Virus record (IMG/VR): IMGVR_UViG_3300036846_000743
Location: 62,001 to 126,000 of that record
Length of the DNA: 64,000 nucleotides
Origin: a virus
Direction: 5' to 3' (one strand)
Below the pieces are notes generated by a model. It was not told the DNA's origin and did no database searches. It saw nothing but the letters and a program-made list of their open reading frames with translations. The translations under genes and the position numbers were made by a program. Shown in pieces: positions 1 to 64,000 of the stretch (positions are counted from its first letter, which is position 1; the number at the start of each line of letters is the position of its first letter).

Positions 1-778
1 TGAGTTGAAGACCGTTGCTGAGCGGATTGATCGTCAGGCAGCTATCACCGGTCAGGGAGAAGTCGCCATTGGGCAAGGGCGATACGCCGTTGATCCTGCG
101 GATCGGTGGACCGATAGTTCCCTCGCAGGCGCATTGCTCAGTCAAGCCAGCACCATCGATGGCATCAAAACGAACCTCGGCCGGGACAGCCGGCGAGGTG
201 TCAGTGGCCTGGGAGCCCGGGGTCACCGAGATCTGCATGTTGCTCCCTGACGACAGGATCACGTGCCCGGTCAGCCTGTCACTCAGTTCGCCGTTATTCA
301 GGACCCGGAGCGACTGGATGCCGCGGATCATCGGCCGGATGCAATCACTGTCGAGCCCGCCGCCATTGATGTCGAAGGAGAACTGCCCGGTCGGCTGAAG
401 ATCGATCGAACCGAGCTGGCCGATGACGAGCTTGCCCACCGAGTCATCGAACGGGTAAACCCCTGGCAGGGAATAGGTCGTGTTCGGTACATGCGTGACC
501 TTGCTGATGATGGCCGAGGCAACAATGGCCACGCCGTCGCTGCTGTTGTACCCGATCGAGATGTTGTAGCCGGTCGCGAAGATCGAGATCGAGGCGAGAA
601 AGAATTGATCAACGTCAACGTTGACCCCGGCATGCGCGGGGAAATAAAGCTCCAGGATAAAGTCATCGGGCAGCTTGAACGTGCCGGTGAGATCGGTCTT
701 GGTGGCATCATCGGACAGCGGATAGGACCGCTGCGAGTTATGATTGAGCCACTCCAGGTTCCAGATACCTACTGGCAT
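1..778 (-). CDS. Partial baseplate or fibre-type virion protein (C-terminus beyond window)
   Basis: The reading frame starts with ATG at 778, preceded by an AAGGAG site, and stays open to base 1, so the C-terminus is missing. About 259 residues are visible. The protein starts MPVGIWNLEWLNHNSQRSYP and is rich in Ser, Thr, Gly, Asp and Ile with few charged helices, as expected of a beta-structured virion protein. It has no signal peptide or membrane segment. It is the last visible gene of the tail/baseplate run, 30 bp downstream of a 635-residue virion protein. I recognise no enzymatic motif. Baseplate periphery or tail-fibre attachment is an inference from position only. Confidence 0.6.
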   Translation of the reverse strand, partial: MPVGIWNLEWLNHNSQRSYPLSDDATKTDLTGTFKLPDDFILELYFPAHAGVNVDVDQFFLASISIFATGYNISIGYNSSDGVAIVASAIISKVTHVPNTTYSLPGVYPFDDSVGKLVIGQLGSIDLQPTGQFSFDINGGGLDSDCIRPMIRGIQSLRVLNNGELSDRLTGHVILSSGSNMQISVTPGSQATDTSPAVPAEVRFDAIDGAGLTEQCACEGTIGPPIRRINGVSPLPNGDFSLTGDSCLTINPLSNGLQL

Positions 779-808
779 TTATTGGTCTCCTTACCAATAG
801 GTATCCGG

Positions 809-2716
809 TCATGGTCCAGTGACGAGCGGGACGGCCGTCAGGATGCCGGCGGGCCGCATGAGCCCTACCTCGCCGGGATAGCCGTCATTGCTGGTGCGCA
901 CCAGGTTGACGAGGATCGTATCACCGGCCGTCACAGGGATCGGCACGCTCTCGACCTGGACGTACTGGTCGGAATTGATCAACACGTGAGTGTTGATGGT
1001 CAGCACCTGCTCGTTGACCACCCCCGGCAGATTGATCGGTGTCGTCACCGGCGGTGCCGGCGGCGCTGGCTGCGTTGGCGCCAGCGGTGGCTGGTTCAAG
1101 ATGCGATAGGTCGCCGTCATGATCGGCAGTGTGCCGTTGACCCCGCGGCCGATGAGCTGCATCCGTAGCGCCACCTGCGGGGTGTCCGGTATGCCTTTGG
1201 CCGGGACATTGAACCGCATCCGGATGCTGGTATCGCGGCCGGAGTCGAAGCCGATGTAGGGGATCTCCATGTAGAACCGTTCTTCGGTCTGGGCCAGCCG
1301 GATCAATTCAGCTGGTAGCTCACGCTCGCCGGACACGGTGTCGATTGAGATCTTGACCGTCCCCTGGTGCAGGATGCTGCCGTCGAGCTGTGGCGTCGGA
1401 TTGGTCGAAAGCAGCTCACATCCACTGTTGGCATCGGCTTGCAGGCCCTCGACCACGAGTCCCTGCCGGAAGGTGATCCCATCCAGGCGCTTGAAAGCGA
1501 TGGGGCCGGTGACCAGGTTCTCCGTGTCGACCAAGAACTCCAGGTCGAGATGTGCATACAGATCGCCGGTCGTCGCGTCAGCGTCATTGCAGTCGGTGAA
1601 CCGCAGCTCCGGGCTGTCCGCCGCCGGCTGCAAGCTGGTCACCGTCGTGCGCTCGGTAGTGAAGACCATCATGGTGTAGGACAGGATGATCTGGAAGTTC
1701 TCGGTGCGCGGGCACTCAGGCCCGGTAGCAGGATTGCCGGTCTCGTCTTCGACGGGAGCAGTCCAGTCGCTGGGCCATGGTTGATCGCCGTCGCAATCGC
1801 TCATCCACCAGATGCCGAAGCGATCAACCGAGCACAGGCCGCCAGGGCCCGCTGGTATCAGCGTCCCGCCCAGATAGTTCTCGCCGCGATCGAGAAAGAT
1901 AGCAGCTCCCGAAGGCGGGATCGGCGGGAAGATCTGGGCCAGCTCGGGATGCATGGCCAGGTTATAGCCAAAGGCCGCGCCGGTCGGTATCGGAACGCTA
2001 AAGTAGGTCGAAGTGGCCGGCAGCCAACCTGAAAAGTTCGGGTTGGGATTCTGCACGAAGCGGCGAGCAGCACCGCTGGTGCTGCTGATGCCATTCTCTC
2101 CTGCCGGCTCGGCGAAGAGCTTGACCTTGTAGTGAATGTGATCTTCCAGGAAGTCCCGCTGGATTGGCTGGACGATCGCCATACCGTCGTCGGTATAGAC
2201 CAGCACCGAGACCGAGACGGGCGGCCGCTGCCGGACGATCACGCCAGGCGTAGCAGCGGAGAGATAGTACCTGCCCGGGATCGGGGTGTGCAGCACGGGA
2301 TCGATATCCGCAGGCCCGACAGCCTGCGTGATATCGACCTGCCGCCGGCCGGCCAGCAGGATGTCGGCCTTGGTGGCGTTGTACTTGAAGACGATAATGC
2401 CGACAGTGTCGCATGACGGCAGCGGCACCAGCGTCCCGCTTGTCGGATTGGCGGGATCCACCTCGACGCCGGCCAGGGCGCGCTCGTACTGGGCGGTGAC
2501 GGCGTTGCGGTAAACGGCCATGCCGATCTGCGCGGCCGACTCGACCGTCTCGCCGTACGCGCAGACCGCTTCGCCCAGCTCGGCGGCGTCGATGCGGCTC
2601 TTCAGATACTGGGTATTGCCTTCGAGAGCGCGGGTCGGCCGGCTGTCGATGGCACCATTGACGGGCTCGCCGTCGTTGACATGCCGGATCCGGTTGTTCC
2701 ACGTCACGCCATTCAT
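809..2716 (-). CDS. Large baseplate/fibre-associated virion protein
   Basis: This 635-residue protein starts at an ATG with a strong GGGAGG site 5-6 bases upstream. The N-terminus (to about residue 90) looks like a short helical region containing RPTRALEGNTQYLKSRID. The rest is beta-rich, with a motif ADILLAGRRQVDI near residue 120, followed by PGRYYLSAATPG and QRPPVSVSVL. The C-terminal part has Pro-rich linkers (about residues 545-565) and a terminal beta domain. Position after the J-like wedge and other baseplate genes suggests a peripheral baseplate or fibre-adaptor role. I cannot name a family, and function is inferred from context. Confidence 0.6.
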   Translation of the reverse strand: MNGVTWNNRIRHVNDGEPVNGAIDSRPTRALEGNTQYLKSRIDAAELGEAVCAYGETVESAAQIGMAVYRNAVTAQYERALAGVEVDPANPTSGTLVPLPSCDTVGIIVFKYNATKADILLAGRRQVDITQAVGPADIDPVLHTPIPGRYYLSAATPGVIVRQRPPVSVSVLVYTDDGMAIVQPIQRDFLEDHIHYKVKLFAEPAGENGISSTSGAARRFVQNPNPNFSGWLPATSTYFSVPIPTGAAFGYNLAMHPELAQIFPPIPPSGAAIFLDRGENYLGGTLIPAGPGGLCSVDRFGIWWMSDCDGDQPWPSDWTAPVEDETGNPATGPECPRTENFQIILSYTMMVFTTERTTVTSLQPAADSPELRFTDCNDADATTGDLYAHLDLEFLVDTENLVTGPIAFKRLDGITFRQGLVVEGLQADANSGCELLSTNPTPQLDGSILHQGTVKISIDTVSGERELPAELIRLAQTEERFYMEIPYIGFDSGRDTSIRMRFNVPAKGIPDTPQVALRMQLIGRGVNGTLPIMTATYRILNQPPLAPTQPAPPAPPVTTPINLPGVVNEQVLTINTHVLINSDQYVQVESVPIPVTAGDTILVNLVRTSNDGYPGEVGLMRPAGILTAVPLVTGP

Positions 2717-2734
2717 CAGCCCCTCCCTGAGCGA

Positions 2735-3325
2735 TCATTTGAAGGTGATCGGGTACTGGATGCCGATCTGCCCCGACGGCACCTTGGGAACCTGGTTGGC
2801 CGGATCGTAATAGCTCCGGGCGAACACGACATCCTGGGACGGATCATTAGGGACCGGACCGGCCGCCAGGGCGACACCGAAGACCTTCGAGTGCACGCCA
2901 TCGGAGAAGGGCCGGCCGTGCACCCCCACCCCGGTCTGACTCTGGGCATAGAAGGTGCACATGTTGCCCTGGTCGGGCGTCAGGAATTCCTCGTAGCCGG
3001 GGGCAACGACGATGTCCGGGCATGACGTGACCGGCACCCGGAGGTAGTCGCGGACTGGGCTAGACGACAATCCCATGTAGTAGTCGATCCCGTCGCTCCG
3101 ATCGAACGACGGCACCGAGATCGTTCCCTGGTTGTTCTCGAACTCCAGGTAGGTATACGAGATCTTGTACCTGATGTCGCCCATCCCGCAGCAGCGCGCG
3201 ATGACGTTGCCCCAGGTGTAGAGCATCGTGTTGGGAGTGAACAGGCCGTGGATCGGGGTCCAGATCCCCGTCTTATCGTCAACGTGAAATGCGAGGTGCT
3301 TGCCGACGGCGATAGGTCCATCCAT
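2735..3325 (-). CDS. Baseplate-region virion protein, unknown
   Basis: A 196-residue protein with an ATG at 3325 preceded by AAGGA at normal spacing. It begins MDGPIAVGKHLAFHVDDKTG and is beta-rich, with several Cys residues (for example the CCGMGD stretch near residue 45) that could bind metal or be incidental. It lies between an 82-residue gene and the 635-residue gene with short spacers, so it is probably co-transcribed with the baseplate set. No recognised catalytic motif. Confidence 0.55.
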   Translation of the reverse strand: MDGPIAVGKHLAFHVDDKTGIWTPIHGLFTPNTMLYTWGNVIARCCGMGDIRYKISYTYLEFENNQGTISVPSFDRSDGIDYYMGLSSSPVRDYLRVPVTSCPDIVVAPGYEEFLTPDQGNMCTFYAQSQTGVGVHGRPFSDGVHSKVFGVALAAGPVPNDPSQDVVFARSYYDPANQVPKVPSGQIGIQYPITFK

Positions 3326-3351
3326 GCGACTGCGTCCTTGCTAGGTGTTCG

Positions 3352-3600
3352 TCAGACCGGAACCGCTTTCATCCTAGTGGGCGAGACCAGATGAGTGGCC
3401 CCCAGGAAAACTGCCTCACCGGTCTCCATGTTGATCGCCGCCCGAAAGTCCCATGGCTGATTGCTTTGCGGATCGGCACGGCCCAGATCCGAAGTCAAGT
3501 ACTCGCCGTCCTTCCCTTTCCACCTGGTCCGGAAGGTCTGGCCGGGCGACATCTCGCGGAAGATCTGGTCAGGACCAGCTGTGCCAGGCGTCGTTTTCAT
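3352..3600 (-). CDS. Small tail/baseplate-region protein
   Basis: An 82-residue ORF whose ATG overlaps the stop of the 505-residue upstream gene (ATGA at 3597-3600), which is typical translational coupling. It begins MKTTPGTAGPDQIFREMSPG and is a small mixed alpha/beta protein without membrane segments. Probably a minor baseplate component, judged from position only. Confidence 0.5.
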   Translation of the reverse strand: MKTTPGTAGPDQIFREMSPGQTFRTRWKGKDGEYLTSDLGRADPQSNQPWDFRAAINMETGEAVFLGATHLVSPTRMKAVPV

Positions 3601-5114
3601 CCAGCAAACTCCGCGTAACAGGTCCCAATGACGATGCCGCCAGTGATCGGGCCGTCGCCAACCATACTCACGGGATCGACGATCTCCACGATGGGCTCGG
3701 CCGCACTGAAAGATCCGAGCGGCGTATCATCAACGAGGTCCACTGTAACAGAATCCTCTACGACCGGCATCTCGATCACAGGGATGACAATCTCGTGCGG
3801 CGGCACGATCCGCCGCAGGTGCCTGAGCTGATCCAGGCCCAGGGCGTTCGGGCCGAATCCGCCGGTCCTGATCCTGACAAGCAAAGCGTTGTATCGCAAG
3901 TAGTTATCTGCCAGGAACTCCAGCGGATTGATCGAAGCGGGCAAGCTGGCTGCCGTCGGCTCGCCAGCCGGGTCTGGTCGAGTGTCGAGCGAGTGGGCCA
4001 GGGTTTGGCCACTGGCCACCCCGCGGCGGTGAACCTCATCCCAGAACTCGGCCACATCGGCTGGGAACCCGCCCAGGGACCAGCTTATCTTGGTGTAACC
4101 GTCAACGTTCGGCTCGACGATCAGGGGCGTGTCGGTGTTGCCGAACGTGATATCGGACATGTAGTTGGATGGCAGCATCCCGCCGCCGATCGACAGGGTG
4201 TTCAGCCAGTCCGGCACTGTGCCATGGTTCAGGTAATGGGTCTCGACCGTATTGACGATCGCGTCACCGGCGATAAGTGCATCGCCAACGTTCACGACTG
4301 GAGTACACGCAGGTGTATATCGATAGACATGGCTATCGGTTATCACGAGCAGCTCGTTCCCGCTGACGATGTCCTCGACGACCTCGTCGCCCAGGGCGAA
4401 GCCGCAGTCCGTCACGGCGGCCAGCATGCCCAGCACCTGCTCGGTCGCCGTGCAGCCAGTGATCGCGTCCAGGATCGCATTGACCAGATCTTTGTAGTTC
4501 TGCGACGACGGCAACCGGATGCCCATGATGTAGCCGAAATGGGTCCAGATAAACTCCTGATCGATCGCGGGACGGAACAGCCAGAGGGCCAGCTGGTTAT
4601 CGATCTCCAGCCCCTGCTCGTCCAGGACCGGGCTTGTGACGAAGCGTGGATCGGCAAAAGGATCATTGCGGAAGACCAGCCGGCCGTCGTCGATCACGAA
4701 GTCCAGGCTACGAGTCAGCGTGGCTGACGGGTCGTAGATCCGGTTCATGATCAGGTCGACCGAGGTGACCGGACAGTCCCATGAATACACCGGCGCGACG
4801 CTGCCGCCATAGATCTGGCCGTCTCCAAAGTCACCAGCATCCGGGCCGTAGCGCAGCGGGGCTACTCCCTTCAGGGACTCGAGCAGGTAGAAGCTGTACC
4901 ACTGCTCCGTGTGCTGGACCGGCACGGTGAGCCGGCCGACCGAGTTGATCGTCTCCTCCAGATCGATGCTGGCCTGGTAGCCGACCTCACCAAGATCGGC
5001 ACAGTACGCACTGACTTGGTCGACGCTCTGGAAGGTGTCGGCCCAGAAGCTGCCCAGCAAGGAGAGCAGCTTGCGGGCATTATGCAGATCACTATCGACG
5101 TACGTGTAGCTCAT
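3597..5114 (-). CDS. Putative baseplate wedge protein (large)
   Basis: A 505-residue protein starting MSYTYVDSDLHNARKLLSLL, coupled to the upstream 160-residue gene by an ATGA overlap at 5111-5114. The N-terminal 70 residues are helical and the rest is mixed, ending in a beta-rich segment with many Val, Asp and Ile. Genes directly after the J-like wedge in contractile-tail clusters usually encode wedge components or baseplate-fibre connectors, and that is the basis of the call. No catalytic motif is visible. Fibre adaptor is the main alternative. Confidence 0.5.
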   Translation of the reverse strand: MSYTYVDSDLHNARKLLSLLGSFWADTFQSVDQVSAYCADLGEVGYQASIDLEETINSVGRLTVPVQHTEQWYSFYLLESLKGVAPLRYGPDAGDFGDGQIYGGSVAPVYSWDCPVTSVDLIMNRIYDPSATLTRSLDFVIDDGRLVFRNDPFADPRFVTSPVLDEQGLEIDNQLALWLFRPAIDQEFIWTHFGYIMGIRLPSSQNYKDLVNAILDAITGCTATEQVLGMLAAVTDCGFALGDEVVEDIVSGNELLVITDSHVYRYTPACTPVVNVGDALIAGDAIVNTVETHYLNHGTVPDWLNTLSIGGGMLPSNYMSDITFGNTDTPLIVEPNVDGYTKISWSLGGFPADVAEFWDEVHRRGVASGQTLAHSLDTRPDPAGEPTAASLPASINPLEFLADNYLRYNALLVRIRTGGFGPNALGLDQLRHLRRIVPPHEIVIPVIEMPVVEDSVTVDLVDDTPLGSFSAAEPIVEIVDPVSMVGDGPITGGIVIGTCYAEFAG

Positions 5115-5593
5115 GAGATCTCGATCTCGACATCACTGTGCTGACAGCCATCAGGCACAAGGATCATGACCAGTGCCGGATCCAGGATCAGCCTGTCAAC
5201 TGGGAATTCCGTGAAGTTCTCCGAAAGTTCAAGCCCCGGCAGCTGCGGTGATGCCTGGAGCGACAACCCGACATAAATGCCACTGATCTCGAACTTGTAA
5301 CGGATCGCGAGCTTGTCCGGAATGTGCAGGTAGCAGCCGGTATTGGACACGCGCGCCCAGATATCGGCATGACCGTGGTTACGGCGCAGCTGGCCGGCCG
5401 GATGGGGACGCCAGGGCTCGGGCTCGACGGTCAATTCCTCATCGCGAGGCAAGTCGGCAACCTCCTCGTTGGTCAGACAGTCAGCCAGGTTGCCCATGGT
5501 CGGCCGGACCGACCCGGGATCCAGATGGGCCTCCAGCAGGGTATCGATGAACTCGCGGATACAGTGCCGGCGACCAGGGAGAGTGATCGTCAT
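5111..5593 (-). CDS. Baseplate-region protein, unknown
   Basis: A 160-residue protein with ATG at 5593 and a near-perfect AGGAGG site about 8 bases upstream. It begins MTITLPGRRHCIREFIDTLL. A helical N-terminus precedes an acidic, Pro-rich middle and a beta-rich C-terminal half. It sits between the J-like wedge gene and the 505-residue wedge-like gene. Probably a small wedge or baseplate protein, but no family is recognised. Confidence 0.5.
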   Translation of the reverse strand: MTITLPGRRHCIREFIDTLLEAHLDPGSVRPTMGNLADCLTNEEVADLPRDEELTVEPEPWRPHPAGQLRRNHGHADIWARVSNTGCYLHIPDKLAIRYKFEISGIYVGLSLQASPQLPGLELSENFTEFPVDRLILDPALVMILVPDGCQHSDVEIEIS

Positions 5594-5604
5594 GGGGGAT
5601 CCTC

Positions 5605-7266
5605 CTAGATATCAGGCATGTCGGCGTCAACGACGGAAATGCCGATATTGTGTACATCAAGCATGAAAGCTACGGTGCGAGGCGTGACCATATTACCGGG
5701 CTCGTCGGGAATTTCGAGCACTTCGGTGCTGCGGATCCGCCGCATGGTACCGTCGGGCCGCCGGATGGTCCCGAACATGTCGATGGCTCCGGTATAGGCG
5801 CCATCAGGCAGCTGGTCCTGAACCAGATCGGCAAGTAGACTGGCATAAAGCTGACCGATAAAACCCAGCGAGTTGACCAGCTGCATCATGGAAGCCGCGA
5901 TGGCGTCCACGGTCCCCTGATCGACGACGACCGTGGCCCGCTTGCGGATGTCAAAGCTGATTGCCAGGAAGCAGGGAACCGGGGCCTTGACCAGGCAATC
6001 CCCGGCGGGCGCCCCGAAGGACCGGCCGGAAACAGTATCCTGCAAGTCGGCGATCAGGGGCATGGCCAGTAGCGAGACGGCATAGTCGGCCGTGGACTGG
6101 TTCACGATCAGACTGGCAACCGGCGTGTCAGTATCCAGGAACTGGATCGTCGTGGTCTGATAACGACTGTACGCGGCTTCAATGGGATTCACGATGTCGG
6201 GCACGAAGCCGGGGAAGTCGAGATCGAAGGAGCGGTCGTCGCTGGTGATCTCGTAGCCGGCGTCGTCCTGCGACCCTCCCGCAGGCCCGACCCGGTCGAC
6301 CTGGTAGAAGCCGGGGGCATCGGTCGCGGTGATCGAGAGCTGCCAGATTCCGCCAGCGGCGAGTTTCTGGACCAGTGTAGCTGTCTTCGTGACGGTGATC
6401 GATAGCGGCATGTCCTGGGTGCGGGCATAGAGATCGACGCGGCCGAAATGTGAGATCGGCATGACGGTGTGCCGGTCGCGGAGCATCTCGGGATCGCCAG
6501 CGCCGATGATCGAAGTCTGGAGGATCCGGGAGAACTGGTCCATGGCCCTGAGCGAGGCGTCGATCGTGACCCGGTTCGACCAGGCGCGGGCCGCCATGCC
6601 TCCCTGGAGCCGGTTGAGCATCTCCTGGTTGCTCTCGGGGTCGAAGCCGCCGCTGAAGTCGCTCTCGGCGTATGCCCGGTCGAAGTAAGGGATCGGATCG
6701 GTCATGGCCAGGGAGGCTCCCCGGCGGAGCATGCCAGCCGCGCCGGGATCGTCGGCGGTCACCGGGATCGAGAACGAGTAGGTGCCGTCACCTACCGGGC
6801 GGAGCACGCGGTCCGTATCCGTGGTAGCCGTGGCATCGCTGATCCGCGCCGCATAGGCTTGGCCGGGGGTGAACGTGATGCCCCCGGACACGAACTGGGC
6901 TGCCGCCGGCACGACCACCGGAGCCAGGGTGGTAAGAACGATGGTGATCGTGCCGGTCGCGTTCGATCCGGCACCACGTTCGATCCGGAAGTTGGACAGG
7001 GCCCGGTTGACGATGTCATCGTCGGCCAGGGCGGGGTTCTCGGAGATCGCCATCAAGCTGTTCGAGTCCCGCATCAGCTCCATGCGGGCCCGCTGCTCGG
7101 CGCCCAGGATCGATACCAGGTACAGGACGATGTCGTGAATTACGCCCCGCTTGATCTCCAGTTCGGGGAATTGTTCTGCCATCCGCTCGGAGATCTGCTG
7201 GTGCGCCTGGTCCACGAGGGCAGGATCGATCGTTGACAGGTCGAGCACGTCGAGGATATCGGCCAT
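5605..7266 (-). CDS. Baseplate J-like wedge protein
   Basis: A 553-residue protein, starting at ATG 7266 because GGAG lies 7 bases upstream of it; an ATG two codons earlier is too close to that site. The N-terminal helical segment (RGVIHDIVLYLVSILGAEQR, about residues 40-60) leads into a beta domain with ITIVLTTLAPVVVPAAAQF, typical of the baseplate J / Mu gp47 family. A region near residues 190-270 (GGFDPESNQEMLNRLQGG, then WSNRVTIDASLRAM) matches that family's layout, in which a D/E-rich loop precedes the helical wedge segment. It builds the wedge around the hub. The family call rests on motif layout and position and is fairly secure. Confidence 0.75.
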   Translation of the reverse strand: MADILDVLDLSTIDPALVDQAHQQISERMAEQFPELEIKRGVIHDIVLYLVSILGAEQRARMELMRDSNSLMAISENPALADDDIVNRALSNFRIERGAGSNATGTITIVLTTLAPVVVPAAAQFVSGGITFTPGQAYAARISDATATTDTDRVLRPVGDGTYSFSIPVTADDPGAAGMLRRGASLAMTDPIPYFDRAYAESDFSGGFDPESNQEMLNRLQGGMAARAWSNRVTIDASLRAMDQFSRILQTSIIGAGDPEMLRDRHTVMPISHFGRVDLYARTQDMPLSITVTKTATLVQKLAAGGIWQLSITATDAPGFYQVDRVGPAGGSQDDAGYEITSDDRSFDLDFPGFVPDIVNPIEAAYSRYQTTTIQFLDTDTPVASLIVNQSTADYAVSLLAMPLIADLQDTVSGRSFGAPAGDCLVKAPVPCFLAISFDIRKRATVVVDQGTVDAIAASMMQLVNSLGFIGQLYASLLADLVQDQLPDGAYTGAIDMFGTIRRPDGTMRRIRSTEVLEIPDEPGNMVTPRTVAFMLDVHNIGISVVDADMPDI

Positions 7267-7277
7267 GGGCATCTCCG

Positions 7278-7754
7278 TCAGATCGGGACCACGCCAGGCG
7301 TGGTCGAGATGGGCATGATCACCTTGCGGCTGGTACCGGCCAGGCTCCGGAGCGTGACATGCATGACAATGGTGCCCGACAGGATGGACACCGAGTCCAG
7401 CGTAGCCAAGGCATACCGCTCATCGTCCGGATCGGTAGCCAGCTCCTCGGCGGTGAGCGACAGCTCGAGATCGTTCAGGGCCAGATTGAAAGCGATGAAA
7501 ACATCGGTCTCGGTACGAAGATAGCCCTGACGAAACTGGATCATGAACGTGGTGCCGCGGCCTGGCAGGTAGAGCATGGAGCCCTTCTCGGTGAGCAGCT
7601 CCAGGACGAACCGCTGGGCCAGCTTCTGGACGCCGGTGCAGAGCTGGCCGGCAGCAGCCTCGGTGAAGAGGATCTGCTCAAGCCGGACCTCGCCCATAGG
7701 CTTGGCCCCCTGAAGCGCCAGAACGTCATAGATTCGCAACTCGCCGTTGCTCAT
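7278..7754 (-). CDS. Small baseplate protein, possibly gp25-like wedge component
   Basis: 158 residues from the ATG at 7754, which overlaps the upstream stop as ATGA; a longer in-frame extension to 7862 lies inside the upstream gene and is not favoured. It begins MSNGELRIYDVLALQG. The position, immediately before the J-like wedge, is where many myoviruses place the gp25/GpW-type wedge protein. The sequence is compatible with a small alpha/beta protein, but I cannot point to a diagnostic gp25 motif. Confidence 0.5.
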   Translation of the reverse strand: MSNGELRIYDVLALQGAKPMGEVRLEQILFTEAAAGQLCTGVQKLAQRFVLELLTEKGSMLYLPGRGTTFMIQFRQGYLRTETDVFIAFNLALNDLELSLTAEELATDPDDERYALATLDSVSILSGTIVMHVTLRSLAGTSRKVIMPISTTPGVVPI

Positions 7755-8215
7755 CCTTGCCCCGACTGTAATGCATCCTGCACATGCTTGAGCACGCCAC
7801 CCAGGAAGACGCCTGCGTCGTAGGAATGACCGAACCGCCGGCCCATCGCGTGAGCGATGCACCGGACCGGTGTGGCGTGCCTGGCACGGAAGGCACGCTC
7901 CATGATCGCGATATAGTCGCCCTGGGTCTTGACCGAGATCACGTCGCCGCAGGTCCCAGGATCGGTACCATCCTGGATCAGCTCGGCGTAATTGGTATCG
8001 ATGTTCTCGCGGTCAAAGCCAGCCGTGATGCCGGCGATATCGAGAAGATCCAGCGCCCCCGCATCCTTGTGCTTGGACTGCACGCTGGTCTCAGGGATGT
8101 TCCATTTGCGGGGCCCATAGCCGCGAGATGCTTTACCCTGCTGACCATCCTGCGTGGTCAGGTCCTTGAGATTGTTCGTGAAGACATCGTCGATCTTGCC
8201 CTTGCTCGCCATCAT
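7751..8215 (-). CDS. Baseplate-region protein, unknown
   Basis: 154 residues. Two consecutive ATGs (8215 and 8212) follow a GGAGG site, and the first overlaps the sigma-like gene's TGA. The N-terminal half is basic and Gly-rich (KGKIDDVFTNNLKDLTTQDG); the C-terminal half is helical and ends LKHVQDALQSGQG. It is tightly coupled both to the sigma-like gene before it and to the small wedge gene after it. No recognised family. Confidence 0.5.
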   Translation of the reverse strand: MMASKGKIDDVFTNNLKDLTTQDGQQGKASRGYGPRKWNIPETSVQSKHKDAGALDLLDIAGITAGFDRENIDTNYAELIQDGTDPGTCGDVISVKTQGDYIAIMERAFRARHATPVRCIAHAMGRRFGHSYDAGVFLGGVLKHVQDALQSGQG

Positions 8216-9003
8216 AGCACCTCCGAGTCCTCGAGTTCGTTCAGCATCCGCTGGATCCGCGCCGCCCGCTGGCTGACGGCCCCCGGCGAGATCCGCAGCC
8301 GGCGAGCGATCTGGGTGGCCGGCAGCTTGGGAGCACCGTTTAAGCCCATGCCGTACTCTAAGATCACCTGGTCATGCGGGTCGAGGTCATGATAGAGAAA
8401 CTGAGCCCTGAGCATAGATCGATCAGGCCCTTCGACGGCCGGCTCGAACCCGCCACCGCCACTCCCTTCTTCATCCTCATCGGACAGAGCGGCCATCCGG
8501 CCTTCAGGTATTGCCGGCCGGTAGCCCCTGATGTGTGCGATGCGTCGCCGGGACAGCCCTATGTGATCTGACAGCTCCATGTCCGACGGATCACGGCCCA
8601 GCTGATCACGCAGCTCGGTCTCGGACTCGGTCAGGTGCTGTTGATCAAGCGCCACCGCTTCAGGAACCTTGATCGTCTGTGCCTGCTGCGCACTGTAGCG
8701 GCGCAGCCCCTGAAGGTGGGCCATCAGGTGGGTCTTGAGGCTGGCCTTGGTCGGGTCATACTTCTTGGCCGCATCCAGGGCAATCATCCGCGCGCGGCTG
8801 CGCATCATAGGGTTGACGTTCCGGCCGCCGTAGACAGAAAGCCCTTCATCGATCACCGGATTGATCGCTTTCAGGAACTCGTCGGACTGGCCGGGACCGG
8901 GATTGGCTGACCACGCATGAAAGGCGGGAGCGTACTGTGACTCGAGCCGGTCCTTGGGCGCGGCGAAGCCGGGCTCGAGCTTGTACGGGGTGAAACCAGG
9001 CAT
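8212..9003 (-). CDS. Sigma-70-like transcription factor
   Basis: 263 residues, with ATG at 9003 and GAGGA 8 bases upstream. A region 2-like helical core spans about residues 65-115: an R-rich helix, then KKYDPTKASLKTHLMAHLQG, then IKVPE, matching the pattern of an FDP-containing helix, a core-binding/-10 helix and RVP seen in sigma-70 proteins. A region 3-like helix bundle follows (about 123-165, LTESETELRDQLGRDPSDME). Region 4 with a helix-turn-helix is at about 205-258 (LDPHDQVILEYGMG, then LPATQIARRLRISPGAVSQR). There is no region 1.1. It probably directs the phage polymerase or host core to late promoters. It is unusual to find it between baseplate genes. Which core it binds is an inference. 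Confidence 0.85.
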   Translation of the reverse strand: MPGFTPYKLEPGFAAPKDRLESQYAPAFHAWSANPGPGQSDEFLKAINPVIDEGLSVYGGRNVNPMMRSRARMIALDAAKKYDPTKASLKTHLMAHLQGLRRYSAQQAQTIKVPEAVALDQQHLTESETELRDQLGRDPSDMELSDHIGLSRRRIAHIRGYRPAIPEGRMAALSDEDEEGSGGGGFEPAVEGPDRSMLRAQFLYHDLDPHDQVILEYGMGLNGAPKLPATQIARRLRISPGAVSQRAARIQRMLNELEDSEVL

Positions 9004-9036
9004 CCCAGGGTCCTCAATACGCTGCGTAACGCTTGA

Positions 9037-10653
9037 CTACTTGATATCGACCAGGGGGCATCCCTTGAAAGTCTCCTTGTAGAGCGGATGCGCCTTGATC
9101 GAGGTCTTGTCGTCGCCATTCTCCTTCTCGCTGCGGATGTGCGACAGGTGAAACGACGTGCCGATCATGGGCTGCTCGCCATCCACGGCGATCGAGACCC
9201 GGGCCACGTGGGCGTAGAACGGGGCCGCGAACGCGTCGCCACCTATATGCTGCTCAGCCTCGTTCTCGATCTTGAGCACCGAACCAGGGGCAATATCCAG
9301 CCGGAATGGGCCAGAGCACACGGCCTGCCGGGTGCGGAGCTTCTCCAGGGCGTAGTGAGCCTGCGCATACTTCTTGAGGAACGGGTTGATGGCATCGGTC
9401 AGGCGCTTCTTCACGTCGCCCGGCACGTCGTTAACCTTCGGGCCGCCCGGCTGCACGGCAGTGCCAATGGCGTTGCCCTTGGCGCCGGCCGATGCGCTGG
9501 CGTACAGGCTGGGCGAGTAAAGCCTGGCTGTCCAGTCCGGGCCTTGCTTGACGATGATGACGCCCTTGCTGTCGGGATCAGGCTCGAAGTAGCCGCCGAC
9601 GCCGACCGCAGGCGGGGCACCCTGACCGGACTTCAGGGCCCCGGTCGACGCCGAGGCGAAGGCCATGATCCCGACGGCACGCAAGGGCCGGCCAAGTCCG
9701 CGCATCCATTCAACCTGGGTTTCCTCATTGGTCGTGATGGTGAGGTACTGCTCGCGGTAGCCAGCCATGAACGGCGCCGCGATGGCATCCTCAACGCGAG
9801 GCACAATGGAGAAAAGGAACTGGCTACAGAACATGCCGATCAGCATATCCCAGAGCGTCTGATGAGCAATCTGCGAAGCATGCGAGACGCTGCTGGCAAC
9901 CTGGATCCTGATGCTATTGGTGATATCCGCGTCCGTCTTCAGGTCAAGACCCAGCTTCTGCTGGTATGGGCCGCCGAACCGGTTGAGAGCTGCCAACGCC
10001 TGATCGTTCTTGCCGCCGGGCTCGACGGCCCCGCCGGGAACTCTCGCAAAGAAGTTATCCCTGTTGCAGAGCTTCGTGAGAAACTGCTTTACCGCATCAC
10101 CCCAGAAGTCACTCTCGATGGTTGAGCCGTTCACATACTTGTCAGCAAGGGAATAGGAATAGAAGTTAGCGCCACTGTCATCCACCGGACTGATGGCCCC
10201 ATAGGAAAAGTCACCGATATTGGACGGATGACTGCTCTTGGAAAAGACCGAGCTGAAAGCCATCTCCGACAGCCAGTGTTCCATCTGGATGGTGAACTGG
10301 GCGTTCCCCCGGGAGCGGCTGAAGCCGGCCGCCGTGACGAAGCCGTCGAAGATCCTGACTTCATCACCAGAAAGCCCCAGATCGCCCCCTTGCATAGCCG
10401 ATGAGCCGGACTGGCCCAGCGCATTGGGAGTGATGTAGATCTGGCACGGCGCCCGGTTGACGAAGTTCTCGATCAGTGTGTGAACTGGCGATGGCTGGTT
10501 CTTGAAGTCACGACCCACGGCGAGTGTCGCCGACGCCTGGGGGATCGCGTTCAACTCGTAGTCGACATTGCAGCGGACGCAGGGCATCTCCTGGCCGTCG
10601 ACGACGAGCCTGATCCGCGGATCATAACGTGCCCATGGTGCGGTCGACGGCAT
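9037..10653 (-). CDS. Putative baseplate hub / gp27-type tail protein
   Basis: 538 residues. The ATG shares one base with the upstream TGA (TGATG at 10651-10655). It starts MPSTAPWARYDPRIRLVVDG, and the first 120 residues are beta-rich, with VRCNVDYELNAIPQASATLA and later RIFDGFVTAAGFSRSRG. This resembles the opening of hub or GpD/gp27-type proteins that describe a torsion-ring beta-barrel. A long helical and beta middle follows. It lies upstream of the J-like wedge and downstream of the tape measure, the standard hub position. The call is by position plus N-terminal pattern; direct family proof is lacking. Confidence 0.55.
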   Translation of the reverse strand: MPSTAPWARYDPRIRLVVDGQEMPCVRCNVDYELNAIPQASATLAVGRDFKNQPSPVHTLIENFVNRAPCQIYITPNALGQSGSSAMQGGDLGLSGDEVRIFDGFVTAAGFSRSRGNAQFTIQMEHWLSEMAFSSVFSKSSHPSNIGDFSYGAISPVDDSGANFYSYSLADKYVNGSTIESDFWGDAVKQFLTKLCNRDNFFARVPGGAVEPGGKNDQALAALNRFGGPYQQKLGLDLKTDADITNSIRIQVASSVSHASQIAHQTLWDMLIGMFCSQFLFSIVPRVEDAIAAPFMAGYREQYLTITTNEETQVEWMRGLGRPLRAVGIMAFASASTGALKSGQGAPPAVGVGGYFEPDPDSKGVIIVKQGPDWTARLYSPSLYASASAGAKGNAIGTAVQPGGPKVNDVPGDVKKRLTDAINPFLKKYAQAHYALEKLRTRQAVCSGPFRLDIAPGSVLKIENEAEQHIGGDAFAAPFYAHVARVSIAVDGEQPMIGTSFHLSHIRSEKENGDDKTSIKAHPLYKETFKGCPLVDIK

Positions 10654-11438
10654 CAGCTGACCTTCCTGCGTACTTCGTCAGTCCGGGCTGCCACCGCCAG
10701 GAGCACTGCCCCCAGGCGATATGGCAGCGGCTGATCGGAATGCCAGAGATTGCTCCAGGTGGTGTACGGCTCCGCGGTGGCACCACCGAAGAGCCCACCC
10801 AGGATGTTGGCGCCAGCCACGCCGAAGTCGGCAGCGACCTGGCCCGGGTCCTTGGCGGGTGCCGCCAGGCAGTCAACGATCCAGGTAGCCCCGGCGGGGA
10901 TGCCGGCATTGAAGCGAGCCAGAAGCGGCGAGCCGTCCAGGGGAAACTCGGTCGAGAGCCCGCTGACGTAGCTGATCTGGTGCTCGGCATAGCCCTGGCT
11001 CGGGCTCCGTCGGGTCACGGCAACTGCCGGCCCGCCGATGAGCTTGACCTGCCACGAGAACGTCATCCGCCCGTCGATAGCCAGCGGCCGGTCGCCAATG
11101 ACATAGAGTGTGTAACCGTTTCCAACTGCCTGAACAGACGGCGCGAAGTCGAAGTCGGCCATGGCACGGTCGCCAGGCGTGTAGGTGATCCGCGGGTCCT
11201 GGACGGTGACGAACTCCGCCAGTTCGGTCGCGTGCAGCATCGCCATGTACTGACGGAGCCGGTAGTCGAGCATCGCGGCATCTGCGCGGGGCCCGAACAG
11301 GAGACTGCGCGCCTGCTGAAGGTATAGCGGGAGAGCCACCGTCTGGAAGGACGGCGGGACGTACTCACCCATGAGCGTTGTGGCCGATGCCGGCAAGTTC
11401 AGCAGGAGTGTTCGCACGTGATTGACCACTGTTATCAT
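10653..11438 (-). CDS. Tail/baseplate protein, unknown
   Basis: 261 residues, with an ATG overlapping the stop of the upstream 158-residue gene (ATGA at 11435-11438). It begins MITVVNHVRTLLLNLPASAT. A helical N-terminal third is followed by a beta-rich body ending in a helical, basic C-terminus (RTDEVRRKVS). Location between tape measure and hub fits a tube-baseplate junction protein. No diagnostic motif is visible. Confidence 0.5.
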   Translation of the reverse strand: MITVVNHVRTLLLNLPASATTLMGEYVPPSFQTVALPLYLQQARSLLFGPRADAAMLDYRLRQYMAMLHATELAEFVTVQDPRITYTPGDRAMADFDFAPSVQAVGNGYTLYVIGDRPLAIDGRMTFSWQVKLIGGPAVAVTRRSPSQGYAEHQISYVSGLSTEFPLDGSPLLARFNAGIPAGATWIVDCLAAPAKDPGQVAADFGVAGANILGGLFGGATAEPYTTWSNLWHSDQPLPYRLGAVLLAVAARTDEVRRKVS

Positions 11439-11911
11439 CCCGACTTGGAGCTGGGCAGCGCGTGGAACTGCATACCGAACTGGACCAGTCTCGCTTCGGG
11501 GCGAGAGATATCGACATTCAGTTCAGTAAGGAAGCCGCGGAAGCGGCCGTTGTTGCTCGTGCCGATGGCGATCGAGATCGGATCCGCCCTGGCCTCGAGC
11601 CGGTTGGCCTCGTAATACGCCAGCAATGCTTCCACGCCAGTGCCACCCTGGCACAGCCGGGTAAAGGCCATACCGCTGGTGCGAAGCTGGCCGATCCGCT
11701 CGCCGAAGCTGTAGACATAGATCAGGTCCTTGAGGGTGTGCAGGAACTGATAATTGCCGGCTCGCTGGACGGCCAGCTCACAGAGAATGACGCCTCCTGC
11801 GCCACCGGCTGCGTTGAAGCCGTCGATGGTCAGGCGGAACGGATTCTCGTCGTCGGTGGTCGTGTTGAGTACCGTGACGATGCCCGGCCTGTTATTGAAG
11901 ATCTCGGCCAT
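11435..11911 (-). CDS. Small tail/baseplate junction protein, possibly tube-like
   Basis: 158 residues, ATG at 11911 with GGAAG upstream, directly after the tape-measure stop. It begins MAEIFNNRPGIVTVLNTTTD and has alternating beta strands, ending NVDISRPEARLVQFGMQFHA. A small beta protein immediately after the tape measure is often a tube-initiator or distal-tail ring protein with a tube-like fold. This is inference from gene order and predicted strands only. Confidence 0.5.
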   Translation of the reverse strand: MAEIFNNRPGIVTVLNTTTDDENPFRLTIDGFNAAGGAGGVILCELAVQRAGNYQFLHTLKDLIYVYSFGERIGQLRTSGMAFTRLCQGGTGVEALLAYYEANRLEARADPISIAIGTSNNGRFRGFLTELNVDISRPEARLVQFGMQFHALPSSKSG

Positions 11912-11913
11912 TA

Positions 11914-14900
11914 CTAACTTCCAGCAACAGGTGTCGTGTTCATGCTCCCACTGCCAGTAATTACAGCCCTGTTATCAGCAGTGAGTATCAATTCGCCTTT
12001 CATATCCAGCTGACCTCCTCCCGTTGTTGCCTGCTTGTTGGCCGCCTCGGCCGCTATGGCCGACTTGATCTGCGTATCACTCTGCTCGACCGCCTCAGTG
12101 ATCGTCCGCATCGAACTGAAGCCCATCAGCTCGCCGGCTTCTGCGACGAGTCCCTCGGCGCCCTTTGACTTCTTGAGTTCTTCCATGCTGATGCCAGTGA
12201 CTTGGGCGATGTTCTTGAGAGCCTTCCGGGCATCGATCTTCTTCTGCAAGGCATATCGCTTCTGTGCGGACTCGGGCCCTTCGCCCAGGACGTCTTTCAG
12301 CCTGGCCTCTTCCGCCTCGTCGCCCATGATCCCCATCTCACGAACCATGCTGGAGATGATCGCCTTGTTCTTGTCCGTGTCAGTCTGCGTCTGCTCGGCG
12401 AAGTACTCGGTCCATTCCTTCTTCTCGGCCTCCGGCATGGGCGTGCGCTTGTCGGCCGGCAACTGCATCCGCTCGGCCATCCAGTCGCGATCTCCGGTAT
12501 TGGCCTTCTCGAGCGCACGGACCTCGTCGCCAATTCCCTCCATGCCCTTGGGCAGCACGGCCGTACCCGCCAGGATGTCTTCCACACTCACCTTTGCTTT
12601 GGCGGCAAGACGAGCCATCTCGTCGTACCTACCCTTGATCGCCTTTGCCTTGGCGAAAGAACCTGCTCCGGCGCCTTCCAGCGAGCCCAGGTTCCCGAGC
12701 ATGTAGTTACTCGCCTGACGGCCAAGATCGTAACTGGCCTTAGCGTGCCGCTTGCGAATCGCGATCGCTTCGTCGCGCGCGGCCCCTTTCTCGCTGGGTA
12801 TGGCCGTCTTGCGTGCTTCGTCCAGCTCTTTCGTACGGGCTGATGCTTCGACCAGGTCCCGCGCACCAATCTTGGCCTTGAGGTCGATACCAGCCGCATC
12901 CCCCTGGACAGTCAGGCCACCGGTCAACTCGCCAAGCTGCTTGAGCCTTTCCCGATCGGCGGCAAAACGTGCGTCCTTCATTCTCGGATCGTCATCCATC
13001 TTGCCTTCCCGGATCAGATCGAAGTCCTTGTCCTCGAAGCCCATCTTCTTGTAGATCTCGTTCTGATCCCTGCGGATCTTCTCCTTGTCGGCAGCGCCGC
13101 CGGCAGTCGTGAAATATCCAACTCGCTTGCGCAATTCATCCGAGATGCCCTTGGTGGCAGGATCGAGGACCCGCTGCCTGGCAGCCTGGAATGCGGCCTC
13201 GTCGGCACCTTTGGCGAGAACACCGGCATCTTCCAGCACGCCTCTCAGTCGTTGCCTGGCCGTATCGCCGCCCTGCTGGATCGCCTCGATATCCCCCGTG
13301 ATCTCCCTGAGCCTGTTCGTCTTCTGCTCTGGTGTCAGCTTGGCATTGCCCTGGACTTCCCGGAATTGCTGCACTGACTCGACCAGGGCCTGCGACAGGA
13401 CGTTCAGCTTCTTCTTGGCTCCGAGCCCGCCTTCGGCTTCGAGCGCATTGACGTCGACCTTACCCAGACTCTTCAGGATGTCTTCCGGATTCACGCCGCC
13501 CATGACCTTCGCGACCGCCGCGCCCAGGTTCGGCGACGGCTGCTGGAACTCGTCCATCAAGCGTGCCAGCCATGGGGCCTGCGCCATACCGCCCAGTGCC
13601 GTGCGCAGCGCCACCTCGGCCTGTCGCTCTTCGCCGATGACCCGGGTGCGCTCCCGCACCTCCGGCCTGTTCAGGTCACGAACAGCAGCCCAGCTGGCAT
13701 AGCCGTATGGCGCTTCGATAACCCGCTGCGCGAGCAGGCCGGTGACACCCGCAGCCATCGTGCCAAACTTTCCCGCCGGGAACATGCTGTTGAACTGGGC
13801 GTTGGCCTGATCATCGGTCATCCCCGGATTCGTAGCCTTGAGCTGAGCCACCACAGACTCGCGGGCCGCGGTCCGCATGTTCGTATCGCGCTTCTTCATG
13901 TCAAGCCAGTCGGCCTGCGACATGTTCATTGCGGAGGTTGTCATGGCCAGGGTGGCATTCCTGGCGATATCTCGTCTCCGGTCCACATCCATGCCGGGAG
14001 CAGTCTCTTGCAGCTGGTTCAGAACAACGCCCTGAGTCTCCAGCGCCAGCAGCCCTGCGAGTTCTTCACCCTGTCGCGGCCGCACGAGATTCTGCCCGAT
14101 GTTGAACCGGTCGATGAACTCACGGTTGGCAGCCGGGGCCCGCAGATAGGCCCGCGCCATCGCCGGATCGACCTTGCTCGCCTGCATGAGCTGGAACCAC
14201 CGCTCCTCGGTCACATCCAGCGACTCTTGCTCGCCGCGCTCATTGATGAACGTCCTCGCGCCTGGCGTCCTGATCGCCTTCATCAGGTTTGCCAGCGGCC
14301 CCTGGACATTGCCCTGGCCAAGGCCGCGTTCCTGCGCCTCGAAGAGCCGGGCGGTGGCGCCCAGGCGATTGGCCATCGGCGAAGCCGCCGCGTTGAGCTG
14401 AAGCTCCCGCTCCATGATCGACAGCTCTTCGCGGCTGCGCCGGCCCCAACCTCCCAGGTCGCCTTCACCAACCTGACCGTAAGCAGCGCCGAATTCGGCA
14501 GCGGCCTGCGATGCGCGCAGACCGAAGATGGGCTCTATGCCCCGCGCCCTGGCCGAGGCGGCGCCGCCGGCCGCAAACGCCTCGAACGCCTGCATTCCCA
14601 GGCCACTGCTGCGGGCGATGACCTGGGTCGTGCGCACGGTCCGCTCCAGCTGCGCCGGGTTCATCGTCGCCAGGCCGCCCTGGGTCAGCTTGTCGAGACC
14701 GTCGATCAGCTCCTTCATCGGCGCGTTGGGCCGGCCGATATCACCGAAGATCTCCCGCATCGCCGACACGGCACCTGCCATGTCCTTGAGCCGGTTGCCG
14801 ACGCGATTGGCGTCGAACCCACGCAGAAGTGCGTCGAACTGGTTCGGAGTCTCCCGCTGAAGCGCCTCTACCGTTTGCCTGGCAAGCCCCGGGGCCGCAG

Positions 14901-15777
14901 CCAGCTGGCGAACCTGCTCATTGCCGGCGGCCGCGGCAGCAGCAGGCGTTGCGGCAAGGAGTGCGGCGAACCGTTCCGGATCACGCTGGCGGATCAGCCG
15001 GTACATGTCTTCGCGGCCGGCAGCCGTGCCGGTCAGCTCTTCGAACTGTCTGGCCCTGGACATGGTGCCGATCGATCTGCCCATCACTCCGTGAGCTTGA
15101 AGCTCGTCATACATGGCGCCGGCCTGGCCGGCAGTGATGCCACGCCAGGCGGCCAGGTCGGCACCCTCACCGAAGAACCGCCGGTGCATCTCGGCAGCCA
15201 GCGTGCCGGCCGATGCGCCCGACAGTCCGGTGCGGCCAGTCGTCGGATCCACGGCCTGGAGGCCGGCGCGGTGCAGAAACGAGGACATGACCGTCGCCGA
15301 ACCCCGGATGCCATGCGCGGCATCGAATACCTCGGGCATCGCCATGGCAAAGAACGGCGCCATCGTCGCCATGTCGCCGGCCATGACGTTGGCCGAGCGC
15401 TGCTGTTCCAGCCCCCAGGGCGTACCCTGCATCTGACCAATGCCGCGGATGATCCGGACATAAGTCTCGCGATCGGCCTGGGAAGCAGTCTGCATGGCCA
15501 GCTGCTTGCCCTGCCAGTATTGCTTGGCGCGATGCTGATCGTAGAAGCTCTGCACGGGCGCGAACTGGGCCGGCATCATGCCGCCGTGCCCGAAAAAGGA
15601 GCTGATCAGCGGCTGGAGCAGCATCGGGACGAGCGGGTTCGCCATGATCCCGCCGCCAAAGCCCTCGCCGATATTGAGATCAAGGCGCTGCTGAGGCTCG
15701 AGATTCGCACTGCCCCACATCCCGCGATACGTGAGGAGTTCTTGCCGCAGCTGTTCCTGATCCATGCCGACTGCCAT
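11914..15777 (-). CDS. Probable tail tape measure protein
   Basis: 1287 residues from the ATG at 15777 (TGATG overlap with the preceding gene, GGGAGG upstream; a TTG one codon earlier is less likely). It is almost wholly helical and rich in Ala, Gln, Arg, Glu and Met, with a hydrophobic stretch near residues 45-65 (NPLVPMLLQPLISSFFGHGG) and another near 660-690. The C-terminal 350 residues are highly charged, repetitive helix. Length, composition and position between tube/chaperone-like genes and hub genes are those of tape measure proteins, which set tail length and help DNA entry. At the usual 1.5 angstrom per residue the tail would be about 190 nm. No peptidase or lysozyme motif was noticed. 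Confidence 0.7.
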   Translation of the reverse strand: MAVGMDQEQLRQELLTYRGMWGSANLEPQQRLDLNIGEGFGGGIMANPLVPMLLQPLISSFFGHGGMMPAQFAPVQSFYDQHRAKQYWQGKQLAMQTASQADRETYVRIIRGIGQMQGTPWGLEQQRSANVMAGDMATMAPFFAMAMPEVFDAAHGIRGSATVMSSFLHRAGLQAVDPTTGRTGLSGASAGTLAAEMHRRFFGEGADLAAWRGITAGQAGAMYDELQAHGVMGRSIGTMSRARQFEELTGTAAGREDMYRLIRQRDPERFAALLAATPAAAAAAGNEQVRQLAAAPGLARQTVEALQRETPNQFDALLRGFDANRVGNRLKDMAGAVSAMREIFGDIGRPNAPMKELIDGLDKLTQGGLATMNPAQLERTVRTTQVIARSSGLGMQAFEAFAAGGAASARARGIEPIFGLRASQAAAEFGAAYGQVGEGDLGGWGRRSREELSIMERELQLNAAASPMANRLGATARLFEAQERGLGQGNVQGPLANLMKAIRTPGARTFINERGEQESLDVTEERWFQLMQASKVDPAMARAYLRAPAANREFIDRFNIGQNLVRPRQGEELAGLLALETQGVVLNQLQETAPGMDVDRRRDIARNATLAMTTSAMNMSQADWLDMKKRDTNMRTAARESVVAQLKATNPGMTDDQANAQFNSMFPAGKFGTMAAGVTGLLAQRVIEAPYGYASWAAVRDLNRPEVRERTRVIGEERQAEVALRTALGGMAQAPWLARLMDEFQQPSPNLGAAVAKVMGGVNPEDILKSLGKVDVNALEAEGGLGAKKKLNVLSQALVESVQQFREVQGNAKLTPEQKTNRLREITGDIEAIQQGGDTARQRLRGVLEDAGVLAKGADEAAFQAARQRVLDPATKGISDELRKRVGYFTTAGGAADKEKIRRDQNEIYKKMGFEDKDFDLIREGKMDDDPRMKDARFAADRERLKQLGELTGGLTVQGDAAGIDLKAKIGARDLVEASARTKELDEARKTAIPSEKGAARDEAIAIRKRHAKASYDLGRQASNYMLGNLGSLEGAGAGSFAKAKAIKGRYDEMARLAAKAKVSVEDILAGTAVLPKGMEGIGDEVRALEKANTGDRDWMAERMQLPADKRTPMPEAEKKEWTEYFAEQTQTDTDKNKAIISSMVREMGIMGDEAEEARLKDVLGEGPESAQKRYALQKKIDARKALKNIAQVTGISMEELKKSKGAEGLVAEAGELMGFSSMRTITEAVEQSDTQIKSAIAAEAANKQATTGGGQLDMKGELILTADNRAVITGSGSMNTTPVAGS

Positions 15778-16238
15778 CAACCCCTCCCCTTCCGTGGGCT
15801 TCCCGCTCCTACGTCTACCTGTCTGACTCGCCGGGGCTGCTGCCGGACGCTATTCCTGAGCCACTCTGCCGTCTCATTGATCCGCCGCTGGGTCTCAGGA
15901 TCATCCAGCTTGCCGAACCAGGACTCCCAGGCTTCACGCAACTTGACAGCTTGCTGCTTTCGTACCTCCTCGCGACTCACTTCGAGCCACGGGAACAAGA
16001 GCTTGATGATGCTGGTGATTCGCGTTTCCGAGTCGTCCAGTAAAAGTTCGGTTGACTCCTTCGTTAGGTTGGAGCGACTCAACATCGCCAGGATCCGGTC
16101 ATTGTACAGGCGATAGCACTCCTTGAGGTTCTGTCGCTCCAGCTGGTCCAGGATCAGGCGCAGGTACCGCCACCACTTGGGATCACGGGGATCGGCCCTA
16201 CCGAAGTCTATGACCCCGGCGGCGGCAGCCTGCACCAT
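15777..16238 (-). CDS. Putative tail assembly chaperone (second of pair)
   Basis: 153 residues, start TGATG-coupled to the 414-residue gene and stop TGATG-coupled to the tape measure. It is helical, with WWRYLRLILDQLERQNLKEC near residue 25 and a very basic C-terminus. Two coupled genes directly ahead of the tape measure are where myoviruses keep their tail assembly chaperones. I found no slippery heptamer near the junction, so an independent start is the simpler reading. Confidence 0.5.
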   Translation of the reverse strand: MVQAAAAGVIDFGRADPRDPKWWRYLRLILDQLERQNLKECYRLYNDRILAMLSRSNLTKESTELLLDDSETRITSIIKLLFPWLEVSREEVRKQQAVKLREAWESWFGKLDDPETQRRINETAEWLRNSVRQQPRRVRQVDVGAGSPRKGRG

Positions 16239-17482
16239 CAGAGCTGCGGATCGATCCCTTGCCAGAAAGACTCCTCGTCCGCGTTGGCTGAGAGCTTCTC
16301 ACACATCCGTTGAAACCGCATGAAACCTTGCCCGACTGCTCGCCGCACGCTCTCGCTGTGCAGCACGTTAGTCAGCAAGTGCCCGAGCAGCGCCGGTAAT
16401 GGAGTGGGACTGTCATCGTCAGAGTCGATATCCTCAAGATCGACGCCTTCGTAGACGCGCCCCACGTTCTTGATGTCGATGAAGCCGATGCACTGGGCCA
16501 TTCGATAGTCCATCAGCCGCTGCAACCACTCGCCGTCACCAACAATCCGACTCTTGCGAATATCATCGGCGATCTGGGTCAACGCGGCATCGGCCTCATT
16601 ACCGGTCAGCTCGCGGTAGCCAACCTTGACGAACCCGCCCAGCATCGCGCCCTCGCGCTCGAAACGGTGACCTGGTCCGGCCAGGGCAGCCATCAGGTAG
16701 GCCCGCTTGTCCTCATCGTCAGGCTCGGTTGGATCATGTCTCGTCAGTTCCCAGCCGCAGTGCGGACAATTCGTGATACCGGCTGCCCCGGTGCTCGAGA
16801 GTTCGCCGATCGGCGGCGGGCCCGGCATGGACGGCTCTGGCTCCGGCGGCTTCTGTAGTTCTGGTTTACGCCAGCCTGATGGCTTGGGCTGTCCCGGCGG
16901 GTCCGATCGCGGCCAGCCTGCCTGCCTGGGCCTTGGTGACGGCTCTGCGCTTGCCTGCGCTGACTGATCGGGCGGCGGTCGATCATCGACGACGGCAAAG
17001 CCTGGCTGGCCCCGCGAGGCAGTGTCGGCAACCTTGATCGCACTGGCAACACCAGGAGGCAGGCCGCCGGCAGCTATCTGCTCCGCGGTGAATTGCTGCT
17101 GAAAGGCGGCAGCCTTTTCGAGCGCCTCGCGCAGCTCCTTCTGCTTGGCGGCAGGAAGCGTGCTGATGTCAACGGGCTTGGGCACCTGCAAGGGGGGCGT
17201 GTCGGCAGGCACTGGCAGAACAGTGCTGCTGGCGACAGCCTCCCTCCGGGCAGCCGCGATCACCTCGGCGGCATTGCCTGGAACCGGCATGCCTTTGCCC
17301 CAGCCGATCGACTCCAGTTGCTGCCGTTCAAACGGGGTCATGTACTTCGGGTCCAAGACCTGACCCGGCTGGAAAAGAACAGGCGCCAGCGTGTCCTCGA
17401 GCGTGGGCGAAAGCGTCGCGGCCGCCGGCTGTGCGGGCTGTGGAATATGTCTGCGCAGGTCAAGTTTCTTCTTTTCAGTCAT
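16238..17482 (-). CDS. Putative tail assembly chaperone with zinc-ribbon-like motif
   Basis: 414 residues, ATG at 17482 with GAGGAT upstream. The N-terminal 240 residues are a Pro/Ala/Gln-rich, probably disordered region. A C-terminal domain follows, starting with CPHCGWELTRHDP (a CxxCGW half zinc ribbon) and then DKRAYLMAALAG and GGFVKVGYRELTGNEADA. A CxxCGW motif followed by DK, a hydrophobic helix, GG and an R-L-T-x-E element recalls tail-chaperone-type domains of large myoviruses. Position before the tape measure supports this. The long Pro-rich N-terminus is unusual. Confidence 0.5.
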   Translation of the reverse strand: MTEKKKLDLRRHIPQPAQPAAATLSPTLEDTLAPVLFQPGQVLDPKYMTPFERQQLESIGWGKGMPVPGNAAEVIAAARREAVASSTVLPVPADTPPLQVPKPVDISTLPAAKQKELREALEKAAAFQQQFTAEQIAAGGLPPGVASAIKVADTASRGQPGFAVVDDRPPPDQSAQASAEPSPRPRQAGWPRSDPPGQPKPSGWRKPELQKPPEPEPSMPGPPPIGELSSTGAAGITNCPHCGWELTRHDPTEPDDEDKRAYLMAALAGPGHRFEREGAMLGGFVKVGYRELTGNEADAALTQIADDIRKSRIVGDGEWLQRLMDYRMAQCIGFIDIKNVGRVYEGVDLEDIDSDDDSPTPLPALLGHLLTNVLHSESVRRAVGQGFMRFQRMCEKLSANADEESFWQGIDPQL

Positions 17483-17491
17483 GCTTGATCC

Positions 17492-20170
17492 TCACACGAT
17501 GATCAGGTAGCCCTGAGATGGGGGCTGCGGATCTGGGTCCTTGAACTTGGGTTGCTCGTAGTCATTCTGGTTATCCTTCCGTGACTTGCTGACCCCATTC
17601 TCGTGGTCGTAGAGGCTGAGATCCATCCTCATGTAGGTATCGTCATCGTCCCACGGCTCCTTGCCGGGATAGGGCATGGTCTCTTCAGATGAACCGCCGG
17701 TGACCGCTGTTTCTTCCCACGTCTTCAATTCCTGGCCGCTGAGCCGGGCCATCTGCTGCCATCGATCCTCGAAGAGCTTGAAGTTCGTGGTGAGATACTG
17801 CTGCGGATTGCGGAAGGTGAAATGGACTGCGCTGATCGTATCGTCATTGCCGGCTCCCTTGTCCGCGTAGAGCCAGTTGGCGAAGATAAGTTGCCAGTTC
17901 TTCGATACAGCGGCCACAGCCTTGGCTTCGTCATCGATAACTGTCTCCAGGTCCTGGATGTCTAGTTCCAGGCTCTCCCCTATGATCGTGCCGACCTTGC
18001 CGTCGTAGTCCTGGGCCAGCGGGCTGCCGAAGTAGCCCGCCACCGACAGGAAGGACTCCAGGGCGAGAATGCCGCCCAGGAAGATGCCCCAGCCCTCGAC
18101 GGAGATCTCCGAGCCGATGATGTTGGACTGGGCCCCCCACACGTGGCTGGTCACGATATTCCCGTCGCTGCCGAAGTTGTCCGTGATCGAATTGGAGACG
18201 TAATTGAGGATCGAGCTGGCCTGCATCGTGATCACCTGCTGGCCCTTGGCGGCGTCGAGAGTGATGGTACCAGGCTGGACATCACCGCCGCCGGTGCGAA
18301 GGTAAATGTTCGTGGCCCAGATGACAGCGTCGCCATGGTCCACCTTGACCTGGAAGCCGCCGCTGCCTACCTCCTCGCCTACCTTGTCCTGGTAGTCGTA
18401 GGCTCCGGGGGCCTTGCACTCGATGAGCACGCCCCCGATATCGCCGGCGTTGCCTCCCAGGAGATGCAAGTTATGTTCGGCCTTGAGCCGCAGGTCCTTC
18501 TTGGTAGTCGACAGGTCCATCGAGTTGTTGGCGCGAAGAATAATGTCGTGGCCGCCCAGGGCATTGAAGTTCCGTCCCGGCTTGGCCCATATATCCCCAG
18601 GGGCAGTCAGGAAAATGTGCCCGCCGCACATCCTGATCTCGGCACCGTAACCATCGCCGAGGACCACTCCGCCATCATCCTGCATGCTCAGATAGGAATG
18701 GTTCGGAAAGTAGCTCACGCCAGGCAAACGATGATCGATCTTCTGCTGAACTGGATCCGGCCGGTTCAGGTAGAAGTTACCGGCCAGATCGCCAAACGTG
18801 ATCGGCGCCTCGACCATCCCGATGAAGGTGTCTTCCTCTTCCGCAATGTTCCAGTCTTTCTTGTGGTAGAAGAACGGGTGCGCGCCCAGCCAGTTGAAGA
18901 CCCAGGCATGGACATCCATGAGGCCGGCGACCTGCTGGAGATGCGGGACCTGCGAGTCGGCCTCGATCTCGCCCGTGATCTTGTGATCCGGGCCGTCGCC
19001 GACCGCGCCAGCAAACTTGTAGTTCTCGTCGGTATCGCCGTTGCCATCCTCGCACCGTTTCATCCGCTTCACTGCCGGGATGGCCGCCCACTTGACGATG
19101 TGAATCGACTTGGCCGATCGCAGCGAGTAACGGCCGTCGACCCCGATGTTCTCCTCGAACAGCGCCAGGTTGGTGTTATCCCCGCTGTAGGTATAGGCAT
19201 CGTCCTGATATGGGGCCTGGATCATCCGCTTGCCGCCTTGCCCCAGGTAGCCCCGGAACTGGAGCGAGCGGTGGAACGGCTGCTGGTCGTCTTCCCCGGG
19301 CTCCCAGGAAGCGTAGTGGGGCTTGCTGATCTGAACTTCCTGTGGCGAGAAGTCCTGGAAGGGATCATCGACCGCGACCATGACGCCGGTCTGTTCCCAC
19401 GGGTAGGGCGTGAAGCCGTCGTAATGATAAACCTCAGCCTGGTCGACAGCGATCTCAGACTCGTGGCCACCCGAGAACGCCTGCATGTTAAACCCGGCCA
19501 GCCGCAGCAGCTGATCGTGATAGAACGCGAAGACACCAGTCGCTTCATCGACGGCTAGCTGGACCATGAACGGATCGAGTAATACCCGCAGCCCGGTCTC
19601 GGTGATCGCGCCCCATTCGCACATTGACATCCCGTCGAATGGCCGGCCGTTGGACCAGTCGGCGATGCCGCCGCTGCTCTCACACCCGAACGGCGTGGAG
19701 TGGGTGTGATCGACCCGCAGGCCACAGCGGCTGGCCTGATGAACGAAGTCTGATAGTGCCAGGTTCGGGGCCGTCATCGCGATGGGAATTACGCCCAGGA
19801 TGATCCCGTAGTCACCAAACGGAGGCCGCAGGACGTAGACCTCGGACCCGGGGGCGATCGAGTTGATCGGGTGGGGACCAAGAGGCATGAGCCCGCCGGC
19901 CGCCAGGGCCGTACAGAGCACCACCCCGGCCTGGCGCTCGAGCATCACGCGGTAGCAGTGGGCGTAGGCGATGACGTCCACGACCCGGCCGCGAAAAATA
20001 GTGGGCCCGAAGCCCATGTTCTTGTAGAGATCGTAAGCAGTCCCCTGAGCGTCATCGATCGAGGACAAGAGCGAGGTGGGAGTGAGCTTCCGGTTCCAGT
20101 CCAGTCCATACGCTGCCTGAGACATCGGCCCGAACAAGGGCCGACGCCCCTGGTTATTCTGCGCCGCCAT
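17492..20170 (-). CDS. Baseplate spike / central puncturing protein
   Basis: 892 residues, ATG at 20170 with AAGGTGG upstream. An N-terminal OB-fold-like region (about 50-130; FRGRVVDVIAYAHCYRV, later GSEVYVLRPPFGDYGIILGV) has the layout of gp5/VgrG hub-spike proteins. Near residues 530-620 there is a run of short beta repeats with Gly/Asn turns (GRNFNALGGHDIILRANNS, then LRLKAEHNLHLLGG), as expected for a spike beta-helix. A helical C-terminal region follows. It would form the membrane-piercing tip. It is much longer than T4 gp5 and lacks an obvious lysozyme insert. The gene lies right after the tube gene. Confidence 0.65.
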   Translation of the reverse strand: MAAQNNQGRRPLFGPMSQAAYGLDWNRKLTPTSLLSSIDDAQGTAYDLYKNMGFGPTIFRGRVVDVIAYAHCYRVMLERQAGVVLCTALAAGGLMPLGPHPINSIAPGSEVYVLRPPFGDYGIILGVIPIAMTAPNLALSDFVHQASRCGLRVDHTHSTPFGCESSGGIADWSNGRPFDGMSMCEWGAITETGLRVLLDPFMVQLAVDEATGVFAFYHDQLLRLAGFNMQAFSGGHESEIAVDQAEVYHYDGFTPYPWEQTGVMVAVDDPFQDFSPQEVQISKPHYASWEPGEDDQQPFHRSLQFRGYLGQGGKRMIQAPYQDDAYTYSGDNTNLALFEENIGVDGRYSLRSAKSIHIVKWAAIPAVKRMKRCEDGNGDTDENYKFAGAVGDGPDHKITGEIEADSQVPHLQQVAGLMDVHAWVFNWLGAHPFFYHKKDWNIAEEEDTFIGMVEAPITFGDLAGNFYLNRPDPVQQKIDHRLPGVSYFPNHSYLSMQDDGGVVLGDGYGAEIRMCGGHIFLTAPGDIWAKPGRNFNALGGHDIILRANNSMDLSTTKKDLRLKAEHNLHLLGGNAGDIGGVLIECKAPGAYDYQDKVGEEVGSGGFQVKVDHGDAVIWATNIYLRTGGGDVQPGTITLDAAKGQQVITMQASSILNYVSNSITDNFGSDGNIVTSHVWGAQSNIIGSEISVEGWGIFLGGILALESFLSVAGYFGSPLAQDYDGKVGTIIGESLELDIQDLETVIDDEAKAVAAVSKNWQLIFANWLYADKGAGNDDTISAVHFTFRNPQQYLTTNFKLFEDRWQQMARLSGQELKTWEETAVTGGSSEETMPYPGKEPWDDDDTYMRMDLSLYDHENGVSKSRKDNQNDYEQPKFKDPDPQPPSQGYLIIV

Positions 20171-20230
20171 TGCAAACCACCTTGCGGTGAGGTTACGGGC
20201 ACAAGGCCCAGAAAGACAGACTGCTAACTG

Positions 20231-20794
20231 CTATGCGACTAACGTACCACCAAAGCCACCAAGCCCGCCGCCACCCGTGTTACTGCCGAAGTCGCCGACG
20301 AGAGCGTTAGCGCCGGCTGTACCGTCGTTGTTTGACATCTGGATGAACATCAGCTGGAGGTTCTCGTTGATCACCATGTCCTGCGCAGCGACGCTGATGC
20401 CGACGCTGGTGAGCACACAGTAGCTGAACTTGAAGTTGCCATTCTTGAACTTGTCGGTCGTGTAGCATCCGGTGCCGATGTAGAGCATGATCGTGTTCTG
20501 GCTGGCGTTGCAGACGTCGCCGAACCGCGAGTAGAACGCCGACATGATCACGCCCGGGCCTACAACCCGGCCAACCGTCATGTTGCCCTGGGTACGGCCC
20601 CCGACGTAGTAGGTCAGGTCCGAGCCAACTTCCCAGAGCCGGGTAACCTGCTGCTGGTAGTTGATGTTGACCTGTTGCACAAGCATCCCCGACCCCAGCA
20701 GATTGCCTGCCTGGCCAGAGAAGGTGAACACCGCACCGTCGGCGGTGAATGCCTTGCCGAACCCATTGGTCGCCTTATTGAAAATGTCAGGCAT
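20231..20794 (-). CDS. Tail tube protein
   Basis: 187 residues with GGAGG about 10 bases before ATG 20794. It begins MPDIFNKATNGFGKAFTADG and is beta-rich with one short helix. A central stretch VTRLWEVGSDLTYYVGGRTQ followed by GNMTVGRVVGPG matches the pattern common to contractile tail tubes, in which a strand with a bulge is followed by a Gly-rich turn. The C-terminus is Gly-rich. The gene directly follows the sheath gene, the canonical sheath-tube order. Size fits the tube family (about 140-200 residues). Confidence 0.75.
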   Translation of the reverse strand: MPDIFNKATNGFGKAFTADGAVFTFSGQAGNLLGSGMLVQQVNINYQQQVTRLWEVGSDLTYYVGGRTQGNMTVGRVVGPGVIMSAFYSRFGDVCNASQNTIMLYIGTGCYTTDKFKNGNFKFSYCVLTSVGISVAAQDMVINENLQLMFIQMSNNDGTAGANALVGDFGSNTGGGGLGGFGGTLVA

Positions 20795-20851
20795 TTCTGC
20801 TCAACCTCCGTGTCGTGGAAGCGGGTCAGGCACCCGCAGGTTGTGGTCCTG

Positions 20852-23632
20852 TTAGACGACCAAGTGAATCTCAAGGTTGTTCATCGGGTAGGGCAGCGTG
20901 ACATCGATGACGCACACGACCCGATCCGCGAGGATGGCGTGTTTCTGAAGGGTGATGATCGTGGCGTCGACCAGCTGAGCACCCAGTCGCGGGACATACC
21001 CGTTGGACTTCAGGAAGTCGATGCACGACTCGATCTCGGTACCGAGCACCAGCAAGGCCGTCGGCGTGACGTTCATCCGGCCGATATAGATCGCCAGCCG
21101 CTGCTGGAACAGGTACGAGATCGAATCCAGGTTGGACGTGACCATCTCCTCGGACGAGTTCACGTCGGTGTTGTCGGTGGTCAGCGCATGCCGGTTGTAG
21201 ACCGTCCCGTCCGGGGCCTGCGTCACGATCCAGGTCCCGGCGCCAGCCATGGTGTTGAGCTGAGCACCACCCAGGAAGTTGGTGGTGCGAGTCAGATCAT
21301 CAAAGCCCGCCACCGCGACATTGGTCAGGCCCTGATGCGGGACGACGCCCGATCGCAGGCCGGCCAGCGCCGCAGCCAGGTAATAGCCCTCCTGAAGAAT
21401 ACCACCGGAACCAACGACGTCGGGCCAGACTGCCTTCACGCGACGGCTGCTGAAGCTGCCGGCCTGCTGGGCGAGATCCTGAGCGATCTCGTCCTTGTTC
21501 AGGAAACGCCAGACTTCCATTTTCTGGGCCACCGTCACCGGCTGATCGGGCCCGGCCATGAGCAGAAGCGAATCCTCGTTGAGCACCTCGTCGATGACGT
21601 ATTCATCGAAGATCTCGTTGCCGCCACTATCGATCCCGTAATTGGTCCGGACCACATCGCCGGGCCGGACCAGATTGGCCAGGAAGTTGGAATTACCGGC
21701 GGGTACAGTCAGCAAGGTGAACTGATTGCCGCTGGCATTTGGATTGTCGGCAATCTCGGCCATGACGACGGTGCCGTCCGCCGAGGTCGCATCGGAGACA
21801 ACTGCATCCTGGCTATTGGCCTTGATCGAGCAGAACACCGCGCGCCAGTGAGCTTGTTCTGCCGCTGACTCGTCCTGGACGTGAGCCGCATACAGATCGA
21901 TGATATTGCGATCGAACGTCAATGGCACCAGGTTGTAGACGTCGTCGCGGCCGATCAGGAGTGACAGGCATGCAACCCAGCTATCGATGTCATCGGGATT
22001 GGCGATAGCCGTGAACTTCACCTCGGTGCCATTGGCGTTGGCGAGCGCCTTGTAGACGCCCCACTTGAGCGGGTTGTCGGGCGAAAGCGGGCCAGGGATC
22101 ATCGTGTCCAGATCGCCAACGTCGAAGATCGTGCCGACCTGGCTGGCTAGATCAGGGATCCAGGCACGATACTCGAGATAGACCAAGCCGGACTCGACCG
22201 GCAAAGGCCGCGGCTCGCCGCCGGCAGTGAACGTCTCGTCATAGGCTTCGACGCCGCCGTGAATGATGACCTGGGTATCTTCCTGCTCCCAGTTAGTGAT
22301 ACCATCGACCGTCTCGTCGACCATGATGTTGCGTTCGACGGAGAGGGTCAGGTCGAGATCGGTTGCCGGCGTCGGGGTCCAGAGCTGTGCCGGCAGGTTG
22401 TTGCCCAGGACTAGCGTGGACATACGGCCATCTTGCGCAGCGAGGACCTGGATATAGAAACGATCACCCTTGCGGATGCCAGCGCCGGCCGTGAAAAGGA
22501 TCGTCACGCCCTGTGTGCCGACCGGGTAAGGGCTGCCCAGAGTCGAGGTAGTTACCGGCAGCGGCTGGCTGCTATCGGTGCCGTGGATGGTGATAGCACG
22601 GAACTGCGGGCAGGCCGTGAGATCGTCACTGATGGTGCCGCCCCTGCTGAACTCGATCACGTAGGTCGTCGACTGGGTGCCACGATACACACCGCCCGAC
22701 ACGGCAGTTATGGTCGTGTAGTCGTCATTGACTTCGATCTCCCAGGCTTCACCGGCGAGTAAATTGGTGCCGCCTGTCGTCGTGAATGTCAGTGCCAGCC
22801 CGCGACGTCCCACCGGGAAGGACGTGCCGGAAGCTGCTGGAGATACCGCCGCGACATCGTCGTAGCCGCTGGCGGTCGTGATTCTCAGCGAGGCGGTTGT
22901 CAGGTCTCCGCCGACCGATGAATTGATCACTGTGACCGTGTAGGTATCGACCAGCACGCCGTCAGCCAGGGCACTGTAGTTGGTGGTACTAGCCGTCGGC
23001 ATGATCGTCGGCGGCGGAGTGCCGAGGCCGGTAACGACAGCACTGGCCGTCTGAGTCTGCCCGTTGGTCGGAGGCGAGTCTTCGGTCACCGGATCAACAG
23101 TTGCGCCGATCGGATCGGCCAGAATAGCTGTGACATAGCTGTCGATCGTGTAGCTCGTGCTCGATACCACACCGCGGATATGCACCCGGTCGCCTGGCTG
23201 CACATCGCGATCGTAGAGCGCAGGGTGTCGCGGATAACTGGCGCCGTTGGCCTCGAAGCCGTAGATCGAACCCTTGAGATTGATCTGATTGGCTGCCGTC
23301 GGCACCACGGTGACGGCGCCGGCAGCGTCACCGGACGCGGGAAGATCAACGCCGATCTTCTTCACGAAATACTGGAGCATCGCCTTGTCGATGTAGACCT
23401 TGGTGTAGCTCTGGTCGATGACTCCACCCGGAGGCCGCTGGGGCCATCCAGCAACGAGATCGTTGAGCGGATCGTACGCACCCACGTAGGCGAGCAGCTT
23501 CTCGTTGGGGTCTGCGTATCGGAGCAGGAATGCGTGCGGCCCTGAGATGTGTGCCCGCAGCTGGGTGATCAGCGCGGTCGGGACGACATCGAATTCCTGG
23601 AAGACAAGAACCTGCGGCAGAATGTAGGCCAT
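20852..23632 (-). CDS. Tail sheath protein (enlarged)
   Basis: 926 residues from ATG 23632, chosen because GGAGG lies 11-12 bases upstream; the ATG at 23650 is inside that site. The first residues (AYILPQVLVFQEF) give the VP-x-V-Y/F-type sheath N-terminus. The C-terminal 250 residues carry the conserved sheath core: RRVKAVWPDVVGSGG, EGYYLAAALAGLRSGVVPHQ, VAVAGFDDLTR and a final attachment strand region. Sheath subunits of T4 and related phages are about 500-700 residues. The extra length here is a beta-rich insertion (roughly residues 150-430), probably an outer decoration domain. Confidence 0.85.
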   Translation of the reverse strand: MAYILPQVLVFQEFDVVPTALITQLRAHISGPHAFLLRYADPNEKLLAYVGAYDPLNDLVAGWPQRPPGGVIDQSYTKVYIDKAMLQYFVKKIGVDLPASGDAAGAVTVVPTAANQINLKGSIYGFEANGASYPRHPALYDRDVQPGDRVHIRGVVSSTSYTIDSYVTAILADPIGATVDPVTEDSPPTNGQTQTASAVVTGLGTPPPTIMPTASTTNYSALADGVLVDTYTVTVINSSVGGDLTTASLRITTASGYDDVAAVSPAASGTSFPVGRRGLALTFTTTGGTNLLAGEAWEIEVNDDYTTITAVSGGVYRGTQSTTYVIEFSRGGTISDDLTACPQFRAITIHGTDSSQPLPVTTSTLGSPYPVGTQGVTILFTAGAGIRKGDRFYIQVLAAQDGRMSTLVLGNNLPAQLWTPTPATDLDLTLSVERNIMVDETVDGITNWEQEDTQVIIHGGVEAYDETFTAGGEPRPLPVESGLVYLEYRAWIPDLASQVGTIFDVGDLDTMIPGPLSPDNPLKWGVYKALANANGTEVKFTAIANPDDIDSWVACLSLLIGRDDVYNLVPLTFDRNIIDLYAAHVQDESAAEQAHWRAVFCSIKANSQDAVVSDATSADGTVVMAEIADNPNASGNQFTLLTVPAGNSNFLANLVRPGDVVRTNYGIDSGGNEIFDEYVIDEVLNEDSLLLMAGPDQPVTVAQKMEVWRFLNKDEIAQDLAQQAGSFSSRRVKAVWPDVVGSGGILQEGYYLAAALAGLRSGVVPHQGLTNVAVAGFDDLTRTTNFLGGAQLNTMAGAGTWIVTQAPDGTVYNRHALTTDNTDVNSSEEMVTSNLDSISYLFQQRLAIYIGRMNVTPTALLVLGTEIESCIDFLKSNGYVPRLGAQLVDATIITLQKHAILADRVVCVIDVTLPYPMNNLEIHLVV

Positions 23633-23680
23633 CGCTATCGGAGCCTCCATGCAGATCGAACGATGTACTCAGTCCATTGT

Positions 23681-24370
23681 TTATCCGGCCCCAGGGTTGC
23701 AAGCCCCGCAGAGCCAGCCGCCAAGATCCGTTGGCGAGAACATATTCGCCGATAGCACAAACCGCTTCAGCTTGGGCACATCTTGCTCGATGTCCCATGA
23801 CAGGTCTGAAGCGTACGCGACGGTAACTGGAACGGCGTAGTTCTCCGTCGACTCTTGTAGCTCACTGACCGGACCTAACTCTGAAACGGTGAACCGTTTC
23901 AGACCCAGCGTCCGGCGGATGAGAGAACCGAAACCTAGCAACTCTCGGAACACTTCAGCACCGAGGATCTCGACCTCGCCGCCTTCACCTGCCAGACAGA
24001 AGATGGTGTGAGAGCCACGCATTATCGTGTAATAATGCTCAAAGCCATCTGCCATGGGAGTCAGCCGATCGTCGATGGCGAGACGCTCGGGTTGCCATGC
24101 GTTCCGCTTGATGATGACCGCCGGCCGTTTTTCAACGGCCTGGGGTTTCCAGTCCGTAATGCTCGCGATCAGGATACCATTTCTGGTGTTAGCTCTCCAG
24201 AGAATGTCTCGCAACTCCGGATGCTCGATGTTCTCACGTGTAGCAAAGTGATCCCCCAGCCATTGGAGCAGGAAGCCGGTCATCAGGATTGGCGTGAGGC
24301 CAAATGAGCACGGGCTCGAGAAATGCTCGACCTTCAGCTCAGGATTGCCGTTTGAAGGGGTTCCGTTCAT
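23681..24370 (-). CDS. Neck/tail-completion protein, putative
   Basis: 229 residues from ATG 24370 (AGGGAAG about 10 bases upstream); an in-frame TTG at 24403 would add 11 residues. It begins MNGTPSNGNPELKVEHFSSP and is mixed alpha/beta, with a Pro/Gly-rich C-terminus. It sits immediately upstream of the sheath gene, where tail terminator or neck proteins are normally encoded. No diagnostic motif is recognised. Confidence 0.55.
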   Translation of the reverse strand: MNGTPSNGNPELKVEHFSSPCSFGLTPILMTGFLLQWLGDHFATRENIEHPELRDILWRANTRNGILIASITDWKPQAVEKRPAVIIKRNAWQPERLAIDDRLTPMADGFEHYYTIMRGSHTIFCLAGEGGEVEILGAEVFRELLGFGSLIRRTLGLKRFTVSELGPVSELQESTENYAVPVTVAYASDLSWDIEQDVPKLKRFVLSANMFSPTDLGGWLCGACNPGAG

Positions 24371-24446
24371 CGCGCTTGGCTTCCCTGCCTCCGGGTTCGC
24401 CAAGGAGCTTGTCGATCAGCTCCCGGTTTGGCTCATAGCTCATCAT
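24339..24446 (-). CDS. Possible very small protein between neck genes
   Basis: A 35-codon ORF starting at tandem ATGs (24446/24443) with AAGGG close by. It overlaps the end of the 310-residue gene and the start of the 229-residue gene, and the product is charged, without a membrane segment (MMSYEPNRELIDKLLGEPGG at the start). An in-frame GTG at 24539, with GGAGG 12 bases upstream, would make 66 residues but requires a 107-bp overlap with the upstream gene. Could be spurious. Confidence 0.3.
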   Translation of the reverse strand: MMSYEPNRELIDKLLGEPGGREAKRDERNPFKRQS

Positions 24447-25365
24447 GCCCTTGGGCGTTATTCTCGGCAATAAGCGACCGCCCCGCCATGGCTGGGATTG
24501 GCTGGGGGGCCACGATGCAATGTCCTCTGGGTTGCTCACGGGTTAATGGAACCTCCACAGTGTAGATGACATCGCTGAATGGTGCCAGTCGCAACTCGGC
24601 CTGGGAGACCAACGGCACCATGCCGATCTCGGCCACATGCTTGACTCGATGGAAGTAGAACCGCAGATCGGACTGGTCGGCCACGAACCCATCCCAATGG
24701 GCCACCGGCGGGTCATGAATGATCCGGGCTTGCCGAACCAGCGAGTCATCGTCGATGGTACCACGCTCCTGGACCTCGTCGCGCTGCTCGTAGAGCCCGC
24801 CGGGCTCGGAATCCAGATCATAGGGTACAGGCGAATAGAAGCCGCCCAGGAACTCGGTCCCGACGGTAGCGGGATCGGTTGTCTTCGTGATCTCGCCGGT
24901 CAGATAGTCGGTGACCGAGTTCATGCGATCGGTCGGATCGGGGATGTCGCCGCGACGCTTCCGCTTGAGCAGCCAGCCTTTGACGACGCCCGCGACCTGG
25001 AACCGCAGCCGCTCCTTCTTGATGATCAGGCGGGCCTTGACCCATTGCTTGCTTTGCAGGGTACCGAAGACGCCCTGGGGTTGCGAGACATAGATACCCA
25101 CAGGCGTCATAAGCTGGACCCGGAAATGGGTCGTCAGATTGCGGCCGCCCGTCAAGACGGGATCGACGGTGATGGTCCACCAGTCAGGCAGCCAATCGGT
25201 CAGATTGTCCCACTCCGATGTCGACACGCCTGTATCGGAGACCTGCAACAGGAACTGCCATGGCTCGGGATCGCAGAACCAAGGTGCGATCTCCCAGGTT
25301 ATCCGGGTCTGGCCCAGAACCATGTGATCGATACGCAGCCGTTTGAAAACCGGATCTCGCATCAT
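24433..25365 (-). CDS. Neck / head-tail junction protein, unknown
   Basis: 310 residues from the ATG at 25365, which overlaps the preceding TAA (TAATGATG). It starts MMRDPVFKRLRIDHMVLGQT. Strand-rich with Trp clusters (DWLPDWWTITVDP) and a basic middle (IIKKERLRFQVAGVVKGWLL). Between the 409-residue gene and the small genes before the sheath, the position suggests a neck or connector component. No family recognised. Confidence 0.5.
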   Translation of the reverse strand: MMRDPVFKRLRIDHMVLGQTRITWEIAPWFCDPEPWQFLLQVSDTGVSTSEWDNLTDWLPDWWTITVDPVLTGGRNLTTHFRVQLMTPVGIYVSQPQGVFGTLQSKQWVKARLIIKKERLRFQVAGVVKGWLLKRKRRGDIPDPTDRMNSVTDYLTGEITKTTDPATVGTEFLGGFYSPVPYDLDSEPGGLYEQRDEVQERGTIDDDSLVRQARIIHDPPVAHWDGFVADQSDLRFYFHRVKHVAEIGMVPLVSQAELRLAPFSDVIYTVEVPLTREQPRGHCIVAPQPIPAMAGRSLIAENNAQGHDEL

Positions 25366-26594
25366 TAGCAGTGGTGCCACCCGTAGTCAGAACCAAGCTC
25401 GGCCCAGCCCTGATCAAGATTCATCGAGATCTTCTTCTGCTGGGCCCATTGCCGGTACTCTTGCCAGTAAGCCTGGGCCGCCTGCTCGTACTGCTGAGCC
25501 TTCTGGCCGTGCTCGTCGAACGAGACGCCGCCAGCCGAATAGGCCGCCTGGTTCCTGCGATGCCACTCGGCGGCGATCCAGAAGAGCTGGGCCTTGGCGC
25601 CCCGCTTCCACCAGTACCTGTACGGGAAATTCTGCGTGGTATAAGAACCGATCGGCGGCAGCGACTCGTTCCAGTAGTCGACGACGTTGCGCAGCGCCAC
25701 AGCAATCTCGCTGTTGTCGAAGGCCACCGAGTCGTCGAGTAGATCGTTCTCGAGCGGAGAGCTATCCCGTAACTCCAGGCGCATCTCGGCCAGGCTGGGC
25801 GGTCCATGCCACTGGTAGTTCATGCCGAAGAGGCTTTCCTGGACATACAGGTAGAACTGGTTCTGGGCGGCGACGCAATCACCCGCAGCATCGAAGACGG
25901 CCATCTCGGCAACGTAAATGCCAGGCCCACCCAGCTGCGAAGGATCGATCTGGGCGACCATCAGCCCGGAGGCCGGGTCCGATGCGGTAGCCGGATAGTT
26001 GACGACGTAGTTGTAACAGTCGGGCGCAATATTAAGTGAACCCAGGACTTGGGCTGGATCGCCAGCCTCACACCCACTCAGATCGATCGGGCAGCCATCG
26101 CTGTCCACCATGATCCAGGCGATGGACGGGCACGGGCTAGACATGACCGTAACCGTCCTGAGCCTGGGCGTCACCGGCAGCGAATCCACCGTGCCGATAA
26201 CCGGCACGGCTGGAGGAGCTTCGCAATTCTCCAGGTAAGACGACGACCTGGCGAAGACGGGCGGTGGAGTCACGCGCGCCCGGGGAACAGCCCGGCGAAC
26301 CGGCGAGGTTCTCTTCACGGCGGCTGCCGTGCCGATCAGGATCGCGCCTTGCTCGGGCGTGACGTTGAAGGCAACAGTCTGCGGGCTGGGCCCACCCGTG
26401 TCCCAGACCAGCTGGCCACGGAAATGGCTGGGGTAGTCGACGACCGCACCGTACTGGCCGCTGCCCAGGTCCTCGATCCCCTGGGAGATTCGTGGGCCGA
26501 TCGGCTTGCCAGCCTTCACCAGTGTATAGCCGACGGCTCTCAGGCCAGCCTTGGCCGGTCCGAAGTCAACCCGCGTGTATGGTTCAAAAGCCAT
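25365..26594 (-). CDS. Neck/connector-region virion protein
   Basis: 409 residues, ATG 26594 with GGAGG 8 bases upstream. The N-terminus begins MAFEPYTRVDFGPAKAGLRA. Residues about 100-240 form an Ig-like beta region with several Cys (for example CPSIAWIMVDSDGCPIDLSG). The C-terminal 120 residues are helical, rich in Tyr, Trp and Gln (QQYEQAAQAYWQEYRQWAQQ). The beta domain plus helical tail could span neck and whiskers or fibres. The boundary between the fibre region and the neck genes runs through here. Confidence 0.5.
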   Translation of the reverse strand: MAFEPYTRVDFGPAKAGLRAVGYTLVKAGKPIGPRISQGIEDLGSGQYGAVVDYPSHFRGQLVWDTGGPSPQTVAFNVTPEQGAILIGTAAAVKRTSPVRRAVPRARVTPPPVFARSSSYLENCEAPPAVPVIGTVDSLPVTPRLRTVTVMSSPCPSIAWIMVDSDGCPIDLSGCEAGDPAQVLGSLNIAPDCYNYVVNYPATASDPASGLMVAQIDPSQLGGPGIYVAEMAVFDAAGDCVAAQNQFYLYVQESLFGMNYQWHGPPSLAEMRLELRDSSPLENDLLDDSVAFDNSEIAVALRNVVDYWNESLPPIGSYTTQNFPYRYWWKRGAKAQLFWIAAEWHRRNQAAYSAGGVSFDEHGQKAQQYEQAAQAYWQEYRQWAQQKKISMNLDQGWAELGSDYGWHHC

Positions 26595-26650
26595 GAAGTA
26601 AGCCTCCGTGCCGCTTCGATCCTATCCTTCTGGTCCTGTTTGGTCCACTC

Positions 26651-29600
26651 TCAGCTTCCCGGAGGATACGGGGTCTGCCCCCGGACCGGCGGGACCGCAG
26701 CGTTGGTATCCACGTCGGCCTTCCAGGCTGTCGTCGTATCCTCGGCATAGATAGTCATCGGCAGGATCCCACTCGTTGCGCTCCAGTTCGTCGTCCATTG
26801 TATCAGCGACCGTGCTGCCTGGAGTATCGTTCGCCTGATCGTGGAAGCCGCGGAAGCGAAGCTCCGTGTCAGAGTCGCATCCGCGATGGCCGTGATCTCG
26901 GTCTGGGGCAGATCGATGAAGTCATACGTGTCGTAGGCTACGATGTCGAATTTGACATTGGTCGCCGGGAACCCTGGAACGACAGCCCTCAAGATGGTCT
27001 CGCCCAGCGTGCTGCGATCGGCAGTATCGCCGGCCAGCTGGTACCAGCCATCGCCAATCTCGCTGACGACCCCAGCGGCCGGCACCCAGCTTGTGGCCCC
27101 GGACTTCAGAAGCTGGACCGTCGGATGGGCGCCGAGGATCGGAGTGATCCGGTCGGCTTGGGTCATCAGGAAGCCGATCGGATAGTAAGTGATGGCTCGC
27201 GGATCGGCCCTGCGGCCCGCCACGGCCGACGACTTGCGATCCTTGCTGGCCATGGAGATCGGAATGCGGGTCCCGGTCCGGGGCGACATCGGCCGGCCCT
27301 GGATTGGATGGGGAGCGATATCGGTGATGGTATCGTGGCTGCGGACCCTGACCCGGCACACGACCGTGTCTGTCAGCTGCACGACTTCCGGCAGCTTCAA
27401 GAGCATCGTGTCGACCGTGTGACTCTCCTGGTACGACACCACTGCCAGAGTATCGGTCTGATAGGGCAGATCACGCCCGCCGCTGATCGTAGCGTCGGTG
27501 CTGTGCCAGAAGACATGGAAGTTGGCACAGACCGTGTCCGTACTGTGGTGATCGGTGAAGGTTCCTCGCTTCAGCCCCCAGGTGTAATGGGGCACCCAGG
27601 ACGAGGCTCGGCGCCCGGTGTCAGTACTGTGAGTCTTCGCCCGCGTCGCGTAGGCCAGCGTGTTAGTCGTGTGCGTGGTGATCACGGTCCGGAACGCTCG
27701 AAGATCAGTCTTGTGCGTCCGGGTTCGCGTGCCGTACTTCAGAGCATCAGTCTTGCTCGAGGCCGTGCGCACGGCGTAAAGCAGGCTATCGGTCGCGGAC
27801 GATCTCGCGAAGGTCGCACGGGCTCGCGTGTCGGTATTGTGGGCCCGGCTGCTCGTCCCTCGTTTCACCGTGTTGGTGGTATGAGTTCGAGTACTTGCCT
27901 TGAGCAGCAGAGCATCGGTGGCGTGGGTCACAACGGCCGTTTGCCGCAGCCGCGAATTCGTGGCATGGGTGCGTATGCTGGTGCCGCGGCACCGGATATC
28001 GGTACGGTGAGTGCAAGTCACCGCCCCGAGGCAATCAACATCCGTGGTGTGCGTCCTGAAGCCGACGCCACGCATCGACGGGAAGGAGTCAGCACCGTGA
28101 GCGATGATCGAACCGAGTCGGCAGCGCGTGTCAGTGCCGTGCGAACGCACCGAAGTGAGATAACGCAGGGCGCTGGTGGTGTGCGTCTTGATCCTAGTTC
28201 CGGCGCGGTCAACATCGGTCGAATGCACCTGCGTCGTTACGCTGCGTATTGCGGCACGAACGTCGGTGGTATGCGCCCAGACAACATTGAGTCGGCAGCG
28301 CGTGTCAGTGCCGTGCGACCGCGCCGGAGTAAGATAACGCCGCGTGTCGGTCGTGTGGGTTCGAGTCTGGCTCCCGGCGAGATCAGCATCGGTAGTATGG
28401 GCCTGGACGACGGTGCCGCGGAGCGCAAGCTGGCTATTCGTACTGTGAGTGATCGTATTGGCGCCACGAACCAGCGCATTGGTGCCATGCGGACGGCCCG
28501 CAACGGCGCGTTTCAACGCATCAGTCGTCTGGGTCCGGGTCGTTGACCCGGCAAGATCGGCATCAGCGAAGTGCGACTGGTATCCAACGCCAAGCTGGGC
28601 GAGCCAGCTATCGGTGTTGTGGCTGCAACTGTGGGTGTCAAGAAGCCAGGCATCGGTACTGTGCGTGCAGACGGCAGCGGCGAAAGTCCCGACATCAGTT
28701 GTGTGGCTGTGAGTGATCGCTCCGCCGAGATCGACGTCAGTCGTGTGAGATTGAAGCGCGACGCCAAGCTGAGCGGTCCAGCTAGCAGTGCTATGAGCCC
28801 GGCTGGAAGTAGCAAGGAGCCGAGCGTCGGTGCTGTGGATACGGACGGTGGTAGCGAAAGCCAGGGCGTCAGTCGCATGCGTCCAGGTAACCGACCCGTG
28901 GAGATCGATGTCGGTGTAGTGAACCCAGGAAGAGGTACTGAGCCTGGAAACCCGGCTGTCTGTGCTGTGAGTCCAGGTGACCGTCGTTGCCACCTGGACC
29001 AAGGTTCGCAGGACCAGCTGCGTCGCGCGCAGGTTGACACCAGTCGGCTGCACGAGGGTACGAACTGACAGCTGGGTATCACGCAGGTTGACACCAGTCG
29101 GCTGCACGAGAATGCGAACCGGCAGCTGAGTGTCGCGCAGGTTGATGCTAGTTGAAGTGCTGGTAGTGTGAGTCTTGGTCAGAGCGCCCTTGGCGTCCGT
29201 GTCGGTGACGTGAACCCGCGGGTAGCCCACCGGAGTCGCAACTATGCTGTCCGCGGTATGACTGGACAGTGATGACGCAAGGAGCAGAGCATTGGTGCCG
29301 TGATTGACAGTTCGAGACAGGTAAGTCGCACTGTCAGTCTTGTGAACCTGGAGCAGGGCTCCCTTGGCGTTCGTGTCGGTGCCGTGAACTCGCGGGTAGG
29401 CTGCCGAGATCGCGACCGTAGTGTCGGTTGTATGGGTTCGAGTCTGGGTCGCCCTGAGACTGACATCAATGCTATGGGTTTTCGCGACGGTGGTCAGCCG
29501 CGAAGTCTGCATATCAGTGCTGTGAGTCTTGATGGTCGTCGCGCGCACCAGAATATCGGTGCTATGAGCCTTCACGGCGATCCCTGCCGTCAAGGCAAGT

Positions 29601-32566
29601 GCATCGGCACCATGGGTTCGGGTCAGGGTCGCCCAGCGACCTGTATCGGTGGTGTGAGTCTTCACCGACGTTATGCAGGGCACAGCGTCGGTCGCGTGGG
29701 TCCGGGTCACGGGCCCCTTGAGATCGGCATCAGTCGCGTGAATCTTCGAGACAGTCGCCAGTACCACAGCCCGGACGTCTGTGGTGTGCGTATGGATGGC
29801 GACAGAGTAGGACCGAACATCGGTCGTATGGGTGCGAACAGCCGTGGCCTGGACCAGCGTATCGGTCGTCTGGATCTTGCTCGCCATGGCACGAGCCAGT
29901 GCATCGGTCGTTTGGGTCCTGCTTGCCACGGCGCGCGGCAGAACGTCGGTCGTGTGAATCCTGATCGTCGTGGCACGAACCAGAACATCAGTCGTCTGGG
30001 TCTTGACCGACGTAGCGCGAAGCAGAACGTCGGTCGTCTGGGTACGAGTCAAGGCCCCCTTGAGATCGGCATCGGTCGCGTGAGTCCTCGAGACAGTCGC
30101 CAGCAGAGCAGCCCGTACATCGGTCGTGTGAATCTTGGCGGCCGTACCACGGACCAGGCTGCTAGTGGCATGGATCTGGGTCTGCCCGCCAGGCAACAGA
30201 CTGTCGGTCGCATGGGCTCGAGTCGGGGCCCCCTTGAGGTCCGCGTCGCTGGCATGGGCTTTCGAGCTGGTAACCAGTCGCGAAGCCTGCGTATCGGTAC
30301 CATGAGTCTTGGTGGTCGTCGCGCGCAACAGAACGTTGGTAACGTGACCCTTGGCTCCTGCCACTACCGTTATTGCGCCGGTATCAGTGCCATGCGTCCT
30401 GCTCGTAGGCGTGACGTTGAACGGTTCATTGCCGCCGGCCAGGCTCTGGATCTGATCATTGTTAAGCGCGACGCCGTAGATCCGGACGTCATCGAGATCA
30501 CCGGTGAGATAGGTGGAAACGCCAGTGGTCGCACTCCGCCCAAGATACGTATGCATCGTCGGGCTGGGAGCAGGCACCTGAGCGCTCGTACTCGACTGAC
30601 GCCTGCCACCGACGAAGATGCGAGTGAAGGTGGGATAGACAATTCCAGTGACATGGGCCCAGACTCCAGCCGTCAGGGCCGCGTCGGCCTGCACCGTGGC
30701 GGTGCCGCCGTTGCCCGTCAACATGTACGGTATGCCGCTGGTCAGGCCCAGGGTCCAGCCCTGCGTCGCCGGGTTGTCCGTGTGACCTATGAGCGAGTAA
30801 TTACCAACAGCCGTAGGCCGGACCCAGGCCGATACCGTGAAGTTGGTAGTGAGGTTATGGGTCGGCTGAATCCCGGCGTCGAGATAGTTGGAGCCACCAG
30901 GAAAATGGCGAGCGCCTGGGTTGGTGAAGCCGTTAGGCAGAGGGCTGGTCGGCGCTGGAGTCGACGCGGTTGTGGTGCCAGGCGTATCAGTAGCATTGGC
31001 AACAGGCGGCGCCGAGTCGATCGCGACCTGAGCAGTTCCGGTCTCGTCGAGCGCCCAGTGGGCGATCAGAACGCCGAGCAGATTGCTGGAAGTGCCGTGA
31101 GTTCTGGTTACCGACGACTGTTGTACAGCGTCGGTGCTGTGCGTCTTGACTGTTGTCGCCAGCGAGACGGCATCGGTGGTATGAGTCCTGACCGGCGTTA
31201 CTCGTAGCGAAGCATTGGTCGTGTGGGTCTTGGTGGCCGTAGCGAGAGCCAGGGCGTTTGTCGTGTGAGTCTTGACCTGGACTCCCTTGGCATCTGCATC
31301 GGTAGCATGAGCCCTGGCCGCCGTCACAAGCGCCGAGACTTGCGAAGAAGTGCCGTGACTCGTGGTGTTTGCGGCACGAGCCAGATCATCAGTCTGATGC
31401 ACCCGGGTTGCCGTCGCCCTCGACAGCGCATTGGTAGTATGGGTCCGGACAGAGGTTCCCCGGAGCAGCATATCGGTCGAATGCGTCCTGACCGACGTCG
31501 CCCGCAGTGAAAGACTGGTACTGTGCGTGATCGAGCGACGGAAGACCAGCATCGAGCTGGTGCCGTGACTCGTGGGCACGCTGATATTCGCCTGGGAGAC
31601 ACCGCCCAGCCAGAGGCCAAAAATGCTCCTGTAGCCCGGTATGTGAACGCCAGGCGCCAGCTTCAGCAACGTACTGGTGCCGTGACTCCGGGAGGCCCAA
31701 GCATGTACGTAGGTCGCATCAGTCGTACTGGAGCGGGTCTGGGTACGCCGCGAGACGCCATCGGTCGAACTGGTACGAGTATGCGTTGCTGGTAGTAAAG
31801 CGTCGGTGCTGTGACTCGTGACGACGGTAGTGAGAATGAAAAGCCTGGTATCAGTGCTGTGAGTCTGGATCGTGGGTGTAGGCCCGGCGACCGTGTAGCT
31901 GCTGGTGCCGTGAGTCTTTGTCTGCGTTACCGGCGGAGGATTCAGTAATTCGAGTATGAAACCGACCCAGTTCCCGGTCGCATTGAAGGAGCAGGCACCT
32001 GTATAGTTTCCGGAGGTGGTCGTGACGTTGTAGGCACCCTGCGACACGGAAGTGGTGGCAGATACAATACCGCCCACTGCGACCGAAGTAGCCGGGGTCC
32101 CTGCCATGGCAGCTGTCGTCGGGGCAGCAACCGTCCCGAACGCCATGACGATGATCTCGGGACTGGGCAGGGACGGTATGACGATGGTCCCAGTGTTGGG
32201 CTTGGTACTGGATCCAGTAGAACTGTTGTACCCGCCCACCACATTAGCGAACGTCGTGGCAGTGCCCGAGACCTCGAAGACGTTGAGCGTGAGATGGTTC
32301 ACACCACCTGTGGCACCGAAGGTACCCGTAGTAGTCTGAGATGCCGAGTTCGCACGGACATAGCAAGCTACGCCGATGTTGGTGCCATTATCAGCCCGCG
32401 CTACCAGGGTCCAACCACTGGGCGTAGTCGGCGTTCCGACTGTTCCACCCTGCCAGAACAAAAAGGCAACGAGGCAGTTACCAGCCGTAGTGGCTGCGGG
32501 CCACGACGCACCGACTGTCGAGGTAGTAGAGCCATTCGTAGCAGTTTGGACGTAAGCAGCAGGCAT
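26651..32566 (-). CDS. Giant HTTD-repeat appendage protein with LamG-like domain
   Basis: 1971 residues, ATG 32566. Four parts are visible. (1) An N-terminal beta domain to about residue 215 (AYVQTATNGSTTSTVGAS, ending near FILELLNPP). (2) HTTD-type repeats at about 217-490 and 720-1740, roughly 85 copies with a 14- or 16-residue period, such as THTTDVLLRATSVK; the His is sometimes Gln or Ser and the Asp sometimes Asn or Ser. (3) A LamG/concanavalin-like domain at about 495-717 (IAHWALDETGTAQVAIDSAP, FTVSAWVRPTAVGNYSLIGH, YLTGDLDDVRIYGVALNNDQ). (4) A C-terminal domain at about 1792-1971, homologous to the adjacent 186-residue protein. The period suggests a solenoid or elongated beta stalk. 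Probably a fibre or whisker that contacts the cell surface. Glycan binding via LamG is inferred. Confidence 0.8.
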   Translation of the reverse strand: MPAAYVQTATNGSTTSTVGASWPAATTAGNCLVAFLFWQGGTVGTPTTPSGWTLVARADNGTNIGVACYVRANSASQTTTGTFGATGGVNHLTLNVFEVSGTATTFANVVGGYNSSTGSSTKPNTGTIVIPSLPSPEIIVMAFGTVAAPTTAAMAGTPATSVAVGGIVSATTSVSQGAYNVTTTSGNYTGACSFNATGNWVGFILELLNPPPVTQTKTHGTSSYTVAGPTPTIQTHSTDTRLFILTTVVTSHSTDALLPATHTRTSSTDGVSRRTQTRSSTTDATYVHAWASRSHGTSTLLKLAPGVHIPGYRSIFGLWLGGVSQANISVPTSHGTSSMLVFRRSITHSTSLSLRATSVRTHSTDMLLRGTSVRTHTTNALSRATATRVHQTDDLARAANTTSHGTSSQVSALVTAARAHATDADAKGVQVKTHTTNALALATATKTHTTNASLRVTPVRTHTTDAVSLATTVKTHSTDAVQQSSVTRTHGTSSNLLGVLIAHWALDETGTAQVAIDSAPPVANATDTPGTTTASTPAPTSPLPNGFTNPGARHFPGGSNYLDAGIQPTHNLTTNFTVSAWVRPTAVGNYSLIGHTDNPATQGWTLGLTSGIPYMLTGNGGTATVQADAALTAGVWAHVTGIVYPTFTRIFVGGRRQSSTSAQVPAPSPTMHTYLGRSATTGVSTYLTGDLDDVRIYGVALNNDQIQSLAGGNEPFNVTPTSRTHGTDTGAITVVAGAKGHVTNVLLRATTTKTHGTDTQASRLVTSSKAHASDADLKGAPTRAHATDSLLPGGQTQIHATSSLVRGTAAKIHTTDVRAALLATVSRTHATDADLKGALTRTQTTDVLLRATSVKTQTTDVLVRATTIRIHTTDVLPRAVASRTQTTDALARAMASKIQTTDTLVQATAVRTHTTDVRSYSVAIHTHTTDVRAVVLATVSKIHATDADLKGPVTRTHATDAVPCITSVKTHTTDTGRWATLTRTHGADALALTAGIAVKAHSTDILVRATTIKTHSTDMQTSRLTTVAKTHSIDVSLRATQTRTHTTDTTVAISAAYPRVHGTDTNAKGALLQVHKTDSATYLSRTVNHGTNALLLASSLSSHTADSIVATPVGYPRVHVTDTDAKGALTKTHTTSTSTSINLRDTQLPVRILVQPTGVNLRDTQLSVRTLVQPTGVNLRATQLVLRTLVQVATTVTWTHSTDSRVSRLSTSSWVHYTDIDLHGSVTWTHATDALAFATTVRIHSTDARLLATSSRAHSTASWTAQLGVALQSHTTDVDLGGAITHSHTTDVGTFAAAVCTHSTDAWLLDTHSCSHNTDSWLAQLGVGYQSHFADADLAGSTTRTQTTDALKRAVAGRPHGTNALVRGANTITHSTNSQLALRGTVVQAHTTDADLAGSQTRTHTTDTRRYLTPARSHGTDTRCRLNVVWAHTTDVRAAIRSVTTQVHSTDVDRAGTRIKTHTTSALRYLTSVRSHGTDTRCRLGSIIAHGADSFPSMRGVGFRTHTTDVDCLGAVTCTHRTDIRCRGTSIRTHATNSRLRQTAVVTHATDALLLKASTRTHTTNTVKRGTSSRAHNTDTRARATFARSSATDSLLYAVRTASSKTDALKYGTRTRTHKTDLRAFRTVITTHTTNTLAYATRAKTHSTDTGRRASSWVPHYTWGLKRGTFTDHHSTDTVCANFHVFWHSTDATISGGRDLPYQTDTLAVVSYQESHTVDTMLLKLPEVVQLTDTVVCRVRVRSHDTITDIAPHPIQGRPMSPRTGTRIPISMASKDRKSSAVAGRRADPRAITYYPIGFLMTQADRITPILGAHPTVQLLKSGATSWVPAAGVVSEIGDGWYQLAGDTADRSTLGETILRAVVPGFPATNVKFDIVAYDTYDFIDLPQTEITAIADATLTRSFASAASTIRRTILQAARSLIQWTTNWSATSGILPMTIYAEDTTTAWKADVDTNAAVPPVRGQTPYPPGS
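27340..31925 (-). repeat. HTTD repeat arrays within the giant protein gene
   Basis: About 85 degenerate copies of a 42-48 bp coding unit (14-16 residues, consensus R/K-THTTD-x-L-x-R-A-T-x-V), interrupted by the LamG-like segment at about 30415-31085. Codon usage varies between copies, so the array is old and diversified rather than freshly duplicated. The antisense strand gives long but meaningless ORFs here. Confidence 0.85.
29029..29140 (-). repeat. Two 54-bp tandem units in the giant gene
   Basis: The unit beginning GCAGGTTGACACCAGTCGGC (plus strand) occurs twice 54 bp apart with a third partial copy, coding VNLRDTQLPVRILVQPTG-type 18-residue repeats. They differ from the HTTD units in sequence and period. 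Confidence 0.75.
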
Positions 32567-32576
32567 TTGTGGTCCG

Positions 32577-33137
32577 TCAGGTGGTCGGGCTCTGGCCTAC
32601 AATCGGATCGGCACCAGTCTGGCCGGTGGTGTTCATCTGCCAGGCCGTAGACGCATCGTCCTCGGTGCACACGGTGAGCAGGCCCGTGCCAGCGGCGATC
32701 GACCACTTGTTGCGCAGCAGTCGCATGGCCTGGAGCAGACAGCGGGCTGGCCAGCTCGCAATCTGTCGCCAGTCACGAGTCAGAACCGCGTCGGCGATGG
32801 CCGTGCGCTCGGCGGCCGGCAGGCTCACGGCGGCGAATGGATCGTACGAGACGACGTCGTACTTCTCGTCGTATGGGTCCGAGTTAGCGTCATCGACGTG
32901 GATCTTCAGCTCACCAAGCGTATCTCGATCAGCTGCGATGGGAGTCCAGCTGTACCAGCCATAGCCTGTCTCGCTGATGACACCGCTAGGATCCTTGGGA
33001 CCAAAAGCGGCACCATTCTTGGAGATCGTCAGACTGAGAAAAGCACTGCGCCCGGTGGCACCGGTGATGTGATCGGACTTGAGCACCAGCATGAACCCGA
33101 TCGGGTAATTGGTGCTGCTCTGCTGGCGTTCTTTCAT
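32577..33137 (-). CDS. Free-standing copy of the giant protein's C-terminal domain
   Basis: 186 residues, ATG 33137 with GGAGA upstream. It aligns by eye to the last about 180 residues of the 1971-residue protein. Shared landmarks in the same order are NYPIGFML / YYPIGFLM, GVISETGYGWY / GVVSEIGDGWY, ADRDTLGE / ADRSTLGE, KYDVVSYDPF / KFDIVAYDTY and AIADAVLTRDW / AIADATLTRSF. It therefore probably has the same fold, perhaps as an oligomerisation, attachment or capping unit for the appendage. It sits directly upstream of the giant gene. Function otherwise unknown. Confidence 0.7.
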   Translation of the reverse strand: MKERQQSSTNYPIGFMLVLKSDHITGATGRSAFLSLTISKNGAAFGPKDPSGVISETGYGWYSWTPIAADRDTLGELKIHVDDANSDPYDEKYDVVSYDPFAAVSLPAAERTAIADAVLTRDWRQIASWPARCLLQAMRLLRNKWSIAAGTGLLTVCTEDDASTAWQMNTTGQTGADPIVGQSPTT

Positions 33138-33173
33138 CGGTCTGTCTCCGAAACAAAGGAATGAACAGTCGTA

Positions 33174-34208
33174 TCAGGTCACTTTCTTGACGCCGAACTG
33201 GGCATTGTTGACTCCCGCAATAGTCCAGGCGAGACCGGTAGCCGGATCATGACCCTGGATGTCCGGATAGGCGTTGTAGGTTGTGGAACCGACGGGCTGC
33301 GCGCTTGTACCGTCGTAGTTGGTGCCACCGGATCGGTATTCCGGCACTGCCGTCGCGGTACCGGCCGAATCATTCTTGAGAATTGGGCAGGCCATTACCC
33401 CGTAGACGGTGCCTGCGGCCACCGGCAAAGCCGGGTAGGTATAGAGATCGATAGCCCCGGCGGCAGCAGTCTGGACGTAATTGGTATCGTCGTTGGCCGG
33501 GCTTTCATTGACCTGGGACCAGTTGGCGCCCGAGTCGGTACCGCCGCGGGTGAAACCGGTTACGAAACCGTTGCCCGTAGGCAGAGATGAGATCACCCGG
33601 CAGTCACCGCAGAAAATACCATCAGCACGACTGTAGAGATCGTCGAACCAGAGTTGCTGGCTGGCCTGGTTGCCGTCGAAAAACGTAAGCACGTTGGTAG
33701 TGGCGTTGGCAGTCGACTGCGTGTTGACACCAGTACCCGATACAACGACCACGCCATTGACTTTCAGCGTGAACGAACCGGTTGTACCGCTGCCGATCGT
33801 CGCCGAGAATTCGATGTAGTACCAGATATTGGCACTGAGTGGCTGCGTCGCTGTCCCGAGCGACGTGCCGTTACGGGTCACAAACAGCAGTCCAGTGGCA
33901 CTCAGCCGGACATCTACCTGATCCGCGCCGCTATCCTCGAAGATCAGGAAAGGCCCTCCGTTGATCTGGCTGAAACCGCTGGGCTTAAAGGCGAACCCGA
34001 CCGTGCGTGTCTGTTTGGACGGAAGCGTCAGTTTCACGTAGTCGGAGTAGCTGACGAGCATCAAACAGTTGCTGCCGTTGCGTCCACCGGAAGTGATCTG
34101 ATAATTACCAAAGACCGAAGTCCAGTAGCGGTTGATCTGTGCCGTGTTGTAGTCGTCGAATCCGTCGAAGTACTCGAGCGTGGTGTTGCTGACAGTGGAT
34201 ATGCTCAT
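33174..34208 (-). CDS. Appendage protein with concanavalin-like lectin domain
   Basis: 344 residues, ATG 34208 with GAGGGA upstream. Residues 10-200 look like a jelly-roll lectin/LamG domain: opening with FDGFDDYNTAQINRYWTS, then TRTVGFAFKPSGFSQINGGP, WYYIEFSATIGSGTTGSFTL and LWFDDLYSRADG. The C-terminal 140 residues are a second beta domain (ISSLPTGNGFVTGFTRGGTD, then a strand-rich tail ending NNAQFGVKKVT). Such pairs occur in phage fibres and head decorations that bind surface polysaccharide. Position in the appendage cluster supports this. Confidence 0.6.
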   Translation of the reverse strand: MSISTVSNTTLEYFDGFDDYNTAQINRYWTSVFGNYQITSGGRNGSNCLMLVSYSDYVKLTLPSKQTRTVGFAFKPSGFSQINGGPFLIFEDSGADQVDVRLSATGLLFVTRNGTSLGTATQPLSANIWYYIEFSATIGSGTTGSFTLKVNGVVVVSGTGVNTQSTANATTNVLTFFDGNQASQQLWFDDLYSRADGIFCGDCRVISSLPTGNGFVTGFTRGGTDSGANWSQVNESPANDDTNYVQTAAAGAIDLYTYPALPVAAGTVYGVMACPILKNDSAGTATAVPEYRSGGTNYDGTSAQPVGSTTYNAYPDIQGHDPATGLAWTIAGVNNAQFGVKKVT

Positions 34209-34211
34209 CGA

Positions 34212-34898
34212 TCATCCCTCATTGAAGGCGATGCCGCGCGTGCCCACGCGCTGGCTTCGGGACCGTGACGCCGCGATCCCCAGGGCAACAAGCGAGTCAG
34301 TCGAATATATGGCCGTTTTAGGTCCTGGCGTGTAGGTGCTGGTACCATGAGTCCTGGCCGTCGTTGCGCGCAGTGTACTACCAGTAGTGAAAGTCTTGGT
34401 TGCCGCGGCGGGCAGCAGAAAGTCGGTGGTATGGGTCCTGAGCTGCGTGGCGCGCAGCAGCAGATCCGTAGTGAAGATCCTGATCGACGTGGCACGCAGC
34501 AGCACATCGGTAGCATAGGTCCTGATCGACGTGGCGAGTGGCAGCGTACCGGTAGCATGGGTCCTGATCGACGTGGCGCGCAGCAAGACGTCAGTGCTGT
34601 GAGTCTTGGTTGTTCCTACCGTCTTCGGCAGGAGATCGGTAGTAAAGGTCCTGGTCGACGTCGCCCGACGCAGAAGGTCAGTACCATGCGTCCTGGTCGT
34701 CCCTACCGCCTGCCGCAGGAGATCGGTAGTAACGGTCCTGGTCGTCCCTACCGCCTTCGGCAGGAGATTGGTAGTAAAGGTCCTGGTCGACGTCGTGACC
34801 AGCTGGGCGCCGGTAGTATGTGTCTTGACGACGGTCGCCGGCCCGGTGGGCCCGAGAGCGGAAAACGGAACAGAAGCAAATGGTCGGGCAGCAAACAT
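34212..34898 (-). CDS. Second HTTD-repeat protein (short)
   Basis: 228 residues, stop 3 bp before the next gene. About 13 repeats of the same 14-16 residue type as the giant protein fill most of the length (for example RTHGTDLLRRATST and KTHSTDVLLRATSI). Here the His is often Phe or Tyr (TFTTD, TYATD). A short N-terminus (MFAARPFASVPFSALGPTGP) and a basic C-terminus flank them. No LamG or C-terminal domain. It may be a shorter stalk segment or a partner that co-assembles with the giant protein. Confidence 0.65.
   Translation of the reverse strand: MFAARPFASVPFSALGPTGPATVVKTHTTGAQLVTTSTRTFTTNLLPKAVGTTRTVTTDLLRQAVGTTRTHGTDLLRRATSTRTFTTDLLPKTVGTTKTHSTDVLLRATSIRTHATGTLPLATSIRTYATDVLLRATSIRIFTTDLLLRATQLRTHTTDFLLPAAATKTFTTGSTLRATTARTHGTSTYTPGPKTAIYSTDSLVALGIAASRSRSQRVGTRGIAFNEG
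34290..34840 (-). repeat. HTTD-type repeats in the short repeat gene
   Basis: About 13 copies of the same 14-16 residue unit as in the giant protein; some neighbouring copies are nearly identical in DNA (for example around 34610-34760), indicating recent duplication. Confidence 0.8.
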
Positions 34899-34914
34899 GG
34901 GTTTTGCCCAACCT

Positions 34915-34962
34915 TTATGGCATCAGAACGGTCTGGGTCTCACAGCTCTTAACATTGGACAT
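34915..34962 (-). CDS. Possible 15-residue leader peptide before the short repeat gene
   Basis: ATG at 34962 has an excellent GGAGG site 8 bases upstream and encodes MSNVKSCETQTVLMP before TAA, ending 16 bp before the ATG of the 228-residue repeat gene. It may couple translation into that gene, whose own site (AAGGTTGG) is poorly spaced. It could also be a remnant start site. Nothing else is evident in the surrounding 107-bp gap. Confidence 0.3.
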   Translation of the reverse strand: MSNVKSCETQTVLMP

Positions 34963-35005
34963 GATCGCAACCTCCATGCTGCTGCATTCACGGAGCTGAC
35001 AGGTT

Positions 35006-36214
35006 TCAGCCAGGGAATGTCGTGTATAACCCGACGAGGCCGTAACTGGAGCCAAGATTGACAGTCGCGCTGTAATTGGCATTTTCCATCATAGCCATGA
35101 ATACGTAACCACCAGATAGTTTTGCTTGAACGTTAATTTGTAGCGAGAAGTTTATAGCGCCAGAGCCAGTATTGGCGGCACTGACAGACCAGTTGTTGGC
35201 AGTCGGAGTAGTATTGGGGGTTTGTACGAATGCTACCCCTGCGAACAAACCAGTATTGACAGGAAAACTGCCGGATAACGTACTGTTGACAGAGACGGGT
35301 TCTTCGTTGATCCCTCGCATCAACTCTATACCGTCATTCGGATAAACGGAGCCCCTGATAACACGGCTGACGCCGGAAGCATAAGTCCATGCTGCACTGT
35401 TATCGTACATGTAAGAGTCACGTATTACTCTATTGTTATAATTCCATACCATTCGCTTGCCGCCGGCGCCATTAGCGCCCCCGTTGCCTATGTCGTAGGC
35501 CACTCCCGCAGCATGCGTAAAGATACTGCCCAGGTACCGCCTGGTAGGATCAGTCGACTTGCAAATGAAGCCATTCTGATAAGTGAGCCCGACAGCGCTC
35601 CTGGTATTTGGACTGGTCCAGGCCACCAGCTCCAAGCCGAGAAGTCCAGACGTAGCGCGATAGCCAAAGACGTCATAAGCCGTGTTGGCCTGCGTATTGG
35701 CCCCGCCAGAAGTGAGGTTCAGGTTAGCCCCGGCAGGAAACTGCACAATCTCGATACCGTAACCGTTCCATAATGGAATTTTATCGTGAAGATATGGCGC
35801 ATAATACAACCAGTTACTGCCGTTCGTATCGGCCACTGGAGCATTTTGAGTCAGTGTCAACCGGCCGCCCGGCGCCGGATAAATGATGGACGTATCCGAC
35901 ATCGGAGCAGATCCGCACCGGACGTTCGTACTGAAGGTATTGAAGTAGTTGGGGCCGTTGGTGGAATCCGCCACAAGGTTCCTAGCCAGCGAGTTGTTAC
36001 TGCTGGAGTATGTGCCGTAACCGCGCTCCCATAGCCCAGTCGGGACCCCGTTGCTGTCCACGGCTTCGATGTAGTAAGCACAGGTATCATTATTGGCCAT
36101 GACACTGCTGAAGGTACGGAAGCCCGGCACCGCGCCTCCTAGCAGCACTCCACCTACCCCTGGAGAACTTGCAGACACTTCCAGTACCCGGTCTGAGCCG
36201 ATCAGATAAGCCAT
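35006..36214 (-). CDS. Appendage/fibre beta-rich protein
   Basis: 402 residues, ATG 36214 with AAGGAGG about 9 bases upstream. Begins MAYLIGSDRVLEVSASSPGV. Almost entirely beta-rich, with abundant Asn, Gly, Ser, Thr and Tyr (ANLNLTSGGANTQANTAYDV and similar stretches) and few charges, as in fibre or receptor-binding domains. The C-terminus (FVFMAMMENANYSATVNLGS-like region) is a final beta segment. No catalytic motif. Its base composition is noticeably more AT-rich than its neighbours, which may reflect recent acquisition. Confidence 0.6.
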   Translation of the reverse strand: MAYLIGSDRVLEVSASSPGVGGVLLGGAVPGFRTFSSVMANNDTCAYYIEAVDSNGVPTGLWERGYGTYSSSNNSLARNLVADSTNGPNYFNTFSTNVRCGSAPMSDTSIIYPAPGGRLTLTQNAPVADTNGSNWLYYAPYLHDKIPLWNGYGIEIVQFPAGANLNLTSGGANTQANTAYDVFGYRATSGLLGLELVAWTSPNTRSAVGLTYQNGFICKSTDPTRRYLGSIFTHAAGVAYDIGNGGANGAGGKRMVWNYNNRVIRDSYMYDNSAAWTYASGVSRVIRGSVYPNDGIELMRGINEEPVSVNSTLSGSFPVNTGLFAGVAFVQTPNTTPTANNWSVSAANTGSGAINFSLQINVQAKLSGGYVFMAMMENANYSATVNLGSSYGLVGLYTTFPG

Positions 36215-36244
36215 CTATCACCCCTCCTTGGACTGGAAGATCGG

Positions 36245-37048
36245 TCAAGACCCAGGCATCGCTGCACCGATCTCCCAGGAGTCCGCAGGAACGTAAACCG
36301 GGGCGTGGAACCAGGGATGGCTCTCCTGGAACGCGCCACCCATGACCAGCGACTCGTCGTTGATGGCGTAAACGATGTGCTGCACGTTGGAGTCTTGCCC
36401 ATTGGAAGACTGGGCTGTGAGCTGCCAGCCCAGCATGTTGACGACCGGCGGCGTGCCTACCGCCAGCCCGCCAGGGGCCTCGAACTTGCGGCGGCGGAAG
36501 ATCATCCGCTGGCCACGATCGAAGTACTGCTCGAACCAGGGCAGGCCGCCGTTGCCATAGAAGACCATCGACAGAAGCCGGCTGCGATCGAGCTGCTCGC
36601 TCGAGATCTCGGCGCGCGTGATCGGCTCGGTCTGGGGATCGGTCTTGCCGTCCTCGTAGTGGGCGATCCAGGTCAGGTCCGGAATGCGATCATCGACGCC
36701 CCGGACCACGGCGAACCAGGGAAGGCTTTCGTCGTAACGACCAGCCATGATGATCCGACCGTCTTCCGAGACATAGGCGATGTGCTGAACGCTGAAATTA
36801 CGCCCATCACGGATAAGCGTCTCCTGCCAGCCCAGCATGTGACAGGGAAAGCCGGTCAAAGGGGTATGCGGCAAGACGTGATAGATTGCCCGCTGCTGGG
36901 GCTCGAAGAGCTGTTCAAGAAATGGCCGACCCGAATGATCGGTGAGCTGGATGCTCTTGAGCGCGCTGGTATCGAGATTGAGCTGATCGCCACGGCGCTC
37001 TTGCGCAAAACCGCCATCTCGGTAGAAGGCGGTCCAGGTAAAAGGCAT
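36245..37048 (-). CDS. Internally duplicated appendage protein
   Basis: 267 residues, ATG 37048 with AGGAGGG upstream. Two tandem copies of an about 120-residue domain are visible: residues about 1-118 and 125-255. Shared landmarks are FTWTAFYRDG / LTWIAHYEDG, RPFLEQLFEPQQRAIYH / LPWFEQYFDRGQRMIFR, HMLGWQETL / NMLGWQLTA, FSVQHIAYVSEDGRIIMAG / SNVQHIVYAINDESLVMGG and ESLPWF / ESHPWF. The repeats suggest a symmetric beta domain. No signal peptide. Probably a surface or fibre-associated virion protein. Confidence 0.6.
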   Translation of the reverse strand: MPFTWTAFYRDGGFAQERRGDQLNLDTSALKSIQLTDHSGRPFLEQLFEPQQRAIYHVLPHTPLTGFPCHMLGWQETLIRDGRNFSVQHIAYVSEDGRIIMAGRYDESLPWFAVVRGVDDRIPDLTWIAHYEDGKTDPQTEPITRAEISSEQLDRSRLLSMVFYGNGGLPWFEQYFDRGQRMIFRRRKFEAPGGLAVGTPPVVNMLGWQLTAQSSNGQDSNVQHIVYAINDESLVMGGAFQESHPWFHAPVYVPADSWEIGAAMPGS

Positions 37049-37134
37049 TGTATTGCCCTCCTGACCGGTTGCGGGCCGTAGGTGGTCGCCGGTAATTGTA
37101 TTCAGCGGCGGCCGGCCCTGTAGTTTTTGGTGGG

Positions 37135-37818
37135 TTACTTGTCCTCGTCCTCGTCCTCGTCTTCCAGGTCTTCAGCCTTGATCGTACCGACGTCGTCCTT
37201 GCCGATCGTCATCGTCTCCCGCCCGGAGGTATCCATGAGCGGGGTCTGCACCTGTGAGTGCTGCGGCCCGACGGTCATCTCGTTGTATTCTTCGAACTTC
37301 GACTCTGCTTCCTGCTTCTCCGTGGTCTGGCGGGCCTTATGGGCCTGCATGGCCTTCTCGTCCAGCACCTGGTCGGGCCGTACGTAGAGACAGTGGCCGA
37401 GCTTGCCCCGGCCGTCGCAGGTGTGACTGACGCCCCAGGGCTGGCCGTGCTCGTCTACGCCACCGATCGGCTCGGCGAACTCGACGCCGATCGTCTTGCC
37501 GACCTCGTTGGACAGCCGAATGACCTTGGCCTTGCGAGGCGCCGCCGGCGAATCTTCACTGCCAACGATCCAGTAGCTCTCGCCCTTCTTGAGCTTCCGC
37601 TCGACCTCAACGGGTGGGGCCTGCTCTTCCGGAGCCAGCGGCCGGACCGGCCGGGCGGCACCGCGCTTGGCGGCGGCATTGGGATCGCCTGCATGGATAC
37701 CTGCGGGGAGATCCTTGTGCTCACTGGGGACCGGACGCTCCTGGGGACGGCCGGCAGGCTGGGGTGCCGGCTGCCGGGACTGGGGCTGCCGAGATTGTGG
37801 GTATCGTGGATCGGGCAT
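37135..37818 (-). CDS. Protein with CAP-Gly-like domain, unknown role
   Basis: 227 residues, ATG 37818 with AAGGAG upstream, starting 2 bp after the HNH stop. A Pro/Gln/Arg-rich low-complexity N-terminus (to about 70) precedes a beta domain at about 75-160. That domain contains GKTIGVEFAEPIGG, then GVSHTCDGRGKLGHCLYVRP, which follows the CAP-Gly pattern of GVE-x-x-x-PxG, a G-x-x-H/Y stretch and FVRP. The C-terminus is acidic (EDLEDEDEDEDK). The CAP-Gly match is by eye and may be only a fold-level similarity (SH3-like barrel). Confidence 0.5.
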   Translation of the reverse strand: MPDPRYPQSRQPQSRQPAPQPAGRPQERPVPSEHKDLPAGIHAGDPNAAAKRGAARPVRPLAPEEQAPPVEVERKLKKGESYWIVGSEDSPAAPRKAKVIRLSNEVGKTIGVEFAEPIGGVDEHGQPWGVSHTCDGRGKLGHCLYVRPDQVLDEKAMQAHKARQTTEKQEAESKFEEYNEMTVGPQHSQVQTPLMDTSGRETMTIGKDDVGTIKAEDLEDEDEDEDK

Positions 37819-37819
37819 G

Positions 37820-38353
37820 TCAGGCTCCTTCCATGAACGAGGCTAACCAAGAACGGATGTCGAAGTCTGGGTTCTTGGTCTTCATGATCTTGATCATTGC
37901 ATCAACCACCATGTGGCAGTGGCGACAAGCAGCCCCCAGGTTGTCCTCGTCATGGCTACCTTCATATTCGCGAGGAACTAAGTGGTGAGTCTGGAGGTTC
38001 TTGGTACGGCCACAGAAGATACAGGCTTTATCCCGATCGATGATCTTGGTACTCAACTTTTCCCAGTTCTTGCTACGACCTCGTCTAAGTCTGAAGGCAT
38101 TATCGATCGGGGCTCGGTGTTTCTCGCCAAGACAAGTCAAGGAGCAGTAGATCACGGACGGCTTTCGACCGCTACGTCCTCCGGCCTCGAACTTGGTTCG
38201 GCATTGTGGACAGGTCTTCGTAACTCTCCGTTTGCGTGCCTCACAAGTTGCGCCTCGCCGTGAGTCGTGATAACACTTGCCCGAGCAGTGGACCATATCG
38301 GTTCTGGGTATGACCTTGCCGCAGGTACAGTAGCGAGTCGCGTGCTTGTTCAT
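37820..38353 (-). CDS. HNH homing-type endonuclease
   Basis: 177 residues from ATG 38353. A 17-codon ORF upstream ends in a TGA overlapping this ATG, which favours it over a GTG at 38368. Cys pairs near residues 9-30 and 45-80 (CTCGK, CSGKC, CPQC) resemble zinc-binding fingers. The C-terminal HNH core reads CIFCGRTKNLQTHHLVPREY, with HH and a later N (DNLGAACRHCH), so the catalytic His/Asn set and two flanking CxxC pairs are present. It probably nicks or cuts DNA as a free-standing homing enzyme. It separates two structural genes. Confidence 0.8.
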   Translation of the reverse strand: MNKHATRYCTCGKVIPRTDMVHCSGKCYHDSRRGATCEARKRRVTKTCPQCRTKFEAGGRSGRKPSVIYCSLTCLGEKHRAPIDNAFRLRRGRSKNWEKLSTKIIDRDKACIFCGRTKNLQTHHLVPREYEGSHDEDNLGAACRHCHMVVDAMIKIMKTKNPDFDIRSWLASFMEGA

Positions 38354-38405
38354 CCCGCCAGGATACACAGATAAAGGCGGTCCTGACCACCTTCACCTGT
38401 CATAT

Positions 38406-38948
38406 CTACGTTTCATCATATTTCCATGTGAAGGTCTCTTGTGCGGTTGCTCCTGGCGTTGCTGTACTTGCGACCACTATTTGGTACACGAACCAGGACC
38501 CGAAGTCGCCGGTGGTCGGGTTCGCGATCGAGCCAGCCAGGCTCTTGGGTGACGCCGCCGTGAAGGTGAAGGGATCCACGGGCGTCGTGATCGTAGAATA
38601 GGCACCGGTGGTGAGCTGGATGCCGGTCTGACCAACCGTGCCGGTAGCCTGGACGTAGGTCGTGGCCTCGTTACCTATGGCCGTGATCCCGGTGCCGAAG
38701 TTATTGGCACCATCCGCGTACCAGCGCAGATTGTTGATGGTCCCGGCTGGCGATGTCCCGGCCGTCAGCCGGGTGCAGACCCAGAAGCTGTAATTACTGC
38801 CGGAGGCCGGGATCTGGACCGGGCTCGACGTGTCGGCCGTCGTATGCGAGTCCAGAGCGTTGGCCCGGGTATTGATCCCGGTGATGGTGCTCTTGACAGG
38901 CGCACCAGTGGCTCCGGTCCAACGCAAGATGTCAACGGTTGCTGCCAT
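38406..38948 (-). CDS. Beta-rich virion protein, unknown
   Basis: 180 residues, ATG 38948 with AAGGGAG upstream. Starts MAATVDILRWTGATGAPVKS. Repeating short strands rich in Thr, Gly and Ala, ending TFTWKYDET; no helices or membrane segment expected. Similar in style to small virion decoration or fibre proteins. Located between the HNH gene and the glycosyltransferase fusion; the 69 bp upstream show no clear signal beyond a TAATAC string. Confidence 0.55.
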   Translation of the reverse strand: MAATVDILRWTGATGAPVKSTITGINTRANALDSHTTADTSSPVQIPASGSNYSFWVCTRLTAGTSPAGTINNLRWYADGANNFGTGITAIGNEATTYVQATGTVGQTGIQLTTGAYSTITTPVDPFTFTAASPKSLAGSIANPTTGDFGSWFVYQIVVASTATPGATAQETFTWKYDET

Positions 38949-39017
38949 GGGGAACTCCCTTTCCTCGAATGACCTCCGTGCGGGCCACGGGTATTAGGCG
39001 CCGATTCTACGGCCTGA

Positions 39018-40289
39018 CTAGATCAACTGCAAGCCTGGGTGGCGTTGACCTTTCAAGGCTACGAGATCAGCGTACACGTATTTTAACTCTTGCAGCTTGT
39101 GCCAGTCACTCGGATAGCACTCCCAAACCCGCACGGCCTGAAAGCGACAGATGATCTCCGGGCAATACGCTGCGTAACGCCGATCACAATAATACCGAAA
39201 GCTCAAGTCATTCCAAAAGGAGGCATGGGTCGGATCGCAAAAAGCCCCCTTGCCGCCCGTCGAGGGCGTGCGGCTGATGATCCAGCCGCCCGGCACCAGG
39301 CAGCGCCACAGATCGTTCATGACCGGGATGACGTGCTCCCGGGGGATATGCTCCAGGAAGTCAGCCGCCCGGAAGATGCCGACCGAATTATCCTCGAACG
39401 GTAGCCCCTTGGTCACGTCACAGATGATATCGGCATCTCGCAGGTCGATCGACTTGTAGCCTTCGGGACAGTCAATCCGGCCGCCCAGATCGAACCTGGG
39501 AAGCCCGTTGCGGCGGGACCATTCATGCGCCAGCTTCCAGGTATACCGGTTCTGGTTCCTGTGATGGACTTTTTCCAGAGTCCCGTCTTCGCGGAAGGTA
39601 CGGAAGCTATTCTGCGCCTCCTCCGCCACGTTGATGCGCTCCCGGTACATATAGAGTGGCCGCGGGACGTGATGGAAGGGCACTTCAGCCAGGTACATGC
39701 GGCAGATCATGTCGTGATCGTCGCAGATGGGCAGTTCCGGGTCATGACCGTCGACGAGGGCGTAAGCGGTCTTGGTCCAGGCCCGGACGTGATTGGGAGC
39801 ATAGTAGATCTGGCGGAGACTTGAAGCTGTCGGCTCGAAGGCGCTCGTCGCCATGTAGGACCGGCCGGCATACTGGAACGGGTAGCTCCGCCATCCCTGG
39901 TCCTCGCCGAAGGTATGACTGCTGTGGTCGACCCAGAATTGGATGAAGTCCGAGTAGACGAACGCTGGCTGTTCCGGATCATACACTGCTGCCGCCACTT
40001 CGGTGAGGCAATCGGGTGTCAGCATGTCATCGTGATCCAGCTCGACGATCACTGGTCCAGCAGCCTGATTGCAAAGCTGCCGCTTCAGGGCCCCGACATT
40101 ACCGACCATGGTCCAGTCTTCAGGCAACACCTTGACGCGAGCATCCGTCATGATGCGCGCAGGGACCCTGGCACCACCATTGGGCAAGAGCAACCAGTCC
40201 CAATCCGTATGTGTCTGTGCCTGTAGGCTGGTCCATGCATCGTCCAGCCAACTTATATCGTGGGTCGGCGTCACAACGGTCAAATGCAT
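39018..40289 (-). CDS. Glycosyltransferase family 2 - methyltransferase fusion
   Basis: 423 residues from ATG 40289 (GGAG 9 bases upstream); an in-frame extension to 40406 overlaps the neighbour and is not favoured. Residues 1-240 form a GT-A glycosyltransferase: LTVVTPTHDISWLDDAWTSL at the start (nucleotide-sugar strand), then VIVELDHDDMLTPDCL, with DHDD at 85-88 as the DxD metal/sugar site. Residues about 270-370 are a class I SAM methyltransferase: YKSIDLRDADIICDVTKGLP, FRAADFLEHIPREHV, WRCLVPGGWIISRTPS. It probably adds and methylates a sugar, on virion proteins or on the host envelope. Fused enzymes of this type are rare inside a head/tail cluster. Confidence 0.85.
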   Translation of the reverse strand: MHLTVVTPTHDISWLDDAWTSLQAQTHTDWDWLLLPNGGARVPARIMTDARVKVLPEDWTMVGNVGALKRQLCNQAAGPVIVELDHDDMLTPDCLTEVAAAVYDPEQPAFVYSDFIQFWVDHSSHTFGEDQGWRSYPFQYAGRSYMATSAFEPTASSLRQIYYAPNHVRAWTKTAYALVDGHDPELPICDDHDMICRMYLAEVPFHHVPRPLYMYRERINVAEEAQNSFRTFREDGTLEKVHHRNQNRYTWKLAHEWSRRNGLPRFDLGGRIDCPEGYKSIDLRDADIICDVTKGLPFEDNSVGIFRAADFLEHIPREHVIPVMNDLWRCLVPGGWIISRTPSTGGKGAFCDPTHASFWNDLSFRYYCDRRYAAYCPEIICRFQAVRVWECYPSDWHKLQELKYVYADLVALKGQRHPGLQLI

Positions 40290-40326
40290 CCTGCGGGCTC
40301 CGCGGCCAACCCTTATCCGAGCAACA

Positions 40327-40689
40327 TCACGTTGGCATCTTCGGAGGATCGATTGGCTCGGGCCAGGTCGGATCGACGCCGCCGAGTACGGCGCCGGGAT
40401 AGCCAATGGCCTGGGGATCGAGCACCACGCCCAGTGCCTTGGTGTTGTCGTAGACGAACACCGAAGGTGTCGCGATGATGGTCAGAAGGCCAGCGGATAC
40501 GGCCGCCTCCATCGCCTTGAACTGGCGATTGCTGGACTTGGCGGCCAGCCGATCGACAAGGTTGCCGGCGACCGTCAGCTGCTCCTGGGGAGCCATGGTC
40601 TTACCATGAGGCGGGATGAAGCTGAAAATGATCTCCCGCCCGCTGGTGTTCTGGATCGTGGTGTAGAGATAATTAAGTGCGGCTGGCAC
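40327..40689 (-). CDS. Small head-region protein
   Basis: 120 residues with GTG start at 40689 and AAGGAG 9 bases upstream. Begins MPAALNYLYTTIQNTSGREI, with beta-rich segments (IIFSFIPPHGKTMAP) and a Pro-rich C-terminus. It lies between the 142-residue head gene and the glycosyltransferase. Could be a head decoration or completion protein; no family is recognised. Confidence 0.5.
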   Translation of the reverse strand: MPAALNYLYTTIQNTSGREIIFSFIPPHGKTMAPQEQLTVAGNLVDRLAAKSSNRQFKAMEAAVSAGLLTIIATPSVFVYDNTKALGVVLDPQAIGYPGAVLGGVDPTWPEPIDPPKMPT

Positions 40690-40712
40690 GGCGATGTCTC
40701 CTTGTCCTGGGC

Positions 40713-41141
40713 TCAGCCTGCTTGCTGCTGAGTCAGATATAGTTGATACGCCAGGGCCGCAGCCCGAACGCGGGGATCCTTGGTCAGCTCAGCCGCCGCA
40801 GTCTTGACCAGCTGATCATTAGCCTGAGTCTGTGCGGTCCGGCCGCTGGCCTGCTTGCCCATGAGCAGCCGAAGACTGCCGTGGGCCTGGTCAATGAAGC
40901 CGCCCTGTGCATTGGCCTGCTTCTCCTGGCTCTGCCGCTCGGCCGCGAACAGATCAGCGCCCATCTCCAGAAGTTGCGTGGCCTCAGCCTCATTACGAGG
41001 GACGATACTGTAGTCCTGGGCGAGCTTGGTGAAGAAGACCGGAGCGTGGATCTGGCCGTACAGGAAGTCGTACGCCGTATCCGCCGGCAGGACCTGGACC
41101 TCGTTGCCAGCCGCCCGCTGGCTTTGGTTGTTACCGGCCAC
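40713..41141 (-). CDS. Small helical head-region protein
   Basis: 142 residues. The GTG at 41141 is preceded by AGGAGG at ideal spacing; a longer ATG/GTG frame to 41252 runs into the capsid gene and is rejected. Starts (M)AGNNQSQRAAGNEVQVLPAD and is helical, Gln/Ala-rich, ending YQLYLTQQQAG. It immediately follows the capsid gene. Possibly a head completion or minor head protein. Confidence 0.55.
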   Translation of the reverse strand: MAGNNQSQRAAGNEVQVLPADTAYDFLYGQIHAPVFFTKLAQDYSIVPRNEAEATQLLEMGADLFAAERQSQEKQANAQGGFIDQAHGSLRLLMGKQASGRTAQTQANDQLVKTAAAELTKDPRVRAAALAYQLYLTQQQAG

Positions 41142-41202
41142 CGTTTGCCTCCTCCTGGACCACTTGTTTATATGTGTAGGTAGAAACTCAAGACACGAGT
41201 GA

Positions 41203-42144
41203 TCAGGCGAAGTCAGCGCGGGCGAGGCCGCCGGTGTGGCCGATCGTGCCACCCATGGTCTCGTAGGCGAAGAACTCGAGAAGATATGCTTCTCTCTTTA
41301 TATACATCGTCGTGTCTTCCAAAACATACATTTTCCCAATAAACTTCGGATCAGCATACATGAATATGGTATCCGTAGGCACCAGATCATGTTTGATGCT
41401 GATGATCCAACGCTTATCGAGAAAGTCGGTCTCGCTCCAGCCATTTCGCAGCACGTCCTGGCTGAAGTCACCGCCCATCTCATCACGGCCCCACTTCATG
41501 ACCTCCTTGATGGAGATGTTGTTGATCAAGACGGTCGCGGCTTCGAGCCGCGCATCAGTGCTCGGCATGATCTTGAGCGAATCCAGCACCGAGTCGCGCG
41601 TGATGCCGCCATGGATCGTGACCCATTGGGGAATGCCCGACCAGGGCACGTTCAAGTCAGCGCCCATGAGCGCTAAGTTGGTTGCCCCTATGAGTTTGCT
41701 ATCCTCTTCCGCCAGCATGTCCTTGATAGCATTGTCAGAAAGGACCTGCCGGATGTCCATGATCCAGGTGCGGAGTTCGTCGACGTCCTTGGTGAACCGT
41801 GGTGTCACGATGCGATCGAACGCAACGCGATATCGCGGGCCGCGGATGTAGACGTTGGTGGGCAGGGTAGCGAAGGGAATGGAAATGGCAGCCGGCGAAT
41901 CCGGCTCTTTGTCCACAATCTTCACTGGTTTGTCGGTATCAACCTGCCGGTCCAGCTCATCATTGGCGATCTGGAGCGGCGGCATGATGCGTCGTGCGAA
42001 TCCATCTTCACGCATCTTGATGCGAGTGAAGTCGTTGACCGCGTCGATCGCGGTCTTGATCATCCCCGGGTTCGTCAGGTTAGCGAAGAGCGTCTCATTC
42101 ATGAGCTGCACTTCGGACCTGGTCATGATGGCGCCAGCTGCCAC
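41203..42144 (-). CDS. Probable major capsid protein
   Basis: 313 residues from GTG 42144 with GGAGGAG about 9 bases upstream; an upstream extension to 42294 overlaps the decoration gene. Begins (M)AAGAIMTRSEVQLMNETLF. It has the HK97-like capsid character: a helical N-terminal stretch, an E-loop-like strand pair (ISIPFATLPTNVYIRGPRYR), a spine-helix region (TKDVDELRTWIMDIRQVLSD) and a C-terminal A-domain (TDTIFMYADPKFIGKMYVLE). It follows protease, scaffold-like and decoration-like genes, as expected. Its length is at the small end for a jumbo-phage capsid. The HK97 fold is inferred by pattern. Confidence 0.7.
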   Translation of the reverse strand: MAAGAIMTRSEVQLMNETLFANLTNPGMIKTAIDAVNDFTRIKMREDGFARRIMPPLQIANDELDRQVDTDKPVKIVDKEPDSPAAISIPFATLPTNVYIRGPRYRVAFDRIVTPRFTKDVDELRTWIMDIRQVLSDNAIKDMLAEEDSKLIGATNLALMGADLNVPWSGIPQWVTIHGGITRDSVLDSLKIMPSTDARLEAATVLINNISIKEVMKWGRDEMGGDFSQDVLRNGWSETDFLDKRWIISIKHDLVPTDTIFMYADPKFIGKMYVLEDTTMYIKREAYLLEFFAYETMGGTIGHTGGLARADFA

Positions 42145-42196
42145 TTTAGTCTCCTCCGTGAATGGGTATCCTGACGAACAAACGACGACGATTGAC

Positions 42197-42814
42197 TCAA
42201 GTGCACTTGGGGACGTAAACCGGCCAGAACGACAAGACCGGCACCCGATGGTGATTGATGTGATCAGCACGACTGACAACGGCACAGATCCCATTGGTCA
42301 AGTTGGTGACCGCAGTGCCCGGAGCCGGAAATGCCGTCCAGAACGCGGTAGCACCCAGCTTGCCAGCGAAGGATCGATCGACGCCGGTACCGACCGGGAA
42401 CATGGCCTCGGTGGGTGCGGTCAGCTGCTGACCAGGGGTGTAGTGGACGGTGGGATTCTGCGTGGGATCGCCCTGGAAGAATTCCGTCGTCTCCAGCTCG
42501 AAGCCGCCGGCGGCGACCAGGCCGGACATCTTGCCCGTGGGCGCGATGGCGGTCCAGTTATTCCCGCCAGGGTTCTGAACATCCAGCTCATGGGACCCCT
42601 GGAGCAGGAAGATCCCCATGTTGCTGGGGCCGAGACCCAGCTCGAACTCACCAGCTGCGTTGACATGGACGACGCTCCCGCCATAGACGGGATCAACCGT
42701 CACGTTGGCCGACAGAAACGCGTCGAAGTCAAGGGCAGCCTCATCGGGCCACCCTTTGAGTTCATCGAGGCAATGCTCGAACATCAGAATTGGACCGGTG
42801 TAAGCGGTAACCAT
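42197..42814 (-). CDS. Probable head decoration protein
   Basis: 205 residues, ATG 42814 with GAGGA upstream. Begins MVTAYTGPILMFEHCLDELK; beta-rich, with Asn-Pro-Gly turns (VQNPGGNNWTAIAPTGKMSG) and a C-terminal segment FWPVYVPKCT. It lies directly upstream of the capsid gene, a usual place for decoration or vertex proteins in large phages. Unnamed by sequence alone. Confidence 0.55.
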   Translation of the reverse strand: MVTAYTGPILMFEHCLDELKGWPDEAALDFDAFLSANVTVDPVYGGSVVHVNAAGEFELGLGPSNMGIFLLQGSHELDVQNPGGNNWTAIAPTGKMSGLVAAGGFELETTEFFQGDPTQNPTVHYTPGQQLTAPTEAMFPVGTGVDRSFAGKLGATAFWTAFPAPGTAVTNLTNGICAVVSRADHINHHRVPVLSFWPVYVPKCT

Positions 42815-42868
42815 AGTTTTCCTCGTTGCCTCCTTGAATGTGCCTCGATGCCGTGGTATCCGTTCCCC

Positions 42869-43282
42869 TTAGTTACCCATGAGTCGCTCGCGAAAGACAC
42901 GAAAACTCTCGGGTTCTTCCCCTTCGCCATGACGACGCCCAGCATAGGGGCCTGCCCCGGCGTTGGCTCGCTTCTCGGTCCCGTTCGTAGCCGGATGGCC
43001 GAGCGTGATCGAGTTGTCTTCTTGCTTGGCCCGCGCTGTCTTGATCAGGATCTGGAGCGTACGCACCGGATCCTTGAGCGCGGTGATCGCGGCCTGCTTC
43101 TCCTCCGGGTCGATGAGTTTGGCTTTGAGCAACTCATCGACGGCCGCGGGGATCAGGTCAGCGGCCTGCTTCTCCATCGTTTCTTGCCGCGAGAGGATCG
43201 AGGCCGCCTTCTCCGCCATTGCAGCGGACATGTCGACGAACTCGAGCACCTTCTCAGGAATGGTCTTGGGTTTTGAGGCCAT
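42869..43282 (-). CDS. Helical head protein, unknown
   Basis: 137 residues, ATG 43282 with GGAGG about 11 bases upstream. The first 90 residues are coiled-coil-like helix (MASKPKTIPEKVLEFVDMSA, then KEEKQ-type stretches); the C-terminus is basic and Gly-rich (GPYAGRRHGEGEEPES). Could be a scaffold-associated or core protein. Adjacent to the scaffold-like 450-residue gene. Confidence 0.5.
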   Translation of the reverse strand: MASKPKTIPEKVLEFVDMSAAMAEKAASILSRQETMEKQAADLIPAAVDELLKAKLIDPEEKQAAITALKDPVRTLQILIKTARAKQEDNSITLGHPATNGTEKRANAGAGPYAGRRHGEGEEPESFRVFRERLMGN

Positions 43283-43323
43283 CGATGATCTTCCTCCGTG
43301 ACTAGACGGGCTCCCTTACATGG

Positions 43324-44676
43324 TCAGCTGCCGATGACCTCGGCGAGATATTGCCGCATCTCGGCCCGGATCTGCTGGTCCTGCGGGCTGCTGGCTACCT
43401 TGTAGCCGAGCTTTCCGGAACGTCGTTTGGTCTTGACCGCCTCGGCAATCTTCAACAGGGTCTCTCGCTGATCGGCAGCGACCTTGGGGGCAGCCGATTG
43501 CAGCTCTTCGGGCGAAACGCCCATTTCATGCATGGCGCCGCTCAAGTTCTCAGTTGGATCACTGCCGCCGCCACCGGGTGGGCCGCCGGGTGGGCCGCCA
43601 GGAGGACCGCCAGGAGGACCGCCAGGAGGACCGCCAGGAGGACCGCCAGGGCCACCGCCGCCACCGAGAAGTCCGCCTTGTTCCACGGCAGCTACCAGCT
43701 GCTGCAAGACTTCCGGCGGTAGCTGTGCCAGGACTTCCATGGGATCTTGCCCACCGGCGCCAGGCGGGCCTGCTGGCATGCCACCGCCGCCCATGTCCCC
43801 AGCTGGGCCGCCACCAGCCGTAGCATCACCACCGCCAGGTGGCATTGCTTCAGCTTCCGTGGCAGCCGGATCGGCGGCTTGCTTGACGGTACGTGCGAAG
43901 CCGTCAAGGTACTCGGCAACCCTGTCGGCCTGAAACTGTGCTTCCTTGATGATGGTCTCGACCATCGCCGAGACCTGAGCGTCAGCGGCACCGTCGTCCA
44001 GCCCCAGCGCGGCGGCCAGTTTGTAGCCGGCGGCTGCGGCCTGCTTGGTCTCCTCGCTGACTTCACTGTCATCGGCCTCCTTCGCCTTTGTCGCGGGCGG
44101 AGTCACCGATTGTGCGTGGCGAACTGGCTTGGTCTCGCCACGACTGTGAACCATAGCGCTGCCGGGGGTGGCTCGCTTCTCGCTGAGCTTGCCTTGCCCC
44201 AGGTCGGCCATCAGCTCGTTGCCGAGCTGGCCAATCGCGACGGCGAGCTTCTTGAAGTGCCACTCGCCGTACTTCTCACCGTCGTCGGCTTTCATGACCG
44301 ACGTCGTACCCGGGTCTTCCTTGGTGCCTTTGAAGTCGTCTTCGGCGGACGGATCCTCGCCGGTCGGGGCGTGCTTGACCCCGATCTGCATCTCGTACTG
44401 CATCTGGTCGCTGGGCCCGCCCTCACCCTCGACCGATGGTGCGCCGATCTCTTCCTTGACGTCCTTGGTGTTCTCGGAATACCGAGCACCGGTCTGCTCG
44501 GCGATGAGACCATCATCGACGTTCTTGGAGGGATGGGTCGTTGCGCCACCGATCGAGCCGGGTTCGCTCAGTGGCTCGCCCGTCTTCACGGCAGCCTGTT
44601 TCTCGTCGTTGATCTCGTCGAAGAACGAGCGAAGGCTGGAAAAGACCGCGTTCTTCGGAGTTTTCAGAGTTGACAT
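43324..44676 (-). CDS. Putative scaffold/core protein with Pro-Gly repeat
   Basis: 450 residues, ATG 44676 with GGGAG upstream. Order: a charged, disordered N-terminus (to about 150), helices with KKLAVAIGQLGNELMADLG and ETKQAAAAGYKLAAALGLDD, a Gly/Pro-rich linker holding an exact PPGG-type tandem repeat (about residues 342-370), and a final helix (DQQIRAEMRQYLAEVIGS). This composition and the position between protease and capsid genes fit an internal scaffold or core protein. The cleavage sites are unknown. Confidence 0.55.
   Translation of the reverse strand: MSTLKTPKNAVFSSLRSFFDEINDEKQAAVKTGEPLSEPGSIGGATTHPSKNVDDGLIAEQTGARYSENTKDVKEEIGAPSVEGEGGPSDQMQYEMQIGVKHAPTGEDPSAEDDFKGTKEDPGTTSVMKADDGEKYGEWHFKKLAVAIGQLGNELMADLGQGKLSEKRATPGSAMVHSRGETKPVRHAQSVTPPATKAKEADDSEVSEETKQAAAAGYKLAAALGLDDGAADAQVSAMVETIIKEAQFQADRVAEYLDGFARTVKQAADPAATEAEAMPPGGGDATAGGGPAGDMGGGGMPAGPPGAGGQDPMEVLAQLPPEVLQQLVAAVEQGGLLGGGGGPGGPPGGPPGGPPGGPPGGPPGGPPGGGGSDPTENLSGAMHEMGVSPEELQSAAPKVAADQRETLLKIAEAVKTKRRSGKLGYKVASSPQDQQIRAEMRQYLAEVIGS
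43574..43652. repeat. Tandem 12-bp repeat encoding Pro-Gly-Gly-Pro
   Basis: A 12-bp unit (GGAGGACCGCCA on the plus strand) is repeated almost exactly and codes for GPPG in the scaffold-like protein on the minus strand. It is flanked by less exact Gly/Pro codons. The exact nucleotide repetition suggests recent slippage expansion. Confidence 0.8.
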
Positions 44677-44807
44677 GGAGGGTCACTCCCTTGACCAGTA
44701 GTGGCCGCCGTGCCGGACGTTAGCTGCTTAGCCTACACGATGACGCCATACGGTGCTAGATGTTGTCAAGATCTCTTGCCCAGTTCAGCCCGCATTCCCG
44801 TTCCCCG
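44677..44807. other. 131-bp intergenic gap upstream of scaffold-like gene
   Basis: It contains a minus-strand TTGACA (44769-44764) but no -10-like box at standard spacing (GCGTCA lies at 17 bases). No terminator-type hairpin was found. Nothing else is evident. Confidence 0.35.
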
Positions 44808-46307
44808 TCATGCTACATAGTTCTGGCGTATAAGCAAGTTCATGATTGTCGTTTCGGACTGATCTGCGGTCGCAGGGATTGCTGACGCCAGAGCCAGTTT
44901 GTAAAGAGCATACTGCCGGGCAAGCCGCTCGGCACCGCCCATGTCAGCCGCTTGTTTGCGCATTCCCTCGCCATGGCTGCGATGCCGGGGGGAGGGCAAA
45001 CCACGGATCACGTGCAGGGAAACGCGATCCTGAAGATGCTTCGGTTGCAGTCCGGATGACATGGCGAGCTTGGTTGCCCAGCGCTGCATGCTCATCGGCG
45101 GCTCAGCCCCATGGCTATTGATCGCGTAGATGCTGTCCCGGACCTGGACATCCAGAGCCGGACTTCGTGTAAGTCTACCGTAGATGCCCGGCAACTGCGC
45201 TGCCACTTCTTCGTAGGCATCACTGGCTTGCTTCTCGTCCCCGGACACCAGAACCAGAAAGTCACGAAGTGGAAGGGCTACTTTTTCTTGCGATAGTGCT
45301 CCGAGCATGTGTTCGAGCCGGTTGCGGGTATGCAGCTCGCTTGGGAATTCACGGACTGGATCCTGGACCATGAGATCGAAGGCCCTGTCCGTATTGCGCG
45401 GGCCTTCCGCCTCCACCTGCCGCTCAATCTCGGCCAGCCGGTGGGCTACCTTGACGTGCTGGGCAACCCAGCCTGGCATGAATGGATCAACCATCAATTC
45501 CGTTGGCATCGTCAGGCCGATCTCCTCGGCCAGTGCCGCACCACCCAGGCCAATCACGCGACCACCGGCGGCTGCCGCTTTCTCCAGGCGACCCAGGCTC
45601 CAGGCGATCCGGTCGGCTGGCTTGTGAACATGCGAGTCATCGAACCAGACCGGGCTGGGGTTTCTGGCGTGGAGGGTGTGTCCATCGTCGAAGGTACGGC
45701 CGATGTTGTCCTTCAGGCCACCGTACTTGCACATCGTATTGTCGCAGTACTCCTGCCGGGTACGAGCCTTGTTGCCACAACCCGAGCAAATATCGTGGGC
45801 AACCTTGCAGGCCATACTCGTGGGGATGTCATCCCCGCGCTCAAGCAGCTCCAGCTCCTTGTCGGCGACGAGCCCACCATTGGCCTTGGCGGTCTTCTCA
45901 CTACCGTTCAAGCCGGCCAGTAACTCGATCCGCTTCATGGGCTCGTTGAAGGCCGTGTCCAGGAACCGGCCGTAGCTCTTGTCGGGGTCTTTGTTGGCAT
46001 GGTTCCGGTAGAACCGGCCATACTTCTGGAAGGTTCCGTGATGTTGCCGGCATTCACTACGATCGAAGCCGTCGCCATTCCGGTTCGGACCATAGTCTTC
46101 GGTGGCACCCAGTCCGATGATGTGCACCGGGACTTCGTCCTGGGCCAGCTTGATGCGCCGCAGCTTCTCGACGAACTCCACTCCGGCGCGCTTCTCGAGC
46201 ACGGAGCGATCATTGGGCCCCAAGCGACCGTCGCGGCGGAGCCGGACCAGCGCCACGGTCGGTTCGCCGAAGTCATAAGCATGGATACCAGAGCACTTGA
46301 GCATCAT
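44808..46307 (-). CDS. Candidate prohead maturation protease with Cys insert
   Basis: 499 residues, ATG 46307, no strong binding site but 2 bp after the preceding stop. Residues 60-200 carry a possible U9/S78-type serine protease core: VHIIGLGATEDYGPNRNGDG, HANKDPDKSYGRF with candidate catalytic His103, and IPTSMACKV with candidate Ser164. Directly after this lies a four-cysteine element (Cys174, 177, 188, 193; CSGCGNKARTRQEYC) likely to bind zinc. The remaining 300 residues are helical, perhaps a regulatory or scaffold-fused part. Location before scaffold and capsid genes fits. The third catalytic residue is not assigned, so the enzymatic call is an inference. Confidence 0.55.
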   Translation of the reverse strand: MMLKCSGIHAYDFGEPTVALVRLRRDGRLGPNDRSVLEKRAGVEFVEKLRRIKLAQDEVPVHIIGLGATEDYGPNRNGDGFDRSECRQHHGTFQKYGRFYRNHANKDPDKSYGRFLDTAFNEPMKRIELLAGLNGSEKTAKANGGLVADKELELLERGDDIPTSMACKVAHDICSGCGNKARTRQEYCDNTMCKYGGLKDNIGRTFDDGHTLHARNPSPVWFDDSHVHKPADRIAWSLGRLEKAAAAGGRVIGLGGAALAEEIGLTMPTELMVDPFMPGWVAQHVKVAHRLAEIERQVEAEGPRNTDRAFDLMVQDPVREFPSELHTRNRLEHMLGALSQEKVALPLRDFLVLVSGDEKQASDAYEEVAAQLPGIYGRLTRSPALDVQVRDSIYAINSHGAEPPMSMQRWATKLAMSSGLQPKHLQDRVSLHVIRGLPSPRHRSHGEGMRKQAADMGGAERLARQYALYKLALASAIPATADQSETTIMNLLIRQNYVA

Positions 46308-46308
46308 A

Positions 46309-47412
46309 TCAGTAGCTGGGTTCGGTGGCCTTCATGTACGCGGGCAAGAGGAAAGGCGAAACGCGCAGGGCCAATCCGCCCCATCGCTTCGTGCGGCTCA
46401 GGGGGTTCGCGGTCATGTCCCGCATGCCGCGAGCGATCGTATCCCTGACGTGCGATCCTTCGATGTAATTCTTGTAGTCCGCCAAGCCGCGCGGCGGCAC
46501 ATTCCCCGGTTGGCCTGTCGGCGTGTTCTTGCGCAACTTGCCGACTATGCGGCCAATCCTGGACTCCTGGAATCCCCTGAATGGATTGGGAGCATCCCAG
46601 GTTCTCCTGGACATCTCATCGTGGAGCAACCTGGTGGCTTCCTCCGGTGTATATCCCGGCGTAGTGCGGGCAGGATCGACGGGTTTCAGATCCGCAGCAC
46701 CCCTGCGGAATGCTTCCGCGAGCCTGGCGTTATGCTGTCTCCGCCAGATCTCGCCGGAGAGGCCGGTAGCTCCCACCATCGCTGTGCCGACCGTCCACGG
46801 TCGATCACTGGCCCCAGTGACCGTGTTGACTCCTTGGCCTACGGCAGAGGCGCCCTCACGGGCTGCCTGTCCGATGTCCTGGCCCCAGCCACCCTTGTCC
46901 TTGGCCGTCTGAGGAACAGCAGCCGCACCAGCCGCACCAGTCGGTGCTATCTTCGTGGGATCAACCGTGATATCCGATCCCGTTGCCCTTGCATAGAGCT
47001 TCTGCGCGCCCGATGCCTCATTCCAGGCTTTATCCGCCGCAGCTTGCTGATCAGCGACTCGCTGCGCCTGTGTAGCCGACGGTCTGGAACTCAGCTGGTT
47101 CCAGGCCCTCCATGCCTCGGGAACGGCACCACCCGCAACACCGCCCAGAACGGCACCGGTCAGCGCCGACGTCAGCGGGTTCTTCTTCCGCTTGGAGAAC
47201 AGGCCAACCCCCAGGCCACCGAATCCGCCAATACCGGCACCAATGGCGGCATGGGTGAGAACTCGTTGCAGGTTAGGATCCAGCGCAGGCATACCCTGGG
47301 CCGTCTTGATGAATCCACCCACGGCGCGGCTGGCGACAGCCGTGCGCGCCAGGAACTGGGCAGCCTCGGCCGGATCCCTACTTAGCCAGTACACTGGTTG
47401 ATGCTGATCCAC
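46309..47412 (-). CDS. Glycine-zipper virion protein
   Basis: 367 residues, probable GTG start at 47412 overlapping the end of the preceding gene. Two Gly-zipper/hydrophobic stretches near residues 52-72 (HAAIGAGIGGFGGLGVGLF) and 78-98 (LTSALTGAVLGGVAGGAVPE) with a KRKK stop-transfer-like cluster between them. The rest is helical and basic. Such proteins in large phages may be ejected or internal head proteins that associate with membranes. Position is in the head module, before the protease. Function is inference. Confidence 0.5.
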   Translation of the reverse strand: MDQHQPVYWLSRDPAEAAQFLARTAVASRAVGGFIKTAQGMPALDPNLQRVLTHAAIGAGIGGFGGLGVGLFSKRKKNPLTSALTGAVLGGVAGGAVPEAWRAWNQLSSRPSATQAQRVADQQAAADKAWNEASGAQKLYARATGSDITVDPTKIAPTGAAGAAAVPQTAKDKGGWGQDIGQAAREGASAVGQGVNTVTGASDRPWTVGTAMVGATGLSGEIWRRQHNARLAEAFRRGAADLKPVDPARTTPGYTPEEATRLLHDEMSRRTWDAPNPFRGFQESRIGRIVGKLRKNTPTGQPGNVPPRGLADYKNYIEGSHVRDTIARGMRDMTANPLSRTKRWGGLALRVSPFLLPAYMKATEPSY

Positions 47413-48772
47413 CCTTGCCCCCAGGTGATTGCGTCGCGGTTGGTGGCAGAGGAATGCCGCCGACTTCCCTCAGTCCTTGCTCGGTCTTGACGACGTCACC
47501 TACGTCGAATGGATCGATGGCGCCCTGCTGGAGCCGCTTCCGCAAGAGGCCGCTCATGAGCAAGGGCTGCTGGCTGGCCCGCGGGGCCAGCTGGCTGACG
47601 TCGTTGAATGCATTGAGTACTTCGTCCCGGTGAAAACCTTTGAGGACCGGGTCGTGAGACAGCATCTCCTCAAGCATCGCCCGGGTCTTGATGTCTCGCA
47701 GCGCCTGCTCGTGCTCCGGAGTGGCGATCTGATTGAGCTTGCTCTGGACGAGCTTCTCCTTCTCGGTCGGCACCAGGCTCATGAGCATCGGCGTGGTGAT
47801 GTTGCTGGCCATGAGTGCGTTGAAGTTGGGCCAGAACCCCGTGTCGGCTGCTGCCTTAGTCCCAGGTAAGGGCAGCGGATCTAGGATGGAGCCGCGCGGG
47901 GCCACGACAAAAGGGCGCTCAATCTCCGCAAGAACGGCACCTCGATCGGCCGCTCGCTTTTCATTGTCAGTGACGACCTGGCGGAGCCGGCCCGCCAGGT
48001 CGACCAGTCGCGAGAAGGTGTGATAAGGCTCGCCCATCGCCGAATGGAACCGGCCGGTACCTGCCTGCTTCATCAGGTTAGGGCGAGTGCGACGAAGCTG
48101 GTTGTAGACCGCCACGCCCTCTCTGCCGAAGAGGGTCTCGACGTTCTCGCGAACGTCGTATATCGACAGGTTGCCAGGTGTGGCGAAGTAGTCGGCTAAC
48201 TTGGCGAAGCCATCCATGATCTGGTGCTGAACCCGCACCGTCTCCATACGATCCGCCTCTTCGGCCTGAGCGGCCTTCTGGCGGGCAATTACGACGCGTT
48301 CGCCAGCCTGCTCGTCGCGGACCGTCGGGTAGGCCGGGACCGGCTTGTCGGCCAGTCGCCAGTCGGTCGCTGCCGCCGCTTTCTCCATCTGGGCCTCCTG
48401 TGAGGCCCGGACGTACCACGACGGCGACAGCGAATAGGCGACATGGACTCCGGACTCGCGCTCGACCGCGGCGGCTGACTTGACCTGGGATGGGTACAGC
48501 CGCTCGAGGATCGCCGGCGCGTCGGCGATCGGGAAGTCCGCTGCCTTGTCCAGCAGCGAAGAGTGCGACTCCCGGTGCCGGGTGGTCCGGCCCGTGTTGT
48601 AAGCAGCGACCATGAGGCCGATGTGGCCAGGCGGGATTGCACGCTGGGATGCCACCTTGACGATGGCATCGTCGGGATCGGTGCCCCTGTTGACCAGATC
48701 AACGATGTTGTCGAGGGCTTCGCGTAGTCGCGATTCGCCCTCCTTGGTCATCCTCGGCATCATCCTGGGCAT
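47378..48772 (-). CDS. Large helical head-module protein
   Basis: 464 residues, ATG 48772 sharing a base with the upstream TGA (TGATG), GGAGG 9 bases upstream. Helical and charged throughout, starting MPRMMPRMTKEGESRLREAL; a loop region near 260-300 includes FVVAPRGSILDPLPLPGTKA. The end is Gly/Ser-rich. Could be a portal-associated or internal head protein, but it lacks portal hallmarks that I can name. Confidence 0.5.
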   Translation of the reverse strand: MPRMMPRMTKEGESRLREALDNIVDLVNRGTDPDDAIVKVASQRAIPPGHIGLMVAAYNTGRTTRHRESHSSLLDKAADFPIADAPAILERLYPSQVKSAAAVERESGVHVAYSLSPSWYVRASQEAQMEKAAAATDWRLADKPVPAYPTVRDEQAGERVVIARQKAAQAEEADRMETVRVQHQIMDGFAKLADYFATPGNLSIYDVRENVETLFGREGVAVYNQLRRTRPNLMKQAGTGRFHSAMGEPYHTFSRLVDLAGRLRQVVTDNEKRAADRGAVLAEIERPFVVAPRGSILDPLPLPGTKAAADTGFWPNFNALMASNITTPMLMSLVPTEKEKLVQSKLNQIATPEHEQALRDIKTRAMLEEMLSHDPVLKGFHRDEVLNAFNDVSQLAPRASQQPLLMSGLLRKRLQQGAIDPFDVGDVVKTEQGLREVGGIPLPPTATQSPGGKGGSASTSVLAK

Positions 48773-49740
48773 CAGTCTTGACCCTCCGTGGCCTGATCGC
48801 CATTGCGGCTGGGAAATGCCAGCAGCTGTAACATTCCTGCGGCGGGAACCTCCTGCCCAGCTGACGCGGCCATGACCTCTTCATACCGAAGGTCGGCCGC
48901 CAGATCATCGTACCGGTCCATCGGCGCGGAGTCCACATGGATGGCCTGATGGCCTACCGCGAACGGGAGCGAGATCAGCATCGCATGCACGTTCTGCTTC
49001 ATGGCCTCGGCGGCAATTCCGGCGCCTGAGCCGCCGGTGCGCTCCAGCTCGACCAGCTTCAGGAAGTTATTGATCAGCTCGACGGCATTAAAAGAGTTAA
49101 TTCTAAGAGTTTTCAAGGCAACCATGGCGACCCGGCGCAGATCGTTCTGGGCAATGTCAGCTACGAAGTACTTCAGATCGCCGGCGCGATCGGGGCGTGC
49201 GTGTCCCACGGACTGGTCGATCATGAGGTCGACCGCCAGGGGCCCGCCGAGCAATCCGAAAAGTTTCCACAGAAGGTCATACTCGCTGGCCTGGAAGCCC
49301 AGATGAACTGCCGGCCCCAGGACGCAGTGCATCAGGTAGCCCCTGTTATAGAGCCGCTCGCGAACGTTGAAGAACAATCTCTCGAAAGCCTCGATGACCT
49401 CGACGCTGGTGGCTATCCGTCTCGCGATGTTCTCGACGGCGTCATCAGCTAGTAGACGTGCTTCCACCTCAGATCGCATCGGGTTGCCCACATCTTCTTT
49501 CTGGGTGTGCCAGATATCGTGAGCCCAGAAAATGACCGGATGGTTCTCTTCCAGCTGGGCCATGTCCATTTCGGTCTGACAGTTTGCCTGGTCACGGAGA
49601 AACCTGGCAGCGCGGCCGACCCAGACATCGCCGTCGCGGCGCCGTGATAATGGGTATTTGTTCTCTGCGGCCAGCGAAGCTCGCTGCCATCGCCAGTCCA
49701 CCGGTCTGCGGGGGTTTCGCGGGGAGTAAGTCTGGAGCAT
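48772..49740 (-). CDS. Head-module protein, unknown
   Basis: 322 residues from ATG 49740; a longer frame to 49815 overlaps the neighbour and begins with low-complexity Ser/Arg. Starts MLQTYSPRNPRRPVDWRWQR. Predominantly helical with a conserved-looking core (FWAHDIWHTQKEDVGNPMRS, then hydrophobic helices WKLFGLLGGPLAVDLMIDQS). No recognised domain. Two amphipathic helices could be membrane-active, but this is speculative. Confidence 0.5.
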   Translation of the reverse strand: MLQTYSPRNPRRPVDWRWQRASLAAENKYPLSRRRDGDVWVGRAARFLRDQANCQTEMDMAQLEENHPVIFWAHDIWHTQKEDVGNPMRSEVEARLLADDAVENIARRIATSVEVIEAFERLFFNVRERLYNRGYLMHCVLGPAVHLGFQASEYDLLWKLFGLLGGPLAVDLMIDQSVGHARPDRAGDLKYFVADIAQNDLRRVAMVALKTLRINSFNAVELINNFLKLVELERTGGSGAGIAAEAMKQNVHAMLISLPFAVGHQAIHVDSAPMDRYDDLAADLRYEEVMAASAGQEVPAAGMLQLLAFPSRNGDQATEGQD

Positions 49741-49756
49741 AGCGTTACGCTGCGTA

Positions 49757-50200
49757 TTAGTCGCCTTTGGTCTTGATCGTGATGAAGATCCCGAAGGTCC
49801 CGGTACCGCCTGCAACGAACTTCAGGTATAGCTTCCCTTGCGCGGTAGTAGGACTAGCGCCATCGGCATTGATGTACGGCGTAGGAAAAGACCAGCCGCC
49901 GTCCGAGCCGTCGGCCAGCAGGTACCGGTCGGCGGCCGTGGCTACCGACCGGACGGGGCCTATCTGGCCCGCATACTCGACCATGGGGTCGACCGTCGCG
50001 TCGCCACTGGTAGTAGCCTGGCCCGGCGGACAGCTCGCGGCCGCGTTGTACATCGCGAACGAGAAGGTGCTCTTGCTGCCGCCGGTCTGGATGCACTGCA
50101 TCTGGATGATCTCGCCCCGCGGCGGCGCATTGAGCGCCATGCGATAGGTCTGACCAGCAGTGACGTTGACATTAGGTGCAGCGATGCGAGTGACGCCCAT
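49757..50200 (-). CDS. Beta-rich small head protein
   Basis: 147 residues, ATG 50200 with GGGAGGA upstream. Starts MGVTRIAAPNVNVTAGQTYR and ends TFGIFITIKTKGD; a beta-sandwich-like composition with few helices. Comparable in style to head decoration proteins. Lies between the 863-residue protein and the 322-residue protein. Confidence 0.55.
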   Translation of the reverse strand: MGVTRIAAPNVNVTAGQTYRMALNAPPRGEIIQMQCIQTGGSKSTFSFAMYNAAASCPPGQATTSGDATVDPMVEYAGQIGPVRSVATAADRYLLADGSDGGWSFPTPYINADGASPTTAQGKLYLKFVAGGTGTFGIFITIKTKGD

Positions 50201-50215
50201 GGACCATCCTCCCTG

Positions 50216-52807
50216 CTAGTCGTTGGTATCGCTCTTGAAGTCGGTCCGCTGCATGGCCGCCTCGGGATCAGCCTCGACCGTCTTCTGCTTCAGATCCAGT
50301 ACCAGGTCACCCATGTCCTCGAACGAGTTTCTGAGCATGTCCTCCAGCTCGGGCACGTGGCTCTTGCCGTACCGTTCTTCGAATGCCTCACGGTGCCAGT
50401 AGAGCTGGAACAAGATCCGGCCGATCCGGTCCATGCCCTTCATGAGATCGCCCAGGTAACGATCCGTGAGCTGGTCGTCCCGGGTGGTCTTCAGGAGGCT
50501 CCCCAGCATGGACGTATCGAAGATCTCGCGCTGGCCAGTGGCGGCTGCTTCAGTTGCGGCCTGGGCCGCGCCGGGGTCCGGGCTGGCGGAATTGTTATTA
50601 CGCCATGGCGGATCGGGGTCCAGGTTCGTGTTGGGCCGCTGTAGCTCCCGATTGGCCGGGTCGGGAAACATGCCATCGACCGGGATGGACTCCGACTGCG
50701 GGTCCTGCGACGGGTAGTCGGGGTTCATGAAGTTGCCCGAGCTGTAAGTAGGGTCCGGAATGGCCGGCGCGGTCGGTCCCTCGTCGGTCATGTATGGCCC
50801 CCTGGCCTGCTTGACCCAGGGGGCATACTCGACCCGGAATTCCAGCGCAGGTCCGGGCTTCTTGAAGCGGTTCTCCTCGGCCATCTTGAGCATGTTCCGG
50901 GCGACGCCTTCGGTGAAGCCGTGATCACGCACCAGATGCACGATCGCCTGCTTCTCGGTCATGGATCGCCTGCCGTTGACCGCAGCCCGGCTGCCGTCGA
51001 AAGCAATTGCGATGCGATGATGCGGGATCGTCGAGCCGACCTTGTCGCGCCACATGCCCATCTCGATGCTCATGACGTGGGCCGTGCTGACCGGCGGCGT
51101 CTTGCTCTCACCCTTGCCGCCGGTCAGGCTCTTGATCGGCCGGGTGACCTTGGTCAGGTCCTCCTCGGGCACGTCCCACTGATCATCGTCATAGTCGGCT
51201 TTCTCGACCGTGAAGAGCTTGGAGCCCTTGGGCATGAACAGATCACCCATGCGGCTTCGTACTTCAGAACCAGTCGGAGCGCCGAGATGAATTCGTTCGC
51301 CGTCGTTCCAGCGATCGTAGAAGTCAACGGGATCAGAAAGCCTTGACTTGTAGTACGACCACAGCGTGATGCCTCTATGCGATGCTGGCCGTGGTCGGGC
51401 CGCGAACATATCGAACCGGACGTTCAACATCTTGTAGCCTTCGTTGCTGCCAACGCTCCCCTCGACGATGAATGGCAGCGTACCGTCGGGCCGGCCCGGC
51501 CCGACGACGATGTACTGGCCGTCGCTGTCACCAGTCAGTGTGTCAGCATCCGGCAGGCTCTCAACCCAGTTCTTCCAGTCTTCGTCGGAGTACTGCTTCG
51601 CCGCCCAGAGATAGGACGCGTGGACATTGATCCAGCCCTTGGGCTCACCTTCGACTCGTGCCACTGTAGCGAAGACCTTGCGGCCGTCAGGCCCATGCGG
51701 CCCGATGATCACCAGCATCTTCTCGAGCACGTCAGGCTTGACCAGGATGTCGTAGAGCCCGGTCGTGTCAGGGTTGACCATGGCCTGCCGCATCTGGACC
51801 TTGTAGGCGACGGACTTGTCCGCGACCTCGCGCTGGTCCTTGATCAGCATGCCGTTTTCAAGCAGGTTCTCGGTATCGGGCACGGTCAAGGTCTTGGGGA
51901 GCTTCGAGAGCGCGTTCGGGTTGTAAGTGTAGACCTGGAGTGATCCCTTCTTGATCGGATGCTCTGGACCAACATCGCCCAGCACGGAATCACCGCGTGC
52001 CCATCCCGGCAGCGGACGGTACGGCGGTACGTCGAGCCCGGACAGGACCGACACCGCTGCGGCAGTTTTCTCACGCTTGAGATCAGCCAGCAAGTCCTGG
52101 ATCAGCTTCAGGTCGTAAAACTGATCGAGACCGCGGGCGATCCCCGGATATGTCTGAGCGTACTTGAGCAGTGCGCGAACAGTCTTGATACCGCCTTCCT
52201 TGAGCAGCGTGGGCAGGGTGCGCACGTCCTTGTAGCGGGGATCGGTGTAAGGGTTCGTGGTCGCGGCGTAGGCCAGGGCCGGCAATCCCTGCTGGAGCCA
52301 GCCGGGCATGGCCGAGGCGAACTTGCTTGGCGAGTGCACGATGCGGCTTAACGTGGGCGCCCGCACGCCGATACGCCGTAGGTCCTTGTGCACGCCTTCG
52401 CCCAGGGAGAGCGGCTTCTTCTTGAGCAGATAGTTGATCCAGTTCTCTTTCAAGGGCACGAACTGGTCATCGTTCTTAATGTAGAGTAGCTCGTTCCCTT
52501 TCAGGTCTCCGTCGATGAAGAAGACGGGGGCATACAGGATCTGGGAACCAACCTTGAAGCCACGCACGCCGACGGCCTTTGAATTGTCTTCATTGCGGTC
52601 GAGCAGCTGGAAGCCGACTTCGTAGTCGAGCAGCCCGGGCGCTTTGTCCTTGAGATAAGCATGAGCCAGATTCGCAAGCGCTTGTTCATACGGTTGGTCT
52701 TGACCATCGCCACCAAGCTCCGCGTGTTTGACAATGTGACTCTGAACTGCTGCTCGCCAGCGGGCTACTTCACTCCGTCCCCGTTGGCGATCAATGATCG
52801 TGGGCAT
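50216..52807 (-). CDS. Large structural protein of head module (863 aa)
   Basis: 863 residues, ATG 52807 with AGGAGG about 9 bases upstream. The N-terminal domain (about 50-170) includes YEVGFQLLDRNEDNSKAVG, VFFIDGDLKGNELLYIKNDD and FVPLKENWINYLLKKKPLSL. The middle is mixed alpha/beta with a second conserved-looking core (VKPDVLEKMLVIIGPHGPDG). The C-terminal 190 residues are Pro/Asn-rich then helical, ending acidic. The size would fit a portal, but I do not see a portal clip/stem pattern and do not assign one. A virion-associated role is inferred from its neighbours. Confidence 0.55.
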   Translation of the reverse strand: MPTIIDRQRGRSEVARWRAAVQSHIVKHAELGGDGQDQPYEQALANLAHAYLKDKAPGLLDYEVGFQLLDRNEDNSKAVGVRGFKVGSQILYAPVFFIDGDLKGNELLYIKNDDQFVPLKENWINYLLKKKPLSLGEGVHKDLRRIGVRAPTLSRIVHSPSKFASAMPGWLQQGLPALAYAATTNPYTDPRYKDVRTLPTLLKEGGIKTVRALLKYAQTYPGIARGLDQFYDLKLIQDLLADLKREKTAAAVSVLSGLDVPPYRPLPGWARGDSVLGDVGPEHPIKKGSLQVYTYNPNALSKLPKTLTVPDTENLLENGMLIKDQREVADKSVAYKVQMRQAMVNPDTTGLYDILVKPDVLEKMLVIIGPHGPDGRKVFATVARVEGEPKGWINVHASYLWAAKQYSDEDWKNWVESLPDADTLTGDSDGQYIVVGPGRPDGTLPFIVEGSVGSNEGYKMLNVRFDMFAARPRPASHRGITLWSYYKSRLSDPVDFYDRWNDGERIHLGAPTGSEVRSRMGDLFMPKGSKLFTVEKADYDDDQWDVPEEDLTKVTRPIKSLTGGKGESKTPPVSTAHVMSIEMGMWRDKVGSTIPHHRIAIAFDGSRAAVNGRRSMTEKQAIVHLVRDHGFTEGVARNMLKMAEENRFKKPGPALEFRVEYAPWVKQARGPYMTDEGPTAPAIPDPTYSSGNFMNPDYPSQDPQSESIPVDGMFPDPANRELQRPNTNLDPDPPWRNNNSASPDPGAAQAATEAAATGQREIFDTSMLGSLLKTTRDDQLTDRYLGDLMKGMDRIGRILFQLYWHREAFEERYGKSHVPELEDMLRNSFEDMGDLVLDLKQKTVEADPEAAMQRTDFKSDTND

Positions 52808-53448
52808 TGAGGAGCCTCCTTGCTCAATTGGTGAGGACAGGTCCCGAGCAAATGGATTGCGATGTTGCAGTTGGAACAGAGAACCCGGTAACCGGGCGGA
52901 CAGCCATTCCTGTGCAGCCAGTGATAAAAGTTCTGCCCGCCGTACTTGCCAAGCGCCTTGCGTTCGGCCCTCCCGCCGCCATCAATATGGTCGATCTCCA
53001 GGAACACTGGCTCCGTCTCGTCGCAGCAAGCGCAACGGTACCCGCCGTACGCCGCAAAGACCTCGTCTCGCATCTTCTGTCGCCGCGCTTTCGCGTTGGC
53101 GAGACAGGCCGAACATTCCGCGGTCGTATTGCTGTGCGGATTGTGACATGTAACACAGAACCCGGAAGCGACCAACGCCGCCTTCTTTGCTCGCCGCTTG
53201 CACTGACAGGAAGAACAATATCTGTCCCTGGCATAGGCATAACGGCGCGAACCATTTTCGTCGCGATCCCTGTGAATGACCACCGCGCCGCCGACGGCTG
53301 GATGCGTCTTGCAGCCGACGCAGATACCGGCGGCAACCAGCCGATCGTACCTCTCCCTCTCGCGTTCGATGCATCCATTACATTGGACCCTGCCGGGAAA
53401 AACTGGCCAGCGCTTGCACCGAATACACACGATCCTACGATGTTTCAT
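52765..53448 (-). CDS. HNH endonuclease with zinc-ribbon array
   Basis: 227 residues from ATG 53448 (AAGGGG 9 bases upstream). The N-terminal 120 residues contain a series of CxxC pairs (CIRCKR, CNGC, CVGC, CSSC, CVTC, CSAC), probably stacked zinc ribbons that bind DNA. The HNH core follows: CACCDETEPVFLEIDHIDGG, then NFYHWLHRNGCPPGYRVLCSN and CNIAIHLLG. The DH pair and the terminal N are retained. Its 3' end overlaps the start of the 863-residue gene by 43 bp, which is typical of a freshly inserted homing gene. Confidence 0.85.
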   Translation of the reverse strand: MKHRRIVCIRCKRWPVFPGRVQCNGCIERERERYDRLVAAGICVGCKTHPAVGGAVVIHRDRDENGSRRYAYARDRYCSSCQCKRRAKKAALVASGFCVTCHNPHSNTTAECSACLANAKARRQKMRDEVFAAYGGYRCACCDETEPVFLEIDHIDGGGRAERKALGKYGGQNFYHWLHRNGCPPGYRVLCSNCNIAIHLLGTCPHQLSKEAPQCPRSLIANGDGVK

Positions 53449-53479
53449 GATGGTGGCCCCTTGCACGGGTCATCGTCAC

Positions 53480-53513
53480 GACTCGGCGCTGGACCCCAAT
53501 CCGGCGCCGAGTC
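53480..53513. other. Perfect 10-bp hairpin upstream of HNH gene
   Basis: GACTCGGCGC (53480-53489) pairs with GCGCCGAGTC (53504-53513) over a 14-base loop, in the 74-bp gap between the 174-residue gene and the HNH gene. No U-run follows on either strand, so it is not a standard terminator. It could stabilise or attenuate mRNA, or lie in a homing target. Confidence 0.5.
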
Positions 53514-53522
53514 ACGTTCACG

Positions 53523-54047
53523 TCACGTGACTCTCCCCTTCAAGATATTTTGCAGGTTCGCGCCACCGCTGCGACCAAAGTCAGCCGCCGCGGCAAACAG
53601 TGGCATCCCGCCCATCCCCAGGGCTGCTTCGGTGAACGGCTTGACCGGCCCGCTGGTGAGCAGATTGGCCATGCCAGTCGGGCTTTTCATGCCACTGAAC
53701 ATTCCACCAAGCATGCCGCCGATCCCGCCGCCAGCCGGCGCAGAAGCAACGGGAGCACCAGGTCTGATTGCCGTTGCCTGGGTCGTGGTAGGAGCGGTTG
53801 CCACCGGAGTGGGCGCAGTCGGAGCGGACGTTGTCGGTGCAACCTTCGGGACAATCGGCCCGATGGAAGCGTTCTGAACCGGCTTGGCGCCGAAGGTGGT
53901 TGCTGACGACGCGCCACCGGTCGTGGGCTTGGCCCCGGCCGATGGCGTCGTCGAGAGCGATGAAGACGACGAGATTGTCGCCGGATTCACCGCAGCCAAC
54001 TTCAGGTGTAGAAGAGCGGCTTGCCGCCCTAACTCACGCGCGTTCAT
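53523..54047 (-). CDS. Ala/Pro/Thr-rich low-complexity protein
   Basis: 174 residues, ATG 54047 with GGAGGATC upstream. A short helical start (MNARELGRQAALLHLKLAAV) precedes about 80 residues of Ser/Thr/Pro/Ala linker (TTSAPTAPTPVATAPTTTQA) and a Gly-rich hydrophobic stretch (GGGIGGMLGGMFSGMKSPTG). It may be an internal virion protein with a flexible linker; no family. Confidence 0.5.
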   Translation of the reverse strand: MNARELGRQAALLHLKLAAVNPATISSSSSLSTTPSAGAKPTTGGASSATTFGAKPVQNASIGPIVPKVAPTTSAPTAPTPVATAPTTTQATAIRPGAPVASAPAGGGIGGMLGGMFSGMKSPTGMANLLTSGPVKPFTEAALGMGGMPLFAAAADFGRSGGANLQNILKGRVT

Positions 54048-54071
54048 CCGGATCCTCCGCTACACGATGCT

Positions 54072-54341
54072 TCAATCTTCAGGATCGACTGACTCGGTTG
54101 TTTCAAAGTCTTCATCGTCAGCATCTTTGCCAGGCGAGTGTGCTGGTGCCGGTTTCCCTGGCTGTCGCCCTGGTTGTCCTGGTTGGCCTGGCTGTCGCCC
54201 TGGTTGCCCTGGTTGGCCTGGCTGTTGCCCCGGTTGCCCTGGTTGCTGCCCAGGCTGTGTTGGCTGCTTTCCAGGCTGCTGCGCTGGATGTTCGCCCGGA
54301 TCATCTTCTTCACGGTGCGGTTTACCTGCTGCACTCATCAT
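54072..54341 (-). CDS. Small QPG-repeat (collagen-like) protein
   Basis: 89 residues; tandem ATGs (54341/54338) with GGAGG about 10 bases upstream decide this frame over an overlapping 96-residue frame. The middle is a QPG repeat (PGQQPGQPGQQPGQPGQPGR and onward) with Gly every third residue over part of its length. The C-terminus is acidic (DADDEDFETTESVDPED). Exact DNA repeats support expansion by slippage. Role unknown; a flexible spacer is plausible. Confidence 0.55.
   Translation of the reverse strand: MMSAAGKPHREEDDPGEHPAQQPGKQPTQPGQQPGQPGQQPGQPGQPGRQPGQPGQPGRQPGKPAPAHSPGKDADDEDFETTESVDPED
54155..54275. repeat. Tandem repeat coding for QPGQPG
   Basis: Near-exact repeats, e.g. GTTGGCCTGGCTGTCGCCCT copied 33 bp apart, occupy most of the small collagen-like gene. 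They are coding repeats with minor substitutions. Confidence 0.75.
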
Positions 54342-54388
54342 CAGGAGTTTCCTCCAGTAAAGCCAACGGCTTTCGCCACATCATAACA

Positions 54389-56392
54389 TCAACTGCCGCC
54401 ACGCCAGGTAGCAGCGCCTCCGTGGACCGGCATTTTGAGTCGGTCCACTGATGCATCATGACCATCCAGGTCGTCGTTGTCGACATCCCAGGATCCGTCG
54501 TCAGGATCCCAACCCTTGGTCAGGCCCTGCCGCCCGAAGTGAGTGCGCTCGGCCAGCGCGGGCACGTAGCTCGTACCGGCAACGTCACTGGTAGCGCCCC
54601 GATGCGCCGCCTGCAACGTGGCCTTCTCAAGGCCGGACCCCAGATGCCGGGTCATGAAGTCGGGATCATGCTGGAGGTTGTACATGCCCCGGACCATCAT
54701 GGGTTCGAAGGGCGGCGGCTCGTCATGGACTTCCAGATTGTTCACTCCGAACTCCCTGAGTTCGGGAAGCATCCCCTGGCGGACCTTGGTGCCTATGGTG
54801 TGATGCAGGACCGGACGCTCGAGATACTTGCCCACAGCCGATGGCAGCTCGACCACACGGGACCCTTCCCGGGGACGCCAGTTGTTCTCGACGTGTGAGT
54901 ACGGCACCACGTCATCCTCCACGTGATCACCGAATTCGTCCGTGACCCGAACGTGATCGATCAGGCCGCGGGCCAGCAACTCGACATTGCGCCGGTGGCT
55001 GCTCATGCCCGAGTTACGATAGGCGTCTCCGAATGCCCCGACGAAATACCGGCGGCCCTCGCCAATGCCTTTGTGCCGAACGACTTCGGCAGGGTTGGGT
55101 ATCCCGTCCGAGAGCACGTCGCCAGCCTCGACACTATCGCCGATCTCGACCTTCGGGTCCATACCGGCGGGGACGTAGTGCTGCTCGGATCCGACCATGA
55201 CGTACTTGCCGCCCTGGGGAGCGTCAGTGATCGCCGAGACCTTGCCGTCGAGCTGAGCATGCGTGGCCCCGCCCTTGAAGGTCTTGGGCACCTGAATTAA
55301 CTGGTTGATATGGGCAAACCCAGAGACGGCTTTGTCGGCCCCGGCGACGCCGCCGGTATGCCGGGCCGAAAGCTGGCCCTGGGAGAGCTTCTCCGAAACG
55401 GCCTGCGCAGCAGCCAGGCCCACGTAGTCGCCCAGCGGGGGTAAACCGCCCCGCTCCCGGATGCCGACATCCCGGGCATAGACGCCTCCCTGGGGCGGCC
55501 CGCCAATCATGGGCGATCGGACCAGGATACGACCATGCCCCTGAGCCTGGAGGTCCTTGAGGACCTTGGGCGTCAGGGTCGTATTTCGCTTGTAGGGGCC
55601 GATGGGGCGAGCCAGCAGGGCACCTTCGTTATCGGGATCATCGGTCGCGACTGGCAGGCCGCGCACCGAGGTCGTATCGTCAGGGCCGTCGTGATCGGTC
55701 ACGATCAGACGGTGCACGACCTGGTTGAGCTGCTTGCTCAGGAAGCCAGCGTCCTGGGTGGCAAACTTGGTCGAGACAACGCCCTTGCGAGCACCGAAGG
55801 CACCGGCCCAGTACTCGGCAGGCGAAAGACCATGAGGGTACGAGTTCAGGACAGGGATCGGGATCGGCCGGTCGTGATGATCGACGTACATCAGGTCGGA
55901 GCCCATGAAAGACTTCAGGTTCGTCTTGCTGCCCCGCGCGCCTGAGAGCACCTGGCGGACAAACGGATTGTCAGCCGCCTTGGCCTCGTCGAAGATCGCG
56001 TTCTCCATGTGATCACGGTACTTGTCCACCGCGGCAACGATCGCCTGCTCTTTTTGGTCGTCAGTTGTCCGGGTGTTGGCCTGGATCATCTGGACTTCGC
56101 GGCGAATCTGTTCCTTGATCCGCTCGCCAGTCTTGCTGGGCCGCATGTCTTCCAGAGCGACCGAGAAGCCGCCGGTGGAATATGCTACATCACGACCAAC
56201 GTCAGAAAGCCGCTTGGCAACGTCGCGGTAGATCTCGGGGCGGCGCTCGGCGATGTCCTGGAAAAGTTGCCTGATACCTTTGGCGTCGAGAACGCGATTG
56301 TAGTCTTTGAGTTCAGGCGGTAAACTTTCGTTCACCATCAAATTCCCTAGAGTTGTCCGGAGCATGGCAACGTCACACCCCCGCTTCACCAT
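54389..56392 (-). CDS. RNA polymerase beta-prime subunit, C-terminal half
   Basis: 667 residues as annotated from ATG 56392; ATG 56365 or 56338 are alternatives, and the homologous segment already begins at LRTTLGNLMVNESLP (residues 11-25), matching the TTxGR-x-x-x-NE-x-LP segment of beta-prime. Residues 150-158 give SGARGSKTN. Residues 193-240 give the bridge helix (EYWAGAFGARKG, then FATQDAGFLSKQLNQV). A trigger-loop element is present (VGLAAAQAVSEKLSQGQLSA then RHTGG, about 326-350, with the catalytic-type His). A C-terminal GDVLSDGIPNPAEVVRHKG element matches the C-terminal beta-prime domain. It must combine with the fusion subunit encoded at 57827. It starts about 1.4 kb after that gene ends. 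Confidence 0.95.
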   Translation of the reverse strand: MVKRGCDVAMLRTTLGNLMVNESLPPELKDYNRVLDAKGIRQLFQDIAERRPEIYRDVAKRLSDVGRDVAYSTGGFSVALEDMRPSKTGERIKEQIRREVQMIQANTRTTDDQKEQAIVAAVDKYRDHMENAIFDEAKAADNPFVRQVLSGARGSKTNLKSFMGSDLMYVDHHDRPIPIPVLNSYPHGLSPAEYWAGAFGARKGVVSTKFATQDAGFLSKQLNQVVHRLIVTDHDGPDDTTSVRGLPVATDDPDNEGALLARPIGPYKRNTTLTPKVLKDLQAQGHGRILVRSPMIGGPPQGGVYARDVGIRERGGLPPLGDYVGLAAAQAVSEKLSQGQLSARHTGGVAGADKAVSGFAHINQLIQVPKTFKGGATHAQLDGKVSAITDAPQGGKYVMVGSEQHYVPAGMDPKVEIGDSVEAGDVLSDGIPNPAEVVRHKGIGEGRRYFVGAFGDAYRNSGMSSHRRNVELLARGLIDHVRVTDEFGDHVEDDVVPYSHVENNWRPREGSRVVELPSAVGKYLERPVLHHTIGTKVRQGMLPELREFGVNNLEVHDEPPPFEPMMVRGMYNLQHDPDFMTRHLGSGLEKATLQAAHRGATSDVAGTSYVPALAERTHFGRQGLTKGWDPDDGSWDVDNDDLDGHDASVDRLKMPVHGGAATWRGGS

Positions 56393-56401
56393 ACGCTTTC
56401 G

Positions 56402-56656
56402 TCAGACTTGCCAGTCGTAGTCCTTGACGCCGTTAGGCTTGATCGTGTCGATCTGGACCCGGTCGAGGCCGAGATTGGCCAGGATGCGGTTGAAGTGCGG
56501 GTCCCTGGCGTGCGCCGCCGTGACATGCGTTCCGTTGGTATCGCCCACCCATTCCACGACCACGGCCAGCGGGGTCCCGTCACCGCTCTTGACGACCACG
56601 CGGGTGGCCGGGATCACCAGCGGATTGCCCAGGCCGTCGAGGATCTCCAGGATCAT
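56402..56656 (-). CDS. Small protein inserted between beta-prime halves
   Basis: 84 residues, ATG 56656 overlapping the stop of the 267-residue gene (ATGA). Starts MILEILDGLGNPLVIPATRV; alpha/beta with a C-terminal KDYDWQV. It may be a small polymerase-associated factor or a virion protein; no domain recognised. Tight coupling to both neighbours makes it a real gene. Confidence 0.5.
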   Translation of the reverse strand: MILEILDGLGNPLVIPATRVVVKSGDGTPLAVVVEWVGDTNGTHVTAAHARDPHFNRILANLGLDRVQIDTIKPNGVKDYDWQV

Positions 56657-57456
56657 GCATCACCACTTTTGAGCGATCGGGACAGGGCAGCCAGGGCGCC
56701 CGCCTTGCTGCGAACCGTACGTAATTCATCGAGCGTGTACTCATTACCGACATCGAACGACTGGCGGCGATGATCCTCGCCGAGAATTCTGGAGATCCCT
56801 TGAACACCCGAACCCGCTCTGACCGAGGCCGCCTTGGCGCCGCCGCCAATGGGGCCCTGGTCGGGAGTCAGCGGCGGAATTGGGCCAGGACCAGCCCCGC
56901 CACCCGGAGGCGCACCGCCGCCCGGAGGCGCGCCGCCGCCCGGAGGCATACCGCCTGGTCCCGGCATGGTGGTACCACCACCGCCAGGTGCTGCCTGCTC
57001 CGCCTGTGCCTGTTGCTGCATCATCGGATCAGGCGGCGGACCGACCACGATCGATGGCGGCACCTGGACGTTCAGGGCCTCGCAGACCTTCACGAGCAGG
57101 AACTGGATCGTCCAGAGCTTGGTGTCCAGTAATTGCTGCTCGGCCTTCTTGCCGCCACCCTTGCCAGCAGGCCCGCCGGCCATGCCGCCGGCGCCTTGAG
57201 CTGCCTGGGTGATCTGGGCCAGCGTCGCCGGATCGAGCGGTCCTGGAGGCGGAGCTGGTGCTCCACCCATAGCACCGCCCCCGCCGGCCATCGCGGCTGG
57301 ATCCGGCATGGGCGGCGGAGCGCCGCCAGCCATTGCGCCCGGATCAGGGGGCTGCGCGACCTTCTCGAACTCGTTGTTGTCCAGTACGTCGTTGTCGACC
57401 CGCCATCGTGCTACTGCCCGCAGGTGTGGATTGATGAGCGGAAGTGTCGCTGACAT
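56653..57456 (-). CDS. Pro/Gly-rich protein inserted between beta-prime halves
   Basis: 267 residues, ATG 57456 with AGGGACGG upstream. Starts MSATLPLINPHLRAVARWRV. A Pro/Gly-rich stretch (about 35-95) precedes a helical core (KLWTIQFLLVKVCEALNVQV), then a second Pro/Gly-rich run and a charged helical C-terminus (TLDELRTVRSKAGALAALSR). Alternating disorder and helix suggests a virion or scaffold-type protein. It is not related to RNA polymerase by any motif I can see. Confidence 0.5.
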   Translation of the reverse strand: MSATLPLINPHLRAVARWRVDNDVLDNNEFEKVAQPPDPGAMAGGAPPPMPDPAAMAGGGGAMGGAPAPPPGPLDPATLAQITQAAQGAGGMAGGPAGKGGGKKAEQQLLDTKLWTIQFLLVKVCEALNVQVPPSIVVGPPPDPMMQQQAQAEQAAPGGGGTTMPGPGGMPPGGGAPPGGGAPPGGGAGPGPIPPLTPDQGPIGGGAKAASVRAGSGVQGISRILGEDHRRQSFDVGNEYTLDELRTVRSKAGALAALSRSLKSGDA

Positions 57457-57550
57457 GGTTCACCGTCCCTGATGAGTGGGTTCCCGGTCCCTGAGTCGAC
57501 AGCCGGCTTCACGCCGTCATCTTAACGCGAGTCAGCCTTCCCGAGCAACG

Positions 57551-57572
57551 CAGCGGCTAAAGTTCGCCGCTG
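57551..57572. other. 7-bp hairpin in polymerase-locus gap
   Basis: CAGCGGC and GCCGCTG flank an 8-base loop. It lies in the 370-bp non-coding stretch on the minus strand between 57457 and 57826. No U-run follows. Confidence 0.45.
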
Positions 57573-57579
57573 TTCCCGT

Positions 57580-57610
57580 CATATACCAATGCAAGACGCC
57601 TGGTTGTCAG
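57580..57610 (-). promoter_or_regulatory. Weak candidate minus-strand promoter
   Basis: On the minus strand CTGACA (57610-57605) and an extended -10 TTGGTATATG (TATATG at 57585-57580) are separated by 19 bases. It would drive the genes from 57456 downward. The sequence specificity of the phage polymerase is unknown, so this is only a sigma-70-style resemblance. Confidence 0.25.
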
Positions 57611-57648
57611 GCATCCCGATCTGTCCATCACGATGAAAGGGTTTTCTG

Positions 57649-57747
57649 ATGGGAACTGTTCTGTTCTGGCTCTTCGTGCTCTTTTGTCTTGCAGCCGCAG
57701 GACGTAGCGCTTGCAGCTGTACCAATCACTATCACTACCGGAGGTGA
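57649..57747 (+). CDS. Possible 32-residue membrane peptide, plus strand
   Basis: ATG at 57649 with AAAGGG upstream encodes MGTVLFWLFVLFCLAAAGRS followed by ACSCTNHYHYRR, then TGA. Residues 3-18 form one hydrophobic segment; the short tail has two Cys and two His and ends in Arg. It is the only credible plus-strand ORF in the window and is followed at once by two hairpins and a T-rich tract. It could be a membrane micro-protein or a chance ORF. Confidence 0.4.
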   Translation: MGTVLFWLFVLFCLAAAGRSACSCTNHYHYRR

Positions 57748-57756
57748 TCGACCCGC

Positions 57757-57822
57757 CGGAAAGCTAACCCACCCTAGCTTTCCGATGGGTCGGAAGACCC
57801 GTCGGACTGTCTTTTCTTTTTA
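57757..57822 (+). terminator. Tandem overlapping hairpins with T-rich tract (plus strand)
   Basis: Hairpin 1 is CGGAAAGCTA / TAGCTTTCCG (57757-57784, perfect 10-bp stem). Hairpin 2 is CCGATGGGTC, a GGAA tetraloop and GACCCGTCGG (57782-57805, 10-bp stem with one G-T pair), followed by CTTTTCTTTTT. The two stems share three bases and cannot both form fully, so the pair could act as terminator/anti-terminator. The T-run gives plus-strand polarity. Confidence 0.65.
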
Positions 57823-57826
57823 GCTA

Positions 57827-59815
57827 TCAGCGATCCATAACGATCTCGACGGGCTGATCTGCGCTAATATCACCCCGCCGGTAAGCCGCCAGGGCATCGG
57901 CCTTGGTAGCGAAAGTCCGCGGTCGCTTACCGGACCGTCCGGCCGTGGCCGCGTAGAGCCCGGCGGCGTATTCGCGGCTCGGAAGTTGATGCGCTTTGAA
58001 AGATGCTGCCGCAAGCAGGTTCCGGCTGGGAAGCATCTTCTCATAAGCGTCCCTGACCGCTTCCTTGGTAACCGGGACGTGGTACTGCATGGCGTCGCCA
58101 TCGAAGTCAGCGCCGAAGCCGGTGACGATCATGGGCGACACGTGCAGGGTCTCGCCCTGCTCGAGCCTCGGGCGGAAAGCCATGATCCCGTACCGGTGCA
58201 GGACTGGTGCTCTGTTGATGATCACCGGCCGGGAGTCCATCTCGTGCATCATCTCGGCGCGCGCCGACGGCTTACGCTCCTTGACCGCCCTGACGGCATC
58301 GATACGAGCCATGCCGCGCTGAACTAACCGGCGAACGATAAAAGGCTGGTAGACATCCCAGGCCCGGTTCTCCGGCAGGCCGACCTGATCCATGTCCAGA
58401 TCGGGATTGGGCACTATAGTCGCTCGACCCACCAGGTCCGTGGCGCTGGAGAGCAGCTTGCGCTGGACCATGCCCGTCTTGGGGCTATTCCCGAAAACCT
58501 GCTTGAGCACGCCCCGGACCCCTCGCTCCTGGTTCTTGGGATGAAGCGGATCACCGAGGCCAGTCACAGCCTTCAGGGTCTGGTAAGCAGCCAGCCGCTC
58601 CTCCGAGACGTCGTTGACCTTGGTCTTCATGTCCCGGAGGTTATCACGAGCATCGATCAGTTCTTTGTAAAGATAATTGGCATCAGCCACCATGGGCAGC
58701 TTGGAGCCAGCCATCGTCGAGACCGGCCGGAACATAGGGGGCAGCACAGGGGCTTTATCGAGCATCCAGTCCCTGGGATGCAGCCCGGCTTTCTGGGCAC
58801 CCTTCAGGTAGCCCAGCTTGCGCACGGCCGTATCACGGGCACCCTTACGTCCTGAGCGAATATCAGCTCGGGCCTGGTTGATGGCCTGATCGAGCTTGAT
58901 CCCATCCAGCGCCTTCGAGATCGCTTCGGAGCCCGTCCGGCCATTGAGTTCCTCCTTGCCGGACAGCACGGACAGGAACTTCTTCTCGGTCATGCCCAGC
59001 ATCCGCCGGATCGGTTCTTCCATCGCTGGGTTGGGTAAGGGCTCGGCCAGCTTAATATGCGCCCACCTGTTTCCCCCGTGACCACCGGTCAAGGCTTCGT
59101 CGAACAAGCCTCCTTTCAGGGGCTTCAGGCCCTCTTTCCAGTCGACCGTGTCGCCGTGGGTGATCTCGCGGTCGCCAGATAATTCATCGACATCTTTCCC
59201 TGAAAGAGCCATCGCATTCAGCCTGGTACCTTGGCGGACGACGTTAATTCCGCCGGCCTTGAGCATGTTGATGAACTTGTCATAGACCATGGGCGTCTTG
59301 GGCGTCGGCAGCGGCCGGCCGGACATGAACTGCGCCCAGAATTCGGGATGCTGCTGGCCCCGAACGGCACCAGCATCACGAAGCACTTCGGTAGCTCCAT
59401 GCGAGAGCAGCGCGTTCACGTCCATGAGTGATATTCTCTTGGAGCCGGCTTCGCCGCCACGTGCTGGGGCCCCCTCGGCCGTGTAGCCGCCGGTGCCGCG
59501 GCCCTGGCCCTTGGATTCGCTGGTGTGGTGAAGTTTCATGAACCAGCGGTTGCCCGTAAGTATGCGCGGGATATCGCGCCCGGCGACCGGATCCTTGATC
59601 GTCTCGGCCGATGTCATGCCATGCCGGGCCAGCTCCTGGATGGCCCATTCGTTGTAGTCCCGGCCGTCGAAGTCAGGAACACGATAGGGCCTGCCGGTCT
59701 TCTCGGCAATCTTGCCCAGAGCGGCCTCGATGCTCTGGGCCGGGTTCGTGCGGGTGATCACACCTAAAGGATTCAACAATACTTCATACGGCCGACCTTT
59801 CATATCTTGTGGCAT
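57827..59815 (-). CDS. RNA polymerase fusion: beta C-terminus + beta-prime N-terminus
   Basis: 662 residues from ATG 59815, with no visible ribosome binding site. Residues 1-190 are the beta C-terminus: GRPYEVLLNPLGVITRTNPA, then SKGQGRGTGGYTAEG and DVNALLSHGATEVLRDAGAV, ending YDKFINMLKAGGINV. From about 230 the beta-prime N-terminus follows: LKGGLFDEALTGG, RWAHIKLAEPLPNP, MLDKAPVLPPMFRPV, SATDLVGRATIVPNP, RPVIINRAPVLHRYG, and the catalytic loop GADFDGDAM with Asp570, 572 and 574 intact. The zinc-binding domain normally between GLF and GHIEL is absent. It ends just where beta-prime continues in the separate 54389 gene. The frame upstream of the ATG is open and codes GDKGVVSAIIPDHE, the natural continuation of beta. 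Confidence 0.95.
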   Translation of the reverse strand: MPQDMKGRPYEVLLNPLGVITRTNPAQSIEAALGKIAEKTGRPYRVPDFDGRDYNEWAIQELARHGMTSAETIKDPVAGRDIPRILTGNRWFMKLHHTSESKGQGRGTGGYTAEGAPARGGEAGSKRISLMDVNALLSHGATEVLRDAGAVRGQQHPEFWAQFMSGRPLPTPKTPMVYDKFINMLKAGGINVVRQGTRLNAMALSGKDVDELSGDREITHGDTVDWKEGLKPLKGGLFDEALTGGHGGNRWAHIKLAEPLPNPAMEEPIRRMLGMTEKKFLSVLSGKEELNGRTGSEAISKALDGIKLDQAINQARADIRSGRKGARDTAVRKLGYLKGAQKAGLHPRDWMLDKAPVLPPMFRPVSTMAGSKLPMVADANYLYKELIDARDNLRDMKTKVNDVSEERLAAYQTLKAVTGLGDPLHPKNQERGVRGVLKQVFGNSPKTGMVQRKLLSSATDLVGRATIVPNPDLDMDQVGLPENRAWDVYQPFIVRRLVQRGMARIDAVRAVKERKPSARAEMMHEMDSRPVIINRAPVLHRYGIMAFRPRLEQGETLHVSPMIVTGFGADFDGDAMQYHVPVTKEAVRDAYEKMLPSRNLLAAASFKAHQLPSREYAAGLYAATAGRSGKRPRTFATKADALAAYRRGDISADQPVEIVMDR

Positions 59816-59858
59816 CTCATGATCAGGAATGATTGCGGAAACTACGCCTTTATCGCCT

Positions 59859-62800
59859 TCAACCGTACCGGCCGCTGTTCAGCGACCAGTACGTTTTGTC
59901 CTCTCTTTTGCAGTAGACGATATGGTTGGGGACTGTGACGCAGTAAACGTCACCCGAATAGTCGACCATCCTTTCTTCGTTCGCCTCGTAGATCCCGATC
60001 CGGCCATGTTTGAACCAAGGACGCAAATGCTTCCGATTGACACGACCCCGCCAATGCGGCTGTTTCTGCCAGTTATCCGTCCGCTCCGTCCGTTTGAGCG
60101 TCACGGCCCAGCCTAGTTTCAAGCAAATGATCTGGATATCGACAGCTAGCTGTTCAGACGAAGAACCGTATTCCCATGCATCGCCTTGATGACCATCGCC
60201 GGCCATGTAAGCGTCAAAGAAAATGCGGAGCTGCCGCGGGCACAACTCCTGAACGTAGTCTGGAATGTACTTGGTATAGCTATCGCCTAACAGCGCCAGA
60301 ACCCCGTAGAGCCATTTGCTGGTAATCTCGAACCGCTGATCGTCGCTATTGTAGGTGAAACGAATCCCTAGCCGAACTAGGCTATCGTAGATCGCTTGCC
60401 AGTGCGGTGAGTTACGGAACTGGGCAATCTTCACCTTGAAGCTACCATTGGCCTTATTGTAGTCGCACCAACCTTCAGCCAAGTAATAGCCCAGAAACTC
60501 GAGCCAGTCGTCCATTCGGACCTGCTCATAATACTGCTCGCGCGATGTGTATTGCGCGTATGGCTCGAACTTGATCCATTCTTGCTCGATGCCAATCCAG
60601 CGGCAGTCTTTCTTGAAATTCCATTCGCCTTTCGACTCGTAAAATGCCTGTGCCGTGATCGGCTGATAGGACTTGCCTGGCCGTGCTACCCAGAGTCGGT
60701 GCTCGGGCGTGACCAGCATGTTGATGTGCTTGGTGTTCAGGTAGTACATCAATCCATCATGACGATACCGATGCAGATGAGTCGGCTGCTGATATTCCAG
60801 CGCATCCGTCTCAGGGTTGAGAGTTGTCAGCTCGTCATCGGTCACAACCTCCGCAACCGGTTTCCAACCCCGACGGGTCAGAAGCCAGGTCGCCGGGTCG
60901 TAGCACATCTTGTCGCCGACTTCCATGGGGTTCAGGCTCTTGACCGAGACCACGATACCCTTGGGCGTCTTCTCGACGTCGGTAACTTCGCCAGGTGCAT
61001 GATGGTTCCAGGTCTCAGAGTGATCGGCCCACGCCGCTTGCCGGCCCCGGGAGAGCGACCCGTGGGTCCGCTCGCGTTCCTTGACGGCCAGGATCAGCGG
61101 ATCGCCGTGATTGACGATCGTGCCCGGCCTGACCACGCCCTCGTCGTCAATGGTATCAAGCATCTTGCGGTCGAATACACCTGGAAAAGTCGCGATGTGG
61201 GCGCTCTTGCCCGGCTTGACCTCGCCGTCGTGCTCGAGCGAGTGCTGATACATGTGCTCCGAGGAGAACCGCTTGGCCATCGCCTCGCTGATGACGATCG
61301 CGTCCTCGAAGTTCAGGCCGCGGAAGGGGATGTAGGCCGTGCGGGCGTTCTGACCCAGGGCCGATACACCGTGTTCGTCGGTGTAGTTGGACCTGGCCAG
61401 CAGGCTGCCGGCAGCGATCCGGTCGCCAGGCTTGACTACCGGAGTCTGGTGAATATAGGTTTTCCGGTTGTAAGGATAGTTCACGTAAAGCTCGTGCTCG
61501 CGGGGCTTGCCGTCGTCGCCCTGGACGGTGATCTTGCCGTCCTCCACCCTGGTGACGATACCGGGAGCGTCACTGTGCATGGCGCCGAAATGCCGGCCAT
61601 AGCGGGACTCGTAACTGTCACCCTGGCTCCCCCTGACGCCGGCCTGCACCAGCGGGGCCTGGGGATCCTTCACCGGCAGGGCCTGGGTGATCATGCGGCC
61701 GGCCATGACCTCACGCTGCCCCTTGACGGTCGACTTCATCGGCACCAGGTTCGAGATCGAGCTGAAGGCATCGTCCATGTTGGGCAGCTCGTACTGGACC
61801 TGGTTCCGCGGCACGTCGCGGGTCTTGCCGCCGGCCAGCGCCGAGACGTAGGGCTTGACCGTCTGTAGCTCGCCCGGAAAGGCAATCACCGAGTCGGTCA
61901 GGTCCTGCGCGCTGCGGTGTTCGAGCCGGCCAGTACGCACGTTGCGAAACGGCGCGTAGAGCCGGCCGTCGGCCCCCTTGAATGTCCCCTGGGCCACACG
62001 GCCGTCGACACCGGCATGAAAGCTCTCCGGGGTGACCAGGGGATCGATCAGGCCGAAGTGCGACGGCTGAACGTTGCGAGCTTCGGCGGGGATTGCATCA
62101 AGCGAAGGAATCCCTCCAGTGCCCAGCCGGCTGACCCGGGCCTGCTGGTCGAAGATCATGGCCGGGTTAATTCCCTCGGTGGGCTGGCCCAGGCCGCTGG
62201 ACTGGATAGCGGCGTTGATATTCCGGGTCAGTAACTCGGCCGGGATGTGCTTGAGGCTCCCGGTCATGGACGCTTTCCAGAGGACCTTGCCCAGAAGCAT
62301 GCGGTCCTTGCCGACCCGCTCGGATAACAGATCTTCGGGACCCATGGCGTACATGTAGGCCAGGTGATCACGGTCATCGGGTTCTGCTTCTTGTTTGTTT
62401 ATCGCAGCCAGTTTCCTGGTGGTATCCAGCATCTGATCCAGCGAGACCTTGTCGTACGGCTTACCGAGGGTCCGCCTGGTGACCTCTGGGTCGAGCTTCA
62501 TGGCCTCGAACGCTTCGCGGACTTCCTGCTCCTGGGTCTTGGTCGGATCAGGTTTGCGAACCAACCGGCTATGCAGCTTACCGATGACCGATGGATCATC
62601 CTTGAGCATGTTGGGCTGGTAGAGATCACCCCAGGCTTCGCGAAGCTGCTTGTCGCTGGCCCCCATGGCATGGAGCAAGGACGTCAAGGGCATCTTGGAC
62701 TGACCGACTTTGAGGCGGAACACGCCGGTCTCGGGCTCCATGAAGATCCGGTGCGCGGCACCCTGGCCGGGCATGACGTTCACATGGGCTTCGAGTTCGC

Positions 62801-63329
62801 CGTTGGCCTGGCGGCGAGTAAAGACGCCGGGCCGGAGCCTGAGCTGGTGAGCCAGCGTATATTCGGACCCATTCTGGATAAAAGTCCCGTGATCGGTCAG
62901 GTACGGGATCGTAGCCACGGTGGATCGTTTCTGATCGATGACCGCGCCGGTCGCGTTATCACGCAGCGTCCAGGTGCCCCGGAGCCGGGCCCCCAGACTG
63001 CGGCCTCCCAGGATGGCCTTCTTCCAGTCGGCCTTGCCGTACCGCTGCGCGCCTTCATAGCCGACGTCGTCAAGGGTCAGGGTGTGTCGCTGGTTCGAGA
63101 CCGGCGGGATCTTGCCAGCTGCCTCCTTGACGCGATCGAAGATCCGGCTCCGGATCGCGGCCGCATCGCCAAAGGCACGAAGGCCGGCCGGAGCGTGTGC
63201 CGGCAAGGCGGGTGATCGCTCAACACCCTGTTCCTTGTGCGTGCCGTCGTTGATCCTGCCGTCGCCGTCACCGTCTCGCGGGACGCTGGACAGCGATCCC
63301 AGGGCCGACTCTGCCAGAACGCTAGGCAC
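59859..63329 (-). CDS. RNA polymerase beta subunit (N-terminal part) with intein
   Basis: 1156 residues from GTG 63329, chosen because AGGAGGG lies just upstream and right after the previous TAA; a longer frame to 63458 overlaps the preceding gene. Conserved beta elements in order: NGSEYTLAHQLRLRPGVF (about 153-170), RDVPRNQVQYELPNMDDAFS (about 505), GQNARTAYIPFRGLNFEDAI (about 660-690) and GDKM (805-808). An intein (809-1151) follows GDKM, then SGRYG and a stop. The normal beta sequence after GDKM would run SGRYG...GDKGVVS, which is found in another frame of the next gene. Near residues 19-30, DGDGDGRINDGT looks like a calcium-binding loop. Core catalytic subunit of a phage RNA polymerase. 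Confidence 0.95.
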   Translation of the reverse strand: MPSVLAESALGSLSSVPRDGDGDGRINDGTHKEQGVERSPALPAHAPAGLRAFGDAAAIRSRIFDRVKEAAGKIPPVSNQRHTLTLDDVGYEGAQRYGKADWKKAILGGRSLGARLRGTWTLRDNATGAVIDQKRSTVATIPYLTDHGTFIQNGSEYTLAHQLRLRPGVFTRRQANGELEAHVNVMPGQGAAHRIFMEPETGVFRLKVGQSKMPLTSLLHAMGASDKQLREAWGDLYQPNMLKDDPSVIGKLHSRLVRKPDPTKTQEQEVREAFEAMKLDPEVTRRTLGKPYDKVSLDQMLDTTRKLAAINKQEAEPDDRDHLAYMYAMGPEDLLSERVGKDRMLLGKVLWKASMTGSLKHIPAELLTRNINAAIQSSGLGQPTEGINPAMIFDQQARVSRLGTGGIPSLDAIPAEARNVQPSHFGLIDPLVTPESFHAGVDGRVAQGTFKGADGRLYAPFRNVRTGRLEHRSAQDLTDSVIAFPGELQTVKPYVSALAGGKTRDVPRNQVQYELPNMDDAFSSISNLVPMKSTVKGQREVMAGRMITQALPVKDPQAPLVQAGVRGSQGDSYESRYGRHFGAMHSDAPGIVTRVEDGKITVQGDDGKPREHELYVNYPYNRKTYIHQTPVVKPGDRIAAGSLLARSNYTDEHGVSALGQNARTAYIPFRGLNFEDAIVISEAMAKRFSSEHMYQHSLEHDGEVKPGKSAHIATFPGVFDRKMLDTIDDEGVVRPGTIVNHGDPLILAVKERERTHGSLSRGRQAAWADHSETWNHHAPGEVTDVEKTPKGIVVSVKSLNPMEVGDKMCYDPATWLLTRRGWKPVAEVVTDDELTTLNPETDALEYQQPTHLHRYRHDGLMYYLNTKHINMLVTPEHRLWVARPGKSYQPITAQAFYESKGEWNFKKDCRWIGIEQEWIKFEPYAQYTSREQYYEQVRMDDWLEFLGYYLAEGWCDYNKANGSFKVKIAQFRNSPHWQAIYDSLVRLGIRFTYNSDDQRFEITSKWLYGVLALLGDSYTKYIPDYVQELCPRQLRIFFDAYMAGDGHQGDAWEYGSSSEQLAVDIQIICLKLGWAVTLKRTERTDNWQKQPHWRGRVNRKHLRPWFKHGRIGIYEANEERMVDYSGDVYCVTVPNHIVYCKREDKTYWSLNSGRYG
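59877..60905 (-). other. Intein with LAGLIDADG endonuclease in RNAP beta
   Basis: 343 residues, inserted between GDKM and SGRYG. Block A starts with Cys (CYDPATWLLTRRGWKPVAEV). Block B is LNTKHINMLVTPEHRLWV with the TxxH histidine. Two dodecapeptide motifs, LGYYLAEGW (intein 138-146) and FFDAYMAGDG (229-238), define a LAGLIDADG homing endonuclease. Block F is VYCVTVPNHIVY. The end is SLN with the splice-site Asn and +1 Ser. The penultimate residue is Leu rather than the usual His, which splicing-active inteins sometimes tolerate. Confidence 0.9.
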
Positions 63330-63339
63330 AGGGCCCTCC

Positions 63340-64000
63340 TTACTTGGGGTGCGGCTGTACCAGTTGCTGTCCAGCGACGCGGCCCAGCGATCCAGCCAGG
63401 CTGGGTAATTGCGGCGGGGACGGCTCTGCCGGCTTCTCGGGCTTCGCCGGCTTGCCATCGGTCGGCGTCATGAGCCGGTTCCAGACGGCCATCTGATTGG
63501 CCTTGATCCGGTTCAGGAATTGGTCGGCCGCCTGGCCGACACTGGCGTGCTTCTCTTTCTTCGCCGGCTCCTCGTCTGGTTCCTTCCTGGCCCCGAACGC
63601 ACGGTGCCAGATCGACGGCTTCGGCCGCATGATCGGTGTCGGCATCGGGATCGCCATGATCGGGCTCGGGGCCTGCTCGGCAATCTGGGCCTGCCGCCGC
63701 TTCACTGCCTCCTCGACGGCCTTGTCCTCGGCCGTTGATCTGGCCCAGTGATAACCACCCAGGCCGGCACCCAGCATGAGGCCGCCGCCCAGCGTCAGGG
63801 CACCACCCATAAGCGGACCGTACCAGCCTTCTGCCTGCTTCTCGTAGAGACTGGCCAGCACATCGAGCGAGCTGGGCTTCGGATCTGCCGAAGCCAGCTT
63901 GCGCCGGCCGGCCAGCGCACTCTCGTAGCCCTTGCGCGCCTCTTCCAGCTCACTCTCCTGCTCGGCCGTCCGGGTCTTGTCGAGCAGATAGTCAGTCAGC
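63340..64000 (-). CDS. Partial Gly-rich transmembrane protein (5' end beyond window)
   Basis: The frame is open to base 64000 with no start seen, so the N-terminus is missing; about 219 residues are visible. An upstream helical, charged segment (LDKTRTAEQESELEEARKGY, then KLASADPKPSSLDVLASLYE) precedes one glycine-rich hydrophobic stretch (GPLMGGALTLGGGLMLGAGL, about 24 residues), a helical K/E region and a Pro-rich C-terminus. Stop 63340, 10 bp before the beta start. Probably a virion-internal or membrane-associated protein like the 367-residue one at 46309. Confidence 0.55.
   Translation of the reverse strand, partial: LTDYLLDKTRTAEQESELEEARKGYESALAGRRKLASADPKPSSLDVLASLYEKQAEGWYGPLMGGALTLGGGLMLGAGLGGYHWARSTAEDKAVEEAVKRRQAQIAEQAPSPIMAIPMPTPIMRPKPSIWHRAFGARKEPDEEPAKKEKHASVGQAADQFLNRIKANQMAVWNRLMTPTDGKPAKPEKPAEPSPPQLPSLAGSLGRVAGQQLVQPHPK

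Follow-up and report, generated by a model that had tools for sequence, protein, structure and literature searches.

Gene organization of the RNA polymerase locus

The window, by which we mean the whole 64,000-nt stretch of DNA that was analysed, corresponds to positions 62001-126000 of a 226-kb virus record, and its minus strand carries three RNA polymerase open reading frames (ORFs) at 59859-63458, 57827-59815 and 54389-56392. These ORFs matched the Pfam families Rpb2_6 (7e-22 and 3e-11), Rpb1_2 (2e-23) and Rpb1_5 (1e-18), as well as beta-prime chains in the PDB (1.5e-159 and 1e-70), and contain the motifs NFEDA, GDKM, NPLGV and DFDGD. An earlier note on this DNA had described a complete beta/beta-prime core in a phage; the profile matches and motifs support that description, and NFEDA, GDKM and DFDGD are confirmed among the signature elements that it listed. 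The features of the locus are as follows.

60906-63458, minus strand: N-terminal extein of RNA polymerase beta, 851 codons from the listed ATG, ending in ...NPMEVGDKM; 77% identical to the relative L003 over its whole length
59877-60905, minus strand: intein of 343 aa (CYDPAT...TYWSLN, +1 Ser) with a LAGLIDADG homing endonuclease, between GDKM and SGRYG (Pfam, PDB profile, Foldseek)
59899-59909, minus strand: stretch rich in purines and resembling a Shine-Dalgarno sequence, AAAAGAGAGGA (AAAGGAGGGA in relatives), just 5′ of the hairpin (alignment)
59864-59893, minus strand: RNA hairpin CGUACUGGUCGCUGAACAGCGGCCGGUACG, formed by a 5′ arm in the intein and a 3′ arm in the extein whose last base is the first one of the GGU codon preceding the stop (z = -4.4; five of five lineages)
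59862-59876, minus strand: C-extein SGRYG of beta, with the proposed take-off codon GGU at 59864-59862 (sequence comparison)
59855-59861, minus strand: stop-bearing gap UGAAGGC, with the stop UGA at 59861-59859 and the proposed landing codon GGC at 59857-59855 (sequence comparison)
57827-59854, minus strand: C-terminus of beta (DKGVVS...NPLGV...) and N-terminus of beta-prime through DFDGD, in one chain (profile matches)
56653-57456, minus strand: Pro/Gly-rich ORF of 267 aa between the two beta-prime parts, partially similar to sequences in some relatives; searches against Pfam and PHROG gave no match
56402-56656, minus strand: ORF of 84 aa immediately upstream of the beta-prime C-terminal part, kept in many relatives
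54389-56392, minus strand: C-terminal part of beta-prime, whose beginning corresponds to about residue 570 of E. coli beta-prime, close to where the cyanobacterial subunit is split (Pfam, PDB matches)

The first ORF (1199 aa) had been read as beta only, so that the intein after GDKM and the stop and hairpin had been missed; it consists of beta up to GDKM, the 343-aa intein, SGRYG and then a stop codon. Upstream of the ATG of the second ORF its frame remains open, and the sequence there, EGDKGVVSAIIPDHE, continues beta. Apart from the intein, beta is interrupted only by this stop and a 1-nt frame change, without a gene boundary, and the break point that had been placed inside beta is not borne out: the chain is continuous except for the intein and a conserved stop-bearing gap. 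The junction of beta and beta-prime in one chain is real, the second ORF being the beta C-terminus running directly into beta-prime, and so is the separate gene for the beta-prime C-terminus. In 61 of 82 related contigs, a single match without interruption covers beta and the N-terminal part of beta-prime (beta-prime-N), and in three distant relatives (L068, L072 and L076) the whole of beta and beta-prime lies in a single ORF of 2038-2082 aa. Because many independent contigs share this gene order, an assembly error joining distant contigs, against which the earlier note had cautioned, is refuted.

Neither alpha nor omega had been seen at the locus, and profile models for both found none in the 226-kb record, which may be incomplete; the same models gave matches in 13-14 of 14 control genomes. 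A 301-aa frame in this record, outside the window, matches sigma-70 region 2 (G000:C1:20648-20791, minus strand), and its product is likely, to judge from this match, to be the initiation factor for the polymerase. Near the beta N-terminus (63250-63300, minus strand) we noted a DGDGDGRINDGT motif that resembles a calcium-binding loop. A 233-aa ORF near the polymerase genes (52765-53466) shows an HNH-like pattern (LEIDHIDGGG...LCSNCN), with no Pfam match at E<0.1.

Comparison with known RNA polymerases

How unusual is this arrangement? The fusion is real, but the split and fused layout, which had been regarded as unusual, is already present in Salmonella phage Arash (Gp206 and Gp216; OQ632216) and in about 80 IMG/VR contigs: as in the window, beta is fused to beta-prime-N in one chain, and the C-terminal part of beta-prime (beta-prime-C) is separate. 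The Arash chains, of which Gp206 has 1525 aa, are 33% and 26% identical to those of the window and, unlike them, have neither an intein nor a stop at GDKM. Both Gp206 and Gp216 are among the most abundant virion proteins of Arash (PMC10585845), and by analogy the polymerase of the window is probably also a virion polymerase. In polymerases of the phiKZ/AR9 type, beta-prime is split after the DPBB and alpha and omega are absent, as here; their beta, however, is divided between two genes without a beta/beta-prime fusion, whereas the window has beta and beta-prime-N in one chain (PMC7598289). The break in beta-prime had likewise been taken as unusual. It is real, but its position after the DPBB, at about E. 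coli residue 570 and beside the cyanobacterial split, was already known from cyanobacteria and is common to phiKZ-type phages (PMC7598289). The mReC phages are large tailed phages in which beta and beta-prime are detectably like the cellular subunits, as in this case, and the paper describing them makes no mention of inteins (PMC7481178). Comparable homing inteins, placed in strongly conserved active-site motifs of the second-largest subunit, have been described in fungal, algal and viral RPA2/RPB2/RPC2 (PMC1635734); in contrast to those, the present enzyme belongs to a phage, up to six inteins occur per chain, and a stop lies five codons after one of them. The polymerase layout itself adds a further member to a known kind; the valuable part of this locus is the intein-linked stop, for which the sequences make a strong case of recoding, probably by the mechanism proposed below.

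A homing intein at the GDKM motif

By sequence and structural model, the insert after GDKM is a complete intein. It matched Pfam LAGLIDADG_3 at 8e-4, narrowly missing the curated cut-off, and PDB inteins by profile (3e-5; 7qsu), and a Foldseek search with its model (pLDDT 67) retrieved the TliVMA, PhoVMA and PI-SceI inteins at 1e-12 to 1e-8, matches that indicate a Hint fold together with a LAGLIDADG domain. The insertion is in frame within a conserved motif and runs from C1 to N343 followed by Ser. Its flanks are contiguous in relatives (GDKMSGRYGDKG), and the 343 residues are absent from most of them. The intein looks active, is of the homing type and is predicted to splice itself out. A split intein at GDKM was considered and rejected, because the intein is complete.

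An intein of this kind is found at GDKM in five lineages, namely the window, L091, the L057 group (L057, L075 and L056), L082 and L093, and the five inteins are 56-66% identical; a second intein scan yielded no further lineage. A different intein, only 26% identical, occupies the same GDKM site in L066 (7888-8946) without a stop after it, and thus serves as a natural control.

A conserved stop codon behind the intein

In all five lineages, a stop codon lies five codons after the intein and immediately after the same glycine codon, which is GGY throughout. The junctions read as follows, with the glycine codon, the gap and the GAT of DKG separated by hyphens.

Window: GGT-TGAAGGC-GAT
L091: GGC-TAGGT-GAT
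L057, L075 and L056: GGC-TGAGGT-GAT
L082: GGC-TAACGAT-GAT
L093: GGT-TAACTAAGC-GAT

The stop is TGA in the window and the L057 group, TAG in L091, and TAA in L082 and L093. DKG resumes after 7 nt in the window, 6 in the L057 group, 5 in L091, 7 in L082 and 9 in L093, so that the frame changes over the gap are 0, 0, +1, +1 and +2 (frame 0 being that of L057 and L093); a single fixed frameshift is thereby excluded. GGY directly precedes GAT in three lineages (the window, L091 and L057); the codon in that position is GAT in L082 and AGC in L093, each one transition away from GGY. Because the inteins are only 56-66% identical, the stop must be old and not a sequencing error. The coding region of L091, which contains six inteins, stays open for about 3,360 codons, and the stop at the GDKM site is the only one before the end of the gene; the same is true of L093 with its five inteins. 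None of 32 other RNA polymerase insertions breaks the frame, and the four stops that were flagged lie in flanks that contain the GDKM site.

Is the sequence behind the gap translated? Over the 13 codons that begin with GAT and lead up to the first ATG, the lineages differ at 47, 14 and 73 first, second and third codon positions, respectively, figures that come from the only five lineages known and are not independent counts, and DKG[VI][VI] is kept. This third-position bias argues that DKGVVS... is translated. The lysines K1065 (in GDKM) and K1073 (in NKG) of E. coli beta are catalytic-site residues. In none of the five lineages does the DKG frame contain an ATG, GTG or TTG between stop and GAT. 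The protein-level conservation after the gap and the absence of a start codon before it together suggest that ribosomes most likely cross the stop. A change of the genetic code or a suppressor tRNA was rejected, because TGA is the main ordinary stop of this phage (82 of 122) and a search for tRNA genes found none. A group I or group II intron or a known RNA element was also rejected, there being no Rfam match at the locus at E<1.

A hairpin joins the intein to the extein

At the RNA level, the hairpin CGUACUGGUC...GGCCGGUACG links the last intein codons with codons of the extein through 12-13 bp; its 3′ end falls on the GGY that precedes the stop. The minimum free energy lies between -21 and -23 kcal/mol in the five lineages, compared with -3 to -12 kcal/mol at 23 other intein ends, and z is about -4.4 against shuffled sequences in the three lineages that were folded. 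Synonymous sites are identical in all five lineages in 7 of the 11 terminal codons but in only 9 of 112 codons elsewhere (p=4e-5). Covariation is weak: 11 of 12 pairs are invariant and one covaries, from G-C to A-U in two lineages through synonymous changes on both sides, a score that was reached in 51 of 500 shuffles and is not significant. Pattern scans of IMG/VR for the hairpin and stop without an intein found none in polymerase genes and one chance match in an unrelated gene (L090), and searching the genome contigs for the 5′ arm returned unrelated matches only.

How might ribosomes cross the stop?

We considered that the stop might be crossed by a programmed ribosome hop. On balance, and with moderate confidence, we favour a polymerase of fused beta/beta-prime-N and separate beta-prime-C, with an intein inserted between GDKM and SGRYGDKG, whose conserved stop would be passed in this way. 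The peptidyl-tRNA-Gly would occupy GGY while the stop is in the A site, let go of the mRNA and re-pair with the codon that immediately precedes GAU; help would come from the hairpin as it refolds behind the ribosome, and perhaps from the nascent intein tail. Such a hop over 5-9 nt would yield the native SGRYG-DKG junction, and the intein would then splice out. Where GGY precedes GAT, in three of the five lineages, the hop would give exactly SGRYG-DKG. We infer the crossing, the hop as its means and the splicing alike from the sequences.

The closest natural parallel is T4 gene 60, in which, as here, a stop immediately follows a glycine take-off codon, a stem-loop lies just 5′, coding resumes in another frame, and there is a link to a homing endonuclease (PMC5009743). 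In our case the stop is directly 3′ of the take-off codon and resumption, in any of the three frames, is deduced from codon periodicity. The gap of gene 60 is 50 nt, compared with 5-9 nt here, and the putative signal described here differs further in lying at the end of an intein and in having a matched landing codon in only three of five lineages: take-off and landing codons are GGY/GGY in the window, L091 and L057, GGC/GAT in L082 and GGT/AGC in L093. The non-GGY landing codons of L082 and L093 would be the weak point of the proposed hop. The 12-13 bp hairpin corresponds to the 5′ stem-loop but abuts the take-off codon, unlike the separate stem-loop of gene 60, and by analogy this may count against a hop. 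In the synthetic 'stop hops' of Weiss et al. (1987), a peptidyl-tRNA hops over a stop between matched codons, as proposed here (reviewed in PMC5009743); those were constructs, whereas the present case would be natural, conserved and assisted by a hairpin. The 2016 review states that natural in-frame stop-hops were not known (PMC5009743).

Several other explanations have to be weighed against the hop. Beta might be truly split, so that translation ends at SGRYG, splicing leaves a beta-N ending in SGRYG, and the beta-C/beta-prime-N chain arises by re-initiation just after the stop, with the purine-rich sequence used, the hairpin looped out and the start perhaps at a codon other than AUG or at the ATG 14 codons downstream. 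Such a split would accord with the conservation of a stop as such while the downstream frame drifts, with the Shine-Dalgarno-like stretch that precedes the hairpin and would be brought near the gap by its folding, and with the split beta chains of phiKZ-type phages (PMC7598289). We nevertheless consider it unlikely: the 13 codons between the gap and the ATG, including the conserved DKG lysine, are conserved at the protein level with no start codon before them, the ATG has no good Shine-Dalgarno sequence, and the break would lie inside the catalytic barrel. Readthrough or ordinary frameshifting, in which the stop is decoded or slipped past and two or three extra residues remain (SGRYG-xx-DKG), seems improbable. 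It would require a +1 shift in two lineages, a +2 (or -1) shift in one and readthrough in two, across three different stops; a classical slippery sequence is not evident, and the extra residues would adjoin an active-site lysine. In its favour, the 6-7 nt gaps would give two extra residues each in the products of the window, L082 and L057, and L057 and L093 are in frame 0.

Removal of the gap from the mRNA, whether through cleavage at the hairpin followed by ligation or through some intron-like process not yet described, would produce the exact product in any frame; the strong hairpin would mark the site, and RNA ligases are present in Arash virions (PMC10585845). Given the Rfam result above, a gap of only 5-9 nt and the finding of no RNA ligase in the 226-kb record, we regard such repair as very improbable. 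A sequencing error, a decayed gene or a changed genetic code is hardly credible. One extra base could account for the frame change in the window alone, but five independent metagenome lineages use all three stop codons between intact flanking ORFs, with normal stop usage and no tRNA genes found; assembly or sequencing error and a pseudogene were rejected on the strength of these lineages and ORFs.

Established cases of programmed bypassing are very few; if the proposed hop takes place, five phages would share a short one that is accompanied by a conserved hairpin. In such polymerases, gene callers will annotate a subunit split that does not exist.

Proposed spread and retention of the intein

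How might the stop have come to accompany the intein? Before the intein, the window is 88% identical to its sister L003, which lacks this intein, but identity falls to 69% over the 105 nt that follow the gap. The first 60 nt after the gap have a GC content of 42% versus 63%, and the 3′ flank of the window has diverged from the sisters L003 and L004. The contrast between this diverged, GC-poor 3′ flank and the 88% identical 5′ flank looks as if intein and stop had been co-converted, and fits homing with co-conversion of a 3′ flank that would have included the stop.

No copy of the stop was seen apart from the intein, an association that suggests a way for a selfish element to become indispensable. 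Because the 5′ arm of the hairpin and the nascent tail lie inside the intein, we hypothesize that the intein is hard to lose: its precise loss would leave a stop without its helper, which could not be crossed. We raise, as a tentative and rather doubtful extension, a natural hairpin-assisted stop-hop at the end of a homing intein, by which a mobile element would bring both the stop and the signal for crossing it, and the phage could not lose the intein without breaking the gene.

Other inteins and interruptions in related polymerases

The single beta/beta-prime coding regions of L091 (100-11090, six inteins) and L093 (2602-13026, five inteins) are possibly among the most intein-rich single genes known. 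A split (fractured) intein lies in the C-terminal part of beta in four other contigs (L061:8484-9000, L062 at the same positions, L063:9379-10192 and L064:6674-9000), its halves reading KGGEMG-C...DDLMEC, followed by a stop, and ...VLVSN-SKRISMLDVNALLSHG; in L063 and L064, another ORF lies between them. In Vibrio phage D181 (L084:5643-11157), small ORFs and a homing endonuclease gene break into beta at about residue 575, an arrangement that represents either an intron or a true split.
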